Assembly (NCBI RefSeq): GCF_018499875.1
Contig: NZ_JAHBAY010000019.1
Span: 1-64,000 of the forward strand
DNA length: 64,000 nucleotides
Reading direction: 5' to 3'
From: Kineosporia corallincola
Lineage (GTDB): Bacteria; Actinomycetota; Actinomycetes; Actinomycetales; Kineosporiaceae
A program made the position numbers and the translations under genes. The notes beneath the pieces are model-generated. The model worked only from the letters and a program-made list of their open reading frames with translations, was not told the origin of the DNA and did no database searches. Positions 1 to 64,000 of the stretch are shown here, one piece after another; within the stretch, counting starts at the first letter, position 1, and each line of letters opens with the position of its first letter.

Positions 1-44
1 TCGTCCTCGTCTCGCCGCGGGAAACCGTTGATTGACCGGGACAC

Positions 45-1019
45 TCAGGCGGGCGCGTAGCGGTTGGCCGGGATCGGCAGGCCGAGGCGCTCACGCAGCG
101 TGTGCCCCGGCGGTGGTGCCGGGACCAGCGGGGCCAGCAGCGGCAGGTCGACGCTCTGCTCGGCCGGCAGCAGGCGCACGCCGTCGACCGAGCGGTGCAG
201 GTCGGTGAGCAGGTCGTGCAGGGCCTGGGCGGAGCCGACGTGCCGCAGGCGCTCACCGCTCCAGGCGGTGGTGCCGTCGAGGCGGGCCAGTCGTTCGGTC
301 GCCTTCTCCTGCGGGGTGTCGAGGACGACCTCGAGATCGACGAACACCAGCTGCTCGCGGCCGGATCGGTGCGGGTCGCCGGTCAGGACGATGTCGGCGT
401 GCTCGTCCACGCCGAGGTGCTCGGGGGCGATCACGACCACCTGCCCCTGGGGCGATCGCGGGGTGATCAGCGGGCCCTTCACACTGAACGTGGCGCCGGT
501 GAAGTCGATGTGGTGGACGCGCGCGGAGTCGAGGTAGCGGCCGGTGGGTACGTCGCGGATCACGGCGTCGTCCTCCCAGGAGTCCCACAACGACCGCGCC
601 GTGACGATGACGTCCGCCACCTCGCCGCTCAGAGCGTCCCCACGCAGTGCGGGTGCACCGACCGTGGCGAGGGCCGCCGCGTCACTGGCCGCCCCCACGA
701 GCCAGGCGGCCCGGCCGTGACTCGCGTGGTCGAGACTGGCCAGCTGGGTGGCCAGGTGGAACGGCTCGGTGGTGCTGGTGTGCAGCACGGGGGCCAGGCC
801 GATACGACGCGAAATGGTGGACGCGAACGCGGCCCGGGTGCCCGCCTCGAGTCGGGCGGTGGCCGGGACGGGGGCGTCGTCGAAGGTCGCCAGGACGAAT
901 CCGGCGTCCTCGGCCTGCCGGACGGCACCGCGCAGGGCGGCGGCCGAGAGCGCTTCACCCGCGGCCGGGTGGGCGCCGGCTCCGTCGAGGTCGACGGCCA
1001 GGAACAAGGGGCGGGTCAT
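45..1019 (-). CDS. Luciferase-like FMNH2-dependent monooxygenase, NtaA/SnaA/DszA branch
   Basis: A 324-residue flavin monooxygenase of the luciferase-like superfamily. The NtaA/SnaA/DszA branch is recognised by LWDSWEDDAV (residues 144-153), then PTGRYLD and HIDFTGATFSVKGPL, and by PFHLATQLASLDHASHGR in the N-terminal half. Members oxidise small organic molecules with FMNH2 from a separate reductase. It is shorter than typical DszA/NtaA proteins (about 450 residues), so the C-terminal part is reduced. The ATG start overlaps the stop of the small gene upstream, so translation is probably coupled. Together with the SsuD-like and DszB-like genes nearby, a role in organosulfur breakdown is inferred. 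The substrate cannot be read from the sequence. Confidence 0.85.
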   Translation of the reverse strand: MTRPLFLAVDLDGAGAHPAAGEALSAAALRGAVRQAEDAGFVLATFDDAPVPATARLEAGTRAAFASTISRRIGLAPVLHTSTTEPFHLATQLASLDHASHGRAAWLVGAASDAAALATVGAPALRGDALSGEVADVIVTARSLWDSWEDDAVIRDVPTGRYLDSARVHHIDFTGATFSVKGPLITPRSPQGQVVVIAPEHLGVDEHADIVLTGDPHRSGREQLVFVDLEVVLDTPQEKATERLARLDGTTAWSGERLRHVGSAQALHDLLTDLHRSVDGVRLLPAEQSVDLPLLAPLVPAPPPGHTLRERLGLPIPANRYAPA

Positions 1020-1231
1020 CGCGACCTCCGGATCACGGCGTCGAGACCGTCCCGTGCGGCCAGGTCGTCCTCACTGCCGAGATCGTCGAAAGATCCGGCG
1101 TCTCGCCGGGGGACGACGTCCGAGGTGACCGCGCGCATCACGGCGCCGCACCCGAAGAGCGCGATGTCCTCGTCGTACCCGAGCCGCATGGTCGGGGCGT
1201 TCACGACCGGCTTCCTGCGCCAGAGACTCAC
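1016..1231 (-). CDS. Small unidentified protein between nitroreductase remnant and monooxygenase
   Basis: A 71-residue reading frame that I do not recognise. It begins with a GTG that overlaps the TGA of the nitroreductase fragment (GTGA) and ends in an overlap with the ATG of the downstream monooxygenase. It has no signal peptide or membrane segment. Two readings are possible: a genuine small coupled gene, or the shifted remainder of a gene that began with the nitroreductase-like segment. The C-terminal half is rich in Asp and Arg. Confidence 0.4.
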   Translation of the reverse strand: MSLWRRKPVVNAPTMRLGYDEDIALFGCGAVMRAVTSDVVPRRDAGSFDDLGSEDDLAARDGLDAVIRRSR

Positions 1232-1377
1232 CAGGTGCCCCCGTGCCGGCGGTCGCTCGCGGACGGGGTGCGGCGGGCGCCCTCACGGATCCGCTCCGGC
1301 GCATCCGGCGGGATCGGCTGGTCGGCGTAGCTGCGGACGTTGCGCCGTGAGATCAGCGCTTCCCAGGTCTCGGCCAT
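1228..1377 (-). pseudogene. Nitroreductase N-terminal fragment (49 codons)
   Basis: From an ATG at 1377 the minus strand encodes MAETWEALISRRNVRSYADQ followed by PIPPDAPERIREGARRTPSAS. This is the start of an FMN-dependent nitroreductase (RRNVRSY..PIP, RRTPSAS), which normally runs on for about 200 residues. Here a TGA stops the frame after 49 residues and the remaining domain is missing. A flavin reductase or nitroreductase next to a two-component monooxygenase would make sense as an electron donor. This copy cannot fold as one, so it is read as a remnant whose start and promoter are still in place. Confidence 0.7.
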
Positions 1378-1389
1378 GCGCTTTATTGT

Positions 1390-1404
1390 CTACCAAATCA
1401 ATAG
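1390..1404. promoter_or_regulatory. CTA-N9-TAG dyad, candidate operator (site 1)
   Basis: CTACCAAATCAATAG lies just upstream of the minus-strand start at 1377. In inverted orientation it matches the site at 7273-7287 in 13 of 15 positions. CTA-N9-TAG contains the T-N11-A pattern of LysR-type boxes. An IclR-family or other sulfur regulator is equally possible. Confidence 0.5.
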
Positions 1405-1482
1405 AGTTTACTAGAGGGAGGGCGCCCTGGCCTCACCGGTTCCCGGCATCACCGAGCCGATCTGCGACACAACCCTTCTCAA

Positions 1483-1524
1483 GCTGCGCCGCTACGCCGG
1501 GGTCCCCCGGCGTAGCGGCGCAGC
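1483..1524. terminator. 20-bp perfect hairpin downstream of ssuD-like gene
   Basis: Two 20-nt perfect complementary arms (1483-1502 and 1505-1524) are separated by 2 nt. The hairpin sits about 100 bp past the end of the minus-strand operon. There is no clear U-tract, which is common for actinobacterial stem-only terminators. Confidence 0.6.
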
Positions 1525-1630
1525 GGCTCGATCGTTGAATCACCCCGGGCTCCAGCGTGTACGCGGCGCGAGGGCCTCACACGTCCCGCACACTCATCGC
1601 CGCAATCGCCGGAATCGCCGAAGCACTGCC

Positions 1631-2704
1631 CTACCGGCCACCGTGGCGCAGGGTCGGCAGGATGCTCTCGGCCACCCGGTAGGCCTCTTCCAGCAACGGG
1701 TTTGCCGACAGGATGAACGTGTCCACCCCCAGCGCCCGGTACTCGGTGAGACGTTCGATCACCTGCTCGGTGCTGCCGACCACAGCGGTTCCCGGGCCCG
1801 GGCGGAACAGGCTCATCCCCGGCCACAGGTTCGGTGACGTCTCCAGTTCACGCGCCCGGGCCGGCACCCGGCCACCGTGCTGGCGGAACTGCCGCTGCCA
1901 GCCCTCGCCGTCGTTCTCGCCGCGAGCGCCCAGCTGGCGCGCGTACGTGGCCTGGCTGGTGACGTCGAGCAGCCGGTCGGCGGCCGCCCAGGCCTCCTCC
2001 TCGGTGTCTCGCACGATCAGGTGCAGCCGCAGACCAAGTTTCAGCGAACGTCCTCTGGCAGCCGCTCTTTCCCGCACCCGGTCGAGCTTCTCGGTCAGCT
2101 GCGCGGTCGGCTCGGCCCAGGTGAGGTAGACGTCCACGTGCTCGGCGGCGACCTCGATCCCGGCCGGTGACGAACCCCCGAACCACAGGGGGACGCCTCC
2201 CTCCTGGAGAGGGGGCAGGTCCCGGAAGTCGGAGCCCGCGTCCTTCAGGTCGTAGAACCTGCCCCGGTGGTCGAAGACCTCGCCGGAGGTCAGGCGCCGC
2301 ACGATGCCCCAGTACTCGGCCGACAGCTCGTAGCGCTCGTCGTGCTCCAGGTGCAGACCGAAGCGGCGCAGGGCCTCGGTCTGCCCGTTGACCACGTTGA
2401 ACAGCAGCCGCGGGCCGAACAGGTGCTGAAACGTCAGGGCCTGCTTGGCCAGGGTCACCGGCGAGGTCAGGCCCGGGTGCACGGCCAGCAGCGGTCTGAA
2501 CGTCGGGCCGGTGACGGCGGCCAGCGCGCTGCCCAGCGGCCAGACGTCGTACTGATCGGTGGCCAGCAGCGCCCCGTCGAACCCGAGGCCGTCGACGGCG
2601 GCGGCCAGGCGCTGGAGGTAGCCCAGGTCGGCCGGGCGGCGCCCGTCCGATTCCCAGGGGTAGGGGCCTTCTTTCGGGATGATGTACCACAGGACGTCGG
2701 TCAC
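1631..2704 (-). CDS. ssuD: SsuD-type FMNH2-dependent alkanesulfonate monooxygenase
   Basis: A 357-residue luciferase-fold enzyme of the SsuD group, which uses FMNH2 and O2 to split C-S bonds of sulfonates to sulfite and an aldehyde. Visible hallmarks are the N-terminal WYIIPKEG strand, GFDGALLATDQYD near residues 39-51, FNVVNG (about 101-106), WFGGSSPAGIEVAAEHVDVY (about 175-194) and the C-terminal VVGSTEQVIERLTEY. Its length fits the family. It is the last gene of a minus-strand operon, and its start overlaps the stop of the SBP-fold gene upstream (ATGA type). No flavin reductase gene is seen in the operon, so reduced flavin must come from elsewhere. Confidence 0.9.
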   Translation of the reverse strand: MTDVLWYIIPKEGPYPWESDGRRPADLGYLQRLAAAVDGLGFDGALLATDQYDVWPLGSALAAVTGPTFRPLLAVHPGLTSPVTLAKQALTFQHLFGPRLLFNVVNGQTEALRRFGLHLEHDERYELSAEYWGIVRRLTSGEVFDHRGRFYDLKDAGSDFRDLPPLQEGGVPLWFGGSSPAGIEVAAEHVDVYLTWAEPTAQLTEKLDRVRERAAARGRSLKLGLRLHLIVRDTEEEAWAAADRLLDVTSQATYARQLGARGENDGEGWQRQFRQHGGRVPARARELETSPNLWPGMSLFRPGPGTAVVGSTEQVIERLTEYRALGVDTFILSANPLLEEAYRVAESILPTLRHGGR

Positions 2705-3600
2705 GGCCGGGCCTCCAGGGCCGCGTCGACGTGGGTGGCCAGGTCGGGCAGGTAGGCGTCGGCCACGGTGATCCGGGGCGACAGGAACCCACCGTCGGCG
2801 AGGATGCCGGCCGCTTCCTGCTGTTCGGCGATGACGGCGGCATCGACGCTCTGGAGCTTCCAGGGCAGGCGCGACAGTGCCTCCCGCCAGTCCTGCTCCT
2901 GGCCGCCGAGCTCGGCGGCAGCGTGCTCGGCGGCTTCGTCCAGGTGCGTGGCAGCCCAGGAATCGGCCTGTTGCAACGCCTTCACGACCGCGGCGAGGAC
3001 CTGCGGGCGGTTCTCGGCCAGATCGCGGCGGGCGAAGAAGACCGACCTGTCGGTGATCACGTCGCCGGTCTCGACGAGTTTACGAACGCCGCCCTCGCGC
3101 AGGGCGCCGTACAGGTCGGCCTCCTGGGCCACCCAGGCGCCGATCTCGCCGCTCTTCAGCCTCGGCAGGGACGCTTCGGCCGAGGGCCTCTCCGAGACCA
3201 CGTCGGTGTACGAAAGCCCGGCGTCGTGGAGGGCCTTCGCGACCAGGTGGGTGTGCCAGGACCCGACCGAGTGCACGACCGTCAGGCCGCGCAGATCGGC
3301 GACGGTGCGCACCGGGCCGTCATCGGCCACCAGCAGCGCCCCGTGCTCCGGTCGCGGCGTGGAGACCGCCGCGTAGACGATGTCGTGCCCGGCGGCCTGA
3401 CCGGTCAGTGGCGGGGTGGCGCCGGTACCGCTGATGTCGATCGTTCCGTCGGCCAGCAGTCCCGCCGTGCGGGTGCCGTCCTCGAAGTGGTGGAAGACGA
3501 CGTCCTCGCCGAACGGGGCCAGGGCCTGCTGGGCGAACTCCAGCCGGGCCAGGTGGTACAGGGACGGGTTGCTGACATGAACGCCGATGGTGACGGTCAT
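2701..3600 (-). CDS. SsuA/NMT1-like SBP-fold protein without signal peptide
   Basis: A 299-residue protein with the periplasmic-binding-protein fold of the SsuA/NMT1/THI5 group: LADGTIDISGTGATPPL near 49-65, TVADLRGLTVVHSVGSWHTH near 98-117, and LKSGEIGAWVAQEADLY near 147-163. There is no signal peptide or lipobox: the chain starts directly with the first strand (MTVTIGVHVSNPSLYH), so it should stay in the cytoplasm. It contains no cysteine, so DszB-type chemistry is excluded. A good ribosome-binding site (AAGGAG) precedes the ATG. It lies between the ABC ATPase and ssuD genes and overlaps both. It may be a cytoplasmic enzyme or a substrate-delivery protein rather than a transporter component. 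Confidence 0.75.
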   Translation of the reverse strand: MTVTIGVHVSNPSLYHLARLEFAQQALAPFGEDVVFHHFEDGTRTAGLLADGTIDISGTGATPPLTGQAAGHDIVYAAVSTPRPEHGALLVADDGPVRTVADLRGLTVVHSVGSWHTHLVAKALHDAGLSYTDVVSERPSAEASLPRLKSGEIGAWVAQEADLYGALREGGVRKLVETGDVITDRSVFFARRDLAENRPQVLAAVVKALQQADSWAATHLDEAAEHAAAELGGQEQDWREALSRLPWKLQSVDAAVIAEQQEAAGILADGGFLSPRITVADAYLPDLATHVDAALEARP

Positions 3601-4313
3601 CGTGGCTCTCCTTGCTTCTGCTGCACCCCGAGATCGGCGAGCAGCTGGGAACGGATCCGGGTGAAGGCGGGACGGGTGGGGTCGCGGGGCTGTTCGAGGT
3701 CGATGCGCTCGTCGCGGATCAGCGCGCCCTGTCGCAGGACGGCGACGCGGTCGGCCAGGCGCACGGCCTCCTCGACGTCATGGGTCACGAGCACGACCGC
3801 CGGCTGGTGGCGGGCGCACAGGTCGGCGACGAGGTCTTGCATGCGCAGCCGGGTCAGGGCGTCGAGGGCGGCGAAAGGCTCATCGAGCAGGAGAAGTTCG
3901 GGTTCCCGGACGAGGGCGCGCGCCAGGGCGACCCGCTGGGCCTCCCCGCCGGACAGGGTGCCGGGCCAGGCGTCCGCGTGCGCGCCCAGGCCCACCTCCT
4001 CCAGCGCGGCCAGCCCGAGCGAACGGGTCGCGGCGGTGCGGGGCAGCCCGACCACCACGTTGGCCAGGACCCGTTTGCTGGGCACCAGCCGGGGTTCCTG
4101 GAACACCACCGTGCGCCGCCGCGGCACCAGCACGGTGCCGCCGTCGGGATGGTCGAGCCCGGCGAGAATCCGCAGCAGCGTGGTCTTCCCGGTGCCACTG
4201 GCGCCGAGCAGGGCCACGAAGTCGCCGCGGGTGACGTCGAGGTCGATGCCGTCGAGCACGTGCCGCTCGCCGAAGGTGCGCCGCAGGCCGCGCACGATCA
4301 CCGCGTTCGTCAT
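3597..4313 (-). CDS. ABC transporter ATPase, SsuB/TauB type
   Basis: A 238-residue nucleotide-binding subunit of a nitrate/sulfonate/taurine-type importer. Walker A is GASGTGKTT, the signature is LSGGEAQR, and Walker B is ELLLLDEPFAALD followed by the switch VTHDVEEA. The ATG at 4313 is chosen because it forms an ATGA overlap with the permease stop; the frame is open further upstream but lies inside the permease gene. It powers uptake with the permease and the lipoprotein SBP encoded just upstream. The family context and the neighbouring desulfonating enzymes suggest an organosulfur substrate. Confidence 0.92.
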   Translation of the reverse strand: MTNAVIVRGLRRTFGERHVLDGIDLDVTRGDFVALLGASGTGKTTLLRILAGLDHPDGGTVLVPRRRTVVFQEPRLVPSKRVLANVVVGLPRTAATRSLGLAALEEVGLGAHADAWPGTLSGGEAQRVALARALVREPELLLLDEPFAALDALTRLRMQDLVADLCARHQPAVVLVTHDVEEAVRLADRVAVLRQGALIRDERIDLEQPRDPTRPAFTRIRSQLLADLGVQQKQGEPR

Positions 4314-5143
4314 CGTCGTGCTCCTGCCCGCCGCCACGGCATCAGAAGCCGTTCCAGGGTGCGGACGATCACGTCGGCCGCCAGCCCGAACAGGCCGTAG
4401 ACGATGATGCACAGCGCGAGGATGTCGGTGCGCACGAAGTTCTGCGCCTGCGTCATCAGGTAGCCGATGCCCGCGGTGGCGTTGAGTTCCTCCGCCGCGA
4501 TCAGCGCGACCACGCTGAGGGTCATCGACAGCCGCAGGCCCACGAGCAGCTGTGGCAGGGCACCGGGCAGGATCACCTCCCGGATCAGGGCGATACGGCC
4601 CATCCCGAACGTCCGCATCGCCTCGACCAGGCGCGGGTCGACCGTGCGGACGCCGCTGGTCGCGTTGACGTACATCGGGAACGTGGTGGCGAAGGCGATC
4701 AGCACGATCTTGGCCGTCTCACCGATACCGAACCAGACCAGGAACAGCGGGACGAGCGCGAGAAAGGGCACGGTGCGCAGCATCTGGACGCTTGAGTCGA
4801 TCAGCTCGTCGCCGAGCCGGCTCAGCCCGGTGGTCACGCCGAGCACCAGGCCCAGGCTCAGGCCGATCACCAGGCCCAGGCCCGAACGGCGCAGGGACGT
4901 GGTGAGGGCGGCCTGGAACTCGCCGTCACCCCACAGTTCCCCGACCGCCCTGATCACCTGGGCCGGGGAGGCGAGGACCTCGGGACGCAGCAGGCCGGTG
5001 GACGAGGCGGCCCACCACAGCAGCACGAGGGTCACCGGCCCCACCGTCCGCAGCAGCGCGGAGGTCCGGGACGAACGGACGCGGCGGCTGCGGACGGCGG
5101 GCTCGACCAGTCCGTCGGTGGCGGGGTCGGTCACCGCGGTCAT
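4310..5143 (-). CDS. ABC transporter permease, SsuC/TauC type
   Basis: A 277-residue integral membrane permease. It has a basic cytoplasmic N-terminus, about six hydrophobic segments starting at TVGPVTLVLLWWAAS, and the EAA loop (EAMRTFGMGRIALIREVILPG) that docks the ATPase. This is the usual architecture of nitrate/sulfonate/taurine permeases. Both ends overlap neighbours by ATGA, so it is translationally coupled to the SBP before it and the ATPase after it. A homodimer of this subunit would form the channel. Confidence 0.92.
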   Translation of the reverse strand: MTAVTDPATDGLVEPAVRSRRVRSSRTSALLRTVGPVTLVLLWWAASSTGLLRPEVLASPAQVIRAVGELWGDGEFQAALTTSLRRSGLGLVIGLSLGLVLGVTTGLSRLGDELIDSSVQMLRTVPFLALVPLFLVWFGIGETAKIVLIAFATTFPMYVNATSGVRTVDPRLVEAMRTFGMGRIALIREVILPGALPQLLVGLRLSMTLSVVALIAAEELNATAGIGYLMTQAQNFVRTDILALCIIVYGLFGLAADVIVRTLERLLMPWRRAGARR

Positions 5144-6147
5144 GACGCTCTCGTGCCCAGGCTCTCGACGTCGATGACCGAGGCGGCGACGTCGACCGTG
5201 CTCGTCGTGACCTTCTGCTCGGCGAAGAACTGGGCGACGGCGGCGTAACGCTTCAGGTCATCGTCGGTGATCGGCTCGACCTGTGCGCTGCGGCGCAGGA
5301 AGTCGAGGTTGATCTCCTTGGCCTCACCGGTGACGGACTGGGCTCCCGAGTCGGTGAACACGTTGACGTAGGGCTGCGGGTCGGCGATCAGCTGGGCGCT
5401 GGCCTCGTGCAGGTACTCGTACAGCGCCCTGACGACCTCGGGGTGCTCGTCGGCGAAGGCGGTGCGCACGGCCCAGACGGTGTAGTTGTCGGAGTCGATG
5501 TCCTCGCCCTGCACCAGCTGGCGGGAGGTGCCCTGGGCCAGGGTGGCCACGGTGTAGGTGCTCCAGGTGGCCCAGGCGTCGACCTGGCCGGAGCTGAACG
5601 CGGGCGCCGACTGGTCCGGGGCCAGGTACACGCGCTCGACCGAGTCGTACGGCACACCGGCCTTTTTCAGGGCCTGTAGCAGCAGGTACTCCCCCGTGCC
5701 GCCCTTGTTGACGGCGACCTTCTTGCCCTTCAGGTCTGCGACACTGGTGATCGAGGAGTCCTTCCTGACCAGGATGCCCTCACCGACCGGGTCGGGCTGA
5801 CCGGTCGCGAACAGCCGAAAGCCCGGGTTCGCGGCCAGTGACCCGATGCCGGAGGTGATGGATCCCTGGGCCACATCGAGCTGGTTCGCGTTGATCGCCT
5901 GTGCGGCGGGGGCGAACGGACCGGAGCTGCCGGTCCATTCGACGCCGGCGCCGACCGCGGACAGCGCCGCGTCGAGGCTGCCGTCCTTCTTGCCGAGCGC
6001 CAGGATCCCGGCGTTTCCCGGGTCGGGGATGCGCACCTGGATCGTCGCGCTGTCGGCGGCCTCGGCGTCCGAGCCGCAGGCGGCCAGGCCACTCATCGCG
6101 ACGACGGCCAGGAGCAGGGGGACGGCGACTCGTCTCGTACGGGTCAT
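5140..6147 (-). CDS. Lipoprotein substrate-binding protein, SsuA type
   Basis: A 335-residue extracytoplasmic binding protein. A short Lys/Arg-type signal ends in the lipobox LAAC (MTRTRRVAV...MSGLAACGSD), so it is lipid-anchored outside the membrane. The mature part shows the SsuA fold: IRIPDPGN-like first strand, ALGKKDGSLDAALSAVG, VADLKGKKVAVNKGGTGEYLL and FSSGQVDAWATWSTY. Its ATG at 6147 overlaps the TGA of the DszB-like gene, and an AGGAG sits 8 nt before it. It delivers the sulfur compound to the permease/ATPase pair. Alkanesulfonates or aromatic sulfonates are inferred from its neighbours, not seen directly. Confidence 0.9.
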   Translation of the reverse strand: MTRTRRVAVPLLLAVVAMSGLAACGSDAEAADSATIQVRIPDPGNAGILALGKKDGSLDAALSAVGAGVEWTGSSGPFAPAAQAINANQLDVAQGSITSGIGSLAANPGFRLFATGQPDPVGEGILVRKDSSITSVADLKGKKVAVNKGGTGEYLLLQALKKAGVPYDSVERVYLAPDQSAPAFSSGQVDAWATWSTYTVATLAQGTSRQLVQGEDIDSDNYTVWAVRTAFADEHPEVVRALYEYLHEASAQLIADPQPYVNVFTDSGAQSVTGEAKEINLDFLRRSAQVEPITDDDLKRYAAVAQFFAEQKVTTSTVDVAASVIDVESLGTRAS

Positions 6148-7175
6148 GACGGGTTCTCCTGATCGGCAGAGCTGGTGGGGGTGCGACGGGCGATCAGGTC
6201 GTGCGCCCGGCGCAGGGGTTCGTGATCGGCCCAGGCCCGCACGTCGACGGGCTCGGGCAGGAAGCCGTGCGTGCGCAGGAACTGCTCCTGTTCGGCCAGC
6301 AGGCCGAGGCGCTCGGCGGACAGGTCGAGGTGCAGGGACGCGCCGGCGGCGTAGGCCCCGGCCACACCGGCCGGGCCGGAACCGGTTTCGGCGGCGAGGA
6401 TGCGGTTCACCTCGCCCGGGTGGGCACTCGCCCAGTCGGCGGCCTCGATCAGCGTGGCCAGGAACCGGTCGACCACGGTCGGGTACTCGTCGAGCAAACT
6501 CTGGGCCACGGTGATCGGGCGCGGGGTGCCGTTGTTGATCCGGCTGCGGCGATCGGGCTGGGCATCCAGATCGATCGCCGTGACCAGCCCGTACCGCTGA
6601 GCCGACTCCACCGCGACCGCACCCTTGACGTAGACGGCGTCCACGCGTCCCTCCTGGAGGGCCGTGAGTTCTGCCTCCCACTGGCCCCGTTCACGCGAAC
6701 CCGCGGGCACGTCGATCAGCGTGGCGTCGGCCAGGGTGAGCCCGGCCAGGCCCAGGGCTCCCGCGAGACCGTGCAGGGCCATGGCCCGCCAGAAGTCGAT
6801 GCTGATCTCGTGCCGCGGCAGGGCCAGGCGCAGGCCTCGGAGCTGCGCGGCCCCGGTGATGCCGGAGTCGGCCCGGACGAGCACGGCCTGGCGTTCCTCG
6901 ATCCAGGTCAGGCCGATGAGCCGGGTGTCCCCACCGCGCGAACGGGCCCACAGCGCAGGGACGTTGCCGCCCTCGCGGAAGAGCGCGGGATGGGCGTGGG
7001 TGAAGTGACGCTCGTCGAGGGCGCCACGAGCGTCCTGGAACGAGCGCACCGAGATGCCGTCGGGGGCGAACTCGGCGCTCAGCGTGCCCCGGGCGGCAGC
7101 GATACCGGTGGCGGTGGGCACGGGACAGCGGGTGAACCACACCTCGTCGAGAGGTGGCGCTGCGGTGGTGGGCAT
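6144..7175 (-). CDS. DszB-like aromatic sulfinate desulfinase (SBP fold, cytoplasmic)
   Basis: A 343-residue protein resembling 2-(2'-hydroxyphenyl)benzenesulfinate desulfinase DszB, the last enzyme of the dibenzothiophene 4S pathway. The three catalytic residues described for DszB (Cys27, His60, Arg70) have counterparts: Cys17 in FTRCPVP, His57 in ERHFTH and Arg67 in LFREGGNVP. The His-to-Arg spacing is 10 in both. TRLIGLT and the C-terminal FLRTHGFLPEPVDVRAWA also match DszB. There is no signal peptide. ATG 7175 is preferred (AAGGGTGG upstream), though the frame is open further out. It is the first gene of the operon. Automatic annotation would probably call it an ABC substrate-binding protein; the catalytic triad argues for an enzyme. 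The true substrate is unknown. Confidence 0.78.
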   Translation of the reverse strand: MPTTAAPPLDEVWFTRCPVPTATGIAAARGTLSAEFAPDGISVRSFQDARGALDERHFTHAHPALFREGGNVPALWARSRGGDTRLIGLTWIEERQAVLVRADSGITGAAQLRGLRLALPRHEISIDFWRAMALHGLAGALGLAGLTLADATLIDVPAGSRERGQWEAELTALQEGRVDAVYVKGAVAVESAQRYGLVTAIDLDAQPDRRSRINNGTPRPITVAQSLLDEYPTVVDRFLATLIEAADWASAHPGEVNRILAAETGSGPAGVAGAYAAGASLHLDLSAERLGLLAEQEQFLRTHGFLPEPVDVRAWADHEPLRRAHDLIARRTPTSSADQENPS

Positions 7176-7272
7176 GACGAAGCCACCCTTCTCATCATGT
7201 GAATGTCGCGCACTCTGCGATCTCGCTTCCGAAACAACCCTGACAGCAACAGTTTCAGAAGCACGGCTTTGT

Positions 7273-7287
7273 CTACTGATTTTGTAG
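7273..7287. promoter_or_regulatory. CTA-N9-TAG dyad, candidate operator (site 2)
   Basis: CTACTGATTTTGTAG lies about 100 bp upstream of both the DszB-like gene (minus) and the IclR gene (plus), in the shared control region. It is the inverted-orientation match of the site at 1390-1404, and both are AT-rich islands in GC-rich DNA. Confidence 0.55.
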
Positions 7288-7378
7288 GCTTTACCCAGAC
7301 TGGCAGTTCCCGGTCCGGCGCGCAAGAGCCGATCTCTCACCATGTGAAAAGTGATGGGTCCGTCGATACACTGCGGAG

Positions 7379-8167
7379 GTGACCGACCACGCCACCGCGG
7401 AACGCGGGCCCGCCGGCGCCCAGGCCGTCCGCCGGGCCCTCGGCCTGCTGAGCGCCTTCCACGACAACGGGCCCGAGCTCAGCGCGTCCGACCTGGCGCG
7501 GCGGCTGAACCTGACCGTCCCGACCGCCCACCGCCTGGCCCGCACCCTGGTCGCGACCGGCTTCCTCGAGCAGAACGAGCGCACGCTGCGCTATCGCCTG
7601 GGCCCGGCCGTCGTCGAGCTCGGCCAGCTCTCGTTCCACCAGCGCGGCCTGCACCTGGCCCAGCCCGAACTCCGGCAGCTCGCCGACCGCACGTCCTCCA
7701 CGGCCGACCTCGCGATCCTGGCCGGCACCCATGCCGTGATCGTGGCCGGCGGATCGGTGCACCCCCGCGGCGATCTCGGCCTGCGCCGCCCCCTGCATTC
7801 CACAGCCCTCGGCAAGGTCCTGCTCGCGTGGGCCACACCCGCCGAGGCCGCCGTCATCGACGAACTCGACCTGGCCGCGTTCACCGAACACACCATCACC
7901 GACGCCGACGCCCTGCGAGCAGCACTGGCCGACATCCGTGAGAACGGCTACGCGCTCAACAATGGTGAATCCATGCAGGGCGTGCGCACTCTCGCGGTCC
8001 CGGTGCTGGACGCCGAGGGCCACGCCCGCTTCGCCGTCGCCACCCGCACCAGCACGGCCGCCCTCACCGACGAGCGGCTCGAATGGTTTCTCGGGCATGC
8101 TCGGGCCTGTGCCGCCGCCTTGCAGATCCTGCTGCTACCACCGAGCCAGAGACCACAGCACCCCTGA
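7379..8167 (+). CDS. IclR-family transcriptional regulator
   Basis: A 262-residue regulator. The N-terminal winged helix (AVRRALGLLSAF, LSASDLARRLNLTVPTAHRLARTL, FLEQNERTLRYRLG) is followed by the IclR effector domain (STALGKVLLAWAT near 140-152, RENGYALNNGES near 190-201, GVRTLAVPVLD). It starts with a GTG directly preceded by GGAGG. It is divergent from the organosulfur operon and is its most likely local regulator. The effector is probably an organosulfur compound or an aromatic breakdown product, by inference. Confidence 0.92.
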   Translation: MTDHATAERGPAGAQAVRRALGLLSAFHDNGPELSASDLARRLNLTVPTAHRLARTLVATGFLEQNERTLRYRLGPAVVELGQLSFHQRGLHLAQPELRQLADRTSSTADLAILAGTHAVIVAGGSVHPRGDLGLRRPLHSTALGKVLLAWATPAEAAVIDELDLAAFTEHTITDADALRAALADIRENGYALNNGESMQGVRTLAVPVLDAEGHARFAVATRTSTAALTDERLEWFLGHARACAAALQILLLPPSQRPQHP

Positions 8168-8491
8168 AGCCTCGACCTCGCTCGATCCACGAGCGCCGCG
8201 TCCCGTCTCGATCACGAGATTCACGCGTTCGGGCACCTCGACGAATGCCTGGCAACCGTCGGAGGTCAGCCATGAGTGCCGGGGGGACGAGGCACCCGAA
8301 AGCGGCCAGTGCACGCGGCGCCAGGTCGTCGTGCGCAGAGGGAACTCCGCGGTCGTGCGCGCGCTGAAGCACCTCGGCGACGATTCGCTTCCCACATCTG
8401 GCCGCGTGCGTGCTGCACCGGCGTCGATGTGACGCCGTGTCCACTGCTGGGTGGCCAGTGCTCCGTCGGTCTTTCGCAGAGATGATTTAAC
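8168..8491. other. Intergenic stretch without a supported gene
   Basis: About 320 bp between the iclR and marR genes. Short frames exist on both strands but none has a recognisable domain or a good ribosome-binding site. It may hold decayed coding sequence. Confidence 0.4.
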
Positions 8492-8516
8492 GACTGAACT
8501 GTTTAGTCACTTGACT
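8492..8516. promoter_or_regulatory. Overlapping GACT/AGTC dyads, candidate MarR operator
   Basis: GACT-N9-AGTC (8492-8508) overlaps AGTC-N4-GACT (8505-8516) in an AT-rich segment about 30 bp upstream of the marR ATG. This arrangement suits autoregulation by a dimeric MarR protein. Confidence 0.5.
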
Positions 8517-8545
8517 ATCGGGTGCCCCAGCGGCACCCTGAAGTC

Positions 8546-8989
8546 ATGACCGAGAGCCACCCCCCTCGCATCCGGAGCCTCGAGCTGCTGCGGCCGATCC
8601 TGGCCACGCAGCGCAGGGCCGCGGAGGACTGGGCGCGAAGCCGCGGCCTCACGTTCGAGCAGGCGGTGGTGCTCGGATACCTGGAGCAGCGTCCCGGCGC
8701 CATGCAGAGGGACATCGTGGAGATGAGCCAGACCACACCGGCCAACATCTCGCTCATGCTCAAGACCCTGGAGGGGCGGGGCCTGATCGAACGTCGCACC
8801 GAGCAGGGCGACGCCCGCAGCAAACGGGTGTATCTCACCGATGACGGCGTCGCACTGGTGGCCGGCCTGAACGCGTCGATGGTCGAGGTCGACGAGGCGA
8901 TCTTCGAACCTCTCGACGCGGCCGAAATGGCCACGCTCGAAACGCTACTCACCAAGGTGAACAGCAAACTGCCGCACGGGCGACCGTAG
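8546..8989 (+). CDS. MarR-family transcriptional regulator
   Basis: A 147-residue winged-helix regulator: FEQAVVLGYLEQRPGAMQRD, IVEMSQTTPANISLMLKTLEGRGLI as recognition helix and RRTEQGDARSKRVYLTDDG as the wing. The ATG at 8546 fits the family length better than an in-frame GTG at 8522. MarR proteins commonly sense phenolic or drug-like ligands and control adjacent genes. The SGNH hydrolase and NTF2-like genes follow on the same strand and are candidate targets. Confidence 0.9.
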   Translation: MTESHPPRIRSLELLRPILATQRRAAEDWARSRGLTFEQAVVLGYLEQRPGAMQRDIVEMSQTTPANISLMLKTLEGRGLIERRTEQGDARSKRVYLTDDGVALVAGLNASMVEVDEAIFEPLDAAEMATLETLLTKVNSKLPHGRP

Positions 8990-9081
8990 CCCACCAGCTC
9001 ACCGTCGCACGCCGCTCGGCGTGCGGGCGATCCCGCCTGCCCACTCACGGGCCCACCACCACCTCACCAAGGACGTCCGCC

Positions 9082-10254
9082 ATGACCACCACAACCACAT
9101 CCACATCCAGCTCTCCGGCATGGGAGGCGACCTGGGCTCAGGCCCTTCCCGACGTACGCGCCGACGCCGAGCCCTTCACCGACGTCACCCTGCGATCGCA
9201 GCTACGGGCCGGGATCGGGGGCCAGCGCGTCCGCGTCGAGTTCAGCAACCGCTACGGCGACCAGCCTCTGGTCATCGGGCGGGTCGCCGTCACCAGCGAA
9301 GGCCGCAGCGCTGCGGCGCTCTTCGATTCCGGCGTGGGGTGCTCGGTCCCGGCCGGCGAGTCGGTCTGGACCGATCCGGTGGATCTGCCGGTCAAGGGAC
9401 ACGCGATGCTGACGATCGACTTCCACCTGCCCGAGCAGACCCGATTCCCAAGGCTTTTCGCCAGCGTCAGCGACTTCACCTGCCAGATGTCCGAACCCGG
9501 CGACCACGTGGGAGCCGATCGGTTCCCGGCCGTCGCGGCACCGCCCTTCCCGATGCCGGACGACGCCGACATCTCCGTGCACGAGAGCGGGCCCTTCCTG
9601 CACACCGTGGACGTCACGGGCACGGCCCGCCACGCGGTGGTGGTCTGCCTGGGTGACTCGATCACCGCGATGGGCTGGCCCGAAGCAGCCGCCGCCCTCC
9701 TGCCCGTGGGATCCGGTGTCTCGATCGTCAACCGGGGGATCCCGGGCAACCGGCTCCGGCTGGACGCCGGCGCACCGTACCGGTCGAACGGACGCTCCGG
9801 TCTGCATCGCTTCGCCGAGGACGTCCTGCTCACCTCGGGCGTAGCCCAGGTGATCGTCGCCCTGGGCACCAACGACCTGGGGCTCCCGGGTGAGTTCGAG
9901 CCCCTGAACGAGCTGCCCACCGCCGACGAACTGACAGCCGCCTACCAGAAGGTGCTCGACCAGGCGTCCAGCGCCGGCATCGCAGCCAGCATCGCCACCA
10001 TCGGCCCCCGCCAGGGGTCGGACAACCACGACACCGAGCGGGAACTGATCCGCAGCACCGTCAACGACTGGATCCGCACCCTCGGCCCCCGCTGCATCGA
10101 CTTCGACCAGGCACTGCGCGATCCCGCCTCTCCCCTCGCCCTGGATGCCCGGTACGACAGCGGCGACCACCTCCACCCCAGCGACGCCGGGCAGATGCAG
10201 CTCGCCGCCACCGCGGTATCCGCGCTGAAAGACCTGCATCATCGCCGCCCCTGA
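9082..10254 (+). CDS. SGNH/GDSL-family hydrolase
   Basis: A 390-residue esterase-type hydrolase. After an N-terminal beta-rich domain (residues 1-185), the SGNH core shows block I GDSITAMG (about 192-199), block II glycine in NRGIPGNRL, block III GTND (about 254-257) and block V DHLHPS with the catalytic Asp/His (about 357-362). No signal peptide is visible: the N-terminus is Thr/Ser-rich and hydrophilic, so it is probably cytoplasmic, although close relatives are often secreted. Likely activity is ester hydrolysis or deacetylation of a carbohydrate or small ester. An AAGGACG sits in front of the ATG. Confidence 0.88.
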   Translation: MTTTTTSTSSSPAWEATWAQALPDVRADAEPFTDVTLRSQLRAGIGGQRVRVEFSNRYGDQPLVIGRVAVTSEGRSAAALFDSGVGCSVPAGESVWTDPVDLPVKGHAMLTIDFHLPEQTRFPRLFASVSDFTCQMSEPGDHVGADRFPAVAAPPFPMPDDADISVHESGPFLHTVDVTGTARHAVVVCLGDSITAMGWPEAAAALLPVGSGVSIVNRGIPGNRLRLDAGAPYRSNGRSGLHRFAEDVLLTSGVAQVIVALGTNDLGLPGEFEPLNELPTADELTAAYQKVLDQASSAGIAASIATIGPRQGSDNHDTERELIRSTVNDWIRTLGPRCIDFDQALRDPASPLALDARYDSGDHLHPSDAGQMQLAATAVSALKDLHHRRP

Positions 10255-10306
10255 CCAGACACCCGCCCGACCCGCCCGACCCGTCACCAGCGAAAGCGAC
10301 CATCCC

Positions 10307-10849
10307 ATGACCACGACACCCCAGCAGCAGACAGATCACGACCGTGCGGTCGTCTCCGGCTTCTACGCCGCGATGACCCGGGCCGAGCAGAACGGCGGCT
10401 TCACCCCCGAGGACCTCGCCACCGTGGTGGACTTCTTCGAGAACGAACGCGAGGTGGAGATCAACCTTCCCGCTCCCGTCGGCGGCGTCTTCCACGGCCC
10501 CGACGACATCGCCGTCGGGCGCCATCGCATGCACGAACTGTGCGGTTTCACCCACCGCGACCACACCCAGGACGAGTACATCGCCGACGGACCCGGCCGC
10601 GTCATCTGCATCGGCGTGAACCACGGTGAGGACACCGAGGGCACCCCCTGGTCGATGACCGTCATCGAACTGGTCGACCTCGAGGACGGCAAGGTCATCC
10701 GCAAGCGCGTCTTCTTCCAGGACGCCGAGTTCCTCGGCCAGATCGCCCGCCAACGCGAAACCACGATCAAGGAAAGCCTCTTCGGCACCTACTGGACGAC
10801 CGACAACCCCCTGATCGCCCTGCGCGTGAACGGCACCATGCCCGACTGA
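10307..10849 (+). CDS. SnoaL/NTF2-like domain protein
   Basis: A 180-residue protein with the cone-shaped NTF2-like fold suggested by the helix AVVSGFYAAMTRAEQNGG, the strand VEINLPAPVGGVFHGPDDI, and the paired strands RVICIGVNHGED and WSMTVIELVDLEDGKVIRKRVFF. Proteins of this type act as isomerases, cyclases or dehydratases on small lipophilic molecules, or have no known activity. It starts 52 bp after the SGNH hydrolase and is probably cotranscribed. Confidence 0.75.
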   Translation: MTTTPQQQTDHDRAVVSGFYAAMTRAEQNGGFTPEDLATVVDFFENEREVEINLPAPVGGVFHGPDDIAVGRHRMHELCGFTHRDHTQDEYIADGPGRVICIGVNHGEDTEGTPWSMTVIELVDLEDGKVIRKRVFFQDAEFLGQIARQRETTIKESLFGTYWTTDNPLIALRVNGTMPD

Positions 10850-10901
10850 CATCCCGCGCGCCGGCCGACAGGAGAGGAACCGCGGTCCCCATCGCTGGAG
10901 T

Positions 10902-11016
10902 GTCAGGAGACGTGACCAGCCCGTTCTGGTACGCGATCACCACCAGTTGCGCCCGGTCCCGGGCGCCCAGCTCGGACACGGTCCGGGTCAGATGCGACGT
11001 GACCTCGCCTCGAACC
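10902..11016 (-). pseudogene. Remnant of LuxR/NarL-type response regulator C-terminus
   Basis: The minus strand encodes VTSHLTRTVSELGARDRAQL followed by VVIAYQNGLV, which is the last helix pair of a NarL/FixJ-type HTH (consensus TVKTHVSRLLAKLGARDRAQLVV). The first HTH helices and the whole receiver domain are absent. Upstream sequence in the same frame bears no similarity. Confidence 0.75.
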
Positions 11017-11108
11017 CGTCCATCACCGGCATCCGCAGATCCGAACCACGTCGACGCCCTCACGACGGGCCGGCTCCACGGCCTCACAGCCGTCAGGCCA
11101 CCACACCC

Positions 11109-11250
11109 GGCGTCGGCATCCTCCTGGACGCCACACTGGCCCGGGTCTGCTGGTGCCCGCCGTGGTCTCGATCCTGGGCAGGTACAACTGGTGGCTACCC
11201 GTCCCGCCGGCCAGAGTGCTGCGGGTCGAGCCCTCTCCGCTGCGGCCGGA
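11109..11250 (+). pseudogene. Frameshifted C-terminal remnant of MMPL-family transporter
   Basis: Plus-strand sequence reads GVGILLDATLARV and then, after a one-base frame change, PAVVSILGRYNWWLPVPPAR. Together these form the conserved last helix and tail of actinobacterial MMPL transporters (GVGvLLDtllVRt.LVPalvsilGrwNWW). The rest of the gene is missing. It lies tail-to-tail with the LuxR remnant, a typical gene-decay patch. Confidence 0.75.
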
Positions 11251-11293
11251 CCAGCCGCCGCCGGACGACGCGACACCGGTCGATCGTGTCAGG

Positions 11294-12481
11294 TCAGCGA
11301 ACTCCCCTCCGGCGGATCAGGCGCCCGGCCCGAACCCCGAAGACCACTCCGGCCCCGAGCAACGGAACCGCGCCGTTGCCCCGCAACCATGCCGGGCCAG
11401 AGGCCGGTGACGGTGACGGGTGTGATGCCCGGCCTGGGCCTGACACCGGGGCCGGGCCCGAGACCCGGGCCGATGCAGGCGCCAGGGCCGGATCCGGTGG
11501 AACTGCCGCCGAGGGTGGCCCAGGGGGCGTATCGGGAGCCCGCGTCGTGAACCCACCGGTGGCGCTCCACACGAGGGTGGCCAGCCCGACGAAAATCGCT
11601 TCCAGACCGAAGATGTAGGCAGCGAACTCGTGCCATCCCATCAGCGATGCGCCCGCCTGGTCCCCGGCCACCAGAACAGACAGGACGACGATCTCGCCGA
11701 AGCACATCGTGGCGACGGTCACGATCCCGGCGGCCCGCTCCAGAGCGTCCTGGGCCGGCCGCCGGAAGAACTGGGCCTCCACCGCGAGCGCGACGAACAA
11801 CAGCGGGACGACCTGGCTGGCCTGGGCGAAGAATTCCTGGTCCACCCGGGTACCGACGGCGTCGGGGTCGGCCAGGGCGAAGTCCCACAGCGCCCCGGCG
11901 ATCCAGGCGACGAAGGTACCGATGATCAGCGGCGCGAACGGCCTCAGCCTCTGCCACCCGGCCCGTGGGCGGCTCAGGAGTTCCCGGCGCGGATCGATGC
12001 CGAGGAAGACGGCCAGCATCAGGGCGAGCGCCACGATCCAGAGCAGGCACAGGCCGACGGACCAGACCAGGAGCAGCGGATCGTGGTACTCCCCGGCCGG
12101 GTTCCCCCATCCGACGGCCGCGAAGTCGATGGCCAGCGTCGCCAGGTACGCGACGAGGAACCAGCCGATCAAGTCCCGGCGCGGGAGCCTCGCGCCCAGC
12201 AGCCGGCGCAGGCGCACGGCCACGACGAACAGCACCGGCGCGGAGAAGGTGTCGACGCCGAGCAGGAGCAGGTCCCAGCCGTTCAGCCACCGGCCCAGGA
12301 GGTAGACCTGCGCGCTGTCGGCGACACCGCATCCGGGCCGGCGGTCGAGTTCGGCGCAGGCGTCGTACGCGGCGTTGACCAGTTCCTCGCTGAACGCGAA
12401 CGGCACGAAGAACAGGAACAGCAGCAGGGACGCCCAGGCGACCGCCAAAGGGCTGCGTACCGGCTGGCCCTGACCCGTCAT
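11294..12481 (-). CDS. Multi-pass membrane protein of unknown function
   Basis: A 395-residue protein with about seven or eight hydrophobic segments, starting with WASLLLFLFFVPFAF right after the N-terminus. The early extracytoplasmic loop has two cysteines (DACAELDRRPGCGV) that could form a disulfide. The last 100 residues are a Pro/Ser/Gly-rich tail followed by a basic end (RAGRLIRRRGVR), read as cytoplasmic. I do not recognise the family. The tail overlaps the decayed MMPL/LuxR patch, so the true C-terminus may have changed recently. Confidence 0.65.
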   Translation of the reverse strand: MTGQGQPVRSPLAVAWASLLLFLFFVPFAFSEELVNAAYDACAELDRRPGCGVADSAQVYLLGRWLNGWDLLLLGVDTFSAPVLFVVAVRLRRLLGARLPRRDLIGWFLVAYLATLAIDFAAVGWGNPAGEYHDPLLLVWSVGLCLLWIVALALMLAVFLGIDPRRELLSRPRAGWQRLRPFAPLIIGTFVAWIAGALWDFALADPDAVGTRVDQEFFAQASQVVPLLFVALAVEAQFFRRPAQDALERAAGIVTVATMCFGEIVVLSVLVAGDQAGASLMGWHEFAAYIFGLEAIFVGLATLVWSATGGFTTRAPDTPPGPPSAAVPPDPALAPASARVSGPAPVSGPGRASHPSPSPASGPAWLRGNGAVPLLGAGVVFGVRAGRLIRRRGVR

Positions 12482-12703
12482 GCGGTGAGGTTAGGTCGCG
12501 TGGGCCATGATGCGGCAGGCTTTGACCGGGCCCGGGCCGCTCGCCTCTTCTTGTCCGCAGATACCCCGCCAGTCCACCGGGAAAACGCCCAGCCGCCGGA
12601 ACACCGCGCGACATCGCAGATACCGCAGATACCGCACGGTTTCCGCCCCGTGCCGTCCCGCCCTGTGGCAGGCTGATCCCACGCCACATCAGGGGGGACT
12701 GCT

Positions 12704-13129
12704 GTGCTGCCGGAAATCCTCACGGGCGCCGCCGCTGCCGGGGGCACCGCCGTCGTCGCCGCCATGGCCGAAGACTCCTGGCAGCAGGTCAAGGCGCACG
12801 CCGTGCGCCTGCTGACCCGCGAGCCCGACGACCAGGACGCCGCCGAGCGCGTCGCCGGGCGCCTGGAGCGTTCCCGTACCGCCATCGAGACAGCCGCCCC
12901 GGCCCGGCGCGAGCAGGTGACCGCACAGCACACCGCCGCCTGGACGCTCGCGCTGGAGGAACTGCTCGAAGAGCACCCCGATCGCCTCGACAAAGTGCGT
13001 GAGTTCGCGCGGCAGAACGAGACTCACGTGGTGCTGAACATCCGGGCCCACGACCAGGCACAGGTGCCCGTGGTCGCCCGCGGCGTGCAGTACAACACCT
13101 TCGGCGTGCCACCCCGGCACGACGCCTGA
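12704..13129 (+). CDS. Small partner protein of NLR-like ATPase, with C-terminal shared motif
   Basis: A 141-residue protein encoded 13 bp before the NB-ARC/TPR gene. It has a short hydrophobic/Gly-Ala N-terminus (LTGAAAAGGTAVVAAMA), a charged helical middle (residues 28-105) and a C-terminal beta-prone segment, residues 105-134, ending VARGVQYNTFG. That segment aligns without gaps to residues 18-47 of the next protein (9 identities in 30: N, V, A, H, V, V, G, Q, N). Known bacterial NLR systems use such short paired motifs, C-terminal in the effector and N-terminal in the NLR, as amyloid signalling signals. I infer an effector or adaptor role; a catalytic domain is not recognised. Confidence 0.72.
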   Translation: MLPEILTGAAAAGGTAVVAAMAEDSWQQVKAHAVRLLTREPDDQDAAERVAGRLERSRTAIETAAPARREQVTAQHTAAWTLALEELLEEHPDRLDKVREFARQNETHVVLNIRAHDQAQVPVVARGVQYNTFGVPPRHDA

Positions 13130-13142
13130 GCCCACCGCCCCG

Positions 13143-15434
13143 ATGACCGACCCGACCACAGCGACCAACCCGACCAGCCCGACCACCGTGACCAACCCCG
13201 CCCCGGTGACCGTGCACGTCCATGCGCATCACGGATCCATCGTCTCCGCCGTGGGTTCCGGCACCCAGCACAACCACACCCACGAACCCGAACACGAACC
13301 CGGCGACGTGGCCCGCGGCTACGCCGACGCACGCCGGCGCGGGCTGGCACTCTCACTGGAACCACCCTCCGGGCACCGGGACGAGCACCGCCCGGTCCGC
13401 GGGCACACCGCCCTCATCCGGCACCTGGAACAGGTCGTGCTCTCCCCCGGCCCGGGCAGCACCCACGTCCTGCACGGACTGGGCGGATGCGGAAAAACCA
13501 GCCTGGCCCTGGAAATCGCACACCTCGCCGACCGGGCCGGCCTGGCGGTCTGGTGGGTCACCGCCGACACCCGCGCCAACCTCGAGACCGGCCTGCGCAC
13601 CCTGGCCACCCGCCTGGGCGCCGCCGAGTCCGAACTGACCCACCGGCACGCCCCGGACGTCCTCTGGGAACGCCTGCACGCCCTCGACCCCGAAACCCGA
13701 TGGCTGCTCGTGCTCGACGACGCCGAGCACCCCGCCGACCTGCTCGACAGCCCCTTCGGCACCCACGACGGCCGCAGCTGGCTGCGCCCGCACCCCGGCG
13801 ACACCGGAACCGTACTGGTCACCAGCCGCTCCGGCGGCAGCCCCTGGGCCTGGTGGTGCACCCAGCACGTCATCCACCCGCTGGCCACCGAAGACGCCGT
13901 GACCACCCTCTACGACCACGTGGGCCCCTGGGCCGGAGACACCCACGACGCCACCGCACTCGCCGAGAGCCTGGGCCGGCTCCCCCTGGCCCTGACCATC
14001 GCCGGGTCCGCGCTCGCCCGCAACGCCGACTGGCCCTGGCCGGAACCGGGCACCCCGACGACGTTCCGGGAATACCAGCAGGCCGTGCTGCGCGACGGCG
14101 CGCCCGACGCCGTGGACGGGATCGTCGCGCGGGTGTGGGACGTGGCGGTCCAGGGCCTGCGCTCGCGGGGCCACCACCGCTGCGAACAGCTCCTGGCCGT
14201 GCTGGCCACGATGGCCCAGACGCCGATCCCGGTCGCTCTCCTGCTGCCCACGGCCACGGCCGCGCAGACCCGTTCCCTGGCCGGCGTCACCGGCAACGAG
14301 CTGCGCGACCTGACCCGCGCGCTGGGCGAGCAGCACCTGATCGAACTACACAACGCCACCCCGTCCGTTCACCAGAAGCCGCGCGAGCTGAGCATTTTCA
14401 TGCATCCCCTGGTGCGGTCCGCGGCCCTGCGCGAGCAACCGGCGCCGGTCGCCGACGCCGTCCTGCTGGTGCACAACGCCGTGGTGAACCTGCTCGGCAT
14501 CCCGGACGAGATCAAGCTGTGGTCGTCGTGGCGGCTCATGGCCCCGCACGCCCACCACCTGATCTTTCTGCTGAGCGCCGCCCTCGACCGCGGCGAGCGC
14601 CTGGCGCCCGAGGTGGTGGCCCGGGCCGCCCACGCCGCCAGCCTCACCGCCCGCAGCCTGCACGTCCAGGGCGTCTACGACGTGGCCGGCGGCCAGTTCG
14701 AGGCGATCAACGCCCTCACCGGCCCGGTGCTGGGTGAGCGGCACCCGGAAACCCTGCGCTGCCTGCACTACATCGGCGTGCTGGAGCACGAGCGCGGCCA
14801 GCACGCCGAGGCCCTGCGCCGCCACGACCACGTGTACAGGCTGCGGCGTGAGGTTCTCGGGCCGGACGACGCCGAGACGCTGCGCAGCCGCCACTACCGG
14901 GCCCTGGCCCACCACGCCCTGGGCCAGGTGGACCAGGCCGAGCAGGAGTACCGCCAGGTGCTGGAGAAACGACGCCGGGTGCTCGGCCCCGACCACCGCC
15001 ACACCTTCGCCACCGAACACAACCTGGTGCGCGTGCGGCACGAACGCGGCCTGCTGAGCGAGGCCGCCCAGGAGTACGAGCAGCTGCACCGGCGCATGGT
15101 CACCGCACTCGGCCCCGACTACCGGCACACCCTGGTCACCCAGCACAACCACGCCATGGTGCTGCACGCCCTCGGCCGGCTCGACGAGGCCGAGGCCGGG
15201 TTCCGGTTCGTCTGCCAGGCCGAGACCGCCCTGATGGGCGCCGAGCACCCCACCACCCTGTCCGGGCGCTACAGCCTGTGCCGGGTGCTGGCCGACCGCG
15301 GCCTGAGCGAACAGGCCGAGCAGGAAAGGCTTTCCGTGCTGGCCGCGCAGGTCCGGGTACTCGGTGAGCACCATCCCGAGACCGTCATCACCCGCGAGCG
15401 AAAGCCGGGCCCGGCCCGCTCCGGCCCGATCTGA
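13143..15434 (+). CDS. NB-ARC/TPR STAND ATPase (bacterial NLR-like)
   Basis: A 763-residue signal-transduction ATPase. Order: a 50-residue His/Val-rich N-terminal motif region, P-loop GLGGCGKTS (112-120), Walker B WLLVLDD (187-193), sensor LVTSR (225-229), GRLPLAL helix and MHPLVR, which resembles the MHD region. From about residue 500 there are at least five 42-residue tetratricopeptide repeats of the kinesin light-chain type (LGERHPETLRCLHYIGVLEH, LGPDHRHTFATEHNLVRVRH and so on). Such proteins are off in the ADP state and oligomerise when the TPR sensor binds its target. In bacteria several are antiphage or cell-death switches. The tight pairing with the upstream small gene supports a two-gene conflict or signalling system. 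A role in ordinary regulation is possible. Confidence 0.88.
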   Translation: MTDPTTATNPTSPTTVTNPAPVTVHVHAHHGSIVSAVGSGTQHNHTHEPEHEPGDVARGYADARRRGLALSLEPPSGHRDEHRPVRGHTALIRHLEQVVLSPGPGSTHVLHGLGGCGKTSLALEIAHLADRAGLAVWWVTADTRANLETGLRTLATRLGAAESELTHRHAPDVLWERLHALDPETRWLLVLDDAEHPADLLDSPFGTHDGRSWLRPHPGDTGTVLVTSRSGGSPWAWWCTQHVIHPLATEDAVTTLYDHVGPWAGDTHDATALAESLGRLPLALTIAGSALARNADWPWPEPGTPTTFREYQQAVLRDGAPDAVDGIVARVWDVAVQGLRSRGHHRCEQLLAVLATMAQTPIPVALLLPTATAAQTRSLAGVTGNELRDLTRALGEQHLIELHNATPSVHQKPRELSIFMHPLVRSAALREQPAPVADAVLLVHNAVVNLLGIPDEIKLWSSWRLMAPHAHHLIFLLSAALDRGERLAPEVVARAAHAASLTARSLHVQGVYDVAGGQFEAINALTGPVLGERHPETLRCLHYIGVLEHERGQHAEALRRHDHVYRLRREVLGPDDAETLRSRHYRALAHHALGQVDQAEQEYRQVLEKRRRVLGPDHRHTFATEHNLVRVRHERGLLSEAAQEYEQLHRRMVTALGPDYRHTLVTQHNHAMVLHALGRLDEAEAGFRFVCQAETALMGAEHPTTLSGRYSLCRVLADRGLSEQAEQERLSVLAAQVRVLGEHHPETVITRERKPGPARSGPI

Positions 15435-15601
15435 ACCGGCCGCTCACCACCCCAGGGCGGGAGGAATCCCCCCGGCACCCGGCGCTGCACCTCGGCCAAT
15501 CCGTCTACCCTCAGGCCGATCACCCCCTACTCTTGCCTCCAGGCACGGGTAATACGTTCGCGCGCAGGTCATTACACTGACACCGCCGGGGGGCGAACAA
15601 G

Positions 15602-17029
15602 GTGAGTGAGCACGACAGCGTCCAGATCGCGATCCTCGGCCCGCTGCGGGTGGGTCACGCCGGGGCCTGGCAGCCGGTCACCGCACCGATGGAACGTCAC
15701 CTGCTCGCGCTGCTGGTGGCCCGCGACGGGCAGCTCGCCACCGACGACTGGCTGATCAGCTACCTGTGGCGCGACCGGGCACCCCGCCAGGCCACCAACA
15801 CGCTCCAGACCTACGTCTCGCACCTGAGGCCCCTGCTGGAGCCCGGGCACGCGCCAGGCACCCCGTGGACCGTGCTGCGGCGCGAGTCCTCCGGATACCT
15901 CCTCACGGCCGGGAACATCGACGGACGCACCTTCACTTCCCTCACCGACAGCGGCATTTCGCACCTGCGGTCCGGATCGCCCGAGTCGGCCGAACGTGAC
16001 CTGCACGCGGCCCTGCGCCTGTGGCGCGACGACGAGGCGTTCGCCGACGTGATCGCCCCCGAACCGGTGCGGCGGATGACCGACCAGCTGAACGCCCAGC
16101 GCCTGCGCGCCTTCACGGCCTGGTTCCAGCTCCGGATCGACTCCGGCCGGGCCGACACGGTGCTCGATGCCCTGCGCGAGCAGCACACCCGGCACCCGTA
16201 CGACGAAGACCTCACCCGGCTGCGCATGCTCGCCCTGCACCGCTGCGACCGCTCGGCCGAGGCCCTGCGGATCTACGCCGAATCCGCCCGCGCGCTGCGC
16301 GAGGAGCTCGGCGCCGATCCGGGCCGGCCCCTGCGGGAAGCACACGCCCAGGTGCTGGCCGCCACGGCGCAGGGGGCCGATGCGGTCGTCGTCCACCAGC
16401 CGGTGGTAGCCCTGGCGATGAACCAGCCCGCGCTGCCCGACCCCGCCATTCAGCCCGCCCTCCAGCCGGGCCCGGCCACGAACCACCAGAGCTTTCAGGG
16501 ACGACGCTGGGCCCTGACGGCATCCGCCGCCGTCGTCGTCGCTCTCACCGCGGTCCTGCTCATCCGGACGCACCACGCCCCGGGCGCTCCCGGCGATCTC
16601 AGCGGCGCCACGGCCGGCGACGTGCACAGCGAGTTCGACCTCGAATTGCAGCCGGGGGTACTGCACGACCTGGACGTGCCGCCGGGCACGTCCACCGTGC
16701 TGCCGTTCGGTCAGGGTCCGCAGGCGGCCCGTGGGGATCTGTACCGTCCCAAGGGCGGCACCGACCAGGTGCAGGGAGCGCCCTCGGCGCAGGGTGCCTT
16801 CAACCAGTTCGACCTGGTCAGCGAACATTCCACCGCGACCGGCTGCCGCGCCCTGCTGCCCAAGGCGGGCGGGAACGTCGCCACAGCGAAACTGCGGGCC
16901 GGCAGCCGGATGTGCGTGCGCACGCACGAGGGCCGCTGGGCGCTGCTGGTGGTCACCGAGCTGCCGCCCGCACGGCTGGCGTCGCTGTACCTGCACGTCG
17001 TCGTCCTGAATCCCGAACCAGCGCGCTGA
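15602..17029 (+). CDS. Membrane-anchored SARP-like (winged helix + BTAD) regulator
   Basis: A 475-residue one-component regulator. It has an N-terminal OmpR-type winged helix (residues 8-100: IAILGPLRV, ERHLLALLVARDGQLATDDW, RQATNTLQTYVSHLRPLLE, GYLL), a bacterial transcriptional activation domain (about 105-255, with EALRIYAESARALREELGADPG), a Pro/Gln linker, a single membrane helix (303-321) and an outer domain of about 150 residues with two cysteines. SARP/AfsR proteins are normally soluble. The membrane helix and outer domain suggest a ToxR-like architecture that senses outside and binds DNA inside. It uses a GTG start and lies between the NLR pair and two membrane proteins. Confidence 0.85.
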   Translation: MSEHDSVQIAILGPLRVGHAGAWQPVTAPMERHLLALLVARDGQLATDDWLISYLWRDRAPRQATNTLQTYVSHLRPLLEPGHAPGTPWTVLRRESSGYLLTAGNIDGRTFTSLTDSGISHLRSGSPESAERDLHAALRLWRDDEAFADVIAPEPVRRMTDQLNAQRLRAFTAWFQLRIDSGRADTVLDALREQHTRHPYDEDLTRLRMLALHRCDRSAEALRIYAESARALREELGADPGRPLREAHAQVLAATAQGADAVVVHQPVVALAMNQPALPDPAIQPALQPGPATNHQSFQGRRWALTASAAVVVALTAVLLIRTHHAPGAPGDLSGATAGDVHSEFDLELQPGVLHDLDVPPGTSTVLPFGQGPQAARGDLYRPKGGTDQVQGAPSAQGAFNQFDLVSEHSTATGCRALLPKAGGNVATAKLRAGSRMCVRTHEGRWALLVVTELPPARLASLYLHVVVLNPEPAR

Positions 17030-17089
17030 CCTGCGCATTCACCGCCTCCAGCGAACCTCACGCGAGCCTCACCCGCCGCCGACGAGAGT

Positions 17090-18328
17090 GTGCCCGTGCC
17101 GATCTCCTCCCTCCTTCCCGCAGCCGGCGCCTGGAGCCGGCGTCACTGGCTGCCCGTCACCCTCGGCAGCTGCGTGCTGGCCATCGTCGTGGCCGGCTGG
17201 GCCGTGCTGTTCCTCGGCGGCGAACCCGGTTCCGGCGCCGCCGAACGCCCCCTCGGCGGGGCGCTGCCCTGGCAGCGCGGGCCGGCCGCCGGCGGCGCCC
17301 AGGTCGCGCCCGATCCCTCAACCGGGGACGACGCCCAGCCCTCACCCCCGAACGGGACCGTCCCCACCGCGCCCGGATCATCGGGTGCCGGACAACCCGG
17401 AACGACCGCCCCCACCAGCGGGACAGCCACCGGCGCTCCTGCCCCGCCCAGACCCCTTCCGGGGCAGCCGGTACCACCCGGCCGGACCGGCAGCCCGACC
17501 ACCGGACCGACGTCCCCCGGCCATCCCACCACCGGACCACCGCCCCCGGGGACCCCGCCCCCGGACCTGCCGACCAGCGGCGTCCCCAGCCACACCGGCC
17601 CACCGACGACATACCCGAGCACCACCACCCCGCCCGGTCACCCCACGAGCACCCACCCACGGACCGACCCGCCGAACCCGCCCACCACCACCCAGCCGCC
17701 GGTCGGGCCACCGGTCACCCGCACCACCGGGCCGGTGGACGACGCGATCGTCGTGGCCGGGCCGGGAGCGGAGGTGTATTTCCCCCGTGACTTCAGCATC
17801 TTCGAGGTCCAGGCCGGCGGGATGCTCCACTGCCAGGGCATCGGCAACACCAATCTGACGACGATCGATGCCATCTCCGTCACCCTGGAGCCGCTGGAGG
17901 CGGGCGAGGACTTCGCCTACGTCGATCTTCCCACCGGCAGGGTCTGCGAGGGCAAGAACCTCTTCCCCGACGAAGCCCGGATGGTCGGGCGCTGCGGCAC
18001 CGGACCTGTCCCGCCGGGGCTCCCGGACGACTTCTCCACCGTTGTGACGGCCTACTGCCACATGAGCGTCCGGGCGCCAGCCCCGGACGGCAGGAACCAC
18101 CGGGCGAGGATCACCGCGACAGCCGAAACTCTCTGCACCGGGAGAGAAGTGAAGCAGTGCGCCCAGCTGCCCGCCGAGTCCCGGCCGAGCCCGGAGAACC
18201 CCGTGCGTGTTCGGTGGCAGGTCTACTCAGCCGTCCTTCGGGCCTGTTACGCCCCCGGCGACACGGCATTGGGCTCACAGGAGGGATGCGTCCGTGAATC
18301 CACGACAGCTACGCCGACCGCGTCCTGA
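17090..18328 (+). CDS. Membrane-anchored protein with Pro/Thr-rich stalk and outer Cys-rich domain
   Basis: A 412-residue protein. A short basic N-terminus is followed by one membrane helix (LGSCVLAIVVAGWAVLFLGG, about 24-43), then a Pro/Thr/Gly-rich stalk of about 160 residues (PTTGPTSPGHPTTGPPPPG type), then a folded C-terminal domain (about 215-412) with several cysteines (HCQG, GRVCEG, GRCG, AYCHM, ETLCTG, KQCAQ, RACYA, EGCV). The even number of cysteines suggests disulfides outside the cell. The family is not recognised. It starts 60 bp after the SARP-like gene and its end overlaps the next gene, so the three probably form a unit. Confidence 0.7.
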   Translation: MPVPISSLLPAAGAWSRRHWLPVTLGSCVLAIVVAGWAVLFLGGEPGSGAAERPLGGALPWQRGPAAGGAQVAPDPSTGDDAQPSPPNGTVPTAPGSSGAGQPGTTAPTSGTATGAPAPPRPLPGQPVPPGRTGSPTTGPTSPGHPTTGPPPPGTPPPDLPTSGVPSHTGPPTTYPSTTTPPGHPTSTHPRTDPPNPPTTTQPPVGPPVTRTTGPVDDAIVVAGPGAEVYFPRDFSIFEVQAGGMLHCQGIGNTNLTTIDAISVTLEPLEAGEDFAYVDLPTGRVCEGKNLFPDEARMVGRCGTGPVPPGLPDDFSTVVTAYCHMSVRAPAPDGRNHRARITATAETLCTGREVKQCAQLPAESRPSPENPVRVRWQVYSAVLRACYAPGDTALGSQEGCVRESTTATPTAS

Positions 18329-19232
18329 CCCACCCGTGCCAGCCCCATCCGCACCCACCCCGGCCGAGCCACCGCCGGACGAGCTGCACAACCAGACCGA
18401 GTTCATCAAGTTCGCCGTCCAGGTCGTCGCCCCCACCACCGTCGTGACCGCACTGCTCTACTACTTCGGTTATGTCGCCACCCGGGCCCGGTTCGCCTAC
18501 TTCGGCATCGACCTCGACCTGCTCGGCCTGTCCCAGCAGGCGCTCCTGATGCGCAGTGTCGGCGTCATGTTCCCGCCGCTGGTGCTCGCGCTGACGGTGG
18601 TGGCAGCCGGTCTGTGGACCCACGTGACGCTCAACCGGCTCCTCGCCTCCGGGCGGCATCCGCAAACCCTGCGCCGCGTGGGCTTTCTCGTGATCGTCGT
18701 CGGCCTGCTCGTGCTGCTGCGGGGGACGGCGGGCATGGTGATCCCCTCGATCGCCGAGAACGAGCCACCCGCCACCACCCCGCTGTGCCTGGCCTCCGGC
18801 GCTCTCGCTCTGGCCACCGGCCGCCGCATCCTGGCCCGCACATCCCCCGTCGCGCCGGCACGGGGCAGCCGGTACGAGCTCTCCGCGTGGATCTGCGTGT
18901 GGACGATCGTGGCCCTCGGAAGTTTCTGGGCCGTCAACAGTTTCGCCGGGGTGTACGGGCGTGGGCAGGCCACGGTCGACAGCGAGCGCCTGGACGAACG
19001 GCCCCGGGTGATCGTGGACACGAAGGAGTCGCTGCGGGTGTCCTATCCGGGCGTGCGTGAGGATCTGCTCGACGGCCCGGACGACCGGCGGTTCGGGTAC
19101 CGCTCGTCCGGCTGGCGCCTGTACGCGGCGACCGGCGAGCAGATGCTGCTGATCCCCGACGGCTGGCGGCAGGCCGGGACGGTGCTGCTGGTTCCGGTGA
19201 ACGACGACGTCCGGGTGCAGATGTACCCGTAA
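18294..19232 (+). CDS. Multi-pass membrane protein of unknown function
   Basis: A 312-residue protein. The GTG at 18294 is chosen because AGGAGGG lies 7-8 nt before it; the gene overlaps the end of the preceding one by 35 nt. After a Pro-rich cytoplasmic N-terminus there are four or five membrane segments (AVQVVAPTTVVTALLYYFGY, VMFPPLVLALTVVAAGLW, RVGFLVIVVGLLVLLRG, AWICVWTIVALGSFWAVNSF) and a C-terminal soluble part of about 95 residues (ERLDERPRVIVDTKESLRV to the end). Similar proteins occur in other actinobacteria, but I know of no function. Confidence 0.7.
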   Translation: MNPRQLRRPRPDPPVPAPSAPTPAEPPPDELHNQTEFIKFAVQVVAPTTVVTALLYYFGYVATRARFAYFGIDLDLLGLSQQALLMRSVGVMFPPLVLALTVVAAGLWTHVTLNRLLASGRHPQTLRRVGFLVIVVGLLVLLRGTAGMVIPSIAENEPPATTPLCLASGALALATGRRILARTSPVAPARGSRYELSAWICVWTIVALGSFWAVNSFAGVYGRGQATVDSERLDERPRVIVDTKESLRVSYPGVREDLLDGPDDRRFGYRSSGWRLYAATGEQMLLIPDGWRQAGTVLLVPVNDDVRVQMYP

Positions 19233-19244
19233 GCCTCGACCGGG

Positions 19245-19472
19245 ACCACTGGGATGATGACGGCATGCGCCGCACCGAGTTGAGCGCGGCCAGCAACAAG
19301 CCACCCTTGAGGACGAACGTGTCCCGATGCGCGCTCGCAGCCAGGCGGGCCAGGAACCGTTCGAGAACGTAGAGAACGAGCAGCTCCTGGGTGGAGCGCG
19401 CGGTCGACGCGCCAGGTTTTGCAGGTCCAGATAGGCCCGCCCGTCGGCGCTGGCCCGTGTCGGCCTGCTCAC
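19245..19472 (-). pseudogene. AbiEii-type nucleotidyltransferase toxin, frameshifted and truncated
   Basis: Starting at a GTG that overlaps the TGA of the AbiEi gene, the minus strand reads ADGRAYLDLQNLARR. After a frame change it continues as STQELLVLYVLERFLARLAA and TFVLKGGLLLAALN. This is the N-terminus of AbiEii (nucleotidyltransferase toxin; FVLKGG is the start of the NTase core). Sequence similarity ends near 19250, before the catalytic DxD region. The toxin is therefore inactive, having lost about 75 percent of its length. Confidence 0.8.
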
Positions 19473-20056
19473 GATGCTTCCAGGACGTCGAGGGCGTTGC
19501 GCAGCGGACCAAGGACGTTGAGGGACCGGGCGAGCTCGATGAGTTCGCTGCGGTCAGCGTCGCGCCGGGCGAGATAGCGACGCAGGGCACCGAAGGCGAG
19601 CGGCTCGCCGATCCGATGGCGTAGCCGCATCAAGTCGACGACGGTCCGGGTAGCCGAGTACATCCGGACAGGTTCACCGGGCGCGGCTTCGAGATGTGTC
19701 AGGCCAAGATCAAATGTTCCCGGCTCGAACCGCGACACCTCTACCGGTGGAAAGGCGATCTGGGGTGGCCGGGTTCCCCGTGGGACCGCAATGCTCACAA
19801 CGGCGGGAAGCTCGTCGGTGAGATCCCAGACCGACGCTGCCGAGATCAAGCAGATCGTGGCGCCCGGAGCCCGACGAGCCACAGCGAGGAAATCGGGGTA
19901 AGACGGCACGGGGGCGTCAGCGTGCCGGAAGACGCCCCTGGAAAGTTCCAAAACCTGCCCGGTATCGCGCCATCGGTACACATCACGAGGATGAATGCCG
20001 GCCTGACGGGCTTCGGCCAGAGTGAAGGTCGTTGGCAGCGATCCCAGCCCTTCCAT
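19469..20056 (-). CDS. AbiEi-type antitoxin/repressor of a type IV toxin-antitoxin system
   Basis: A 195-residue protein. The N-terminal winged helix (FTLAEARQAGIHPRDVYRWR, VLELSRGVFRH) is the AbiEi_4-type DNA-binding domain. The C-terminal part (ATICLISAASVWDLTDELPA, VSIAVPRGTRPPQ, YSATRTVVDLMRLRHRIGE, ALRRYLAR) is the AbiEi antitoxin domain. The ATG at 20056 is chosen because it sits at the edge of an inverted repeat that would be its own operator; the frame stays open upstream but lacks similarity there. In intact AbiE systems this protein represses the operon and neutralises AbiEii. Here it is left with a broken partner. Confidence 0.85.
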   Translation of the reverse strand: MEGLGSLPTTFTLAEARQAGIHPRDVYRWRDTGQVLELSRGVFRHADAPVPSYPDFLAVARRAPGATICLISAASVWDLTDELPAVVSIAVPRGTRPPQIAFPPVEVSRFEPGTFDLGLTHLEAAPGEPVRMYSATRTVVDLMRLRHRIGEPLAFGALRRYLARRDADRSELIELARSLNVLGPLRNALDVLEAS

Positions 20057-20104
20057 GGATATAAACGCAGCCACATAGGATCGAGGTGGCAACGTTTGTA
20101 TCCA
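20056..20104. promoter_or_regulatory. Inverted repeat, candidate AbiEi autorepression operator
   Basis: Two 20-nt arms (20056-20075 and 20085-20104) match at 16 of 20 positions (core TGGATA, AAACG, GCCAC) across a 9-nt spacer. They abut the abiEi start codon. AbiEi proteins are known to bind paired inverted repeats in their own promoter. Confidence 0.65.
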
Positions 20105-20600
20105 GCGAGCGGAGTTGCGTCGGGCGGCTTCCCTGCCCGCACGAAGACTCCGCCAGCGCTCCCGGACAACCGGGCGCGACTTCCAGCCCGCCAAGAACAT
20201 CCCGAGCATCTCGTCGCGCCGACGCCTACAGGGAGCAGCCAATCCGTTCGCCCAGGGAACACAGGAGAGCCGGCACCTCCTCCGGTGCCCTGGCGACCGC
20301 CTACGTCGGCACGGGTTCGGCCGTCACCGCGCCGGTCCGGCGAGTAGGCCAGAGATCAGGCGCTCACCGATGAACCGCGACAGCACAGCCATCAGCGAAC
20401 GTCAGCGCTCCTGACACCCAGGGCGCAGAATGCCACCGCCCTGCCGGCATCACCTCTGATCAGCAACGATTTCTGCATCTGCCCTCGCCCTCGGCAGGAG
20501 CCATCTGACCAAAATCCCGATCAGGCGCCCTGACGCACACGACGTGCGTCCGGCGTCCACCAGCACGCCGGCAGCCACCGCGAACGCGACACCCGAACGC
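20105..20600. other. Intergenic stretch without a supported gene
   Basis: About 500 bp between abiEi and the oxidoreductase operator. Several short frames on both strands lack domains and ribosome-binding sites. Nothing certain is seen; it may be decayed sequence at the border of the AbiE island. Confidence 0.4.
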
Positions 20601-20608
20601 TTCCAACT

Positions 20609-20672
20609 CGAAGCACTTGCTTTGAATTTGAAACAGGGCTACCTTCATCTCAGTTGCTTCGAATCCGAAGCA
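20609..20672. promoter_or_regulatory. Promoter flanked by two TGCTTCG/CGAAGCA dyads
   Basis: CGAAGCA-CT-TGCTTTG (20609-20624) and TGCTTCG-AATC-CGAAGCA (20655-20672) share the same half-site. Between them TTGCTT (20617) and TACCTT (20640) are spaced 17 bp and could be the -35 and -10 boxes of the gene at 20693. A dimeric repressor (MarR or TetR type) bound at both sites would block transcription. Confidence 0.65.
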
Positions 20673-20692
20673 CCCCACGGAAGGAAGACATC

Positions 20693-21631
20693 ATGAAGGC
20701 AGTTCGCTTCCACCAGGTCGGCGGCCCCGAGGTCCTGCGCTACGAAGACGCCGAGCAGCCGGTCCCCGGCCCGGGCCAGGTCCGCGTCCGTGTCGCCGGC
20801 TCCGCGTTCAGCCCGGCCGACGCCGGACTGCGCGGCGGATTCCTGCCGATCCCGATCACGCTGCCGCACATCCCGGGCTACGACGTGTCGGGCACGGTCG
20901 ACGCGCTCGGCGACGGCGTGGACAGCCTGAGCCTCGGCGAGAACGTCATCGGTTTCATCCCCATGACGGCGGACGGCTCGGCCGCCCAGTACGTCGTCGT
21001 CCCGGCGGAGTCCCTGGTCAGGGCGCCGCAGCGGATCCCGCTGGCCGACGCGGCGGGCCTGCCGTCGGTCGGGCTGACCGCCTCACAGGCCCTGTTCGAC
21101 GCCGGCCACCTCCAGGCCGGGCAGCGGATCCTGATCAACGGGGCCGGCGGCCCGGTGGGCGGCTACGCGGTGCAGCTGGCCAAGCGCGCCGGGGCCCACG
21201 TCGTCGCCACGGCCAGCCCGCGCAGCCGGGCCATCGTCGAGGCCGCCGGAGCGGACGAGATCATCGACCACACCACCGTCTCCCTGCTCGAGGCGGTGAC
21301 CGAGCCGGTCGACGTGCTGCTCAACCTCGCCCCGATCACCCTGGAGGACTTCACCGCCCTGACGGCCCGGGTGCGGGACGGCGGTGTGGTCGTGTCCACC
21401 ACGCCGATGGTGACCACCCCGGGCGACGAGAGCAGGGGCGTGCGGGCCGAGACGATCTTCGTCCAGCCCGACGCCGGCACGCTCGCGCACCTCGTGGCCC
21501 TGATCGACAGCGGTGACCTGCACGTCGAGATCGCCCGGCGGGTGCCGCTGAGCGACCTGCCCGCCCTGCACGCGCAGGCCGAGGCCGGCCAGGTTCACGG
21601 CAAGGTGATCATCGTCCCGCCGGCCGACTGA
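20693..21631 (+). CDS. MDR-family quinone oxidoreductase (zinc-independent)
   Basis: A 312-residue NADPH-dependent medium-chain reductase of the quinone oxidoreductase type. The N-terminal GroES-like domain (MKAVRFHQVGGPEVL, GQVRVRVAGSAFSPADAGLR, PHIPGYDVSGTVDALG) is followed by a Rossmann domain with LINGAGGPVGGYAVQLAKRAGAHV. The catalytic zinc ligands of alcohol dehydrogenases are missing. The ATG at 20693 has GGAAGGA upstream. The strong dyads in front suggest tight repression; the truncated marR gene just downstream may once have been the regulator. Confidence 0.9.
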   Translation: MKAVRFHQVGGPEVLRYEDAEQPVPGPGQVRVRVAGSAFSPADAGLRGGFLPIPITLPHIPGYDVSGTVDALGDGVDSLSLGENVIGFIPMTADGSAAQYVVVPAESLVRAPQRIPLADAAGLPSVGLTASQALFDAGHLQAGQRILINGAGGPVGGYAVQLAKRAGAHVVATASPRSRAIVEAAGADEIIDHTTVSLLEAVTEPVDVLLNLAPITLEDFTALTARVRDGGVVVSTTPMVTTPGDESRGVRAETIFVQPDAGTLAHLVALIDSGDLHVEIARRVPLSDLPALHAQAEAGQVHGKVIIVPPAD

Positions 21632-21669
21632 GCCCGCCTGACCAGGGCGCCGAAGCTCCCCCGACCGTC

Positions 21670-21990
21670 TCAGCAGACGACCGACAGGGAACCGTCCCCG
21701 CTGCCCGGCCCTGGCATGTGCCGATCGGTGATCTGCACGGCCAGGGCGCGCAGCGCCTGCTGGTCCTGCGGCCGCAGAGCGTCCGCGACGTCGGGCAGAC
21801 GCCGGGACACGTCGGCGTACAGCGACTCGGCGACCTGCTTGCCCTGCGGGGTGACCCTGAGCAGGATCACCCGCCGGTCGGTCTCCGGGCTCCCGCGCCG
21901 CACCAGGCCCCGCCGCTCGATGCGGTCGACCAGCTGGTTGGTCGTGCTGCGCGGCATCGCCGAGCACTTGGGCATCCAGCGCCCCGAAGG
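21670..21990 (-). pseudogene. MarR regulator lacking its N-terminus
   Basis: The minus strand encodes the C-terminal two thirds of a MarR protein: RSTTNQLVDRIERRGLVRRG, SPETDRRVILLRVTPQGKQV, then the dimerisation helices. The first helices, including the helix before the recognition helix, are missing. Upstream of about 21980 the frame runs into sequence that belongs to an SDR gene on the other strand. DNA binding is therefore unlikely. Confidence 0.75.
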
Positions 21991-22444
21991 CGCCGCCAGG
22001 CCGAGCATTTTCATCATGAGCTACCCCGTCGGCGGCAAGACCGGCACCTACGACGACCTCAACGCCGAGAAGCACTTCACGGGCATGGACGTGCCCATGA
22101 ACACGGTCGCCGGGAACGAGATGCTGGTGCTGGACGCAGCCCGCCGCTACCCCGGCATCGACACCTTCGGCCTCAACCCCGGCTTCGTCAAGTGCGACAT
22201 CCGCGGCAACCTGCTGGGCGCCGGAAGCCTCAAACACCGTGCGACGGAAGGCCTTCTCGAGCTGTTCACCCCCAGCGCCGACGACTACGCCCGGCGCATC
22301 GTGCCGCGCCTGGCGTCCCCGGACATCACCGGCCGCCGCGGCGCCATGTTCAGCAACAAGGGCCGGGCGATCCAGCCCACCGGAAGATCTTCCACAATTC
22401 CCGGGATCGCCCTCAACCTTTGGTCCCGGTCAGCGCGTTTATGA
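21990..22444 (+). pseudogene. Short-chain dehydrogenase, C-terminal fragment
   Basis: From about 22016 the plus strand encodes SYPVGGKTGTYDDLNAEKHF, TVAGNEMLVLDAARRYPGID, TFGLNPGFVKCDIRGNLLG and YARRIVPRLASPDITGRRGA. This is the C-terminal half of a protochlorophyllide-reductase-like SDR. The Rossmann GxxxGIG segment and the catalytic Tyr/Lys region are absent. The break coincides with the break in the facing marR gene. Confidence 0.75.
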
Positions 22445-22488
22445 GGGAGTGATGCTGAAACGCGAGGACGGTAGGAGAGTGCTGAACG

Positions 22489-23025
22489 GTGCGGGGCGTG
22501 GCAAGTGAGGAAGAGGGGTTCCAGGTCTTCGTCCAGCAACACTGGCGATCGCTGAACCGGACAGCCTTTCTGCTGACCGGAGACCGGGGCCGCGCGGAAG
22601 ACCTGGTGCAGAGCGCCTTCGAGAAGGTTCACCGTCGGTGGCACCATGTTTCGCAGATGGACGCACCGCTGGAGTACGTGCGGCGGGTGATGGTGACCAC
22701 AGCGATCTCGTGGCGGCGTCGGCGGGGTTCTGGGGAGATCCCGAGTCTGTCGGTCGATGTCGGGCTGCATGATCCGTACGAGCGCATCGATCAGCGCGAG
22801 CAGCTGATCGGCGCGTTGCGGCAGTTGCCGAACAAGATGCGGGCCGCCCTGGTGCTGCGCTACTTCGAGGACCTGTCCGAGGCCGATGTCGCGGCTGCGA
22901 TGGGCTGTTCGGTCGGCACGGTGAAGAGCCACATCTCGCGGGGCCTACAACGGCTGCGCGAGAAGATCGGAGACGAACCCGGTCGCCTCTCCCTGCCTGA
23001 CGATCCCGCACTGAGGAGAGCGTGA
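22489..23025 (+). CDS. ECF RNA polymerase sigma factor, SigE family
   Basis: A 178-residue extracytoplasmic-function sigma factor. Region 2 (FQVFVQQHWRSLNRTAFLLT, GRAEDLVQSAFEKVHRRW) opens DNA at the -10 box; region 4 (QLPNKMRAALVLRYFEDLSE, ADVAAAMGCSVGTVKSHISRG) binds the -35 box. The pattern is the SigE family common in streptomycetes and relatives. A GTG start is taken; a second GTG three codons on is possible. The next gene overlaps its stop and probably encodes a membrane-bound partner, but that protein lacks a recognisable zinc-type anti-sigma domain. Confidence 0.93.
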   Translation: MRGVASEEEGFQVFVQQHWRSLNRTAFLLTGDRGRAEDLVQSAFEKVHRRWHHVSQMDAPLEYVRRVMVTTAISWRRRRGSGEIPSLSVDVGLHDPYERIDQREQLIGALRQLPNKMRAALVLRYFEDLSEADVAAAMGCSVGTVKSHISRGLQRLREKIGDEPGRLSLPDDPALRRA

Positions 23026-23852
23026 TGAACATCGAGACCGAACTGCGCGAGGTGCTCGCCGACGAAGCCACCTTCGCCGGTGACATGCTGGATCCCTACG
23101 GCACGTTCATCCGCCGGGAGACGAAACGCCGCCGGGCCCGCCGGCTACGGTTGGCCACCGGGATGGCGGCCGTGGTCGCCGGCGTGGTCGCCGTCGCCGG
23201 GGTCCAGGTGTACGACGGCAGGCATTCCGCCCCTGCCCTCCCTGCCATCGTGTCCAGTCAGGAGGGCATTCCCGGTGCGGCGTTGCTCAGCAGCCCGCTG
23301 CGCGGTTCCCTGGCCCAGGACGAGGCCTTCATCGAGGCGATGCAGCCGCGGGTGTCCGCGAGCGGTGACGTCACGATCCTGTATGCCTCGGACGTCGGCG
23401 ACCAGCGTCTGGTCCTGGCCTGGGCGCAGGAGAGCGCGCAGGGCACGGCGCCGCACCCGACCAGTGAGAACGGCTTCCTGGTCTGGTTCGCCGGGCCGAG
23501 CGGGGCCTCGGCGCAGAAGATGCAGTTCCGTCAGCGCAGCCCTCTGCTCCAGGGGGCTTCCTCGTTCGTGGAGGCCAGTAACGACGCCGAAGGGTTGGCA
23601 GTGGTGATCGGCCCTCAGGGTTACACCGCCGAGGTCTCCAGTAACACCAGCTCCGTCGACACGGCCCAGGACACGGTCGGGAAAAGCACCCCTCTGGCCA
23701 CGGGAGCGACCGGCAGCGGTGTCGTGGAGACGGTTCTGCCGCCGCAATCGGCCCCACCCACCTTGACCGGCACGCTGATCAGGGACGGGCAGCGCACTTC
23801 CGTGACCGGCGACGGCATGACCTGGTCGGAGACAACGCACACCGCACCCTGA
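23025..23852 (+). CDS. Single-pass membrane protein cotranscribed with ECF sigma factor
   Basis: A 275-residue protein. The ATG at 23025 shares a base with the sigma factor stop (TGATG) and has GAGGAGAG in front. A cytoplasmic N-terminus of about 45 residues (ELREVLADEATFAGDMLDPY) is followed by a basic stretch (RRETKRRRARRLRL), one membrane helix (about 47-66, ATGMAAVVAGVVAVAGVQVY) and an outer domain of about 200 residues rich in Ser/Thr/Gly without cysteines. This topology suits an anti-sigma factor or sensor. The sequence does not show the HxxxCxxC motif, so the function is inferred from position only. Confidence 0.75.
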   Translation: MNIETELREVLADEATFAGDMLDPYGTFIRRETKRRRARRLRLATGMAAVVAGVVAVAGVQVYDGRHSAPALPAIVSSQEGIPGAALLSSPLRGSLAQDEAFIEAMQPRVSASGDVTILYASDVGDQRLVLAWAQESAQGTAPHPTSENGFLVWFAGPSGASAQKMQFRQRSPLLQGASSFVEASNDAEGLAVVIGPQGYTAEVSSNTSSVDTAQDTVGKSTPLATGATGSGVVETVLPPQSAPPTLTGTLIRDGQRTSVTGDGMTWSETTHTAP

Positions 23853-24076
23853 CACCGTCCAGCAGGTCGTACGAGCCGATCCCGCCCAGGACAGCGCCAA
23901 ACCCGCGATCCGCGCGCTGTCCTGGGCGGTCAACGGCCCAGGAAGAAACCACCGGGCCACCGTTTCCAGCACGTTCATCACGAAAATGACCGCAGCACAA
24001 GACATCCAGCACCCGCGGTACCAGCACATCACCCGGAAGCACGCTCAGCCGTTCCCGCGACACCGTCAGCCTGGCG

Positions 24077-25036
24077 TCACGACCTTCGCTGCTCCGCCCT
24101 CACGGCGCCGCGGTTGAGACCGGTCAGCACCCGCTGCACCCCCAGCACCAGGCAGCCGGCCAGCACCATCCCCGCCAGGTTCACCCCCAGCTGGGCCGCC
24201 GCACCACCGATCTCGTCCGGCACCCACACCGCGAGCGCCAGCGCCAGGTTCCCCGCGGCGGGCACCGTGGTGACCGAGATGAAGACACCGACCAGAGCGT
24301 TGGAGCGGCCCGCCGTCAGGGACAGCACCCCGGCAGCTCCGGCCAGCAGAGCGACCACGAACGACCAGCGGTCCGGGGTCCAGATGAAACCGGTGAACGG
24401 GCGATCGGCCGCGACGTCCGCGGCCGTGACCCAGCCCGCCGCCCGCCCGGCCAGGGCCGCCAGCGTGGTCACGGTGATCGCCAGCAGGAACCCCAGGACC
24501 AGCAACCGGACCGCACCGACCACCACCGGCCGCAACCCCAGGACCAGACCGACGGCGACGGCCGAGACCGGCCCGAACTCCGGACCGACGACCATCGCCC
24601 CGACCACCAGGACGGAGGAGTCGGTCAGCACCGCGACGGCGGCGATCAGCGTGGCCAGGATCAGGAACGTGTGGAAGGCCCACGATCCCCGCGCGTCCGA
24701 TCGGGCCTGCCCGACCACCCGTTCCCAGACGATCCCGTCGTCCGGCGAACCGGGAGCCGCGCGCTCGGCGGCCTCGGCGGCGTCGGAGCGGATCGTGTCG
24801 ATGTCCTGCATGGCCACGGTCGCGTTCCGGTCGACCCCGAGGGTCTGCAAGGTGGCGTCCACGTCCGAGACCGCCTCGCGGGCGACGTCGCACAGCACCA
24901 TGTCGCCCGGCGGATCCTGGACCGCACCCGGTAGGACCGCGACGTTGAACACCCGGGAATCGCGGCAGAGGTAGTCGATGACGTCCTTGCTCGCACCACC
25001 GGGCAGGACCAGACGCAGATGGATCACACGGGGCAT
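24077..25036 (-). CDS. DUF389 family membrane protein
   Basis: A 319-residue protein. The N-terminal cytoplasmic domain (MPRVIHLRLVLPGGASKDVI, VFNVAVLPGAV) is followed by the DUF389 membrane region with about six helices (FHTFLILATLIAAVAVL, TDSSVLVVGAMVVGPEFGPV, VGLVLGLRPVVVGAVRLLV, WSFVVALLAGAAGVLSLTAG, GVFISVTTVPAAGNLALALA). The conserved GAMxVGPEFGP block is diagnostic. Function in the family is unknown. The ATG at 25036 is preferred over upstream frames that have no similarity. Confidence 0.87.
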   Translation of the reverse strand: MPRVIHLRLVLPGGASKDVIDYLCRDSRVFNVAVLPGAVQDPPGDMVLCDVAREAVSDVDATLQTLGVDRNATVAMQDIDTIRSDAAEAAERAAPGSPDDGIVWERVVGQARSDARGSWAFHTFLILATLIAAVAVLTDSSVLVVGAMVVGPEFGPVSAVAVGLVLGLRPVVVGAVRLLVLGFLLAITVTTLAALAGRAAGWVTAADVAADRPFTGFIWTPDRWSFVVALLAGAAGVLSLTAGRSNALVGVFISVTTVPAAGNLALALAVWVPDEIGGAAAQLGVNLAGMVLAGCLVLGVQRVLTGLNRGAVRAEQRRS

Positions 25037-25568
25037 CGTGCCAGTACGGGGAGCGGCTGAACAGCCCACAGGCACCCGACCCGGACCCGACAACCGCGGG
25101 GCGCGTGGCACGACGATCGGGACACCGCCCTCGCCAACTGTTTCCCGTTGGCAGACCAGAAGATTGGTGGACGACGCCCGCCGGTCCGAGCGCCACGGAA
25201 ACGCCCTCGGGGCCCTCGCGTTTCCGCCGCTCCCGGCCTTCCGGCCCGGCGCACCGCCGCCGATCCGTCGACCGGCGTCCCGAGCCCTCTCGAAACCGTT
25301 GCCAGAGAACGTTTGACGAGCACGCGACACCGAACGCCCGGATCCTTTACCGCTTCGCGCGACACCCGCAACCCCAGCCGCCGACACCTGTCGCCAAATC
25401 CTCGACGGCACAGCACTTCCGGATGTGACGCAGAAAACAGTAACGAATTCCCGCCCGCCAGAACGCTGTCTGTCTAGTTGCGAACTCCGTGAAGCGCGGG
25501 TCCCATGGTGCAGGACCCGATCTTGGGATCGAGCCGGAAAGGACAGTCATCCAGCCTCTGGAGGAGTG
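25037..25568. other. Intergenic stretch without a supported gene
   Basis: About 530 bp between the divergent DUF389 and ANTAR genes. Frames on both strands are Arg/Pro-rich and typical of antisense GC-rich noise. The ANTAR promoter should lie here; no convincing -35/-10 pair was found. Confidence 0.4.
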
Positions 25569-25979
25569 GTGAACGACAACGACCAGAACGACCAGAACGA
25601 CCTGCCGAACGAGGACGAGATCGATGGCCCTGACGCCCCGGTCCCGGACGTTCCGGTGGAACAGCTGTGGGCAGAGGTCGAGTCCCTGCGCCGGGGACTG
25701 CTGACGCGCGAGCTGACGGGCCAGGCCACCGGGCTGCTGGCGGCCTGGCTGAGCATCACCACCGACCAGGCCTGGCAGATCGTCAGCGGGGTCTCGAACC
25801 ACACCAACCTCCGCGCCCGTGAGGTGGCCCGGCTGCTGGTCGACTCGGCGAACGACGCCGTCGCCGGCGAGGCCGACCAGGAGCAGATGCTCAAGATCGC
25901 CGATGCCATCGACATCGTCTACGCCCGGCACATCCGCCCGGCGGCCCCCACCCCACCCGTCTCCGGCCCGGCCGTCTGA
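25569..25979 (+). CDS. ANTAR-domain protein
   Basis: A 136-residue protein, mostly an ANTAR RNA-binding domain: ELTGQATGLLAAWLSITTDQ, AWQIVSGVSNHTNLRAREVA and RLLVDSAND. ANTAR domains bind paired hexanucleotide RNA hairpins and prevent transcription termination. The N-terminus is short, acidic and Asp/Asn-rich (NDNDQNDQND); a GAF or receiver sensor domain, usual in the family, is missing. The GTG start follows GGAGG. It may be regulated by an external partner. Confidence 0.8.
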   Translation: MNDNDQNDQNDLPNEDEIDGPDAPVPDVPVEQLWAEVESLRRGLLTRELTGQATGLLAAWLSITTDQAWQIVSGVSNHTNLRAREVARLLVDSANDAVAGEADQEQMLKIADAIDIVYARHIRPAAPTPPVSGPAV

Positions 25980-26118
25980 CCCGCCGGCCCAGCAGACTCA
26001 GCAGGGCCCAGCTGATGACGGTCTGCACCGCCGCCCCGGGACCGGCCGACGAGGACCGGCTGCGCCAGCTGGCCATCTGGGCCGCCGACCGGCAGAGCGA
26101 ACAGCCGGGCATCCGCAC

Positions 26119-26757
26119 CTAACTCAGGACCACGTTGATCGACGCGATGATCTGGTCCCGGCGCGCGTGCGGGTTCAGCCCCCGCATCACGGCGTCGGAC
26201 AGCGGCCGTCCCTCGACCACGTGCTGCACGGCTGCGGCGCTGACCGCGATCCCGTAGTGGTCGGTGGCCCAGGCCGCGTACCGGGCGGCCAGGTCATCGG
26301 TCAGGATGAGCAGCATCCCCGAGCCGTCCGGCCCGGGGCCGGGTGGGAACTCGATATTCGCTCCGGTCTGCCAGGTCTCGTCACCGGGACGGCGCCACAG
26401 GATCGCCGTGGCGACGAAGTCCGGATCGTCGAGCTGGGACGCGAAGACCTCCGGCAGGCCGTCGGTCAGGCCCGGCCACAGTTCCCGGTCCTCGTCGCGG
26501 TAGGGCGACATCGGCGACTCGTGGTCGAACACCCGAATGAAGGCGCCGTCGGCGGTGAACACGATCGTCCACTCGTTGCCGTCACCGTCGTCCATGAACG
26601 CGGCCTCGCCCTCGCCCCACGACCGGGTGTAGCTGTAGCGGGGGAAGTCGGAGCCGAGGATGCTCTCCAGCACGGCCAGCGCGCGACACCGGCGACGCAG
26701 ACCGTCGACATCCGGCAGAAGGGCGGCGATGTCGTGGCTGGAGTCCCGGGAAGTCAC
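26119..26757 (-). CDS. Conserved actinobacterial protein of unknown function
   Basis: A 212-residue soluble acidic protein with the segment YSYTRSWGEGEAAFMDDGDG and NEWTIVFTADGAFIRVFDHE. I have no functional assignment. It has the look of SMI1/SUKH-like or immunity-type proteins (aromatic, acidic, no signal), but this is only an impression. The GTG start lies 30 bp after the stop of the ProX-like gene, so it may be the last gene of the MFS/ProX operon. Confidence 0.65.
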   Translation of the reverse strand: MTSRDSSHDIAALLPDVDGLRRRCRALAVLESILGSDFPRYSYTRSWGEGEAAFMDDGDGNEWTIVFTADGAFIRVFDHESPMSPYRDEDRELWPGLTDGLPEVFASQLDDPDFVATAILWRRPGDETWQTGANIEFPPGPGPDGSGMLLILTDDLAARYAAWATDHYGIAVSAAAVQHVVEGRPLSDAVMRGLNPHARRDQIIASINVVLS

Positions 26758-26787
26758 GATCGCCGATCCTAGCCGCGTTCGTGCCGC

Positions 26788-27702
26788 TCACTCGTCCAGA
26801 TAGTCGCGGGCGATTGTCGCGGCGTCTTCCTGGTCCAGGGTGAAACGCCCGAGGGCTGCCGAAAGCTTGTCCGTGGTGAGGTTTTCCGAGAACGCGTTCA
26901 GGGCCGTCACCGCCTCGGGCGGCAGGACACCCTTGCGGGCCAGGGGGATGACGTTCTGCACCCCGAACAGGCGCCGGGGGTCATCGAGCACGACGAAGTC
27001 CTCCTGGGCGATCACCGGGTCGGTGGAGAGCAGGCCACCCAGCTGGACCCGCCCGGTCCGGAGCGCCTGAACCGTCAGTGGGCCACCGGCGTCCAGCGCC
27101 TGGAAATTCTTGAAGTTCAGCCCGTACTCGCTCCTGAGGCCGACAAGGCCCTGCTGCCGTTCCCGGTACTCGGGACCGGCACCGACGACGAGGTCCCCGG
27201 CCACCGGGGGCAGGTCGGCCAGCGAGGTCAGAGCGTACCGGTCGGCGGTCCGGCGGGTGACCACCAGAGCGTCCTTGGCCTCGGCCGGGGCCGGGTCCAG
27301 AAGCTCCAGGCCGGAGGGCAGTTCGTCGTCCAGGCCCGCGGCGACGGCCTCGGCGCTGCCGGCGTCCACCGGCTCGTTCCCGGCCAGGTAGGCCAGCAGC
27401 GCGCCGTTGTACTCGGGGAGGACGTCGATGGACCCATCCCGCAGGGCGGGCACGTAGATCTCGCGCGAGCCGATGCCGAAGCGACGCTCCACGTGCAGGC
27501 CGGCGTTCTCCAGCACCTGGGCATACATCTCCCCCAGGAGCTGGCTCTCGGGGAAGTTGGCCGACCCGACCGTGATCGTCGTCCCACCGGTGGCCGGGCT
27601 CGGTTCCGCGCTCCGCAGGGGATCGCCGCCTCCCCCGCAGGCCGCCAGCCCGATGGACAGAACACTAAGCACGGACAGGACGAGAAGACGACGGCGTGGC
27701 AC
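26788..27702 (-). CDS. Glycine betaine/choline-type ABC substrate-binding lipoprotein (ProX/OpuC)
   Basis: A 304-residue binding protein of the OsmF/OpuBC/ProX group. The GTG at 27702 is chosen for the AGGAG 5 nt before it. The signal ends in the lipobox LAAC (SIGLAACGGGG). Family marks are ITVGSANFPESQLLGEMYAQ, the tract YVPALRDGSIDVLPEYNGAL and LGGLLSTDPVIAQEDFVVL. It would bind quaternary amines. No permease or ATPase of this system is in the window, so it is an orphan component, placed 39 bp after an MFS transporter gene. Confidence 0.87.
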   Translation of the reverse strand: MPRRRLLVLSVLSVLSIGLAACGGGGDPLRSAEPSPATGGTTITVGSANFPESQLLGEMYAQVLENAGLHVERRFGIGSREIYVPALRDGSIDVLPEYNGALLAYLAGNEPVDAGSAEAVAAGLDDELPSGLELLDPAPAEAKDALVVTRRTADRYALTSLADLPPVAGDLVVGAGPEYRERQQGLVGLRSEYGLNFKNFQALDAGGPLTVQALRTGRVQLGGLLSTDPVIAQEDFVVLDDPRRLFGVQNVIPLARKGVLPPEAVTALNAFSENLTTDKLSAALGRFTLDQEDAATIARDYLDE

Positions 27703-27741
27703 GGTGACTCCTGTTTCGGTGGTGAGCATGTTCACTCGGAT

Positions 27742-29031
27742 TCACTCGGACAGCGGTTCAGGAAGAGCTCTCGCGCTCCGGCCCAGCGCCAGCAGCGCGA
27801 GCAGCGACCCGCCCACGCCGGCGACCATCACCCCGAGCATCGGGACGGCGGTCCGGTCCCCTCCGGCGCTGGCCAGGGGAGCCGCCGCGGCCATGGCCAG
27901 GGCGCCGGCCACGCCCTGCACGGCGGCGGCCGTCCCGGCGACGTGGCTGGTGGCGGCAGCGGCCAGCGCGGTGGAGTTGCCGTAGATGAAGGCCTGCACG
28001 GCCATCAGCACCAGGAACCCGGCGCAGACCAGCACGACGGGCGAGTGCAGCAGACCGACCGCGACCGCCAGCGCCGCCACCGCGACGGCGGCACCCGCCA
28101 GGCCGCCGGCCACGAGCACCTGCGGCCGGACCCCGTGCCGCCCGACCAGCCGGGCATTGAGCATCGCGAGCACCACCTGGGCCAGCGCGGTGGAGGCGAA
28201 GAACAGCGCGTAGGGCAGCGGCGCCATGCCCTTCATCCCTTGCAGCAGATAGGGGGCGTCGGCGATGTAGGCCATCATCGCGAAACCCGACAGGGCCGCG
28301 ACCAGCATCCAGCCCAGAAAGACGCGATTGCCCAGCACCTGCGCCAATCCGCCTGCCGATGTGGGGCTTTCCCCGCCACGCCGTCGTCGCCGTGCGGGCA
28401 GGGACTCGGGAACCACCCGGGCGGCGGTGACGCTCATCAGCAGCCCCAGCGCGGCCAGGGCCCAGAAGATGGCCCGCCAGGTGCCGAGCGTCAGAACCGC
28501 GGCCCCGGCCACCGGGGCAATCATTGGCGCCAGACCGCCGAGCGCCATCAGCAGCGACATCACGCGCACCAGCTCGGGGCCGTGCGTGAGATCGACGACC
28601 ACGGCGCGGGCCACGACCGCCGCCGTCCCGCCGCCGAAGCCCTGGACCAGGCGCACACACGCCAGCACCGTCACGTTCGGGGCCAGCGCGCAGCCGACCG
28701 CGCCGGCCAGGCAGACCAGGGCGCCGGCCAGCAGCGGGCCCTTGCGCCCGTACCGGTCCGAGAAGGGCCCGCCCCACAGCTGCCCCGCGGCCAGCCCGAC
28801 GAAGAAGGTGGTCAGGGTCAGGCCCAGCACTCCCGCACTGGTGCCCAGATCGTCCATGACCTCCGGAAACGCGGGGGTGTACATGTCTGTCGCGAACGGC
28901 GGCACGGCCGTTTGCAGAGCCAGGACGGCGATCAGGACGATGCCGACCCGGGCTGCCCCGGAGGCGTTTTCGCCGGCGTCCCGGGCCTGGCCTGCCTCTT
29001 CGGATGTGCTGCTCACCCCAGCAACATACAT
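27742..29031 (-). CDS. MFS drug-resistance transporter, Bcr/CflA type
   Basis: A 429-residue 12-helix exporter. It shows ALQTAVPPFATDMYTPAFPE in helix 1, the GPFSDRYGRKGPLLAG loop (motif A) and CVRLVQGFGGGTAAVVARAV in helix 4 (motif B/C region), as in the Bcr/CflA subfamily of drug:proton antiporters. The ATG at 29031 lies at the edge of a 24-bp palindrome shared with the divergent padR gene. Repression by PadR and induction by a toxic ligand are the likely control. Confidence 0.9.
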   Translation of the reverse strand: MYVAGVSSTSEEAGQARDAGENASGAARVGIVLIAVLALQTAVPPFATDMYTPAFPEVMDDLGTSAGVLGLTLTTFFVGLAAGQLWGGPFSDRYGRKGPLLAGALVCLAGAVGCALAPNVTVLACVRLVQGFGGGTAAVVARAVVVDLTHGPELVRVMSLLMALGGLAPMIAPVAGAAVLTLGTWRAIFWALAALGLLMSVTAARVVPESLPARRRRRGGESPTSAGGLAQVLGNRVFLGWMLVAALSGFAMMAYIADAPYLLQGMKGMAPLPYALFFASTALAQVVLAMLNARLVGRHGVRPQVLVAGGLAGAAVAVAALAVAVGLLHSPVVLVCAGFLVLMAVQAFIYGNSTALAAAATSHVAGTAAAVQGVAGALAMAAAAPLASAGGDRTAVPMLGVMVAGVGGSLLALLALGRSARALPEPLSE

Positions 29032-29054
29032 CGATTCGAGGTACCTCGAATCGA
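29031..29054. promoter_or_regulatory. 24-bp perfect palindrome between MFS and padR genes
   Basis: Half-site TCGATTCGAGGT followed at once by its reverse complement, with no mismatch. It overlaps the first base of the MFS start codon and ends 16 bp before the padR GTG. It is the obvious operator for PadR control of both transcripts. Confidence 0.85.
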
Positions 29055-29070
29055 GGTGTAGGATGACCGG

Positions 29071-29607
29071 GTGATCGAGCTGATGATCCTGGGCTTCCTG
29101 GCCGAGGGCCCCCTGCACGGGTACGAATTGCGCCGCCGCATGGAGCAACTGCACGGGCACACCCGCACGATCAGCGACGGCACGATCTACCCCGCCATCA
29201 AGCGGCTGCTGGCGGCCGGCCTGCTGAGCGAGCGGAACGAGGCCGGCACCGGCGCCGCCCGGCGCAAGACCCTGCACCTGACCGGCGACGGGCGCCGGCG
29301 CCTGGAGCAGATCCTGCGCGAGGCCGACGGCCACGACATCACCGACAGCGGCCGGTTCAACCTGGTGCTGACCTTCCTGTCGCTGCTGCCCGACCCGCAG
29401 CAGCGGCGGGAGGTGCTGGCCCGGCGCCTGGCCTTCCTCGACCAGCCGGCCAGCTTCTTCTACGACGGCGAGCGTCCTCTGCGTGCCGAGGAGGTCCCGG
29501 ACCCGTACCGGCGCGGTCTGCTGCTGATCTCCCGGGCCACCAGCAAGGCCGAACGTGCCTGGCTGCGTGAGCAACTCACCCCCGAACAGAACAGGGAGCC
29601 CCGATGA
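29071..29607 (+). CDS. PadR-family transcriptional regulator
   Basis: A 178-residue regulator: MIELMILGFLAEGPLHGYEL, TISDGTIYPAIKRLLAAGLL, the wing RRKTLHLTGDGRRRLEQIL, and the C-terminal dimerisation helices of the Vir/PadR type. It uses a GTG start. Its stop overlaps the ATG of the reductase gene (ATGA), so both are cotranscribed, and it is divergent from the MFS exporter. PadR proteins sense phenolics or drugs directly. Confidence 0.93.
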   Translation: MIELMILGFLAEGPLHGYELRRRMEQLHGHTRTISDGTIYPAIKRLLAAGLLSERNEAGTGAARRKTLHLTGDGRRRLEQILREADGHDITDSGRFNLVLTFLSLLPDPQQRREVLARRLAFLDQPASFFYDGERPLRAEEVPDPYRRGLLLISRATSKAERAWLREQLTPEQNREPR

Positions 29608-30587
29608 CCGAGACCATGCATGCCGTGGTGCTGGATGCGCCTGGGCCGACCACCAGCTTCCACGTGCGTGACGTACCCCTGCCCCGGCCCGATCCGGGCT
29701 GGGTCCGCATCCGGGTCAGGGCTTTCGGCCTGAACCGCTCGGAACTGATGACGCGCCAAGGACATTCGGGTGCGCACGTCACCTTCCCGCGGGTGCTGGG
29801 GATCGAGGCCACCGGCACCGTCGACGAGGACCCCAGCGGCACCTTCACCCCCGGCCAGCAGGTCATGACGATGATGGGCGAGATGGGCCGGCGCTACGAC
29901 GGCGGGTACGCCGAATACACCTGTGTCCCGGTCGGTCAGGTGATCCCGTTCAGCTCGGAACTGGACTGGGCCACGCTCGGCGCGGTGCCCGAGATGCTCC
30001 AGACCGCCTACGGTTCCCTCACCGACGGTCTCGACGCGCAGCCTGGCCGGAGCATCCTGATCCGGGGCGGCACCTCGTCCGTCGGCCTGGCCACCGCCGT
30101 GCTGGCCCGACGGCTGGGCATGACCGTGCTGTCCACCACCCGCAACCCGGCCAGGGCGCAGATGCTGCTCGACCTCGGCGTCGACCACGTGCTCATCGAC
30201 GACGGCGAGATCGCCCGCCAGGTCCGCGCGATCCTGCCCGACGGCGTCGACACCGCCATCGAACTGGTCGGCACAGCAACACTTCCCGACACGCTGCGCG
30301 CCACCACCCGGCACGGCGTCGTGTGTTTCACCGGGATGCTGGCGAACGAGTGGATCGTCAGGGAGTTCGAGCCCATGCACTTCATCCCGCGCGGCGTGCG
30401 CCTGACCGCCTACTCGGGCGAGGCGTCCGACCTGCCCACGGACGTCCTCCAGCAATTCCTGGACGACCTCGCGGCCGGCACCGCGAAGGTGCCGATCGAC
30501 ATCGTCCACGGCCTCGAGGGCGTCGCCGGCGCGCACGCGCGGATGGAGGCCGGCACGTCGCAGGGCAAGCTCGTGGTGGTCGTCTGA
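29604..30587 (+). CDS. MDR-family quinone oxidoreductase/alcohol dehydrogenase-like protein
   Basis: A 327-residue zinc-independent MDR reductase. It has a GroES-like N-terminus (HVRDVPLPRPDPGWVRIRVR, FGLNRSELMTRQGHS, FPRVLGIEATGTVDEDP) and the nucleotide-binding segment SILIRGGTSSVGLATAVLAR. Coupling to padR by ATGA overlap suggests it detoxifies the compound that PadR senses and the divergent MFS exports, for example a quinone or enone. Confidence 0.9.
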   Translation: MTETMHAVVLDAPGPTTSFHVRDVPLPRPDPGWVRIRVRAFGLNRSELMTRQGHSGAHVTFPRVLGIEATGTVDEDPSGTFTPGQQVMTMMGEMGRRYDGGYAEYTCVPVGQVIPFSSELDWATLGAVPEMLQTAYGSLTDGLDAQPGRSILIRGGTSSVGLATAVLARRLGMTVLSTTRNPARAQMLLDLGVDHVLIDDGEIARQVRAILPDGVDTAIELVGTATLPDTLRATTRHGVVCFTGMLANEWIVREFEPMHFIPRGVRLTAYSGEASDLPTDVLQQFLDDLAAGTAKVPIDIVHGLEGVAGAHARMEAGTSQGKLVVVV

Positions 30588-30606
30588 GCCTTCACCGCCC
30601 CGGCCC

Positions 30607-31068
30607 TCACCCCCGGTCGGTGGGGTAGGGCCGGTCGTGCACGAAGCTCTTCATCACCAGCGTCGAGTTCAGCCGCTGCACGCCCGGCAGCGCGGACAGC
30701 ACGTCGTCCTCCAGCCGGGCGTAGGCGTCCAGGTCGGTGGTGCGCACCCGCAGCAGATAGTCCGGGTCGCCGAACAGACGCTGGGCCAGCAGCACGTTCG
30801 GGATCGCGGTGACGGACTCCTCGAACGCCAGCAGGGTGGCCCGGTCCTCCTGCTTCATGGTGACGAACACCAGCGCCTCGAACCCCAGCCCGAGCACCTT
30901 CGGATCGACCACCGCCCGGTACCCCACGATCGCCCCGGCCGCCTCCAGATCGCGCACCCGGCGATGGGCCGGCGAGACCGTCAGGCCCACCCGCGCCGCC
31001 AGATCCGTGACGCTGAGTCGGCCGTCCACCTGTAGCTCAGCAAGAATCTTCCGGTCCAGAGCATCCAC
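30607..31068 (-). CDS. Lrp/AsnC-family transcriptional regulator
   Basis: A 153-residue feast/famine regulator. HTH: LDRKILAELQVDGRLSVTDL, AARVGLTVSPAHRRVRDLEA. RAM effector domain: GLGFEALVFVTMKQEDRATL, FGDPDYLLRVRTTDLDAYAR, STLVMKSFV. The GTG at 31068 gives the family length. It is divergent from the LysE exporter and most likely activates it in response to an amino acid. Confidence 0.93.
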   Translation of the reverse strand: MDALDRKILAELQVDGRLSVTDLAARVGLTVSPAHRRVRDLEAAGAIVGYRAVVDPKVLGLGFEALVFVTMKQEDRATLLAFEESVTAIPNVLLAQRLFGDPDYLLRVRTTDLDAYARLEDDVLSALPGVQRLNSTLVMKSFVHDRPYPTDRG

Positions 31069-31179
31069 GACCCATATTCTGCTCCAGATCCCCTGTCGGC
31101 AGGCAAAAGTCGGGAACACCTTCTGTCACTCCTTGCGTACGCTCCTCGGCAACAGCGCGGCGACCGCCGAGGAGGCACC

Positions 31180-31809
31180 GTGCAGATCACCGCCGTCGCG
31201 GGGTTCGCCGCCGTCGCGTTCACCCTGATCGCCGTCCCCGGCCCGGACTGGGCCTACGTGCTGGCCGCCGGGGCCCACGACCGCGTCGTGCTGCCGGCCG
31301 TCACCGGGCTGATGATCGGCTACACCCTGATCACCCTGGTCGTCGTCGCGGGTGCCGGGCCGCTCCTGACCCGCCGGCCCTTCGCCCTGACCGTCCTGAC
31401 CGTGGCCGGCGCCGGGTATCTCACCTACCTGGGCGTGCGCACGATCCGGGCTTCGGGCCGGGTTCCCGGCGCCCCGCAGGCTCCCCTGGCGTCCTCCCCC
31501 GGGCGCTACCTGGTGCGCGGCATCGGCGTCAGCGCCCTCAACCCGAAGGGCCTGCTGGTGTTCCTGTCCATCCTGCCGCAGTTCACCCGGGAGTCCGGCG
31601 CCTGGCCCCTGTCCGCCCAGATTGCCGTCCTGGGAAGCGTTTTCGTGCTGATCACGGCCCTGTTCTACGTGCCGCTCGGGTACGCCGCGGACCGGGTGCT
31701 GGGCGCCCGGCCCGGCCTCACGCGGATCACCACCCGGATCGCCGGCGCCGCCATGATCGTGCTCGGCCTCGCCCTCCTCGCCGAACACGTCCTCCATGAC
31801 ATCGGGTGA
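31180..31809 (+). CDS. LysE/RhtB-family amino acid exporter
   Basis: A 209-residue protein with six hydrophobic segments. It has the family N-terminus FAAVAFTLIAVPGPDWAYVL (PGP motif), YLTYLGVRTIRAS and GIGVSALNPKGLLVFLSILP (NPK motif). It exports amino acids or homoserine-type compounds. It starts with GTG and is divergent from the lrp gene. Its last codons and stop lie inside the left copy of a 26-bp direct repeat. Confidence 0.92.
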   Translation: MQITAVAGFAAVAFTLIAVPGPDWAYVLAAGAHDRVVLPAVTGLMIGYTLITLVVVAGAGPLLTRRPFALTVLTVAGAGYLTYLGVRTIRASGRVPGAPQAPLASSPGRYLVRGIGVSALNPKGLLVFLSILPQFTRESGAWPLSAQIAVLGSVFVLITALFYVPLGYAADRVLGARPGLTRITTRIAGAAMIVLGLALLAEHVLHDIG

Positions 31810-31824
31810 GGACGCCCGCGGCCA
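31799..31824. repeat. 26-bp direct repeat, left copy (contains lysE stop)
   Basis: Positions 31799-31824 are identical to 33564-33589. The unit begins ACATCGGGTGAGGAC and includes the last codons and TGA of lysE. The two copies flank the DUF4157/toxin gene, 1,765 bp apart start to start, like an attL/attR pair or an insertion scar. Confidence 0.9.
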
Positions 31825-31976
31825 GGTTCGTGTGGGAACGCGGGCTGTCGTGGTGGGCCCCATCCGGAATCTGCCCGTCCGGTCCTCGGTCGTGCCCGTA
31901 CGGTCATCCCTTTCGGCGGCCGCGGGTGTTAGTAGTGGAACCGGGACCACTCACCGCCGCAGCCGCAGGAGCCACC

Positions 31977-33536
31977 TTGAAACGCGAACCGACGGGGCGC
32001 CCTGCTTCCGCACCCCGAAGCACCCGGACCGTGGACCGGGCTCCGCAGCGGCCCGGGCCCTCCGCGCCCGGCCCCGACCTGCTCGCGACCCTGCAACGCG
32101 CCGTGGGCAACACGGCGGTGGCCCGCGCCGTGCAGCGTCTCCCGGCGCCCGGCTCCCCTCACGACGCCTCGTCCGTGCAGGCGGTGCTGGCCTCGCGGGG
32201 GCAGCCGCTCCAGCGCGCGCTGCGCCAGGAAATGGAGGCCCGGCTCGGCGCGGACTTCTCCGACGTGCGCCTCCACACCGACCAGGCGGCCCAGCGGTCC
32301 GCGGCCGGAATCGGCGCCCGGGCCTACACGTCCGGCCACCACGTCGTCGTGGGCCGGGACGGCGGCGACAAGCACACGCTCGCCCACGAACTCACCCACG
32401 TGATCCAGCAGCGCACCGGGTCGGTGTCCGGCACCGTCACGGATGACGGCCTCAGGGTCAGCGACCCGTCCGACCGGTTCGAGCAGCAGGCCGAAGCCAC
32501 CGCGGCCGACGTGATGTCCGGCCCGGTGCCGACGGATCACGTGCACAGCACGGACCCGGCGCGCGGGCACGGCGGCCCTGCCACGGTCCAGCGCGTCTTG
32601 GAGAAAGGGCTCGCGAAGGGCACCCCCGTCGTCAAGCACGAGGACGAGGCGGACAGCCCGGTGGCCTACACCATCCACGGGTTCAGCTTCGGCTCCTATC
32701 TGATCGCCGGCGGTGAGGGCACCAGCAAGCCCCGGGTCACGCTCGCCGACAAGGGGTGGGGCACCGTCGAGAATCGCGAACAGTCGCGCCAGGAGTATCT
32801 TTCCGCCCGCCAGGAGCAGCTGGACCCGCAGGCCGTCGCGGCCCGGCAGAAGCAGCAGGACCTCGACCTCGGCGAGAACTACCTCAGCGCGGACTACCGC
32901 CGGATCAACCCGCTGCTGGCGGCCTTCGAGGCCGTCGGCTACACCCCCGAGCAGGTCGTCACACCCGGATTCTCCTACCAGCAGAAGGAGGACCAGGTGC
33001 TCACCGCCTGGCGCGAGCTGGCCGTCTCACGCGGTTACGACAACGAGACCGCCACGCAGGCCTGGGACGCCCAGCACCTGCGCAACACCTACGACATCTT
33101 CGCCCGGATCAACGGGGTGTGGAGCGACTTCCCGACTCCGGCCGCGAACGCGGAGAACAAGGTCGTGCGCGGCGACAGCCGATACCTGTACGAGTCGTTC
33201 GGCGGCGTGCTGAAGCACGAGAACCATCCGGAGGGCGGATATGTCACGATCAACCGGGAGATCTCCTGGCCGGCCGTCCTGTCCACCACGTACGGCAACC
33301 CGCTGACCCACTCGTACGTGAAGGGCAAGGAGATCGTCTGGGAGTTCAGCCTGCCCGAAGGCCACCGGGGAAGGACGCTGGGCGGCAACAACAAGTCCGA
33401 GGAGGAGATGACCTTCCCGGTCGGCACCCGGATCAGCATCAAGCAGATGCTGGTGCGCAAGGGCGATCACGCGGGCGACCTGACGGCGAAGTACGGCCCG
33501 GACGCCGTGGTGATCGTGTTCGCCGACATTCTCTGA
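31977..33536 (+). CDS. DUF4157 protein with C-terminal probable ADP-ribosyltransferase domain
   Basis: About 519 residues. The TTG at 31977 is preferred because GCAGGAG lies 6 nt before it; a start further upstream is possible. Residues 75-147 are the DUF4157 domain found in extracellular contractile injection system cargo and polymorphic toxins, with the HELTH (137-141) metallopeptidase-like motif and DFSDVRLHTD. The last 125 residues show the arginine/STT/ExE pattern of ADP-ribosyltransferases: Arg398 in VVRGDSR, LSTTYGNP (436-438) and SEEEMTFPVGTRISI (Glu475, Glu477). The middle, 205-390, is a linker or delivery region. No immunity gene is recognised. It is bounded by 26-bp direct repeats. 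Confidence 0.8.
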   Translation: MKREPTGRPASAPRSTRTVDRAPQRPGPSAPGPDLLATLQRAVGNTAVARAVQRLPAPGSPHDASSVQAVLASRGQPLQRALRQEMEARLGADFSDVRLHTDQAAQRSAAGIGARAYTSGHHVVVGRDGGDKHTLAHELTHVIQQRTGSVSGTVTDDGLRVSDPSDRFEQQAEATAADVMSGPVPTDHVHSTDPARGHGGPATVQRVLEKGLAKGTPVVKHEDEADSPVAYTIHGFSFGSYLIAGGEGTSKPRVTLADKGWGTVENREQSRQEYLSARQEQLDPQAVAARQKQQDLDLGENYLSADYRRINPLLAAFEAVGYTPEQVVTPGFSYQQKEDQVLTAWRELAVSRGYDNETATQAWDAQHLRNTYDIFARINGVWSDFPTPAANAENKVVRGDSRYLYESFGGVLKHENHPEGGYVTINREISWPAVLSTTYGNPLTHSYVKGKEIVWEFSLPEGHRGRTLGGNNKSEEEMTFPVGTRISIKQMLVRKGDHAGDLTAKYGPDAVVIVFADIL

Positions 33537-33563
33537 GCCACCCCCACCGAGCGCGTCCCGTGA

Positions 33564-33589
33564 ACATCGGGTGAGGACGCCCGCGGCCA
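33564..33589. repeat. 26-bp direct repeat, right copy
   Basis: Perfect copy of 31799-31824, 28 bp after the stop of the DUF4157 gene and outside any coding sequence. Similarity stops abruptly on both sides. Confidence 0.9.
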
Positions 33590-33703
33590 CGGGGCGGGAC
33601 GCCCACCGTCCCGGTGCGTGGGGACGTCCGCTGTTGCGGTCGTCCCCGCCCCGGTGAACAGTGTGGTGGCCGCACGACCGACAAGGCAGGCAAGGAGAAC
33701 AAG

Positions 33704-34456
33704 GTGCCGATCTGGTTGCAGGCAGGGCTGTGGGGCCTGTTCGCCGGGGGCGCGCTGGTGATCGGCGCGGCCGTGGCGTGGTTCCTGCCGGTGCGCCCGC
33801 GAATAGTGGCCGGTGTCATGGCTTTCGGCGCCGGCGTCCTGATCTCCGCGCTCGCCTTCGACCTGGTGGACGAGGCCGAGACCGGCGGTGGCCTTGCCCC
33901 GACGGTGATCGGGTTCCTGGCCGGGGCGCTCGTCTACGTGGCCGCGAACGTAGCGCTGGACCGCCGGGGCGCCCGTCATCGCAAGCGTTCCGGCGACCAG
34001 CAGCCCTCCGAGCAGGAGCAACAGGGCAGTGGTGCGGCCATCGCCGTGGGGGCCCTGCTGGACGGCGTCCCCGAATCGGTTGTTCTGGGTCTGTCGTTGC
34101 TGAGCGGGGACGGCGTGGGTGTCGCCGTCCTGGCCGCCATCTTCATCTCCAACCTGCCCGAAGGGCTCTCCAGCGCGGCCGGTATGAGGCGCAGCGGCCG
34201 CGGCGCCGGCTACGTGTTCGGCGTCTGGGGCGCCATCGCGGTCGCCAGCGGCCTGGCCGGCCTGCTGGGATCCGTTCTGCTGCAAGGAGCATCGCCCGCA
34301 CTGATCGCCACGATCACCGCGGTCGCGGCCGGCGCGATCCTGGTCATGGTGGCCGACACGATGATCCCCGAGGCCTTCGAGCGGACCCACGTCTACACCG
34401 GCCTGATCGCCACGATCGGCTTCATCCTGGCCTTCACCATCGACCGGATGGGCTGA
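33704..34456 (+). CDS. ZIP-like metal transporter
   Basis: A 250-residue protein with about eight membrane helices. The ZIP-type core is AVGALLDGVPESVVLGLSLL and AIFISNLPEGLSSAAGMRRS: the NxPEG motif is kept, but the His residues of the classic HNxPEG/HExPHE pair are replaced. A charged loop (DRRGARHRKRSGDQQPSEQE) lies between helices 3 and 4 where metal-binding loops occur. The GTG start follows AAGGAG. Transport of a divalent metal is likely, but specificity is uncertain because ligands differ. Confidence 0.85.
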   Translation: MPIWLQAGLWGLFAGGALVIGAAVAWFLPVRPRIVAGVMAFGAGVLISALAFDLVDEAETGGGLAPTVIGFLAGALVYVAANVALDRRGARHRKRSGDQQPSEQEQQGSGAAIAVGALLDGVPESVVLGLSLLSGDGVGVAVLAAIFISNLPEGLSSAAGMRRSGRGAGYVFGVWGAIAVASGLAGLLGSVLLQGASPALIATITAVAAGAILVMVADTMIPEAFERTHVYTGLIATIGFILAFTIDRMG

Positions 34457-34573
34457 ACAACCTCCGGCACGGAACGAAACCTCATCTCGGGCCGCCACCC
34501 CTCGCCGAAGCTTCGTGAACCTTCCCGGCATCTCGACCGTGCTCTCAGAACCGACGGATCGGGAAGGAAACTG

Positions 34574-34942
34574 ATGCGAATCACCACGAGGCTCGCGCTC
34601 GCCACCACCGCACTGCTGACGCTCGGCGGGGCCACCGTGGCGGGTGCGAGCTCTGCCTCCGCCGCCACTGTGAACACCACGTTCTGCAACTCCGGGTCGG
34701 ACTTCACGTACTCGGTCATCTTTCCCCAGCGCGGCAGCTGGTCGACCTACGTCATCAATCCGAACAGCTGCCTGGCCTACAACGGGTTCTTCAGTCCGGG
34801 AGAGCCGTACATCACGCGTGTCTCTCAGCTCGGCACCGGTGCCTACCGGGACACCGCGGGGTACACGGTCTGGAACTGCAACGAGCGGATCGAGCTGTCC
34901 GGCAACTACCAGGGAACGAACATGACGCAGCAGTGCGTCTGA
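34574..34942 (+). CDS. Small secreted protein with Sec signal peptide
   Basis: A 122-residue protein. The signal peptide (MRITTRLALATTALLTLGG, cleavage after SASA near residue 31) is followed by a mature domain of about 90 residues with four cysteines (TFCNS, NSCLAY, WNCNE, QQCV), rich in Tyr/Asn/Ser. The ATG has GGGAAGGA in front. Similar small beta-rich secreted proteins occur in streptomycetes; the function is unknown. Two disulfides are likely. Confidence 0.75.
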   Translation: MRITTRLALATTALLTLGGATVAGASSASAATVNTTFCNSGSDFTYSVIFPQRGSWSTYVINPNSCLAYNGFFSPGEPYITRVSQLGTGAYRDTAGYTVWNCNERIELSGNYQGTNMTQQCV

Positions 34943-35055
34943 TCATCGCACGCCGTTTCTTCCGGTACGTGGTGCCGGTGGCAGCCAGGCGATCATCACG
35001 GTAACCCCTCACTCTGCGGTGTCAGGACCGTCATGTCCTGCACGGCAAGCACCAC

Positions 35056-35106
35056 CCGGGCATTGCCCAGATCGCCGGTCCGCCGGACGATCTGGGCAAT
35101 GCCCGG
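35056..35106. repeat. Large inverted repeat, 19-bp perfect arms
   Basis: Arms 35056-35074 and 35088-35106 are perfectly complementary (CCGGGCATTGCCCAGATCG and its reverse complement) around a 13-nt loop. It stands between the secreted-protein gene and the M19 remnant. It may be a terminator or the relic of a recombination site; no U-tract is present. Confidence 0.7.
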
Positions 35107-35177
35107 CGGACGCCGGACCGGCCCGCCGGTGAGGCGTTCCAGCACGACCGTGACCCCGTGAACGGGCCGACACGACG

Positions 35178-35490
35178 GTGCTGCCCTTCGTCACCCACGC
35201 CGTCAGCGAGCCGAGCGCGATCCACGCCACCTACCGCGAGCTGTTTGCGGGCACGGACGTGCGGGACGCACCTGGAGGACTGCGCCCCGCTGGACGGCGA
35301 CCTGGCCGACGTCGGGATGCTGGCCGGCCTGGGGGTACGCAGCCTGGTGCCGACCTACAACCACGCCAACCGGGCCAGGTCGGGCTGCCTGGACACCCAC
35401 GACGAGGGCCTGACCTCCTGGGGCATGATCTGGTGGCGGAGATGAACCGGGCCGGGATGGCCCCAGACGGGTCGCACAGCAGACGAGTTC
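35178..35490 (+). pseudogene. Membrane dipeptidase (peptidase M19) fragment, frameshifted
   Basis: The plus strand encodes EDCAPLDGDLADVGMLAGLG, VRSLVPTYNHANRARSGCLD, THDEGLTSWG and then, in another frame, EMNRAGMAPDGSHS. These are the central metal-site blocks of M19 dipeptidases (NHANRxGxGCLD, GLTxWGxxLVxEMNRxGM, DxSH). The N-terminal HNDxP site, the C-terminus and a common frame are missing. Confidence 0.8.
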
Positions 35491-35532
35491 GCAGGCCGCC
35501 CCCTTCCTCGTCCATGATTCAGCCACGACCGA

Positions 35533-35568
35533 CAAGACCTTCGAGCGGCCGGAAGCTCAAAGGTCTTG
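35533..35568. terminator. Hairpin between M19 remnant and aldo/keto reductase
   Basis: CAAGACCTT (35533-35541) pairs with AAGGTCTTG (35560-35568), extended inward by GAGC/GCTC. It lies 30 bp past the end of the minus-strand aldo/keto reductase gene and can serve as its terminator. Confidence 0.65.
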
Positions 35569-35597
35569 CTAGGAGCTAGATCTGTGCCCAGGAAGAC

Positions 35598-36581
35598 TCA
35601 GAAGCCTTCCGGCAGACGCGGCGTGTAGGCGGCCTCCAGACGCCCGATCTCCTCGGCGGTGAGCTCGATCGCGGCGGCCGCCACCGCGTCGTCGATGTGG
35701 TGCTCCTTCGTGGCCCCGACGATCGGGGCGGACACCACCGGCTTGGCCAGCACCCAGGCCAGGGCGATCTGCGCCATGGACGCCCCGCGCTCGGCCGCGA
35801 TCGCCTGCACGGCCGCGACGATCTGCTGGTTGGCGGTCTCCTGCTCCTGGTACAGGGTCTTGCCGAATTCGTCCGTGGACTCCCGGATTCCGGAACTCGG
35901 CGCACCCCACGGACGGGTCAGCCTGCCCCGCGCCAGCGGGCTCCAGGGCAGCACGCCGACGCCGGTCGCGGCGACGAAGGGGAGCATCTCGCGCTCCTCC
36001 TCCCGCTGGAGCAGGTTGTACTGGTCCTGCATGCTGACGAACTTCGTCCAGCGGTTCAGCTCCGCCGTGTGCTGCATGGTGGCGAACTGCCAGGTCCACA
36101 TGCTCGACGCACCGATGTACCGCGCCTTGCCCGCCTTCACGACGTCGTGCAGCGCCTCCATCGTCTCCTCCACCGGCGTGTCCGGGTCGAAGCGGTGGAT
36201 TTGGTAGAGGTCGACGTAGTCCGTGTCGAGCCGCTTCAGCGAGGCGTCGATCTCGTGCATGATCGCGGCCCGCGACAGGCCCGCCCCGTTACGCCCCGGG
36301 CGCATGCGGTTGAAGACCTTGGTGAAGATCTGCACCTCCTCCCGCGGCCCCAGCTCCTTCAGCAGGGTCCCGGTGATCTCCTCGCTCGTGCCCGCCGAGT
36401 AGACGTTCGCGGTGTCGAACGTGGTGATCCCGGCGTCGAAGGCGCGGCGGACGAACGGGCGGGCGTCGTCGATGTCGACGCTCCACTCGTGCGTGCCGGC
36501 GTCGGGCCTGCCGTAGCTCATCATGCCGAGAACGACCCGGCTGATCTCCAGGCCGGTGGTGCCCAGCCGCACTGTCTGCAT
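35598..36581 (-). CDS. Aldo/keto reductase
   Basis: A 327-residue NADPH-dependent oxidoreductase of the AKR YhdN/Tas type. It shows the N-terminal LGTTGLEISRVVLGMMSYG, GITTFDTANVYSAGTSEEIT with the catalytic Asp and Tyr, FTKVFNR with the catalytic Lys, YQIHRFDPDTPVEETMEALH with the catalytic His, and the C-terminal cofactor loop PIVGATKEHHIDDAV. The ATG at 36581 fits the family start. A typical role is reduction of aldehydes or ketones in xenobiotic or sugar metabolism; the substrate is not evident. Confidence 0.93.
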   Translation of the reverse strand: MQTVRLGTTGLEISRVVLGMMSYGRPDAGTHEWSVDIDDARPFVRRAFDAGITTFDTANVYSAGTSEEITGTLLKELGPREEVQIFTKVFNRMRPGRNGAGLSRAAIMHEIDASLKRLDTDYVDLYQIHRFDPDTPVEETMEALHDVVKAGKARYIGASSMWTWQFATMQHTAELNRWTKFVSMQDQYNLLQREEEREMLPFVAATGVGVLPWSPLARGRLTRPWGAPSSGIRESTDEFGKTLYQEQETANQQIVAAVQAIAAERGASMAQIALAWVLAKPVVSAPIVGATKEHHIDDAVAAAAIELTAEEIGRLEAAYTPRLPEGF

Positions 36582-36637
36582 CAGGAAAGCTCCTCGCCCA
36601 GGTCCCGGCCCCACGGCCGGATCGCCTCACCCTACAA

Positions 36638-36687
36638 ACCGGCCCCGGCCCGATCCACGCGATGTCGCGGATCGGGCCGGGGCCGGT
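36638..36687. terminator. 19-bp stem hairpin after prfC
   Basis: Arms 36638-36656 and 36669-36687 are perfectly complementary (ACCGGCCCCGGCCCGATCC). The hairpin begins 12 bp beyond the prfC stop on the minus strand. Confidence 0.75.
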
Positions 36688-36698
36688 CGGTGTCGACG

Positions 36699-38321
36699 TC
36701 AGACGCTGGTGGCCACCAGTTCTTCCAGGTGCAGACCGGGGTTGTCGCGCTCGATGCCCCGCACCCGCCACTCGTCACTGAACAACGCGAACAGACGCCC
36801 GTCCGCATGCTCCAGCACCTCCACACCCCGCTTGGCGCGCAGCACGGCGGCGCCGTCGGCGTCGGTGATCCGGGCCGTGGTGTAAGGCAATTCGGCGAAG
36901 ACGACGGGCGAACGGTACTCGTTCGTCATCCGGTACTGCACCACGTCGAACTGGAGACTGCCGACCGCGCTCAGCACCGGCTCACCGTGACCGCGCGAGT
37001 CGGAGGTGAGCACCCGCACCACGCCCTCGGCGTCCAGCTCCCGCAGACCCTGCCGGAACTGCTTGCCCACCCGCAGGTCGGTGGGACGCACCGTGCGGAA
37101 GTGCTCGGGGGCGAACACCGGCAGCGGCGGGTAGGCGATCCGCCCGGCCTCGGACAGCGTGTCGCCGACGTTGATGTGCCGGGCGTTGACCAGACCGATC
37201 ACGTCACCGGGGTAGGCCACGTCGACGGTGGAACGGTCAGCGCCGAACACCGTCTGCACGTGCTTGAGCACCATCGGGCGGCCACTGCGGTTGTCGCGCA
37301 CCGTCATGCCGCGGTGGAACACACCCGAGCGGATACGGGCGAAGGCCAGCCGGTCGCGGTGGGCCGGGTTCATGCCGGTCTGCGTCTTGAACACCTGGGC
37401 GCTGAACCTGCCGTCCACCACCTGGTCCTGCCCCTCCACGTCGGCCTGCGGGTGCGGGCTCGGGGCCACGTCGACCAGCGAGTCGAGCACCTGGCCGACG
37501 CCGGTGTTCGCCACCGCGGCCGTGAAATAGACCGGGGTCGTGCGGAAGGCGAGGAACTCCTCCTCGTCGTGGTCGGCGCCGGTCGCCGACAGCAGGTCGT
37601 GCTCGTCGAGCGCCTGCTGCCAGGCCGTGCCCTCCACCTTCACGGCCTCGTCGCCGTCCATGCGCTGTTCCAGCGCCAGCGTGGCGCCACCGGGCGCCTT
37701 GGTGTATTTCACGTAGGAGCCGGTGCCGCGCTCCAGCAGCCCGCGGAAGTCGCCGGCGATCCCGACCGGCCAGGTCATCGGGGTGGGCTTGAGCCCGGTG
37801 ACCGACTCCACCTCGTCGAGCAGTTCCAGCGCCTCACGGCCCGGGCGGTCCCACTTGTTGACGACGGTGATGACCGGCAGGCCCCGCTGCTTGCACACGC
37901 CGAACAGCTTGCGCGTCTGCACCTCCATGCCGCGCGCCGCGTCGACCAGCATGATCACGGCGTCGACGGCGGTGAGGGCACGGTAGGTGTCTTCGGAGAA
38001 GTCGGCGTGGCCCGGGGTGTCGACCACGTTGATCACCTGGTCGCGGTGCGACAGCTGCACCACCGCGGAGCTGATCGAGATGCCGCGCTGCTTCTCCATG
38101 TCCTGCCAGTCGGTGACGACGCCCGCCCGCCCCGCCCGCCCGTGCACGTGCCCAGCCTCCCGCAGCGCCTTGGCGTGCAGGGCCAGCGCCTCCGTCAGCG
38201 TGGACTTACCGGCGTCGGGGTGACTGATGACGGCGATGGTGCGACGCCGCCCGGCCTCGGCCAGAATCTGGGCGGGGGTGATGTCACTGGCCTGTTCCGG
38301 GGCATGCGTATCGGAGCTCAC
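36699..38321 (-). CDS. prfC: Peptide chain release factor 3
   Basis: A 540-residue translational GTPase that recycles RF1/RF2 after termination. G1 is VISHPDAGKSTLTEAL (32-47), switch II/G3 is VDTPGHADFSEDTYRAL, and G4 is VNKWDRPGRE. Then come the RF3-specific stretches: LERGTGSYVKYTKAPGG, FSAQVFKTQTGMNPAHRDRL, AFARIRSGVF, and the C-terminal VGSLQFDVVQYRMTNEY. The length is normal. It is a single gene with its own terminator. It is one of the few core-genome genes here. Confidence 0.97.
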   Translation of the reverse strand: MSSDTHAPEQASDITPAQILAEAGRRRTIAVISHPDAGKSTLTEALALHAKALREAGHVHGRAGRAGVVTDWQDMEKQRGISISSAVVQLSHRDQVINVVDTPGHADFSEDTYRALTAVDAVIMLVDAARGMEVQTRKLFGVCKQRGLPVITVVNKWDRPGREALELLDEVESVTGLKPTPMTWPVGIAGDFRGLLERGTGSYVKYTKAPGGATLALEQRMDGDEAVKVEGTAWQQALDEHDLLSATGADHDEEEFLAFRTTPVYFTAAVANTGVGQVLDSLVDVAPSPHPQADVEGQDQVVDGRFSAQVFKTQTGMNPAHRDRLAFARIRSGVFHRGMTVRDNRSGRPMVLKHVQTVFGADRSTVDVAYPGDVIGLVNARHINVGDTLSEAGRIAYPPLPVFAPEHFRTVRPTDLRVGKQFRQGLRELDAEGVVRVLTSDSRGHGEPVLSAVGSLQFDVVQYRMTNEYRSPVVFAELPYTTARITDADGAAVLRAKRGVEVLEHADGRLFALFSDEWRVRGIERDNPGLHLEELVATSV

Positions 38322-38427
38322 TCCCCCATTCTCCCTGGTTCGCGGAGTGCTCGTGACACCGGCTCAGGACCGTCATCCGGTCGAGCTCCGGCGTCCACGC
38401 ATGATCAGGAGGGGGAACCCTGACGAA

Positions 38428-39006
38428 TCATCGGCGGCCGGGCACCAGGCCGTGCAGATCGAGCTCGATCTCGAACGGCGCCCCGGTCAGCAGCTTCTGC
38501 CGGTGGATACCGGAAGGCGCATACGACCGGGTCGGGCCGTCCAGTTCGTAGGCATGGACGACCGGGTCCCCGGACTCCTCCTCGAAGCGCCAGTAGTGCC
38601 TGATTCCCGCCTCGGCGTACTTGCGCAGCTTCACCGTGCGGTCGCGGTGCGCCGACTCAGGTGAGACCACCTCGACGACCAGGAGCACCGTCTCGGGGGC
38701 GTACCACGTACGGTCCGGGTCATAGGGGGCCGAGGTGACGAGGAGATCCGGCTCCGGGCGATTGCGCTCATCGAGACGAATCGTCATCTCCCGCTCGACC
38801 TCGACACCTGCCGGCACCTGATCCGCCAGCGAGACGGCCAGAGCGGTGACCAGCCGGCCGTGCCACGAACGCTGGGGGGACATCATGAAGACGAGCGCTC
38901 CGTCAATCAGTTCGGTGTGCCGTGGTGCTTCGGCCAGCCGGTCAAGATCTTCTGCGAACCAGCCCTCGGGGCGGGGCGGCCGCATCCAGTCGGGCAACGC
39001 GGTCAT
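38428..39006 (-). CDS. Uma2-family protein (PD-(D/E)XK nuclease fold, DUF820)
   Basis: A 192-residue protein of the Uma2/DUF820 family, with the restriction-endonuclease-like core HTELIDGALVFMMSPQRSWH, EREMTIRLDERNRPEPDLLV (PEPDLLV is the conserved metal-site Asp), TVLLVVEVVSPESAHRDRTV (the ExVSPxSxxRD motif) and KLRKYAEAGIRHYWRFE. The catalytic-type residues are all present. The role of this widespread family is unknown; it is expanded in cyanobacteria and actinobacteria. Confidence 0.92.
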   Translation of the reverse strand: MTALPDWMRPPRPEGWFAEDLDRLAEAPRHTELIDGALVFMMSPQRSWHGRLVTALAVSLADQVPAGVEVEREMTIRLDERNRPEPDLLVTSAPYDPDRTWYAPETVLLVVEVVSPESAHRDRTVKLRKYAEAGIRHYWRFEEESGDPVVHAYELDGPTRSYAPSGIHRQKLLTGAPFEIELDLHGLVPGRR

Positions 39007-39159
39007 TCCCTCACGTTAGCATCCACCGGCCCGGCGCCTCCGGGGCGAAGCGACGTCTTCCCAGGCCAGCGCGCAGACCAGCAGGTGCGTCTGGTGATCG
39101 GCAATCAACCCTCTCGGACATCGGCCGACAGCCAGGTTGCCATCCGTTATAAATCCCGC

Positions 39160-39795
39160 ATGACCACCCCGCAGGCCTCCTGGCGCAACACCACCCATGA
39201 CTGGGCCGCCACGGTCGACGCCACTCACCTGGCCGCCGTCCGCGAGCATCCCGCGGTGTTCGCGCCCACCGGCGCCGTGCACCTGGTGCTCGAGGTGCTC
39301 GCCTACGCCGCCGACGAGGCCGCGGCCCTCGCCCGCACCGGCCACGCCGTCGTCACCCTGCACGGCGACGGGTCGGTGTCGGTCCGGGACGACGGACGCG
39401 GCACCGACACCCGCCACGACGACGAGGGCCGGGCGGTGCGTAAACCGGTGATGTCGACCAGGGACCTGCGCTTCTTCGACGACCCCCGCGCCGAGCTGCT
39501 GCCCGACGGGCACCCCCGCCGGGGCATGTCCGTGGTCTGCGCCCTGAGCACCTGGCTGGTGCACACCAACCACCGCCACGACGCCTCCTGGACCCAGCGC
39601 TACGAACACGGCGTACCCGTCACCGGCCTGCTGCCCCTCGAACAGGGCGAGCCGACCGGGACGGGCACGAGCGTGCACTTCCTGCCCGACGCCTCACTCG
39701 GCGAGCCGACGACCGCGCTCGCGGCGGAGCTGGCCCCGATGACGGCGACCTGGTCTCAGATCACGGTCCGGATCGTGGCCACGCCGCGCGGATGA
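39160..39795 (+). CDS. Stand-alone GyrB/ParE-type GHKL ATPase domain protein
   Basis: A 211-residue protein similar to the first part of the gyrase B ATPase domain: AVHLVLEVLAYAADEAAALA stands where gyrase has the conserved Glu/Asn helix, HAVVTLHGDGSVSVRDDGRG contains the DDGRG ATP-lid motif, and VSTRDLRFFD and RRGMSVVCALSTWLVHTNHR follow. The transducer domain and TOPRIM domain are missing, so it cannot be a topoisomerase subunit. Short versions exist in actinobacteria. The ATG follows an AT-rich stretch (TATAAA), with hardly any leader. ATP binding is likely; the role is unknown. Confidence 0.8.
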   Translation: MTTPQASWRNTTHDWAATVDATHLAAVREHPAVFAPTGAVHLVLEVLAYAADEAAALARTGHAVVTLHGDGSVSVRDDGRGTDTRHDDEGRAVRKPVMSTRDLRFFDDPRAELLPDGHPRRGMSVVCALSTWLVHTNHRHDASWTQRYEHGVPVTGLLPLEQGEPTGTGTSVHFLPDASLGEPTTALAAELAPMTATWSQITVRIVATPRG

Positions 39796-39801
39796 CGGGG
39801 C

Positions 39802-40914
39802 TCACGGCGTCCACTTGATCGTCGGGTTCACCTGCCCGCTCCAGTTGAACACGGCCATGTTGTCCCACCCGTTGCCGCTGGTGGCGAAGTTGGCCGGGTC
39901 CCAGCCGTTTCCGGCATTGGCGCCGTACCAGGTGGGCTCCCAGTAGAAGACGCCGATCGCCCCGGCGTTGCGCGCGGTGTTCTGCACGTACGAGAACTCG
40001 GTCGCCTGGCCGGCCCACGACGTCGTGATGCCCTCGCAGGTGGCCGAGGTCACCGAGTTGGCGGTGCTGTCGGCGTTGGAGGCGGTGAACGGGAAGGCGG
40101 TCTCGGCCACCACCACCGGTTTGCCGTAACGCGTTCTCACGTCGCTGATCACGTTGTAGAGGTTGGCCAGGGTGCCGTGCCACATGCAGTAGTACGACAG
40201 CCCGGTGATGTCCCAGTTCACGCCCTGGGCCTTGATCCCGTCGTAGAACCAGCGGGCGTTGGTCAGGCTGTCGGAGTTCGCGGTGTGGATCATCACCTGG
40301 GTGGAGCTGTTGCACGCCTTGGTCGCGTTGTAGCCGGCCTTCAGCAGCAGGCCCAGGTTGGTGAAGTCGCTGTTCACGACTTTGCCGTCGTTCCAGAGCA
40401 TTCCGACGTTGATCTCGTTGCCGATCTGTACGCTGTCGGGCGTGGTGCCCTGGGCCTTCAGGTCGGTGCAGAGCTTGTAGGTGTAGTCGTAGACGTCGGT
40501 CTGGAGCTGGGCGATGCCGTGCGACGACCAGGCGGCCGGCTTGGCCTGCTTGCCCGGGTCCGCCCAGGTGTCCGAATAGTGATAGTCCACCAGCAGTTTC
40601 AGGCCCTTGGCCTTCACCGTTCTGGCATAGGCCAGCACCTTGGCGGCGTTGTTGTAGCCGCTGGCCGGGTTGTTCCACACCCGCAGCCGCACGTAGTTGA
40701 CGCCGTCGGCCTTGAGGATGTCCAGGGCGTCCTGCTCGGTGCCGGAGGCGTTGTAGAACTTCAGCCCCAGCTCGGTGCTGCGCTGAAGGGTGGACACGTC
40801 CGCCCCCAGCATGGTCAGGGTGGTGGCCGCACCGGCCGTCGGCGGCGCCGCGACACCGACGCCGGCCAGAGCCACCACGGCCGCCGCTGCCGCGGCCCAG
40901 TTCCTGAGCTTCAT
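39802..40914 (-). CDS. Arabinogalactan endo-beta-1,4-galactanase, GH53 (Sec-secreted)
   Basis: A 370-residue secreted glycoside hydrolase. The signal peptide (MKLRNWAAAAAAVVALAGVG, cleavage near residue 30) is followed by a GH53 TIM barrel: GADVSTLQR, VRLRVWNNP, LLVDYHYSDTWADPGKQ, the acid/base Glu167 in QIGNEINVGMLW and the nucleophile Glu271 in VVVAETAFP. It hydrolyses beta-1,4-galactan of pectin side chains. A 20-bp LacI-type operator lies 33 bp upstream. It is convergent with the GyrB-like gene, 6 bp apart. Confidence 0.95.
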   Translation of the reverse strand: MKLRNWAAAAAAVVALAGVGVAAPPTAGAATTLTMLGADVSTLQRSTELGLKFYNASGTEQDALDILKADGVNYVRLRVWNNPASGYNNAAKVLAYARTVKAKGLKLLVDYHYSDTWADPGKQAKPAAWSSHGIAQLQTDVYDYTYKLCTDLKAQGTTPDSVQIGNEINVGMLWNDGKVVNSDFTNLGLLLKAGYNATKACNSSTQVMIHTANSDSLTNARWFYDGIKAQGVNWDITGLSYYCMWHGTLANLYNVISDVRTRYGKPVVVAETAFPFTASNADSTANSVTSATCEGITTSWAGQATEFSYVQNTARNAGAIGVFYWEPTWYGANAGNGWDPANFATSGNGWDNMAVFNWSGQVNPTIKWTP

Positions 40915-40946
40915 TGACCGCTCCACATCGTCGTTGAGATGGACGG

Positions 40947-40966
40947 GACTGTGAGCGCTCACAGTC
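40947..40966. promoter_or_regulatory. LacI-type operator in front of GH53 gene 1
   Basis: Perfect 20-bp palindrome GACTGTGAGCGCTCACAGTC centred about 43 bp upstream of the galactanase start. The core GTGAGCGCTCAC recurs at 42275-42286. The central CG is typical of LacI/GalR operators. Confidence 0.88.
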
Positions 40967-41003
40967 TCACGCACAGACAATCCGGACAAGAGCCCGGGAA
41001 ACG

Positions 41004-42158
41004 TCAGGCGGAACCGCGCCGCACCAACGTGGTGGGCAGCACGCGGGATGACGCCGGGCGCCCGGCGATGAGCTGCATCAGCACCTCGACCATCTCGGCG
41101 GCGACCTGGGGCAGCGGCTGGCGCACGGTGGTCAGCGGCGGGCGGGTGGCGGCGGCCACGGCGGAGTCGTCGAACCCACCCACCAGCACGTCCTCGGGCA
41201 CCCGGCGACCGGCCTCGTGCAGAGCCTCCAGGGCCCCCACCGCGAGCAGGTCGGAGGCCACGAAAACCGCATCCAGAGAGGGGCATCCGGCCAGCAGACC
41301 GGTCATCGCGGCATGCCCGGCGGCGATGCTGAAGTCGTCCGCGCGCACCACCCCGTGGGCCGGCACGCGGCGTCCCAGCACGTCCCGGTAGCCGGCCAGC
41401 CGCTCCACCCCACCGGCCGTGTCGTCCGGGCCGGCCACCGTGGCGATCCGGCGACGGCCCTGGTCCAGGAGATACTGGGTGATCAGCCGGGCCCCGCCGC
41501 GGTCGTCGGCGGCGACGAAGGGCATGCGCAGGCCGGGGGCGGGCGGGCGCCCGCACACCACCACCGGCACGCCGGCCTCGTCGAGCTGCGCCGCCAGCGG
41601 GTCGCCGTCGTGGGTGGACACCAGCAGCACCCCGTCGACGTGCCCGCCCCGCACGAACCGCATCACCCGCGACTGCTCCTGCGGGGTGGAGGCGAGCATG
41701 AGCACCAGGCTGCGGTCGTCCTCGGCCAGCACCTGCGTGCAGGTGCGCAGCAGCACCCCGAACACCGGGTCCTCGAAGAGCCGGTCCTGCGGCTCGGACA
41801 GCACGAACGCGATCGCGCCGGAGCGCCGGGTGACCAGGCTGCGGGCGCTCTGGTTCACCACGTAACCGGTTTCGCGCATCGCGGCCTGCACCGCGGCCAG
41901 CGACTCGGGGCTGACGTGGAAGGCACCGTTCAGCACCCGGGACACGGTGCCGCGCGAGACGCCGGCCACCTCGGCCACGTCTTCCATGGTCGGGCCGCGA
42001 CGCTGGGCCCGGCGGGCGGCACCGCGGGACTTGGGATGGGCCGCTTCCGCCGGCACGGCCTGGGACCGGGGCACGGCTTCGGGCCGGGGCGCGTCAAGGG
42101 GCCCGGCCGCGCCCGAGGTCTGCGCCGCTTCCGGCCGCGTGGGTGAGCCGTCCGCCAT
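41004..42158 (-). CDS. LacI-family repressor of galactan utilisation
   Basis: A 384-residue repressor. It has an unusually long Ala/Pro-rich N-terminal extension of about 55 residues before the LacI HTH (MEDVAEVAGVSRGTVSRVLN, GAFHVSPESLAAVQAAMRET, GYVVNQSARSLVTRRS). The periplasmic-binding-like effector domain follows (AIAFVLSEPQ, GHVDGVLLVSTH, PFVAADDRGGARLITQYLLD, AVFVASDLLAVGALEALHEA, VGGFDDSAVAAATRPPLTTV). An internal ATG before EDVAE could be an alternative start. It sits between the two GH53 genes, each with a matching operator, so it probably controls both and responds to galactose or a galacto-oligosaccharide. Confidence 0.93.
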   Translation of the reverse strand: MADGSPTRPEAAQTSGAAGPLDAPRPEAVPRSQAVPAEAAHPKSRGAARRAQRRGPTMEDVAEVAGVSRGTVSRVLNGAFHVSPESLAAVQAAMRETGYVVNQSARSLVTRRSGAIAFVLSEPQDRLFEDPVFGVLLRTCTQVLAEDDRSLVLMLASTPQEQSRVMRFVRGGHVDGVLLVSTHDGDPLAAQLDEAGVPVVVCGRPPAPGLRMPFVAADDRGGARLITQYLLDQGRRRIATVAGPDDTAGGVERLAGYRDVLGRRVPAHGVVRADDFSIAAGHAAMTGLLAGCPSLDAVFVASDLLAVGALEALHEAGRRVPEDVLVGGFDDSAVAAATRPPLTTVRQPLPQVAAEMVEVLMQLIAGRPASSRVLPTTLVRRGSA

Positions 42159-42274
42159 GCCATCCCTCACTCCACCGACCGGTCGGTTGCACCATAGCCG
42201 CTGCCCGGGCCGGCGGACCGCCCGGAGACCGGCGTGTGGGCAAATCTTGACAAGCCGGGCGGGCGCACGTGACT

Positions 42275-42286
42275 GTGAGCGCTCAC
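42275..42286. promoter_or_regulatory. LacI-type operator in front of GH53 gene 2
   Basis: GTGAGCGCTCAC, with the same left flank GACT as the first site. A TTGACA (42247-42252) lies upstream, so the operator would overlap the -10 region of the galactanase promoter. It also lies in front of lacI itself, allowing autoregulation. Confidence 0.82.
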
Positions 42287-42365
42287 GGTGCCAGACCGGC
42301 GCCGGACCGGTTCCGGAACGGGCGCCCGCCGGGCGCCGTCCGGGACGTTCACCCGGAGGTCGTCG

Positions 42366-43610
42366 ATGCCCTCGCCCCACCCGTCCCAGCCCACACGCGC
42401 CCGCGACGCCCTCGGTAGCGCCGAGACCGGCGAATCCCCGCGCGGGCAATCACGAATCGGCCGGCGCTCGGTGCTGGCCGCCGCCGGTGGGATCGCCCTG
42501 GCCGGATTCGCCGCCTCCCCCGCCTCCGCGGCGGCCACCACCACCGCCACCACGGCCGGCCGCTCGCGCGCCCTGAGCATCCGCGGCGCCGACCTGTCGT
42601 TCCTTCCCCAGCTGGAGGAGGCGGGCGTGCGCTACCGCGACCTGGCCGGGCGGGTGCGCACGGCCGAGCGGATCATCGCCGGGGCCGGGGCCACGCACCA
42701 GCGCATCCGGGTCTGGGTGGACCCGCCGGAGGGCTACACCGACAAGGCCCGCGCCCTGGCCCTGGCCCGGCGGGCGAAGCGGGCCGGGCTGAAGATTGTT
42801 CTGGACCCGCACTTCTCGGACTTCTGGGCCGACCCGGGCAAGCAGCCGATCCCGGCCGGCTGGCCCACCGACCTGCCCGCGCTGACCGAGAAGGTGCGCA
42901 CCTACACGCGTGACCTGGTGCGGGAGTTCGCGGCCCAGGGCACCCCCGTCGACATCTTCCAGATGGGCAACGAGATCACCGCGGGCATCCTGTGGCCGGT
43001 CGGCAAGCTCTACCCCGACGACGGCACGCAGCGCTGGAGCGAGTTCACCACCCTGCTCAAGGCCGGGATCACCGGCGCTCACCAGGGAGCGGGCCGGGCC
43101 GGTCTGAAGGTGATGCTGCACATCGACCGCGGCGGCAAGCTCGACGACACCCGCTGGTTCTTCGACAACATCACCGAGTGGGACGTGCCGTTCGACATCA
43201 TCGGCCAGTCGTACTACGCGATGTGGCACGGATCCCTGGCCCAGCTGAAGGAGAACCTCGAGGACTCGGTGAGCCGCTACGGAAAACCCGTGCTGCTGGC
43301 CGAGATCAGTTACCCGTGGACGTTCGAGGACGGCGACGGGCGCGGCAACATCGTCACCGCCGACAGCGAGCTGCCCGACATCGACCGCTTTCCGGCCACC
43401 CCGGCCGGCCAGGCCGGGCTGTTCGAGGCGGTCCGCGACATCCTGACCGGGATCCCGGGCGGCAACGGGCTGGGCTTCCTGGCCTGGGAACCGGAATGGG
43501 TCCCGGGCGTCGGCTGGGAGCCGGGCGCCGAGGCACCCAACGACAACCTCACCCAGTTCGACTTCACCGGCCGGGCACTGCCGTCGATCAAGGCCTACCG
43601 CCGTCCTTGA
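42366..43610 (+). CDS. Arabinogalactan endo-beta-1,4-galactanase, GH53 (Tat signal)
   Basis: A 414-residue second GH53 enzyme, clearly different from the first. The ATG at 42366 gives a long N-region, then a twin-arginine signal (GRRSVLAAAGGIALAGFAAS, Arg33-Arg34) with cleavage near residue 56. Catalytic motifs: VRVWVDPP, IVLDPHFSDFWADPGKQ, acid/base Glu203 in QMGNEITAGILW, nucleophile Glu313 in LLAEISYPWTF. Export in folded form through Tat contrasts with the Sec signal of its paralogue. It is probably repressed by the adjacent LacI protein. Confidence 0.93.
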   Translation: MPSPHPSQPTRARDALGSAETGESPRGQSRIGRRSVLAAAGGIALAGFAASPASAAATTTATTAGRSRALSIRGADLSFLPQLEEAGVRYRDLAGRVRTAERIIAGAGATHQRIRVWVDPPEGYTDKARALALARRAKRAGLKIVLDPHFSDFWADPGKQPIPAGWPTDLPALTEKVRTYTRDLVREFAAQGTPVDIFQMGNEITAGILWPVGKLYPDDGTQRWSEFTTLLKAGITGAHQGAGRAGLKVMLHIDRGGKLDDTRWFFDNITEWDVPFDIIGQSYYAMWHGSLAQLKENLEDSVSRYGKPVLLAEISYPWTFEDGDGRGNIVTADSELPDIDRFPATPAGQAGLFEAVRDILTGIPGGNGLGFLAWEPEWVPGVGWEPGAEAPNDNLTQFDFTGRALPSIKAYRRP

Positions 43611-43620
43611 CGGGCAAAAA

Positions 43621-43667
43621 ATGGTGGACGACGGTGAGCCCGCGACAAGCTCACCGTCGTCCACCAT
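43621..43667. terminator. Bidirectional terminator, 19-bp stem
   Basis: Arms 43621-43639 and 43649-43667 (ATGGTGGACGACGGTGAGC and complement) with a 9-nt loop lie between convergent genes. An A-run at 43616-43621 gives a U-tract for minus-strand transcripts. Confidence 0.88.
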
Positions 43668-43669
43668 GG

Positions 43670-44323
43670 TCAGACGTACTGCGGTTCGTCCTGTTCCACG
43701 GGAGTGCGCCCGGTGTCGGGGGTGGGTGACCAGGGCAGCCGCGAGAACACCGGCATGAGCGGCTGGACCAGCGGGCCGATGGCGAAAGTGGCCACCACGG
43801 TGCCGATCCCGAGGTCTCCGCCGAGCAGCGCACCGCAGACCACCACCGTCACCTCGACCAGGGTGCGGGCCCGCCAGATCGGCATGGCGAACCGCTCGTG
43901 CAGGCCGACCATCAGGCCGTCACGCGGGCCGGTGCCGTACCGGGCCCCGATGTAGCAGGCGGTCGAGACCGCCAGCAGCAGCAGACCGGCCGTGAACAGC
44001 AGCCAGCGGGCGAGCAGGCCGCCGGGCTCGTCGACCAGGACGAGCGTGAGGTCGGCGGCCGGCCCGATCACGACCACGTTCAGAACCGTTCCGATGCCGG
44101 GCTTCTGGCGCAGCGGGATCCAGAGCATGAGCACCACGAAGCTGGTGAGCACGGTGAGTGTGCCGAACGACAGCGGCATCACGCGCTCCAGGCCCTGGGT
44201 CAGCACCGACCACGACGTGACGCCCACGGCGGCCCGCACCATCAGCGCCGTGGCGACGCCGTAGAGGAACAGGCCGATACCGAGCTGGATCAGGCGGAAC
44301 AGATGGTTCGAGGATGCGCGCAC
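43670..44323 (-). CDS. YczE/YyaS/YitT-type membrane protein
   Basis: A 217-residue protein with five or six membrane segments. It begins LFRLIQLGIGLFLYGVATAL, then GVTSWSVLTQGLE, GTVLNVVVIGPAADLTLVLV, GARYGTGPRDGLMVGL (the conserved GxGPRDGLM motif of the YczE group), and GTVVATFAIGPLVQPLMPVF. The GTG at 44323 is taken as the start since the upstream frame shows no similarity. Function is unknown; YczE of Bacillus affects antibiotic production. Confidence 0.85.
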   Translation of the reverse strand: MRASSNHLFRLIQLGIGLFLYGVATALMVRAAVGVTSWSVLTQGLERVMPLSFGTLTVLTSFVVLMLWIPLRQKPGIGTVLNVVVIGPAADLTLVLVDEPGGLLARWLLFTAGLLLLAVSTACYIGARYGTGPRDGLMVGLHERFAMPIWRARTLVEVTVVVCGALLGGDLGIGTVVATFAIGPLVQPLMPVFSRLPWSPTPDTGRTPVEQDEPQYV

Positions 44324-44410
44324 CCTGCCATCCTGGCCGGGGCCGGACCGTCCGGCGATGGCCAATCCGTGTCCGGTGGACCGGTCGCCGTCCTCACGTA
44401 GCCTTGCGGG

Positions 44411-45172
44411 ATGACCGTGACGATCGTCCTGCCCTTCCACCAGGACGAGCGGCTCGCCGCGGACGTCATTCCCTTCGACGGCTTTTCGACGGTCGAACCG
44501 GATCTTCCGGACTCCGGCCAATGGCATCGGCTGACCGTGCTTTTCGATGCCCTGGCGGACGCGGTGGCCGCCGCGCACCGGCAGGGACCGGTCGTGGTGC
44601 TGACCGGCGACTGCCTCGCCGGCACCGGCACACTCGCCGGACTCCAGCGCGCCGGGGTGGATCCGGGCGTCGTCTGGTTCGACGCCCACGGCGACTCGAA
44701 CACGCTGGCGTCGTCCACCTCCGGCTATCTGGGCGGCACCTCGCTGCGCATGCTGATGGGTGGCGACCCCGAGCGCCTGACGGGCCCGCTCGGGCTACGC
44801 GCGGTGGCGCAGGAGCGCTGCGTCCTGGTCGGGGCGCGCGACCTGGACCCGGCCGAACGGGACTTTCTGGCCGGCAGCCCGGTGCGGCGCAGCGACGTGG
44901 AGGCACTCACCGCGCAGCTGCTTCCCGAGGGGCCGCTCCTGCTGCACGTGGATCTCGACGTGGCGGACCCCGAAGAGGTTCCCGGGCTGCTCTTCCCGAC
45001 CACGGCCGGGCCCACGGTGCGGTCCGTGACCGATGCGGTCGCCAGGGTGACGGCGACGGGGCGGGTCGCGGCACTGGAGATCGCCTGCACCTGGCACGCC
45101 GCCGGCTCGCCCGGTCGGCGCCAGGCCCGCAGGGCCCTGCTCGACGGGCTGATCGCTACGGTCGCCGGGTAG
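44411..45172 (+). CDS. Arginase/agmatinase-family ureohydrolase with altered first metal motif
   Basis: A 253-residue member of the ureohydrolase fold. Metal motifs visible: DAHGD (DAHxD, in VVWFDAHGDSN, about residue 94) and HVDLDVADP (SFDxDxxDP type, about 178-186). The first motif, normally GGDHS, reads TGDCLAG, so the metal-ligand His is replaced by Cys. It is shorter than typical arginases (about 300 residues). It could be a guanidino or formimino hydrolase with changed metal use, or a non-catalytic relative. It is divergent from the YczE-type gene. Confidence 0.82.
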   Translation: MTVTIVLPFHQDERLAADVIPFDGFSTVEPDLPDSGQWHRLTVLFDALADAVAAAHRQGPVVVLTGDCLAGTGTLAGLQRAGVDPGVVWFDAHGDSNTLASSTSGYLGGTSLRMLMGGDPERLTGPLGLRAVAQERCVLVGARDLDPAERDFLAGSPVRRSDVEALTAQLLPEGPLLLHVDLDVADPEEVPGLLFPTTAGPTVRSVTDAVARVTATGRVAALEIACTWHAAGSPGRRQARRALLDGLIATVAG

Positions 45173-45393
45173 CCGAACGGCCCATTCGCCGTCCATGAAA
45201 AGGTTTTTCGATGATCACCACGACAACGACGTGCTGTCGATGACGGATTGTTCCTATCTCGCAAGCTCTTTCGGGTGACTTCGAAAACACGACATAAATC
45301 TGTAACTTTTGTGGTTGGGTAGTGGTGGCGACGGCGCCGCTCGATCCACCGCAACTTCCCGGTTCTCCGGATCCCGGGCGAGAAAGGACCCTC

Positions 45394-46674
45394 GTGTCTC
45401 CCGCAACACCCGCCGTGATCCCCTCCCTCACGGACACGGCGGCGGACGTAGACCCATCACCCTCCCCCTCCCCCACACAGATGTGGAACCAGGTCTCCGA
45501 CGCCGCGCACGACGGCCCGGACGCCCTCACCAGACTCCTTCTCGGAGCGGCCGACACCGTGCTCCAGTACGCGTTCAAGGCCGTCGTGCTGCTGGCCGTG
45601 CTGCTGGTGCTGCGTCTGCTCGCGCACCGCGTGATCCACGCCGTCGCGAACAAGATCGCCACCAGCCCCTGGTCCAGCCGGTGGGACCTGCGGGCCCTGT
45701 GGCGCACCCCGATGCCGGCCCAGGGCCAGGCCACCGAGCGCCGCAGACAGCGGGCCCGGGCGATCGCCTCGCTGCTGTCGCACCTCACCTCGGCGGCACT
45801 GGCGGTGACCGGTGTGCTGGTGTTCGTGCAGGGCACCGGGCTGTCCAAGGCCGGCGTGTTCACCGCCGGGCTGGTCGGTGTGGTGGCCGCCGTGAGCTTT
45901 CGCGGCCTGGCCAACGACATCATCGCCGGCCTGTTCGTGCTCAGCGAAGACACCTACGGCATCGGCGATTTCATCGACACCACGCTCGGCGCGGCCGGCA
46001 CGGTGGAGGAGATCGGGCTGCGCACCACGCGGCTGCGTGGTCGTGACGGCACGATCTGGCACGTGCGGCACAGCAAGATCGACCGGCTGGGCAACCGCAC
46101 CCAGGCCCAGTCGCACCTGACGCTCGACATCCGGGCCGGTTTCGTCGAGGAGTCACCGGACAAGGCCCCGACGCTGCCCTCCAGCGCGGCGGGGCGACTG
46201 GCCGCCGCCGAGCGGGTGGTGCGCACCAGCCTGGACCGGCTCGACCGGGACCTGGCCTCGGCCGCCGCCCCGAACCCGCTGGACGCGGGCTCGATGGCGG
46301 GCACCCTGGCCGAGATCCTGCCGGTGCTGGTGCCCGGCGCCCCGCACCGGGCGCTGGCGACGCTGGCGACGGCCACCACGTCCACCGCGGGCATGGTCGA
46401 CACGGCGCCGCTGCCGTTCACGGCCGTCGACCTGGACGACCTGGCGCGCCTGCGCAGCATGCTGGAAGACGCGCAGGTGCCGGTGCTGACCCGCAGCCGT
46501 CTGGCGGGCCTGATCAACGCCGGTGACGACCACGTGGTGCTGCGGGTGAGCGCCCGGGTGGCCGACACCTCGCGGGAGCAGGCGCTGGCCGTGCTGCGGC
46601 GCCGGCTGTACCTGGACCTGAACGCCGCGGGCTTCACCGCCTCGTTCAGCGTGCCGGCGCCCGGCGAGCTGTGA
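45394..46674 (+). CDS. MscS-family mechanosensitive channel
   Basis: A 426-residue membrane protein. The GTG at 45394 is chosen for AAAGGA in front; a GTG 72 bp upstream is possible. Two membrane helices (AFKAVVLLAVLLVLRLLAHR and SLLSHLTSAALAVTGVLVFV) precede the pore helix AGVFTAGLVGVVAAVSFRGL, followed by ANDIIAGLFVLSEDTYGIGD and the MscS beta domain (GTVEEIGLRTTRLRGRDGTI, HSKIDRLGNRT). The C-terminal domain is longer than in E. coli MscS. It would relieve osmotic pressure. Confidence 0.9.
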   Translation: MSPATPAVIPSLTDTAADVDPSPSPSPTQMWNQVSDAAHDGPDALTRLLLGAADTVLQYAFKAVVLLAVLLVLRLLAHRVIHAVANKIATSPWSSRWDLRALWRTPMPAQGQATERRRQRARAIASLLSHLTSAALAVTGVLVFVQGTGLSKAGVFTAGLVGVVAAVSFRGLANDIIAGLFVLSEDTYGIGDFIDTTLGAAGTVEEIGLRTTRLRGRDGTIWHVRHSKIDRLGNRTQAQSHLTLDIRAGFVEESPDKAPTLPSSAAGRLAAAERVVRTSLDRLDRDLASAAAPNPLDAGSMAGTLAEILPVLVPGAPHRALATLATATTSTAGMVDTAPLPFTAVDLDDLARLRSMLEDAQVPVLTRSRLAGLINAGDDHVVLRVSARVADTSREQALAVLRRRLYLDLNAAGFTASFSVPAPGEL

Positions 46675-46695
46675 CCGCAGGTGTGCGGGCCGGCG

Positions 46696-46995
46696 CTACT
46701 CGCCCTCGTACCCGGCGATGATGCGCCGGGCGTCGGCCAGTTCGTCCTCCAGGGTGACGATGCGGCCGGCCGCCTCGAGGGCGATGCCCTCGTCGAGCAG
46801 CGAGCGCACCCGGGCGGCCAGACGCAGCTGGTGACGCGAGTAGCGCCGGTGCCCGCCGCCGGACCGTTGCGGCGTGATCAGTCGCGCCTCGTCCAGCGTG
46901 CGCAGGAAGGCGGGAGTGGCCCCGATCATCTCCGCGGCCCGGCCCATCGTGTAGGCGGGGTAGTGCTCGTCGTCCAGATGGCCGGTACTCGTCAT
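46696..46995 (-). CDS. MerR-family regulator, HspR-like
   Basis: A 99-residue regulator: YTMGRAAEMIGATPAFLRTL, DEARLITPQRSGGGHRRYSR, HQLRLAARVRSLLDEGIALE, with a final coiled-coil LEDELADARRIIAGYE. The pattern PxRSxGGxRRYS is that of HspR and relatives that repress heat-shock genes. It lies downstream of the Hsp20 gene on the same strand, separated by a 21-bp hairpin, and may control it. No classic HAIR box (CTTGAGT-N7-ACTCAAG) was found upstream of the Hsp20 gene. Confidence 0.88.
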   Translation of the reverse strand: MTSTGHLDDEHYPAYTMGRAAEMIGATPAFLRTLDEARLITPQRSGGGHRRYSRHQLRLAARVRSLLDEGIALEAAGRIVTLEDELADARRIIAGYEGE

Positions 46996-47028
46996 GGTTG
47001 CTCCGCGGATCGTCGGCTGCGGTGGGCG

Positions 47029-47072
47029 AAGCCAGCAGGTCCCGGCGCCGTGGCGCCGGGACCTGCTGGCTT
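47029..47072. terminator. 21-bp perfect hairpin between hsp20 and merR
   Basis: Arms 47029-47049 and 47052-47072 (starting AAGCCAGCAGGTCCCGG) are perfectly complementary around a 2-nt loop. It separates hsp20 from merR on the minus strand and may terminate or attenuate readthrough. Confidence 0.8.
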
Positions 47073-47108
47073 GTCTGACCTTTCACTCCAGTCCGACGAG
47101 GCGGTCGC

Positions 47109-47531
47109 TCAGGCCTGGATGGCCTGGGGCTCCCGCGCGGGCGAGCTGATGCTGATCTTGCGGGGTTTGGCGCTCTCGGCGACGGGGATCTGAAGACGCA
47201 GCACCCCGTTGTCGTAGGTCGCCGCCACCCGCGAGGTGTCGAGGTTGTCGCCCAGGATGAGCTGACGGCTGAAGACACCCCGGGGACGTTCGGAGGCCAG
47301 GACCTCACCGTCGAACTCCCGCGCCGGGCGCTGCGCGCGGATGGTCAGGACGTTGCGTTCCACGTCCAGGTCGACCGAGTCGGTGTCGACTCCCGGCAGG
47401 TCGAACTCGATGACGAACGTGTCTGCCTCGCGCCAGGCGTCCATCGGCATCACGGCCGGGCGGGTCGAGGTGCCGAAGACCTGCTGGGTCAGACGGTCCA
47501 GGTCACGGAAAGGGTCGGTACGGACAAGCAC
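47109..47531 (-). CDS. Hsp20/alpha-crystallin small heat-shock protein
   Basis: A 140-residue chaperone. The GTG at 47531 gives the common actinobacterial N-terminus [19 protein letters not shown] and is preceded by GGAGG at 9 nt. The alpha-crystallin domain spans about 36-130 ([71 protein letters not shown]), with the I-x-I/V-like end KISISSP. It holds unfolded proteins in an ATP-independent way. The HspR-like gene downstream suggests heat-shock control. Confidence 0.95.
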
Positions 47532-47664
47532 TGCTAGCCACCTCCACCAAGGCGTTCTGATGATTGTGTCTCTCTCGTCCAGCCTGTAGTAAACCTTCAC
47601 TCACCGAGATCCAGAATCTACAGCGGCTGATGGAGATATTTATAGCCAGCTGATCGGTGGCGCG

Positions 47665-47760
47665 CAACCCCGACGCACCCGGACCCCCAGCTCGACGCCT
47701 CGCGCAACGCCGCCATTCTCGACGCGGCACTCACGGTGCTGGCCGAGACCGGCCCTGCGC
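47665..47760 (+). pseudogene. TetR N-terminal fragment
   Basis: The plus strand reads LDASRNAAILDAALTVLAET, the first helix of a TetR HTH domain (RnaILdAAlevlaetG). It is followed by stop codons and unrelated sequence, so only a fragment remains. Confidence 0.6.
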
Positions 47761-47854
47761 GGGAGCCACACCCGCGTAGATGCCCCGGCTTTCCCGAGTG
47801 CCCGCACGCACCCGCGTGCGGGCATCCCCGCAAACCTTCCTGGCGACGTCCACC

Positions 47855-48116
47855 ATGTCGGTCACCGCGACCACGCACCTGAACTTCCGCGGCAACGCCC
47901 GTAAGGCCCTGGGCCTTCTACCGCTCCGTCTTCGGCGGACAGGTGATGGCGGCCACGTACGCCCAGGTCGGCGTCCCCCAGGACTCCCCCGACGGTGACC
48001 GGGCCGTCTTCGCCCCGGTCGAGGCTCACTCCCCCAACGCCGATCGCCTGGCCTTCGGCACGCTCACCGACCGGTTCGGTGTCACCTTGATCTTCGGCAC
48101 CGTTCCGGCCGACTGA
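47855..48116 (+). pseudogene. VOC-family (PhnB-like) protein, frameshifted and shortened
   Basis: From an ATG at 47855 the frame reads MSVTATTHLNFRGNARKALG. One extra C then shifts it; the other frame continues FYRSVFGGQVMAATYAQVGV, ending TDRFGVTLIFGTVPAD. This is a PhnB/3-demethylubiquinone-type VOC protein. The middle of the domain is also shortened: the segment after VPQDSPDGDRAVF jumps almost directly to the C-terminus. Confidence 0.8.
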
Positions 48117-48406
48117 GCCGAATTCATCGCAGACAGAACGGGAGTGAGGCCGATGCCGGTGCGTACCATGACCGACGCCGAGCGCGCACCCAGTTCAACC
48201 GCGAGTACCGCCGCTTCTACGGCCTGCCCCCGGGCCGGGGACACCACGCTGCTCAAGTCTGCTCCGTAGCGCGTCGGCCATTGCGGAGAAACGGGTTTCG
48301 GGTCGCTGACCCCCAGGCGTCCCCCGTGCCTGGTCGGCCATCGGATCTTCTTCCGAAAGGCCGCGTTTGCGCTGTGCTCAGGACCGCGGGGACTTCAGTG
48401 AAGACA

Positions 48407-50197
48407 TCAGGACGGCGCACTGGGTGAACGCGCCACGAAGTGAGCATGCCTGCCTCGCGCGGCCGATCCCCGGTCCAGATGACCTTCGTTGGTCATCCTC
48501 ATGAGCATCTGTAGCGCCCCCTGCTGGGTGAGGCCGGTGATCTGGGCCAGATCACTGCTCGAGATCCGGTCGGTCTCGGCGAGGAACTGCCGCACCAGTA
48601 CGCGCGCGGCATCGGGGGCCGGGCGATACCACCGCATCAAGCCTCTGCGCTGGGCGACGGCCAGGGCTGAGGGGTCTCCGGCCACACGCCTGGTCACGGC
48701 CTCACCTGGCAACAGAACGGGATGGCTTCCGGGTACCAGGAGCGGATCGCCGTCGATGGAGCACCCCATGGCGACGTCCAGCGCTTCGGCGGCTTCGTCG
48801 GCCGGCACCTGCAGAAGGACCGACAGACTCCGGGCTCCCACAAATCCGTCACGCAGCAGAGCATGAATGGCCAGGGAGACGCGCACGTCCCGGCGTCTGG
48901 ACACGGGATTCACCGCTCCGGTGACGGCCAGCACAGCGTCCAGAGGACGCCCGCCGACCAGGCGTGTCCTCACCTGAGGCCCGGGTTCTTCCCGGATCAC
49001 GGGCGGGCGATGCCCCAGGGTCACCATTTCGCGGTACATACGATCCACCCCCACGCCCTGACGCTCGACCAGGCCCAGCGCGCGGGCGAAATCGGCCAGG
49101 GCCGGGTTCCGCGAGTACCGGGACGAGAGGACCGTGTCACCGGTGACCCCACCCGCGAAGCCACCCGGAGAGACCACATCCATACTCGCGTCTTCCTCCA
49201 CCCAGGAGATGTGCACGGCCTCGCGTGGGAGCCAGTCCCGGTGCACCAGGGCGTTGAGCAGCGCCTCACGAACGGCCAGCCAGGGGATCTGGCGAACCGA
49301 CCCCAGTTGCAAGCCTCTCGGTAGGCTCACCGAGCGATCCAGCGACTCGAGTCGTCCTTCGACCTCCGCGAGCTGCTCGATCAAGCTCAGTCCGCTCATG
49401 TCGGGCATCGTCAACGTCACATCGCCGCCGGGCACGTCCAGGGCGACCAGTTCGACGACGGTGCGAGGCGCGGGAAGGAGCATGTGAACCCCAGCCGCTG
49501 TCAGATGCCGGTCCGGCAGCAGAACACCGACGCGGGTGAGCATGTCGCGCCTGGACAGGTCGAGCAGTTCACTGTGCGGGCCTGCCCCTCGGATCAACCG
49601 ACGAAGAGCCGCGAACGCGTCGGCGGAGATGTCGTCATCGGTTCGTTCCGTCCGCGCGGTGAGGGGATCTGCCCCCTGGCGACGCAGCCGCTCCTGCCAC
49701 CACTCGGACCGGTCGACAGGCGCGCATCGGGCACCCACCCTCCACCTGAGGTTGCCGGCGACGTTCTCCACCGGCTCCCTCGCGGCTGCGACCAGGAGAA
49801 CCAGGAGTCTGGTGCCGTCCGGCAGCCACCTCTCCTCGACGGCCGGTGCGATGTCCACGCGTTCATGGATCCGCTGACGCAGCCAGTCGCGCTCGGAGAC
49901 CGCTCCGATCACTGTCCCGTCGTCAGCGACACCGACGATCAGAGCCCCACCGGACGGCGTGTTCGCCAGGCAGGCCACCTCGTCGGCCAGCTGCGTCGCC
50001 ACCGCCTCGCTACGGGGCTGGCCGGGGAGGATGACCCCGGCCCGGCCCCGGCGACCGGCCTCTTCCTTGAAGTCGATTCCCTCAGCTTCGACAGCGTCGG
50101 CCGAACTGCCTTCCCCCAGCAGAGTCAGGGCTCGCCCCACCGCATCGACCAGGCGCCGGCGGTCTTCGACGACCTCGCCATCGGGTTGCAGCGCCAC
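48407..50197 (-). CDS. Schlafen AlbA_2-type ATP-binding regulator protein
   Basis: A 596-residue protein. An AlbA_2/Schlafen domain (about 40-135: EGIDFKEEAG, LADEVACLANTPSGGALIVG, VADDGTVIGA, LLVLLVAAAREPV) is followed by an HTH/HATPase_c_4 region (about 290-410: VREALLNALVHRDWLPREAV, DVVSPGGFAGGVTGDTVLSS, RNPALADFARALGLVERQGV, GVDRMYREMV) and C-terminal winged helices (ISSSDLAQITGLTQQGALQM). Family members are transcriptional regulators or defence proteins; the nuclease residues of Schlafen tRNases are not evident. An AT-rich dyad precedes the gene. Confidence 0.85.
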   Translation of the reverse strand: MALQPDGEVVEDRRRLVDAVGRALTLLGEGSSADAVEAEGIDFKEEAGRRGRAGVILPGQPRSEAVATQLADEVACLANTPSGGALIVGVADDGTVIGAVSERDWLRQRIHERVDIAPAVEERWLPDGTRLLVLLVAAAREPVENVAGNLRWRVGARCAPVDRSEWWQERLRRQGADPLTARTERTDDDISADAFAALRRLIRGAGPHSELLDLSRRDMLTRVGVLLPDRHLTAAGVHMLLPAPRTVVELVALDVPGGDVTLTMPDMSGLSLIEQLAEVEGRLESLDRSVSLPRGLQLGSVRQIPWLAVREALLNALVHRDWLPREAVHISWVEEDASMDVVSPGGFAGGVTGDTVLSSRYSRNPALADFARALGLVERQGVGVDRMYREMVTLGHRPPVIREEPGPQVRTRLVGGRPLDAVLAVTGAVNPVSRRRDVRVSLAIHALLRDGFVGARSLSVLLQVPADEAAEALDVAMGCSIDGDPLLVPGSHPVLLPGEAVTRRVAGDPSALAVAQRRGLMRWYRPAPDAARVLVRQFLAETDRISSSDLAQITGLTQQGALQMLMRMTNEGHLDRGSAARGRHAHFVARSPSAPS

Positions 50198-50210
50198 GTA
50201 ATCTCCTCGA

Positions 50211-50240
50211 CTTTAAATGGGGACTGGCTCCAATTTAAAG
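50211..50240. promoter_or_regulatory. CTTTAAAT dyad upstream of AlbA_2 gene
   Basis: CTTTAAAT (50211-50218) and ATTTAAAG (50233-50240) are perfect complements, 14 bp apart, about 15 bp before the ATG at 50197. It is an AT-rich island and a likely autoregulatory operator/promoter. Confidence 0.6.
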
Positions 50241-50488
50241 CCTAGCGCTCCGGCGGCCAATTCCGTGGAAATTGGTTCGAGACCAGCCACCTGCACTGCC
50301 CGGAAGACTCAAAGGCGGTTCATGGACCACGTCGGCTGCTTCGACGCGCCCCCTGCCGAAGCTCCTCCAGCCGAAGATCGCCCGAGCCACCACCGCACCT
50401 GGCCACCCTCAACAGCGCCGACCCACGGGTGTGCCGGACTGCGAGCCCCTGGCTCCTGCGACGGGAAGACCTGCCGAGAGCGATCACC
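50241..50488. other. Intergenic, no supported gene
   Basis: About 250 bp upstream of the AlbA_2 gene and downstream of the RTX-type gene. Small frames without domains only. Confidence 0.4.
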
Positions 50489-51361
50489 TCAGTCCGTGAC
50501 GGTGTTGTTGCCCGGGCCGCCGGAGATCGTGTCCGTGCCGGGCCCGCCGGAGATGACGTCGTCCCCGCTGTTGCCGTACATCACGTCGTCGCCGCTGTTG
50601 CCGTACATCAGGTCGTCTCCCTGGGCGCCGTACAGGATGTCGTCACCCTGGGCGCCGGTGATGTGGTCGTTTCCGTCGTTGCCCTGGACGGTGTCGCCCC
50701 CGGTGCCGCCGTCGAGACGGTCGGCGTAGGGGCCGCCGGTGATGCGGTCGTCGCCCGCACCCCCGTAGGCCTCGACCGGGCCGACGAAGGTGGTGATGTC
50801 GTCGTCGCCCTCGCCGCCCGCGGCCCACCCGCTCGCACAGAGCCGGATGTTGTCGTCGCCGTCCTGACCCTGGACCGCGGTGTTGTCCCAGACGGTCGTC
50901 TGGCCCGGGCCGTAGCGGTCGTCGCCCGGGCCGAGATCGACGTTGCTGGAGGTCCCGGCCGCCGATTCGGTGTTCCAGAAGGTCACCCCGTCGTTGCCGT
51001 CACCCGTCGAGAGCGCGAGATGGGGTGCGGCATTCGTGTCGGGGTCGCGGTAGTTCTCCACCACGCACGTGACCCAGGTCAGGTCTTCTGGTTTCGGGTG
51101 GGTGCACCGGTCACCGGCCTCGATCTCGCTGCTGTCGTGCACCGTGTAGGTGAACGAGGAACGGTCGTCCGCGGCCTGCACCGCGACGCTCAGATCGTTG
51201 GCGCCGGGCGCCGTGTCGTAGAGGAACTGCCAGTAGTGGCCCTGCGGATCGGCCAGCACGCGGGCCTGGGCCCGGCCGTCCGCCGCCTGCGCCGCCGGGG
51301 CGGTCAGCAGCAGCGGAGCGGTTCCCAGCAGCAGCGCGATCGAACGAATTCTGGGCAGCAC
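50489..51361 (-). CDS. Secreted RTX-type calcium-binding repeat protein
   Basis: A 290-residue secreted protein. The GTG at 51361 follows GGAGG (9 nt); a TTG one codon earlier is possible. The signal peptide (LPRIRSIALLLGTAPLLLTA, cut after AAQA) is followed by a domain of about 110 residues with two cysteines and then nine or more GGxGxDx-like nonapeptide repeats (STGDGNDGV, LGPGDDRY, GGAGDDRI, GGTGGDTV, GNDGNDHI, GAQGDDIL, GNSGDDVM, GGPGTDTI). These form a calcium-loaded beta-roll. Since this organism should lack type I RTX export, Sec export is inferred from the signal. The function is probably structural or adhesive. Confidence 0.87.
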   Translation of the reverse strand: MLPRIRSIALLLGTAPLLLTAPAAQAADGRAQARVLADPQGHYWQFLYDTAPGANDLSVAVQAADDRSSFTYTVHDSSEIEAGDRCTHPKPEDLTWVTCVVENYRDPDTNAAPHLALSTGDGNDGVTFWNTESAAGTSSNVDLGPGDDRYGPGQTTVWDNTAVQGQDGDDNIRLCASGWAAGGEGDDDITTFVGPVEAYGGAGDDRITGGPYADRLDGGTGGDTVQGNDGNDHITGAQGDDILYGAQGDDLMYGNSGDDVMYGNSGDDVISGGPGTDTISGGPGNNTVTD

Positions 51362-51529
51362 CAAGGAATGCCTCCGGGCGAGAGAAGATGTGGCCAGCGC
51401 CACCAACGTCTCAGAGATCAGAGGATCCTGGAGGTGATTTCACCCTTTTGTCGACCATGACACAACAGCCCCGGGAGAGCCGTCCGCCGCGCTCGAGCCG
51501 GCGATGCCGGCCCGAGCGGTGTGGGCTGC

Positions 51530-51922
51530 TCAGCCGTGCAGCTGCTTCTTCAGCAGTTCGGAGTCGTGCAGGTTGGCCATGTGGGTGTAGCGCCCGCCGA
51601 GAGTCCGGTAGACGGCGAACTCGGTGATCTCGAAGGACTTTCCGGTGGGTTCGACGCCGAGCCAGGGCTTCACCGGGGTGCCCTTGTTGACCAGCCGGGC
51701 GGCCAGATTGACGCCGTCGACGGCGAAGTCCCGCACCTCCCAGCTGAGGTCGGGCACCGCCTCGATCTCGGCGGTGATCGCGGCGATCACCTGCTCCCGG
51801 GTGGCCCGGTCGCCGAAGTAGGTGATCTCGTCGTTGACGAACTCGTCCAGGCGGTGCAGTTCGCGGTGGTTGAGAACGGCGACGTACTCGGCGTAGAACT
51901 CGTGAAGATCGTTGCTGGCCAT
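51530..51922 (-). CDS. SnoaL-like (NTF2-fold) ester cyclase family protein
   Basis: A 130-residue SnoaL-like protein: LHEFYAEYVAVLNHRELHRL, DEFVNDEITYFGDRATREQV, VPDLSWEVRDFAVDGVNLAA, PTGKSFEITEFAVYRTLGGR. The Trp/Asp pattern is that of SnoaL-type polyketide cyclase relatives found in many non-polyketide settings. It is divergent from an AraC regulator (80 bp between starts) that probably controls it. The enzyme substrate is unknown. Confidence 0.85.
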   Translation of the reverse strand: MASNDLHEFYAEYVAVLNHRELHRLDEFVNDEITYFGDRATREQVIAAITAEIEAVPDLSWEVRDFAVDGVNLAARLVNKGTPVKPWLGVEPTGKSFEITEFAVYRTLGGRYTHMANLHDSELLKKQLHG

Positions 51923-52001
51923 GGGTGTTCCTTGCGGTCTCTGATGAGGTGTGGCGTTGACGAGTTCCATCGTGCCCCGCGCCGCAGATACGATCCATCA
52001 T

Positions 52002-53000
52002 GTGGAGTCCAGCCTTTCTTACGCATCGTCCGGCGAAGCGTCGTCGACTGATCCGATCGCCGACGCCATCGCCCTGCTGCGTCCGCGTACGGTCATCGAC
52101 CCCGCCCTGCGCGCCGGCGGAACCTGGGCGCTGCGGTTCGAGGCCTTCAGCCATGTGAAGATCGGCGGTGTCGTGCGGGGCGAGTCCTGGCTCACCCTCG
52201 ACGGTCACGAGCCCGTCCTGCTGCGCGAGGGAGACTTCTATCTTCTGGCCGACACCCCGTCCTACGTCCTGAGCAGCCGAGCAACGCCGCAAGCGGTTCC
52301 CGCGCAACCACTCTGGGACGCGGCCGTCGACGGGGTGGCCCGCATCGGGCACGAGGCCGAGGAAGACACCTACCTGTGCGGCGGATACTTCTCGTTCGAC
52401 GAGCCGAACGCCCCCATGCTCCTCGACGTCCTGCCGCACCTGGTCCACGTGCGGGCCGGCGATCCACGAAACCGCCTGCTGTCCAGCCTGACCGACCTGC
52501 TGAGCGCGGAGATCGAGAGCCGCTCCGTCGGACGTGATCTGGTGCTGGACCACCTCGTCCAGATCTTGTTCGTCCAGGTGCTCAGGGCCCACGCCGAGCA
52601 GACCGATCGGCCCGCCGGCTGGCTGGGGGCGCTCAACGACGGCGGTATCGGTGTCGCCCTGCGCGCCATGCATGCCGACGTGGCACACCGGTGGACCCTC
52701 CAGGAACTGGCCGGCCTCAGCCACATGTCCCGCTCGGCGTTCGCCGCCTCCTTCAAGGACCAGGTCGGGACCACACCGGTGGAATACCTGATCCAATGGC
52801 GGATGAGCCTGGCCCGCGACGCCCTGCGCCGTGACAGGCGCAGCATCTCCGAACTGGCCCTCGCCATCGGCTACGAGTCCGAGAGTGCCTTCAGCACAGC
52901 GTTTCGGCGCGTGGTCGGAACCTCTCCCAGGCAGTTCCGCGACAGCGCACACCAGTTCCGGCCCCACCGGCAGTCCTCGTCGGACCCCCGTCGTGGATAA
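52002..53000 (+). CDS. AraC-family regulator with cupin sensor
   Basis: A 332-residue regulator. The N-terminal cupin (about 25-150: WALRFEAFSHVKIGGVVRGE, LREGDFYLLADTPSYVLSS, YLCGGYFSFDEPNAPMLLDV, LPHLVHVR) is the Cupin_6 type seen in regulators of quinone or aldehyde stress. The C-terminal double HTH (MHADVAHRWTLQELAGLSHM, SRSAFAASFKDQVGTTPVEY, SISELALAIGYESESAFSTA, FRRVVGTSPRQFR) is complete. The start is uncertain: a GTG at 52002 is used, but the frame is open to 51951. It is divergent from the SnoaL gene. Confidence 0.9.
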   Translation: MESSLSYASSGEASSTDPIADAIALLRPRTVIDPALRAGGTWALRFEAFSHVKIGGVVRGESWLTLDGHEPVLLREGDFYLLADTPSYVLSSRATPQAVPAQPLWDAAVDGVARIGHEAEEDTYLCGGYFSFDEPNAPMLLDVLPHLVHVRAGDPRNRLLSSLTDLLSAEIESRSVGRDLVLDHLVQILFVQVLRAHAEQTDRPAGWLGALNDGGIGVALRAMHADVAHRWTLQELAGLSHMSRSAFAASFKDQVGTTPVEYLIQWRMSLARDALRRDRRSISELALAIGYESESAFSTAFRRVVGTSPRQFRDSAHQFRPHRQSSSDPRRG

Positions 53001-53144
53001 GCGGCCTCACGGAAGGAACCGTATCGCGGGGTCGGGCGGGCCACGGTCTGGCTACTTCGGCTCCAGGTCCGATCCGATCTTCCACGCCTTCGACGCGGTC
53101 ACTCAGCAGGAAGACCCCGAAAGGCACTCCGCAGAAGGACGACG

Positions 53145-53175
53145 GAGCAGGGGCGGATCCGCTCCGCCCTTGCTC
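53145..53175. terminator. Hairpin downstream of araC-type gene
   Basis: GAGCAGGGGCGGA (53145-53157) pairs with TCCGCCCTTGCTC (53163-53175) with one mismatch and a 5-nt loop. It lies 145 bp past the regulator stop. Confidence 0.55.
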
Positions 53176-53368
53176 GCGACCCGCTCCCCGGCCCGCCGGT
53201 GGGCACCGGACCGACGCTCGGCAGCATCCCGGGCACGCACCGTGTTCGTCGCTTAAACCGTGTCCAAGCCCGGGTAAAACCTGGCCTTTCCAGCTCTCCG
53301 GGGGCCAGGCCGGCCGGGATGGATAGTAGGTTGCGGACGGCCAATCACCGAACCTTCCTGGGAGTTCC

Positions 53369-54013
53369 GTGTCCACGCCCCGCAAGTCGCGGTTCACGCC
53401 GCGCCGTCTGTCGTTCATCGCCGTCCCGGTCGCCCTGCTCGTGCTCGGTGCCCTGTTCCTGGGCCGGTCCGCGGCGACCGCCTCACCGGCGAGCAGCGAC
53501 TCATCGTCGAGTGTGTCCGCCGCGTCGACCGTTTCGGCTGCGGCAACGAAGAAGGCCAAGCGGCAGAAGAAGCTTCAGAACAAGGTGATCCAGTTCACCA
53601 ACAAGGCGCGCAAGAAGGCGGGCTGCAAGCCGGTCAAGAAGAACACGGCGCTGATGAAGGCCGCGCTCAAGCACTCCAAGGTGCAGGCCAAGAACCAGGC
53701 CCAGGGCCACCAGTTCGCCGGTGAGGACGACCTGGGCACCCGCATCACCAAGGCCGGCTACAAGAACTGGACCGGCGTCGGCGAGAACGCCGCGGGCGGC
53801 AAGGGCGGCGTGTGGTTCGTCAACGCCCACGACGTGATGTACGGCGGCACCTACACCAAGAACGGCACCGGCTACACCTCCAGCGGCTGGATGCAGGACA
53901 AGGCGCACAAGGACAACATCGTCAACTGCTCGTTCACCAGCATCGGCGTCGGCGCCTACATCGACAGCAAGGGCGCCATCTGGTGGACCCAGGACTTCGC
54001 GACGAAGAAGTGA
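53369..54013 (+). CDS. Secreted CAP/SCP-domain protein
   Basis: A 214-residue exported protein. An N-terminal signal/anchor (RLSFIAVPVALLVLGALFLG) is followed by a Ser/Ala/Thr linker, a Lys-rich stretch, and a CAP domain: VIQFTNKARKKAGCKPVKKN, LKHSKVQAKNQAQGHQFAGE, GYKNWTGVGENAAGG, WMQDKAHKDNIVNCSFTSIG, GAIWWTQDF. The metal-site His and Glu (HQF, GEN) are present. There are two cysteines for a disulfide. CAP proteins in bacteria are secreted, with roles in lipid or wall binding. A GTG start is used. Confidence 0.88.
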   Translation: MSTPRKSRFTPRRLSFIAVPVALLVLGALFLGRSAATASPASSDSSSSVSAASTVSAAATKKAKRQKKLQNKVIQFTNKARKKAGCKPVKKNTALMKAALKHSKVQAKNQAQGHQFAGEDDLGTRITKAGYKNWTGVGENAAGGKGGVWFVNAHDVMYGGTYTKNGTGYTSSGWMQDKAHKDNIVNCSFTSIGVGAYIDSKGAIWWTQDFATKK

Positions 54014-54321
54014 GCTGAGACTCGGACAGCGCAGATGAGCATCCGCGACCGGGCCGGGTCCGGCGACGGCCGAGGCCACCACCGGTTCCGCGGTCACCGG
54101 CCCGGCCGCGGATGTCTGGGGATGTTCAGAGCAGTTGGCCCCGAACACCTTTGAAACGCTAACCACCGCCGTCCCCGGTTGGCCAGCGTTCGCGGGCGAT
54201 CAAGGTCACCGGGGGCAGGAACGGCGGGCCGGTCGTCCGGGGCCGCCTGGTCACGGGACGGCGCGGGACGCCGGGCCCAGGCGCGGGCAGTCGCGCGCCG
54301 GTGCGGGCGGTTGACCGGGAA
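54014..54321. other. Intergenic, no supported gene
   Basis: About 310 bp between the CAP-protein gene and the convergent hxlR gene. GC-rich with short hairpins. No domain is seen in any frame. Confidence 0.4.
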
Positions 54322-54675
54322 TCAGCCCGCCTCGCCGAACCCGGCCACCTCCGCACCGTTCAGCCGGGCCCAGGCGGTCAGGGCCACGATCGGTTCCCGC
54401 AGCGACTCGCCGAGCTCGGTCAGGCTGTACTCCACCCGGGGCGGCGCCTCCGCGTAGACGCGCCGTTCCACCAGCCCGTGCTGCTGGAGCCGCCGCAGCG
54501 TCTGCGTGAGCACCTTGCGCGAGACCCCACCGATCAGCTCGACCAGTTCCCCGTGCCGCAGCGGTCCCTCGCTCAGGGCGAACAACGTCACCACCGCCCA
54601 CTTGCCGGTGATCACCTCGATGGCCAGCCGGGCGGGGCAGTCGGCCAGGAAAACGGTTCCGGGACGCAGACTCAT
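54322..54675 (-). CDS. HxlR-family transcriptional regulator
   Basis: A 117-residue regulator: CPARLAIEVITGKWAVVTLF, LSEGPLRHGELVELIGGVSR, KVLTQTLRRLQQHGLVERRV, PPRVEYSLTELGESLREPI. The Cys13 near the N-terminus is the redox/electrophile-sensing cysteine position of HxlR/HypR proteins. It is divergent from the DoxX gene. A GGTACCTTCAGGTTCCT tract directly in front of the ATG (54684-54700) looks like the operator. Response to aldehydes, quinones or oxidants is the usual role. Confidence 0.93.
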   Translation of the reverse strand: MSLRPGTVFLADCPARLAIEVITGKWAVVTLFALSEGPLRHGELVELIGGVSRKVLTQTLRRLQQHGLVERRVYAEAPPRVEYSLTELGESLREPIVALTAWARLNGAEVAGFGEAG

Positions 54676-54930
54676 GGCCGAAGGGTACCTTCAGGTTCCT
54701 GACGGCTCCCTACCGTCGAAGACATGCCACGCACCACCCATCCGGCCGCCGGGACCGGGCTCGCCGCCCGCTCCCCCACCGGCATCAGCGCGGGTGACCA
54801 CGCCCCGCCACGCGTCCACCGCGCCGTCGTCGACCATGGCCTCGCGCCCGACGCCCCTCCCCCGCAGCATCACGGATCCCGCTGAACGCCAGCCCTTTCC
54901 ACTCGTCATTCCCCAGAACCGAGGTCTTCC

Positions 54931-55281
54931 GTGTTCACCGCCTACGTCGTCGTCACCGTCCTGATGTCCGTGGTCCAGATCCTCTCGGCCACGGCCAAGT
55001 TCCTCCGCCCGCCCCGGATGGTCGACCAGATGACCACCCTGAAGGTGCCCGACCGCCTCCTGCCGGTTCTCGCCGTCCTCCAGATCGCCGGCACCGGCGG
55101 CCTGATCGTGGGCATCTGGTGGGCGCCCCTCGGCATCGTCGCCGCCGTCTGCCTGGCGCTCTACTTCGTCGGCGCCGTCGGCACGCACCTGCGGGTGCGT
55201 GACCTCGCCGGCGCCCCGCCCGCCGCCGTCATCGCCGTCGCCGCAGTCGTTCTCGCCGTCCTGCGCACGCTGTCCCGGTGA
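54931..55281 (+). CDS. DoxX-family membrane protein
   Basis: A 116-residue protein with four membrane helices: AYVVVTVLMSVVQILSATAK, the conserved KVPDRLLPVLAVLQIAGTGG, LIVGIWWAPLGIVAAVCLAL and AAVIAVAAVVLAVLRTL. This is the DoxX-like DUF4345/DoxX type commonly paired with HxlR. Its role is probably in redox homeostasis. A GTG start is used. Confidence 0.9.
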   Translation: MFTAYVVVTVLMSVVQILSATAKFLRPPRMVDQMTTLKVPDRLLPVLAVLQIAGTGGLIVGIWWAPLGIVAAVCLALYFVGAVGTHLRVRDLAGAPPAAVIAVAAVVLAVLRTLSR

Positions 55282-55563
55282 TCCCCGGCGGGTCCAGCGC
55301 CGCGGCATCGTGATGCTGTCCGGCCCGGCGAGCGGCAGGTCCCGGGCCCGGGAGACGGCCGTGCGGGCGATCGTGAGGTCGCCGGGCAGCGGCTTGCCGT
55401 ACATCGCGCAGGTGCCGAGACCGGCGCGTCCGCAAGAGGGCAGGAGGCTGTCCAGCGCCCTCACGGGTATGGCCTCCAGCACCAGGCCGGCCGCGCGGTC
55501 AAGGGGGGACGTCGGTCCCGGCTACGATCTGCCTCGGATCTGTCGGTCGGAGGGAATGGTTTG

Positions 55564-56328
55564 ATGAGCCGGGCGAATCGCGTCGTGGTGCTGGGGCGTG
55601 GTGCCGGGCGGGCCGCGGCGGCCGCCGCCTTCCTGGGCGGCTCCCCGGGCGTCGCGCTGATCAGCGACCAGGGCCCGCAGGAGTCGGCCGCCTGGCCGGA
55701 GGGCGGGTGGACCGCCATGATGCGTGACCTGCGGCGGCTGGACGTGGACTGCTCCCGGTTCCGCCTGGGCAGCGACCCGGACGAGATCCCGCTGGGCCGG
55801 CACGTCACCACCGCCCCGGCCGCCACCGCCGACGTGCTGCTGGTGGACATGTCGCTGCCGCCCGAGGTGGTGCGTGCCGCGCTCTACCACGCCCGCGGCA
55901 AAGTGGTTCTGGAGCCTGGTGTCTCACGCACCTGGGTGGCCACCTTCGCGCCGTTCGTGCACCTGCTCACCCCCACCCCGGACGCCCTGCGGGCGCTGAG
56001 CGACGCGCCCGCCGACGCCGGCGTTCCCGCCCAGGCGCGGGATCTGGCCGAGCGGCTGCGGGTCACCGTCGTGGTACCGGTGGGCGCCGGCACCGCCCTT
56101 CTGGCCGCTCCCGGGCGCACACCGGAACAGATCAGCACACCGGTGGACGACGAAGCCGTTCAGGACCAGCGCTCCGAGGACTGTTTCCGCGGGGTGCTGG
56201 CCGCCCTCCTGGCCGGCAAGACCCCACTGGTGCAGGCCGTGCGCACCGCCCTGCACGCCGCGTCGCTGCTGGCCTCCGGCCGGCTCGCCCACTGGCCCTC
56301 CCGCTCGGAGCTCACCACCCTCGCCTGA
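55564..56328 (+). CDS. Degenerate PfkB/ribokinase-fold protein
   Basis: A 254-residue protein with ribokinase-like layout: N-terminal strand RVVVLGRGAGRAAAAAAFLG, KVVLEPGVSRTWVATFAPFV, HLLTPTPDALRALSDAPADA, RVTVVVPVGAGTALLAAPG, and the C-terminal helix DCFRGVLAALLAGKTPLVQA. In active PfkB kinases this last helix begins with the catalytic motif GAGD; here it reads RSEDCFRG, so the base aspartate and glycine anion hole are altered and the kinase is probably inactive or changed. The ATG at 55564 follows GGAGGG. The assignment rests on fold-like pattern only. Confidence 0.62.
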   Translation: MSRANRVVVLGRGAGRAAAAAAFLGGSPGVALISDQGPQESAAWPEGGWTAMMRDLRRLDVDCSRFRLGSDPDEIPLGRHVTTAPAATADVLLVDMSLPPEVVRAALYHARGKVVLEPGVSRTWVATFAPFVHLLTPTPDALRALSDAPADAGVPAQARDLAERLRVTVVVPVGAGTALLAAPGRTPEQISTPVDDEAVQDQRSEDCFRGVLAALLAGKTPLVQAVRTALHAASLLASGRLAHWPSRSELTTLA

Positions 56329-56835
56329 GGCCGCCTCCCCACGCACGCCTGAAACCGGTCTCGAAATCGCCCTTTCCGACCCCGGCCGCCCGCGACCTTC
56401 TCCGCCACCTCACGCTCCACCCCCGGTCACCCCTCCGCCACGCCGTGCCCACGCAGCCAGCCGCGCCCACCGCACCCAGCCGCGCACCGCACCCAGCCGC
56501 GCCCACCCCACTCAGCCGCGCTGACCACACCCCGCCGCAATCTGCCGCACCCAGCCGCAACCCACCCGCTGCGGCCCCTTCCCGGACGGGCACCGCCGGA
56601 GCAGATTCCCTGCGGCCGCACCGATCGTCCACCAGCTCGCCACGACCGCCGGCCAGGTGACGCGCGCCCGCCCGGGGAGCGGCCGCACATCCCCCGGGAG
56701 CCGAGCGCAGAACCCTCCGTCGAGACCATCGGTCCGACGGTCACTTTCGTCCCGTTCCGCACGCCGACGCCCCGACTAGCCCGCACGCGCCGAGTGTGAC
56801 CTGCCCGACACTCTCCCCGCCGGACTGGACAACTA
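56329..56835. other. Low-complexity intergenic stretch
   Basis: About 500 bp with C/A-rich near-repeats such as CGCACCCAGCCGCGCCCAC (about 56450-56560). No supported gene; frames through it encode only Pro/Ala/Arg-rich sequence. Confidence 0.5.
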
Positions 56836-56866
56836 TGTCATCAACCGATGTCATCAGTTGATGACA
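56836..56866. promoter_or_regulatory. TGTCATCA/TGATGACA operator upstream of MFS-TetR operon
   Basis: TGTCATCA-GT-TGATGACA (56849-56866) is a perfect dyad, preceded by another TGTCATCA half-site (56836-56843). It lies about 130 bp upstream of the MFS gene. The likely ligand is the TetR protein encoded at the end of the operon. Confidence 0.75.
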
Positions 56867-56992
56867 AGTGCGTGACCTCTTCCTCCGCTGCCGCCGTGGT
56901 CGTGCGAGGGCCACCGTCCACACCGCCGTGGAAGCCACACGCATGGCAAACATCGCATCCGTCGCAACCGCGAGAGACCAGGCGAGACACCC

Positions 56993-58642
56993 GTGCCGAA
57001 CGCCCACCCCAGCACCCCCAGCTCAACCGGCTCAACCGGCTCCACTGGCTCCACTGGCTCCACTAGATCCACTAGCTCACCAGGCGACCAGCTGCCCCCG
57101 CCCGTCGTGCTCGACGACCGCAGCCTGCGGGGACGCCTGCTGGTTCCCGTGCTCACCTTCGTCGGCCTGCTGCTGGCCCTGATCAGCAGCCTCGGCGCGC
57201 CGCTGATCCCGACCATCGCCGCCGACTACGGCGTCTCGCTGAGCACCGCGCAGTGGGCCCTCACCATCACCCTCATGGTCGGCGGCATCAGCGCCCCGGT
57301 GATCGGGCGGCTGGCCGACGGCCCGCACCGCCTGCGCGTGCTGCTGGTGGCGATCGGCGTCCTGGTGGCCGGGAACGTCCTGGCCGCCCTGCCCTCCGGC
57401 ATCTTCGCCTGGTTCATCGTCGGCCGGGCCATGCAGGGTCTCGGTCTGGCGCTGCTGCCCCTGGCCATGGGTGTGGCCCGTGACCACCTCTCCCCCGAGC
57501 GAGCCCGCCCGGCCCTGGCCCTGCTGTCGGTGACCTCGGTCGTCGGCCTGGGCCTGGGTTACCCGTTCACCGGGATCATCGCCGAGCACTTCGGCTACCG
57601 CACCGGCTACTGGGTGGGCGCGGCCCTGTGCCTGCTCGCGCTGGTGCTGGCGGCGGCGGTGGTGCCGGTCAGCAGCCATCGTCGTCCATCATCGTTCGAC
57701 CTGCCCGGCCTGGTGCTGATGGCGGTCGGGCTGGCCGCCCTGCTGCTGGCCATCAGCAAGGGTGAGGACTGGGGCTGGGGCGACGCCCGCATCCTCGGCC
57801 TGGCCGGCACCGCCGTCGTCGTCCTGGCCGTCTGGATCGTCTACGAGCTGCGCGTGACGAACCCCCTCGTCGACCTGCGCCAGATGGGCCACCGCACCGT
57901 GCTCAGCGCCGACCTCACCGCGCTGCTGGCCGGGACCGGCCTGTACATGCTGCTGTCGATGGTCATCCGCTTCGTGCAGACGCCGACCTCGACCAGCTAC
58001 GGCCTGGGCGCCTCGGTGGTCGTGGCCGGGCTGGCCCTGCTGCCGATGTCCGCCGCCAGCTACCTGGTCAGCCGCCTGGTGCCCGGCCTGACCCACCGCC
58101 TCGGCGCGGCCCGGGTGCTGCCCCTGGGCGCCCTGCTGTTCGCCGCCAGCCTGGCCTTCTTCGCCCTGGAACGCGGCCACCTGTGGCAGATTTTCGTGAT
58201 CATGGGTATCACCGGGGCCGGCACCGGCTGCCTGTTCGCGGTCATGCCCCGGATGATCGTCACCGTCGTGCCCGCCGAGCAGACCAGCAGCGCCCTGGCC
58301 CTCAACCAGGTGCTGCGCAGCATCGGATACTCCATCGGCAGCGCCACCGGTGCCACCATCCTGGCCGCCCACACCGCCGCCGGGCAGACCCTGCCGGAGG
58401 GCGGCGGCTACTCCTTCGGCGCCTGGGTGGCCGTGGCCCTGTGCCTGGTCGCGGCGCTGGCGGCCGCGCTGCTGCCGGTGCGCGAGACCGCCGTGCCGGT
58501 CCACCACCTGCCGCAGGACGAGGAGGAGCTGCTGATCGAGGAGAGCACCGACGCCGCGATCGGCGGGGTGGTCGGCTTCGAGCCCGCCCCGGATACGCTG
58601 CACGGCGACGGTTCCGAGACGTCCGGAAGAGCGAGTGCATGA
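56993..58642 (+). CDS. MFS drug transporter, DHA2-like (14-helix type)
   Basis: A 549-residue exporter. After a Ser/Thr/Gly-rich N-terminus (STGSTGSTGSTGSTRSTSS), about 14 membrane helices follow: LVPVLTFVGLLLALISSLGA, YGVSLSTAQWALTITLMVGG, IGRLADGPHRLRVLLVAIGV (motif A), GRAMQGLGLALLPLAMGVAR (motif B), GLGYPFTGIIAEHFGYRTGYW (motif C region) and so on to VAVALCLVAALAAALLPVRE. It ends with an acidic tail. The stop overlaps the tetR start (ATGA). Confidence 0.92.
   Translation: MPNAHPSTPSSTGSTGSTGSTGSTRSTSSPGDQLPPPVVLDDRSLRGRLLVPVLTFVGLLLALISSLGAPLIPTIAADYGVSLSTAQWALTITLMVGGISAPVIGRLADGPHRLRVLLVAIGVLVAGNVLAALPSGIFAWFIVGRAMQGLGLALLPLAMGVARDHLSPERARPALALLSVTSVVGLGLGYPFTGIIAEHFGYRTGYWVGAALCLLALVLAAAVVPVSSHRRPSSFDLPGLVLMAVGLAALLLAISKGEDWGWGDARILGLAGTAVVVLAVWIVYELRVTNPLVDLRQMGHRTVLSADLTALLAGTGLYMLLSMVIRFVQTPTSTSYGLGASVVVAGLALLPMSAASYLVSRLVPGLTHRLGAARVLPLGALLFAASLAFFALERGHLWQIFVIMGITGAGTGCLFAVMPRMIVTVVPAEQTSSALALNQVLRSIGYSIGSATGATILAAHTAAGQTLPEGGGYSFGAWVAVALCLVAALAAALLPVRETAVPVHHLPQDEEELLIEESTDAAIGGVVGFEPAPDTLHGDGSETSGRASA
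57021..57075. repeat. 9-bp tandem repeat in MFS N-terminus
   Basis: Five to six imperfect copies of GGCTCCACT/GGCTCAACC, encoding Gly-Ser-Thr triplets. Length variation would stay in frame. Confidence 0.8.
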
Positions 58643-59232
58643 CGACCCAGGGCGGCGATCCGCGCCGGCGCAACGCGGCCCAGAGCCGGGAACTGCTGCT
58701 GGCCGCGGCCGGTGAGCTGTTCGCGGAGAACGGTTACGAGAAGACGACGCTGCGCGAGATCGGGGTGCGCGCCGGGGTGGACGCCGCGCTGGTGGCCCGC
58801 TACTTCGGCAGCAAGGCCAAGTTGTATCTGGCCACGCTGAAGCTGGAGGGCAGCAACGGCGGCCTGGACCCGATCGACGTGCGCGACCCCGCGCGCCTGC
58901 ACCGGCTGCTGGAGCGGGTGCGGGAGCTGGGCAGCGGGCCCAGCCTGTGGGCGGCCGTGCGCCCGCACCAGGACCCGGAGCTCCAGGCTTCGGCGGTGGA
59001 GATGCTGGAGCAGCGGTTCCTGGCCCCGGGCCGCGGCACTGCCGAGCAGGCCGGACTCGACCAGGCCGGGCTGCGCGCCGAGATCGTCACCGCCGCCCTG
59101 GCCGGCATCGTGATGTCGCGCACCGCGGGCACTTTCCCGGCCCTGACCCAGGCGGACCCCGACGACCTGGCGCCGCTGATCGCGCGGATGCTCACCGGGC
59201 TGCTGGAAGAAGAACCCCCGGCCCGGTCCTGA
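58639..59232 (+). CDS. TetR-family regulator
   Basis: A 197-residue repressor: AAQSRELLLAAAGELFAENG, YEKTTLREIGVRAGVDAALV, ARYFGSKAKLYLATL is the HTH; the C-terminal domain resembles TetR_C_17-like (AEIVTAALAGIVMSRTAGTF). It is coupled to the MFS gene by ATGA overlap. It most probably represses the operon through the TGTCATCA dyad upstream. Confidence 0.93.
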   Translation: MTTQGGDPRRRNAAQSRELLLAAAGELFAENGYEKTTLREIGVRAGVDAALVARYFGSKAKLYLATLKLEGSNGGLDPIDVRDPARLHRLLERVRELGSGPSLWAAVRPHQDPELQASAVEMLEQRFLAPGRGTAEQAGLDQAGLRAEIVTAALAGIVMSRTAGTFPALTQADPDDLAPLIARMLTGLLEEEPPARS

Positions 59233-59242
59233 CGGGCGAGAA

Positions 59243-59289
59243 AACACGGACGACGACGGACCCGGCCCGGGTCTGTCGTCGTCCGTGTT
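59243..59289. terminator. Bidirectional terminator between tetR and MDR reductase
   Basis: AACACGGACGACGAC (59243-59257) and GTCGTCGTCCGTGTT (59275-59289) are perfect complements, with further pairing inside (GGACCC/GGGTC). The genes on both sides are convergent. AAAA lies on its left flank. Confidence 0.85.
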
Positions 59290-59299
59290 CGCAGACCTC

Positions 59300-60277
59300 T
59301 CAGGGGCGCAGCATGATCTTGCCGACCCGCCCGGCGCGGAAGTTCGCCTCGCCGGCGGCGCGCACGTCGTCGAAGGAGTGCACGGCCTCGACCGGCAGGG
59401 TCAGGGAGCCGTCGGTGACCCGGGTGATCAGCTCGCCGAGCAGCTCACGGCGCTTCTCGGGCGCCATGGCCTTGCTGACCTGGCTGCCCCAGAAGCCCTT
59501 GACGGTGAGGTTCTTGAAGATGATCGGGCCCGAGCGCAGCTCCATCACCGGGGAGGCCATGGCGCCGAACACCACCAGCGTGGCGTCCTGCGACAGCAGC
59601 GACTGCACGTGCCCGGCGGCGGCCCCGCCGACCGAGTCGACACCGACCACGACCGGGGCGCCGCCGGTGATCCGGGCCGCCTGCTCCTGCCAGTCGTCGG
59701 CGTCGGTCGCGACGACATCGGCGACGCCCTGATCGGCGAGCTCCTTCACGCCCTCGGTGCGGCGCACCAGGCCCAGCACGTTGATGCCGCGGGGCGCGGC
59801 GAGCTGGGCGACGAGCCGGCCGACGGCGCCGTTGGCGGCGTTCTGCACCAGCCAGTCGCCCTCCTTCAGGCCGAGCGAGTCGATCAGGCTGAGGGCGGAG
59901 AACGGCATGGCCACGAGCTGGGCCGCGGACTCGTCGGGCACCTGGTCGCCGACCGGGATCAGGCCGGCCGCCGGGGCCACGAAATACTCGGCCCACACGC
60001 CGAACACGGAGCTGGCCACGACCCGCTGGCCGACGCTCAGGTTCTCGACGCCCTCGCCGAGGGCGTCGACCACGCCGACGGCCTCGGTGCCGGCCCGGGC
60101 GGGCAGCTCGGGTTTGAACCCGTAGGTGCCGCGGATCGTCCACAGGTCGTGGTTGTGCACCGGGCTCAGCACGGTGCGCACCCGCACCTGGCCGGCGCCG
60201 GGCTCGGGGGTGGGGACGTCTTCGACGACGAGAACCTCGGACGGCTCACCGAATTCGTGGTGGACGACTGCGCGCAT
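59300..60277 (-). CDS. MDR-family quinone oxidoreductase-like protein
   Basis: A 325-residue NADPH-dependent MDR reductase: VVHHEFGEPSEVLVVEDVPT, VLSPVHNHDLWTIRGTYGFK, PARAGTEAVGVVDALGEGVE, WLVQNAANGAVGRLVAQLAA (nucleotide-binding segment NAANGAVGR), GFWGSQVSKAMAPEKRRELL and the C-terminal FRAGRVGKIMLRP. The HDLWTIRG pattern is typical of the zinc-binding-like ETR group (2-enoyl thioester/quinone reductases). It is 10 bp after a tetR gene on the same strand, so it is probably repressed by it. Confidence 0.92.
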   Translation of the reverse strand: MRAVVHHEFGEPSEVLVVEDVPTPEPGAGQVRVRTVLSPVHNHDLWTIRGTYGFKPELPARAGTEAVGVVDALGEGVENLSVGQRVVASSVFGVWAEYFVAPAAGLIPVGDQVPDESAAQLVAMPFSALSLIDSLGLKEGDWLVQNAANGAVGRLVAQLAAPRGINVLGLVRRTEGVKELADQGVADVVATDADDWQEQAARITGGAPVVVGVDSVGGAAAGHVQSLLSQDATLVVFGAMASPVMELRSGPIIFKNLTVKGFWGSQVSKAMAPEKRRELLGELITRVTDGSLTLPVEAVHSFDDVRAAGEANFRAGRVGKIMLRP

Positions 60278-60286
60278 GATGTTTCC

Positions 60287-60877
60287 TCAGCTTTCGGTGG
60301 TTCGGGTTGTCTCGGTGGTGAGCAGCAGGGCGAAGATGCCGGACAGGTCGGAGCCGGGCTCCGGGCGGCCCGCGCACCAGGCGGCGAGCTGCCGGTTGAT
60401 CACCCAGACCGTGCCCGCGGCCAGGAACTCCCAGAACACGTCGTCCTGTTCGGCCCAGGGCTGGAGCAGCGGCTCGCTGCGCAGCCGGGCGGCGGTGAAC
60501 GCCACCACGCCGGCGTGGTAGGCGGCGTAGCCGGGCCCGGCGTGCACGCGGTGGAAGAACACCGCGTGCTGCTTCATCCGCCCGGCGACGGCCGCGACCG
60601 TGGGCGCGAACGCGTGCTCGAGACCGGAGGGTGCCTGCGTGGGCTGCTCCAGATCGCCGAGCGTCTGCTCCAGACGCGCCAGCCCGGCGGCCGCGAACAC
60701 CGCCCCCAGATCGGGGAAGTGCTGGTAGAAGGTGGGCCGGCTCATCCCCGCGGTCTCGACGACGTCCTTGACCGAGATCTCCGCGGCGCCCCGCTCGTCC
60801 AGGAGCGCGGTCGCCGCCGCGATCAGCGCCGCCCGGGACCGGGTGACGATCGGGTTCTCCCGCCTCTCCTTACTCAT
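60287..60877 (-). CDS. TetR-family regulator
   Basis: A 196-residue repressor: TRSRAALIAAATALLDERGA, AEISVKDVVETAGMSRPTFY, QHFPDLGAVFAAAGLARLEQ. The effector domain is not assigned. It is the first gene of a two-gene minus-strand unit with the MDR reductase. A perfect 10-bp inverted repeat covers its start codon (60870-60899), as expected for autorepression. Confidence 0.93.
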   Translation of the reverse strand: MSKERRENPIVTRSRAALIAAATALLDERGAAEISVKDVVETAGMSRPTFYQHFPDLGAVFAAAGLARLEQTLGDLEQPTQAPSGLEHAFAPTVAAVAGRMKQHAVFFHRVHAGPGYAAYHAGVVAFTAARLRSEPLLQPWAEQDDVFWEFLAAGTVWVINRQLAAWCAGRPEPGSDLSGIFALLLTTETTRTTES

Positions 60878-60899
60878 GTAAAAACTTTAACATGAGTAA
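60870..60899. promoter_or_regulatory. TetR operator TTACTCATGT-N10-ACATGAGTAA
   Basis: Perfect 10-bp arms (60870-60879 and 60890-60899) around an AT-rich 10-bp spacer. The left arm includes the tetR ATG on the minus strand. It probably overlaps a -10 element and a near-leaderless start. Confidence 0.85.
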
Positions 60900-61077
60900 A
60901 ACTTGGGACGGCGAGGAGCCCCCTTCCGGCTCAGCGTCGTCCCTGAATTAATCGCTCTCCCCGACCGGCCCCCAGCTGCCATGATCGGCGCGCGCGGCCG
61001 ATCGGCACGCCACCGTCCAGCCGGCCCCCCTCGTCCGCATCCGTCCGCCGCCCAGAGCCACCCGCCCAGGAGTCGCC

Positions 61078-62337
61078 GTGCCCCCGATCGCCACCGCCCA
61101 CGTCCCCGGATCGAAGTCCGTCACCGCCCGGGCCCTGGTGATCGCCGCCCTCGCGCCCGGCCGCACCCGGCTGATCGAGCCGCTGGTCGCCGCCGACACG
61201 CTGGCCTTCGCCGCCGCCGTGCGCGATCTGGGACCGGACGTCGTGCAGGAGCCCGGCGTCTGGACCGTCACCGGTCTCCCGGACGGCCCCACCGGCGCGT
61301 CCGCAGGCCCGGCGAAGCTCTGGTGCCACGACTCCGGCACCGCCGCCCGGTTCCTGCCGGCCCTCGCGGCCCTGGGCCACGGCCAGGTCGTGATCGACGC
61401 GAGCGAGCAGATGCGGGCGCGGCCGATGGCCCCGCTACTGGGTGCCCTGCGCGACCTGGGGGTGCGGGTGCGGGCGGCGCCCGGCGACCGGCTGCCCCTG
61501 GAGATCGACGCGGACGGGATCGAGGGTGGTGAGGTGCGCCTGGACGCGGGGGTCTCCAGCCAGTACCTGACCGCGTTGTGCCTGGTCGCCCCGGCCACCC
61601 GCAGAGGGCTGCGGATCCGGCTGAGCGACGTGGTGTCGGTGCCGTACGTGCGGATGACCCTGGCGATGATGCGGGACTTCGGGGTGGAGTCGTCGTGGGA
61701 GGGCGACACCGTCGTCATCCCGCCCGGCACCTACACCCCGGGCGACTACCGGGTGGAGGCCGACGCGTCCACCGCCTCGTACTTCTTCGCCGCCGCCGCG
61801 CTGACCGGCGACACGGTGACCGTTCCCGGCCTGGGCGAGCGCTCGCACCAGGGCGATCTGCGGTTCGCCACCGAGGTTCTGGCGTCGATGGGCTGCACGG
61901 TGCGGGTGACCGGCGACAGCACCACCGTGACCGGGCCGGGGCAGTTGCGCAGTCCCGGCACCGTGGTGATGCGCGACATCAGCGACACCATGATGACGCT
62001 GGCCGCCATCGCCCCCTTCGCCGACGCCCCGGTGCGGATCGCCGACGTGGCCAACTGCCGGGTGAAGGAGTCGGACCGGATCGACGCCATGGCCACCGCC
62101 CTGACCGCTTGCGGCATCACCGTGCGCACCGGCCCGGACTGGATCGAGGTGCACCCGGGCGAACCGCACGGCGCCCGGGTGGCGACCCGCGCCGATCACC
62201 GGATCGCCATGTCCCTCAGCGTCACCGGCCTGCGCACCCCGGGCATCGAGCTCGACGACCCGGGCTGCGTGGCCAAGACCTTCCCGGCCTTCCACGAGGA
62301 GTTCGCCGCGGTGCGGGAGGCCTGGGCGCAGACCTGA
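61078..62337 (+). CDS. aroA: 3-phosphoshikimate 1-carboxyvinyltransferase (EPSP synthase)
   Basis: A 419-residue shikimate-pathway enzyme joining shikimate-3-phosphate and PEP. Motifs: PGSKSVTARALVIAAL (10-25; usual PGSKSxTNRAL, so Asn becomes Ala), HDSGTAARFLPALAALG (E. coli GNAGTAMRPL; Phe after Arg is usual in actinobacteria), RARPMAPLLGALRDLGV, VSSQYLTALCLVA, EADASTASYFFAAAALTG (catalytic Asp), NCRVKESDRIDAMATAL (catalytic KE..R) and ADHRIAMSLSVTGL. A GTG start is used. It carries all catalytic residues I can identify but is divergent at the two first motifs. Confidence 0.93.
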   Translation: MPPIATAHVPGSKSVTARALVIAALAPGRTRLIEPLVAADTLAFAAAVRDLGPDVVQEPGVWTVTGLPDGPTGASAGPAKLWCHDSGTAARFLPALAALGHGQVVIDASEQMRARPMAPLLGALRDLGVRVRAAPGDRLPLEIDADGIEGGEVRLDAGVSSQYLTALCLVAPATRRGLRIRLSDVVSVPYVRMTLAMMRDFGVESSWEGDTVVIPPGTYTPGDYRVEADASTASYFFAAAALTGDTVTVPGLGERSHQGDLRFATEVLASMGCTVRVTGDSTTVTGPGQLRSPGTVVMRDISDTMMTLAAIAPFADAPVRIADVANCRVKESDRIDAMATALTACGITVRTGPDWIEVHPGEPHGARVATRADHRIAMSLSVTGLRTPGIELDDPGCVAKTFPAFHEEFAAVREAWAQT

Positions 62338-62575
62338 TCCGCTCCGGACGCCGTGACCGGTGCCGCCCTTCGCGAGCCTTTCGGGTAGCGAGTGGCCACG
62401 TACGGAGGTGTCACTGATCACCGTAACTCCCGCCCCAGGGGAGTCTTTTCCGGGCATATCGCCCGCAGCAGGCCAATTTTCGCGATAGCGCGAGCTTCGC
62501 CCCTGCTAGCCTCCGCCCGAAGTGGGGGGCGTGGCTTGCTATTGCCCCGTAATGAGACGTGACTGTGGGGCATCG

Positions 62576-64000
62576 GTGAACCAGAACGAGTCAGGGCAGC
62601 AGGGCGGGGACAGAACCTCGAGGGCGAGCGAGAACCCTCGGTCGGTAACGGGTTCGGGGGCGGCGGCTTCTCCCGAGGGGACGTCGGGCGGGGCGACGAC
62701 GCCGATGCCCCGCACCGCGGCCGGATCGGGTTCCGGTTCGGCTGACGGTTCGGCTGACGGGCCGGCCCAGGCGCCGGCGGACGCGGGGTCCGAGGCCGGC
62801 CGGCCGACGACCGGGGCCCAGCCGGGGCAGCTCGGGCAGCCGGGGCAGCTCAGTCAGCCGGGGCAGCTCGGGCAGCCCGCACCGTTCAACCAGGCCGGGC
62901 ACCCCGACGAGCCCGGCTACTCCGACCCCTCCGGCCGGCCCGGGCCGTTCGGTGGGTTCGGCCAGCCCGGACCGGGCGGCCAGTTCGGTCAGACCGCTTC
63001 CGGCCAGACCGCTTCCGGCCAGCCCGGTTTCGGCCAGCCGGGCCCGTTCAACCCATCCGGCTCTCAGCAGCCCGGCCCGAACCAGTTCGGCTACCCCGGC
63101 CAGCCCGGCCAGCCCGGCCCGAACCAGTTCGGCTACCCCGGCCAGCCCGGCTCGAACCAGTTCGGCTACCCCGGCCAGCCCGGCCAGCCCGGCTCGAACC
63201 AGCCCGGCCAGCCCGGCCAGCCCGGCTCGCCGCAGTGGGGCACGCCGCCGACGGGGCCGAAGTCCTCGTCCACCAACAAGAAGATCGTGCTCGGCGTCAT
63301 CGGGGCCGTGCTCGCGCTCGTCCTGATCGGGGCGGGGGCGGTCGCCGTGACCCGGGGCGGTGGGTCCGACGGGACGGCCGCCGCCGACGGTGAGGAGGTC
63401 GCGGCCACCACCCTCGCCACGCCGTTCGTCGAGGCTGCCAACGCGCTGAAGGTGTCCGAGGGCGTCTCGTACGAGGACGACAGCTACTCGGTCAAGATCA
63501 CCAAGAGCGGCGACATGGTCGGGACCGTCAGCTACGACACCCCGATCCTGCGCGCCGACGACATCACCTACGCCCAGCTGTCCCCCTACGAGGTCGACGA
63601 CGTCATCCCCTACATGAAGGACTACCGCGGCGGGACGGCGGACGAGTGGGTCGAGCTCGAGCGCTCCAGCCTCGACACGATGGACATCGACCACTCGGCA
63701 CCCGCCTCCCCGTCCGCCCTCGGCGACGCGCTGCTGACCGCCCTGGACGACGACTCCACCGACTTCTCCCCCACCGTCGAGGGTTACGAGGACTCCCTGG
63801 CCACGGCGGACGCCGGCGAGGAGACGAACACCACGGTCAGCCTCGACGGCACCACCCCGGCCCTGATGGCCCAGACCTCGGCCGGCCCGGTCTACGTGTC
63901 GGCCACGGCGCCGTACCGGGTGCTCAACGTCCCGGCCGGCCTGGCCACCGGTTCCGGCAGCGACACAACGGGTTCCGGTGACACCACGGCGACGGACGGC
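62576..64000 (+). CDS. Collagen-like Gln-Pro-Gly-rich single-pass membrane protein (cut by window end)
   Basis: An open frame of 475 codons from a GTG at 62576 that runs past the window edge. Residues 1-225 are low-complexity, rich in Gly/Gln/Pro/Ser with near-repeats such as [14 protein letters not shown] and [20 protein letters not shown] stop-transfer-type stretch follows, then one membrane helix (about 241-260, [20 protein letters not shown]) and an acidic outer domain rich in Asp/Thr without recognised motif ([40 protein letters not shown]). The layout, disordered inside and folded outside, is common for actinobacterial envelope proteins of unknown role. The C-terminus is not visible. 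Confidence 0.82.

Follow-up and report, generated by a model that had tools for sequence, protein, structure and literature searches.

Bacterial amyloid signalling pairs of the Bell-BASS/NLR type have reportedly been described by Dyrka et al. (2020, J Mol Biol). As described in PMC7889193 and PMC8086366, their architecture consists of an NLR and an adjacent small effector carrying a motif in its tail. Such pairs are also treated in PMC12261475 and PMC9815663.

In the window, i.e. the complete stretch of 64,000 nucleotides that was analyzed, two neighboring genes on the same strand, separated by 13 bp, probably constitute a signalling pair of the Bell-BASS/NLR type, in which the NLR would act by amyloid templating and the effector at the membrane. 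The open reading frames for a 141-residue protein and an NB-ARC/TPR protein were present as the earlier note had described them. The following features were assigned:

12704..13129, + strand: gene of the small effector (141 aa, start codon GTG; ORF; the start fits the family consensus M-L-x-E-x-L)
12704..13015, + strand: effector residues 1-104, predicted five-helix bundle, putative Bell-type domain (AlphaFold2)
13016..13105, + strand: effector residues 105-134, C-terminal shared motif (two profiles built without the window; no predicted secondary structure)
13040-13105, + strand: motif core of the effector, residues 113-134, IRAHDQAQVPVVARGVQYNTFG
13143..15434, + strand: NLR-like gene, 763 aa, ATG start, with tail, NB-ARC and TPR (ORF, Pfam)
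13203..13274, + strand: NLR residues 21-44, putative N-terminal motif in diverged form, PVTVHVHAHHGSIVSAVGSGTQHN (profile and aligned NLRs)
13446..14018, + strand: NB-ARC ATPase domain, NLR residues 102-292, P-loop GLGGCGKTS at residue 112 (Pfam)
14607..15398, + strand: helical repeat (TPR) region, NLR residues 489-752 (Pfam TPR_12/TPR_10; helical repeats in the model)

The gene directly 3' of the NLR gene encodes a SARP/BTAD protein (Pfam). A promoter scan at the locus found none. A single clear copy is present in the source genome; it was not found in five congeners and is located close to a synteny break, as expected for an accessory conflict gene.

The effector protein and its family

The AlphaFold2 model of the effector, based on 78 sequences, showed mean pLDDT values of 89-98 per 10-residue block for residues 1-100. 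This high-confidence prediction comprises five helices over residues 2-104 and an unstructured C-terminal tail. Helix 1 (residues 2-20) is rich in Ala, Gly and Val, and the most hydrophobic 19-mer, starting at residue 5, has a Kyte-Doolittle mean of 1.42; helix 1 is not clearly a hydrophobic helix of the transmembrane type expected in a Bell domain, which counts against the pair. Among the 120 family members listed, 41 had a 19-residue mean of at least 1.6. A computation of helical periodicity gave a weak signal, with equally high values in 66 of 2000 permutations.

For the effector, none of the Pfam and NCBIfam families passed its cut-off and PADLOC gave no entry at E<=1, and its homologues yielded nothing convincing in PADLOC (six tested) or Pfam (seven tested). 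A single-sequence search among 526 candidates returned the protein itself as the only hit, and in 58 genomes its own genome alone was matched. None of 30 Foldseek hits was found at E<=0.001, and for this reason no HeLo/MLKL-like fold is assigned, which also counts against the pair. The sequence search of solved structures returned nothing convincing; an engineered spike fragment came closest, with E 0.011. The Bell identity of the effector is argued from architecture and predicted fold and not from a published Bell profile.

The seeming orphan is one of at least 174 family proteins (E<=1e-3; 8000 candidates scored), which bear this or other tails, often matching that of the neighboring protein. 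The motif was detected at 10 bits or more in 88 of the 120 effectors listed out of these 174, the window effector included. Among the viral contigs, 89 pattern matches were obtained, of which none was confirmed as a relative. In a tree of 115 effector domains the main tail label changed at least 10 times, three of these changes being forced by well-supported branches, and the window effector, on a long end branch of 1.09, could not be placed.

A class-wide set was compiled from 74 of the 84 non-window match places. In this set, 47 of 67 standalone effector-domain genes had no adjoining P-loop ORF as judged by a crude regular expression, which counts against the pair. Locus L213 was excluded from the class-wide count, as its first domain failed the effector profile there (a weak match of E 2.3e-8 was obtained elsewhere); there the motif tail sits on another effector domain, and the neighbor is no NLR but apparently a membrane-anchored protein. 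At L164, a nine-residue motif match of 10.4 bits is located within another tail type, and no NB-ARC was found.

Members of the family are easily overlooked. On plasmids, the effector-domain matches were annotated as 'hypothetical protein' in six of nine records, and the 10 NLR matches listed included seven named 'tetratricopeptide repeat protein' and two named 'FxSxx-COOH system'.

The shared tail motif and cognate pairing

The ungapped alignment of effector residues 105-134 with NLR residues 18-47, on which the earlier note was based, could be reproduced with 9 identities in 30 positions, including GVQYN / GTQHN. At least nine identities in a 30-residue ungapped match were also reached in 8 of 300 shuffles of the last 66 effector and first 66 NLR residues, and the Smith-Waterman score of 44 in 6 of 1000 shuffles of the same tails. 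By itself, the pairwise match in the window thus appears modestly above chance, and is suggestive but not strong.

The match becomes convincing because the motif occupies the same two positions in other genomes. The NLR homologues were drawn from 8000 scored candidates, one match list comprising the best 80. A profile was built from the N-termini of 11 other NLRs, chosen by eye out of 106 listed (P0032, P0034 and P0035 being nearly alike in the motif). It matched the C-terminus of the window effector with 18.8 bits, compared to 6.8 bits for the best of 2000 effector shuffles, of which 1672 were reported. Against an effector-side profile built without the window, the same tail scored 26.9 bits. 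The small proteins adjoining the NLR relatives are homologues of the window effector with the same tail, and the identity is 38-39% for three of five such neighbors. The motif was identified on both partners at six further loci, namely L013, L014, L028, L076, L081 and L090/L146 (L124 in G006 repeats the L081 pair and is not counted separately). The family includes 72 unique motif sequences, and the consensus is approximately x-[AG]-[FYH]-D-Q-A-Q-Q-A-V-Q-G-[HQS]-G-[VI]-Q-[NYH]-[NV]-x-F-G; four strings of the motif had no occurrence in the literature text searched. One-sided pairs, which the earlier note had named as the observation that would speak against it, were absent among the loci found via the NLR: all five motif-bearing small proteins, as well as that of L146, have an NLR with the motif, the copy on the NLR side of L081 being weak (7.1 bits).

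Cognate pairing was analyzed in 108 loci (L005-L083, L085-L113), with a standalone effector hit in 46, a P-loop ORF in 73 and both as separate ORFs in 24. Removal of one pair by a length filter and addition of the window gave 24 pairs; the L014 NLR was corrected by hand, and the NLR tails, taken from stop-to-stop frames, include some out-of-frame letters. Tails aligned better with those of their own partners than after exchange of partners: none of 20,000 permutations did as well, and with only the pairs of this motif class 8 of 5040 did. A second set of 21 pairs, partly overlapping the first, likewise gave 0 of 20,000. Two individual scores count against the window pair: its effector scores 50 with the L076 NLR and 44 with its own, and its NLR scores 57 with the L076 effector and 44 with its own.

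That two low-complexity tails are alike by chance, as the 8 of 300 shuffles with equal pairwise identities might suggest, is hardly credible in view of the motif in both positions at six other loci, the permutation tests passed by cognate tails and the profile match of 18.8 bits to the window effector tail. The effector domain is also fused to an NLR in 12 of 79 loci and in 6 of 74 of the class-wide set; such fusions occur in some actinomycetes.

The NLR and its putative, diverged motif copy

The NLR, an NB-ARC-TPR STAND ATPase, matched NB-ARC with 27.7 bits (Pfam cut-off 23.5) and TPR_12 with 102.1 bits, and sequence matches of its TPR region in the PDB were kinesin-light-chain-type TPRs. Residues 1-69 have pLDDT values below 50 and are predicted as a disordered tail. 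The top NCBIfam match was FxSxx_TPR (NF040586), with 252.9 bits and a best stretch of 87-435. Together with the SARP/BTAD gene next downstream, this match would fit an FxSxx-COOH or AfsR-like regulator that has the small protein as its accessory and takes no part in immunity or cell death. This is very unlikely: the FxSxx-COOH TPR protein is an NB-ARC-TPR relative of the NLR, yet the match is below the cut-off of 300 bits, and a regulator leaves the paired tails and the domain fusions unexplained.

The putative motif copy on the NLR side of the window is much diverged. The window NLR scored 9.7 bits with the NLR-side profile (best domain, 90-residue N-terminus) and 6.3 bits as a whole protein, and the profile aligned to just eight residues, GSGTQHNH. 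With the effector-side profile its motif reached 0.6 bits, a value equalled by 218 of 5325 background N-termini, which counts against the pair. The NLRs of five of the other six loci scored 13.5-29.2 bits with this profile and that of L014, with its stretch cut short, 8.2 bits; the profile contains effectors of some of these six loci and not that of the window, which favors their NLRs.

The low score, the short alignment and the long branch of the effector could also indicate a pair of the same kind in decay, in which the drifted NLR motif no longer templates the effector. We regard such decay as quite unlikely, since both ORFs are open and G40 and Q42 are invariant at the homologous position across the 12 aligned NLRs, i.e. 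the window NLR and the 11 others. Furthermore, the best match of the window NLR tail among 117 effector tails was reached by only 2 of 500 shuffles of this tail, and at L013 and L081, too, the NLR tail is far from that of its own effector (both pairs score 42, the window pair 44).

Proposed mechanism and comparison with known systems

For a Bell-BASS/NLR-type pair, the TPR part would sense a trigger, such as a phage component or another stress, and the NLR would oligomerize. The clustered NLR tails could then adopt a beta-arch amyloid core that templates the effector tails into the same fold. The gathered helical bundles of the effector might act on the membrane and lead to growth stop or cell death. 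The core proposal of the earlier note, a pair of the amyloid-signalling type with the motif at the effector C-terminus and the NLR N-terminus, is supported by the homologues and the fusions, by the pairing of cognate tails and by the structure predictions; amyloid assembly and cell death are inferred.

The evidence on the tails consists of position, conservation and predicted disorder, and would also fit a homotypic docking peptide that acts by induced proximity, like EADs or death-like domains, and forms no amyloid. Exchangeable homotypic adaptors (EADs) are described for related systems in PMC7159879. We consider docking of this kind unlikely, as the motif is short, rich in Gly, Gln, Asn and Val, tail-borne and unstructured in the models and shows the BASS topology; moreover, according to PMC8086366, a BASS3 peptide formed amyloid-like aggregates.

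RHIM, PP and BASS3 share with the window pair a short Gly/Gln/Asn motif common to receptor and effector. The RHIM tetrad is [IV]-Q-[IVLC]-G. The resemblance to RHIM seen in the earlier note did not hold, because the cores VQYN and TQHN lack this tetrad, and a BASS3 identity was rejected, as the published BASS3 peptide scored -1.9 bits with the motif profile (best domain). With the PP core NxGxQxGxN (PMC9815663), the window cores have just G-x-Q in common. The NLR tail resembles the fungal sigma motif in GSG-x-Q-x-N, with only 1.4 bits for the published sigma peptide (best domain). Against the published BASS3 peptide, the effector tails of the class-wide set reached at best 37, compared to a mean of 28.95 and up to 46 for shuffled peptides; this similarity is not significant, so no BASS3-like tails are claimed for L147, L148, L156 and L164. 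Only tentatively can it be suggested that the motif represents a signalling amyloid family outside the published BASS1-10, exchanged between actinomycete helical-bundle effectors and, at L213, extending to another effector domain and a protein that is not an NLR.

Compared to the Bell-BASS/NLR pairs, the window pair differs in its strongly diverged NLR-side copy. It agrees with them in the adjoining genes, the small protein whose predicted helical bundle is followed by a C-terminal motif, the N-terminal position of the putative NLR motif, the actinomycete host and the several motif families per effector domain. The family supplies concrete pairs in which the specificity of amyloid signalling from bacterial NLRs to their effectors could be tested. 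Most likely, the window pair is a further example of this known type of signalling pair in bacteria and not a new kind.

The gene pair and its shared motif

The genome has a size of 8.2 Mb and the window a GC content of 71%; the nearest relatives in the genome set belong to the same genus (7.8-9.4 Mb). Judging from its homologues, the source is an actinomycete. Both open reading frames (ORFs) of the earlier note are present and are separated by 13 bp:

12704-13129, effector, small protein of 141 aa
13143-15434, NLR, NB-ARC/TPR protein of 763 aa

The motif described as common to the two proteins, an ungapped alignment of effector residues 105-134 with NLR residues 18-47, was reproduced with 9 identities in 30 positions. 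Nine identities were reached by 8 of 300 shuffled pairs and the observed alignment score by 6 of 1,000; taken alone, this pairwise match is suggestive only.

In the window NLR, Pfam NB-ARC was found above the cut-off, together with TPRs. At least 106 NLR relatives, including the window NLR, were detected at E ≤ 1e-20 (8,000 candidates scored). By eye, their N-termini ahead of the P-loop vary, some being TIR-like and some resembling membrane helices; tails such as ASGQGRVYQAxGDQYI were seen in many of the relatives listed and a GQAQQAVQGSGIQYNYFG-like tail in 11. When these 11 NLRs are aligned to that of the window, its tail residues G40 and Q42 prove to be invariant. Using the same 12-NLR alignment, AlphaFold2 predicted residues 1-69 with a pLDDT below 50 and the ATPase and repeat part mostly well. 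Another NLR of the same genome (L117; G000:C4:152621-153190) begins with the tail LDDLVQARDVSGGIHFYG, in appearance one more signalling tail; by eye, a matching small protein was not seen just upstream.

A profile of the 11 GQAQQAVQGSGIQYNYFG-like NLR tails, from which the window sequences were excluded, matched the C-terminus of the window effector (113-134) with 18.8 bits, compared to a maximum of 6.8 bits for shuffled effectors (2,000 shuffles, 1,672 reported). The first 90 residues of the window NLR reached 9.7 bits, spanning GSGTQHNH only, compared to a maximum of 3.2 bits for its shuffled N-terminus (2,000 shuffles, 1,005 reported). Every ORF frame was then scanned with this profile in 79 loci of NLR relatives (from the best 80 matches). 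Five of these carry the motif both at the C-terminus of a small neighbour and at the NLR N-terminus: Micromonospora foliorum (L013; small protein 28% identical to the window effector), [Actinomadura] parvosata (L014; 38%), Nonomuraea aurantiaca (L028; 38%), Actinomadura oligospora (L076; 39%) and an actinobacterial MAG (L081; 22%). Nine of the ten matches scored 13.8-31.6 bits; the L081 NLR scored 7.1 bits, below two spurious-looking frames of other loci (8.7 and 8.1). The start M-L-x-E of the window effector recurs in four of the five small proteins. The effector lies directly upstream of the NLR in four loci, the exception being L076, where it is downstream on the opposite strand.

With a profile of the window effector and the five small proteins, at least 174 proteins were found at E ≤ 1e-3. 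The motif was identified at ≥10 bits in 88 of the 120 family proteins listed, window included, and other tails, e.g., RAEASGSGRVYQAGRDQTINER, in many of the remaining ones. By sequence similarity, the window effector is a family member and not an orphan. A Nonomuraea jabiensis homologue (P0172) has two different tails in tandem, FDQAQQAVQGHGTQNVTFGG and RAETSGQGRVYQTGRDETINER.

For the effector, AlphaFold2 (78 sequences) predicted five helices at 2-20, 26-37, 44-63, 66-90 and 92-104 (mean pLDDT 87.6), followed by a tail without structure. Helix 1 contains the most hydrophobic 19-residue stretch (Kyte-Doolittle mean 1.42), which is not a clear transmembrane helix; a mean of 1.6 is attained by 41 of the 120 relatives listed. 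A kinship with HeLo or MLKL is unsupported, since none of the 30 Foldseek matches of the model in the PDB reached E ≤ 0.001.

Cognate tails and fusions

Twenty-four pairs, window included, were formed from a standalone effector-domain gene and the P-loop protein encoded in its locus. The doubly centred alignment scores of their cognate tails summed to 431.6, compared to a maximum of 265.6 in 20,000 permutations, organism relatedness being included in this signal. Within the seven pairs of the window's motif class, 8 of 5,040 permutations equalled or beat the cognate pairing, relatedness again included. The window effector and NLR each ranked their own partner second of 24, behind the L076 proteins. 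A second set of 20 class-wide loci and the window, partly overlapping the first, gave 352.1 versus a maximum of 210.1 in 20,000 permutations (relatedness likewise included). Here, 10 of 21 effectors, the window effector among them, ranked their own neighbour first, and matched tails of other motif types were found in L149, L177, L182 and L198.

The class-wide effector-domain genes of L149, L182, L177 and L158 have other tails that are repeated in a neighbouring ORF (e.g., NSQVLGSGTM, IIQLGQGTQSI); these are candidates for additional signalling-motif families.

In 12 of the 79 loci, all titled Streptomyces (L018-L023, L025-L027, L029, L032 and L083), the effector domain is N-terminal in an ORF of 1,106-1,129 aa that continues into NB-ARC-TPR, matching window NLR residues from about 59-70 to 752-762. 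By eye, no motif copy was found ahead of the P-loop in the four fusions inspected. In the class-wide set, fusions of this type account for 6 of 74 loci. A domain that is fused to the NLR in some species and tail-paired in others provides independent evidence that it is the output of the NLR.

Divergence of the NLR motif and distribution of the domain

An effector-side profile was built from 72 unique motifs (80 of 87 motif-bearing homologues; window excluded). It scored the window effector at 26.9 bits and the window NLR N-terminus at only 0.6 bits, a value attained by 218 of 5,325 background N-termini; the best of the NLR's own shuffles reached 7.5. Other NLRs scored 29.2 (L028), 24.3 (L081), 23.1 (L076), 16.7 (L146) and 13.5 bits (L013), a comparison that is not quite even because the profile holds the effectors of L028 (P0108) and L081 (P0113) and not that of the window. 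The low score of the L014 NLR (8.2 bits) is due to the motif being cut by its first 90 letters. In the window NLR tail GSGxQxN is kept and the QAQQAV half of the motif is lost; its best score against 117 effector tails was 57, attained by 2 of 500 own shuffles.

Class-wide, the effector domain was found in 58 of 394 genomes, including this one, and in 16 of 138 genera. An adjacent P-loop ORF was not found by a crude regex for 47 of 67 standalone domain genes (74 fetched loci). Only two of these 67 reach ≥10 bits for the motif. In L146 it occurs with an NLR partner (17.5 bits); in L164, where NB-ARC was not found, 10.4 bits span nine residues of a different tail that recurs in an overlapping frame.

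L213 (4594-6498, -), left out of the class-wide count, encodes a protein with a different N-terminal domain and the tail HDQAQMPIQGQGVQDNRFGFP, near that of the window effector (score 81). Its 475 aa neighbour matches weakly near the N-terminus (38), and NB-ARC was not found in it by Pfam. Judging from this locus, the motif may be used by pairs without an NLR. In this neighbour, Ig-like matches are weak, and a membrane helix was recognised by eye.

Genomic context and known systems

The genome has a single clear effector-family copy. A second match (E 0.0014) was rejected as spurious, its frame overlapping an apparent peptide-synthetase-type ORF. NB-ARC matches number 11 at E ≤ 0.01, eight of them above the cut-off, window included. 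Within the taxonomic family (13 genomes), the effector occurs only here and in G006, whose pair is that of L081. Neither the effector nor the neighbouring gene 11294-12481 was found in any of five congeners. In the congener G002 the window block 8494-10850 is conserved at 83%; the 19 kb around that block gave no further alignment of >150 bases with the window. The pair is thus located in a variable region. This location, common for defence genes, is circumstantial evidence. Other features near the pair are:

15602-17029 (+), regulator of the SARP/BTAD type, extended by an additional C-terminal part and immediately following the pair; 50% identical homologue in congener G004
18934-19590, ORF matching the AbiEii toxin model below the cut-off over the first 25 of 238 positions only
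19469-20242 (-), AbiEi_4 antitoxin-type regulator, above the cut-off, adjoining this ORF

Together, the last two (18934-20242, -), at a distance of 3.5-4 kb from the effector and NLR, resemble the remnant of a type IV toxin-antitoxin system.

According to published descriptions, Bell-domain proteins carry BASS1-10 motifs at their C-terminus and the NLRs encoded beside them at their N-terminus, the pairs occur mainly in actinobacteria and cyanobacteria, and additional pairs escape the BASS profiles (PMC7889193, PMC8086366, PMC12261475, PMC9815663). The window pair has the Bell-BASS/NLR architecture as described there, with a small effector carrying a C-terminal motif beside an NLR. Judged on this architecture, it probably works like a Bell-BASS/NLR pair and is a probable member of this kind, and by analogy with that kind, amyloid assembly, membrane action and an anti-phage function would be expected.
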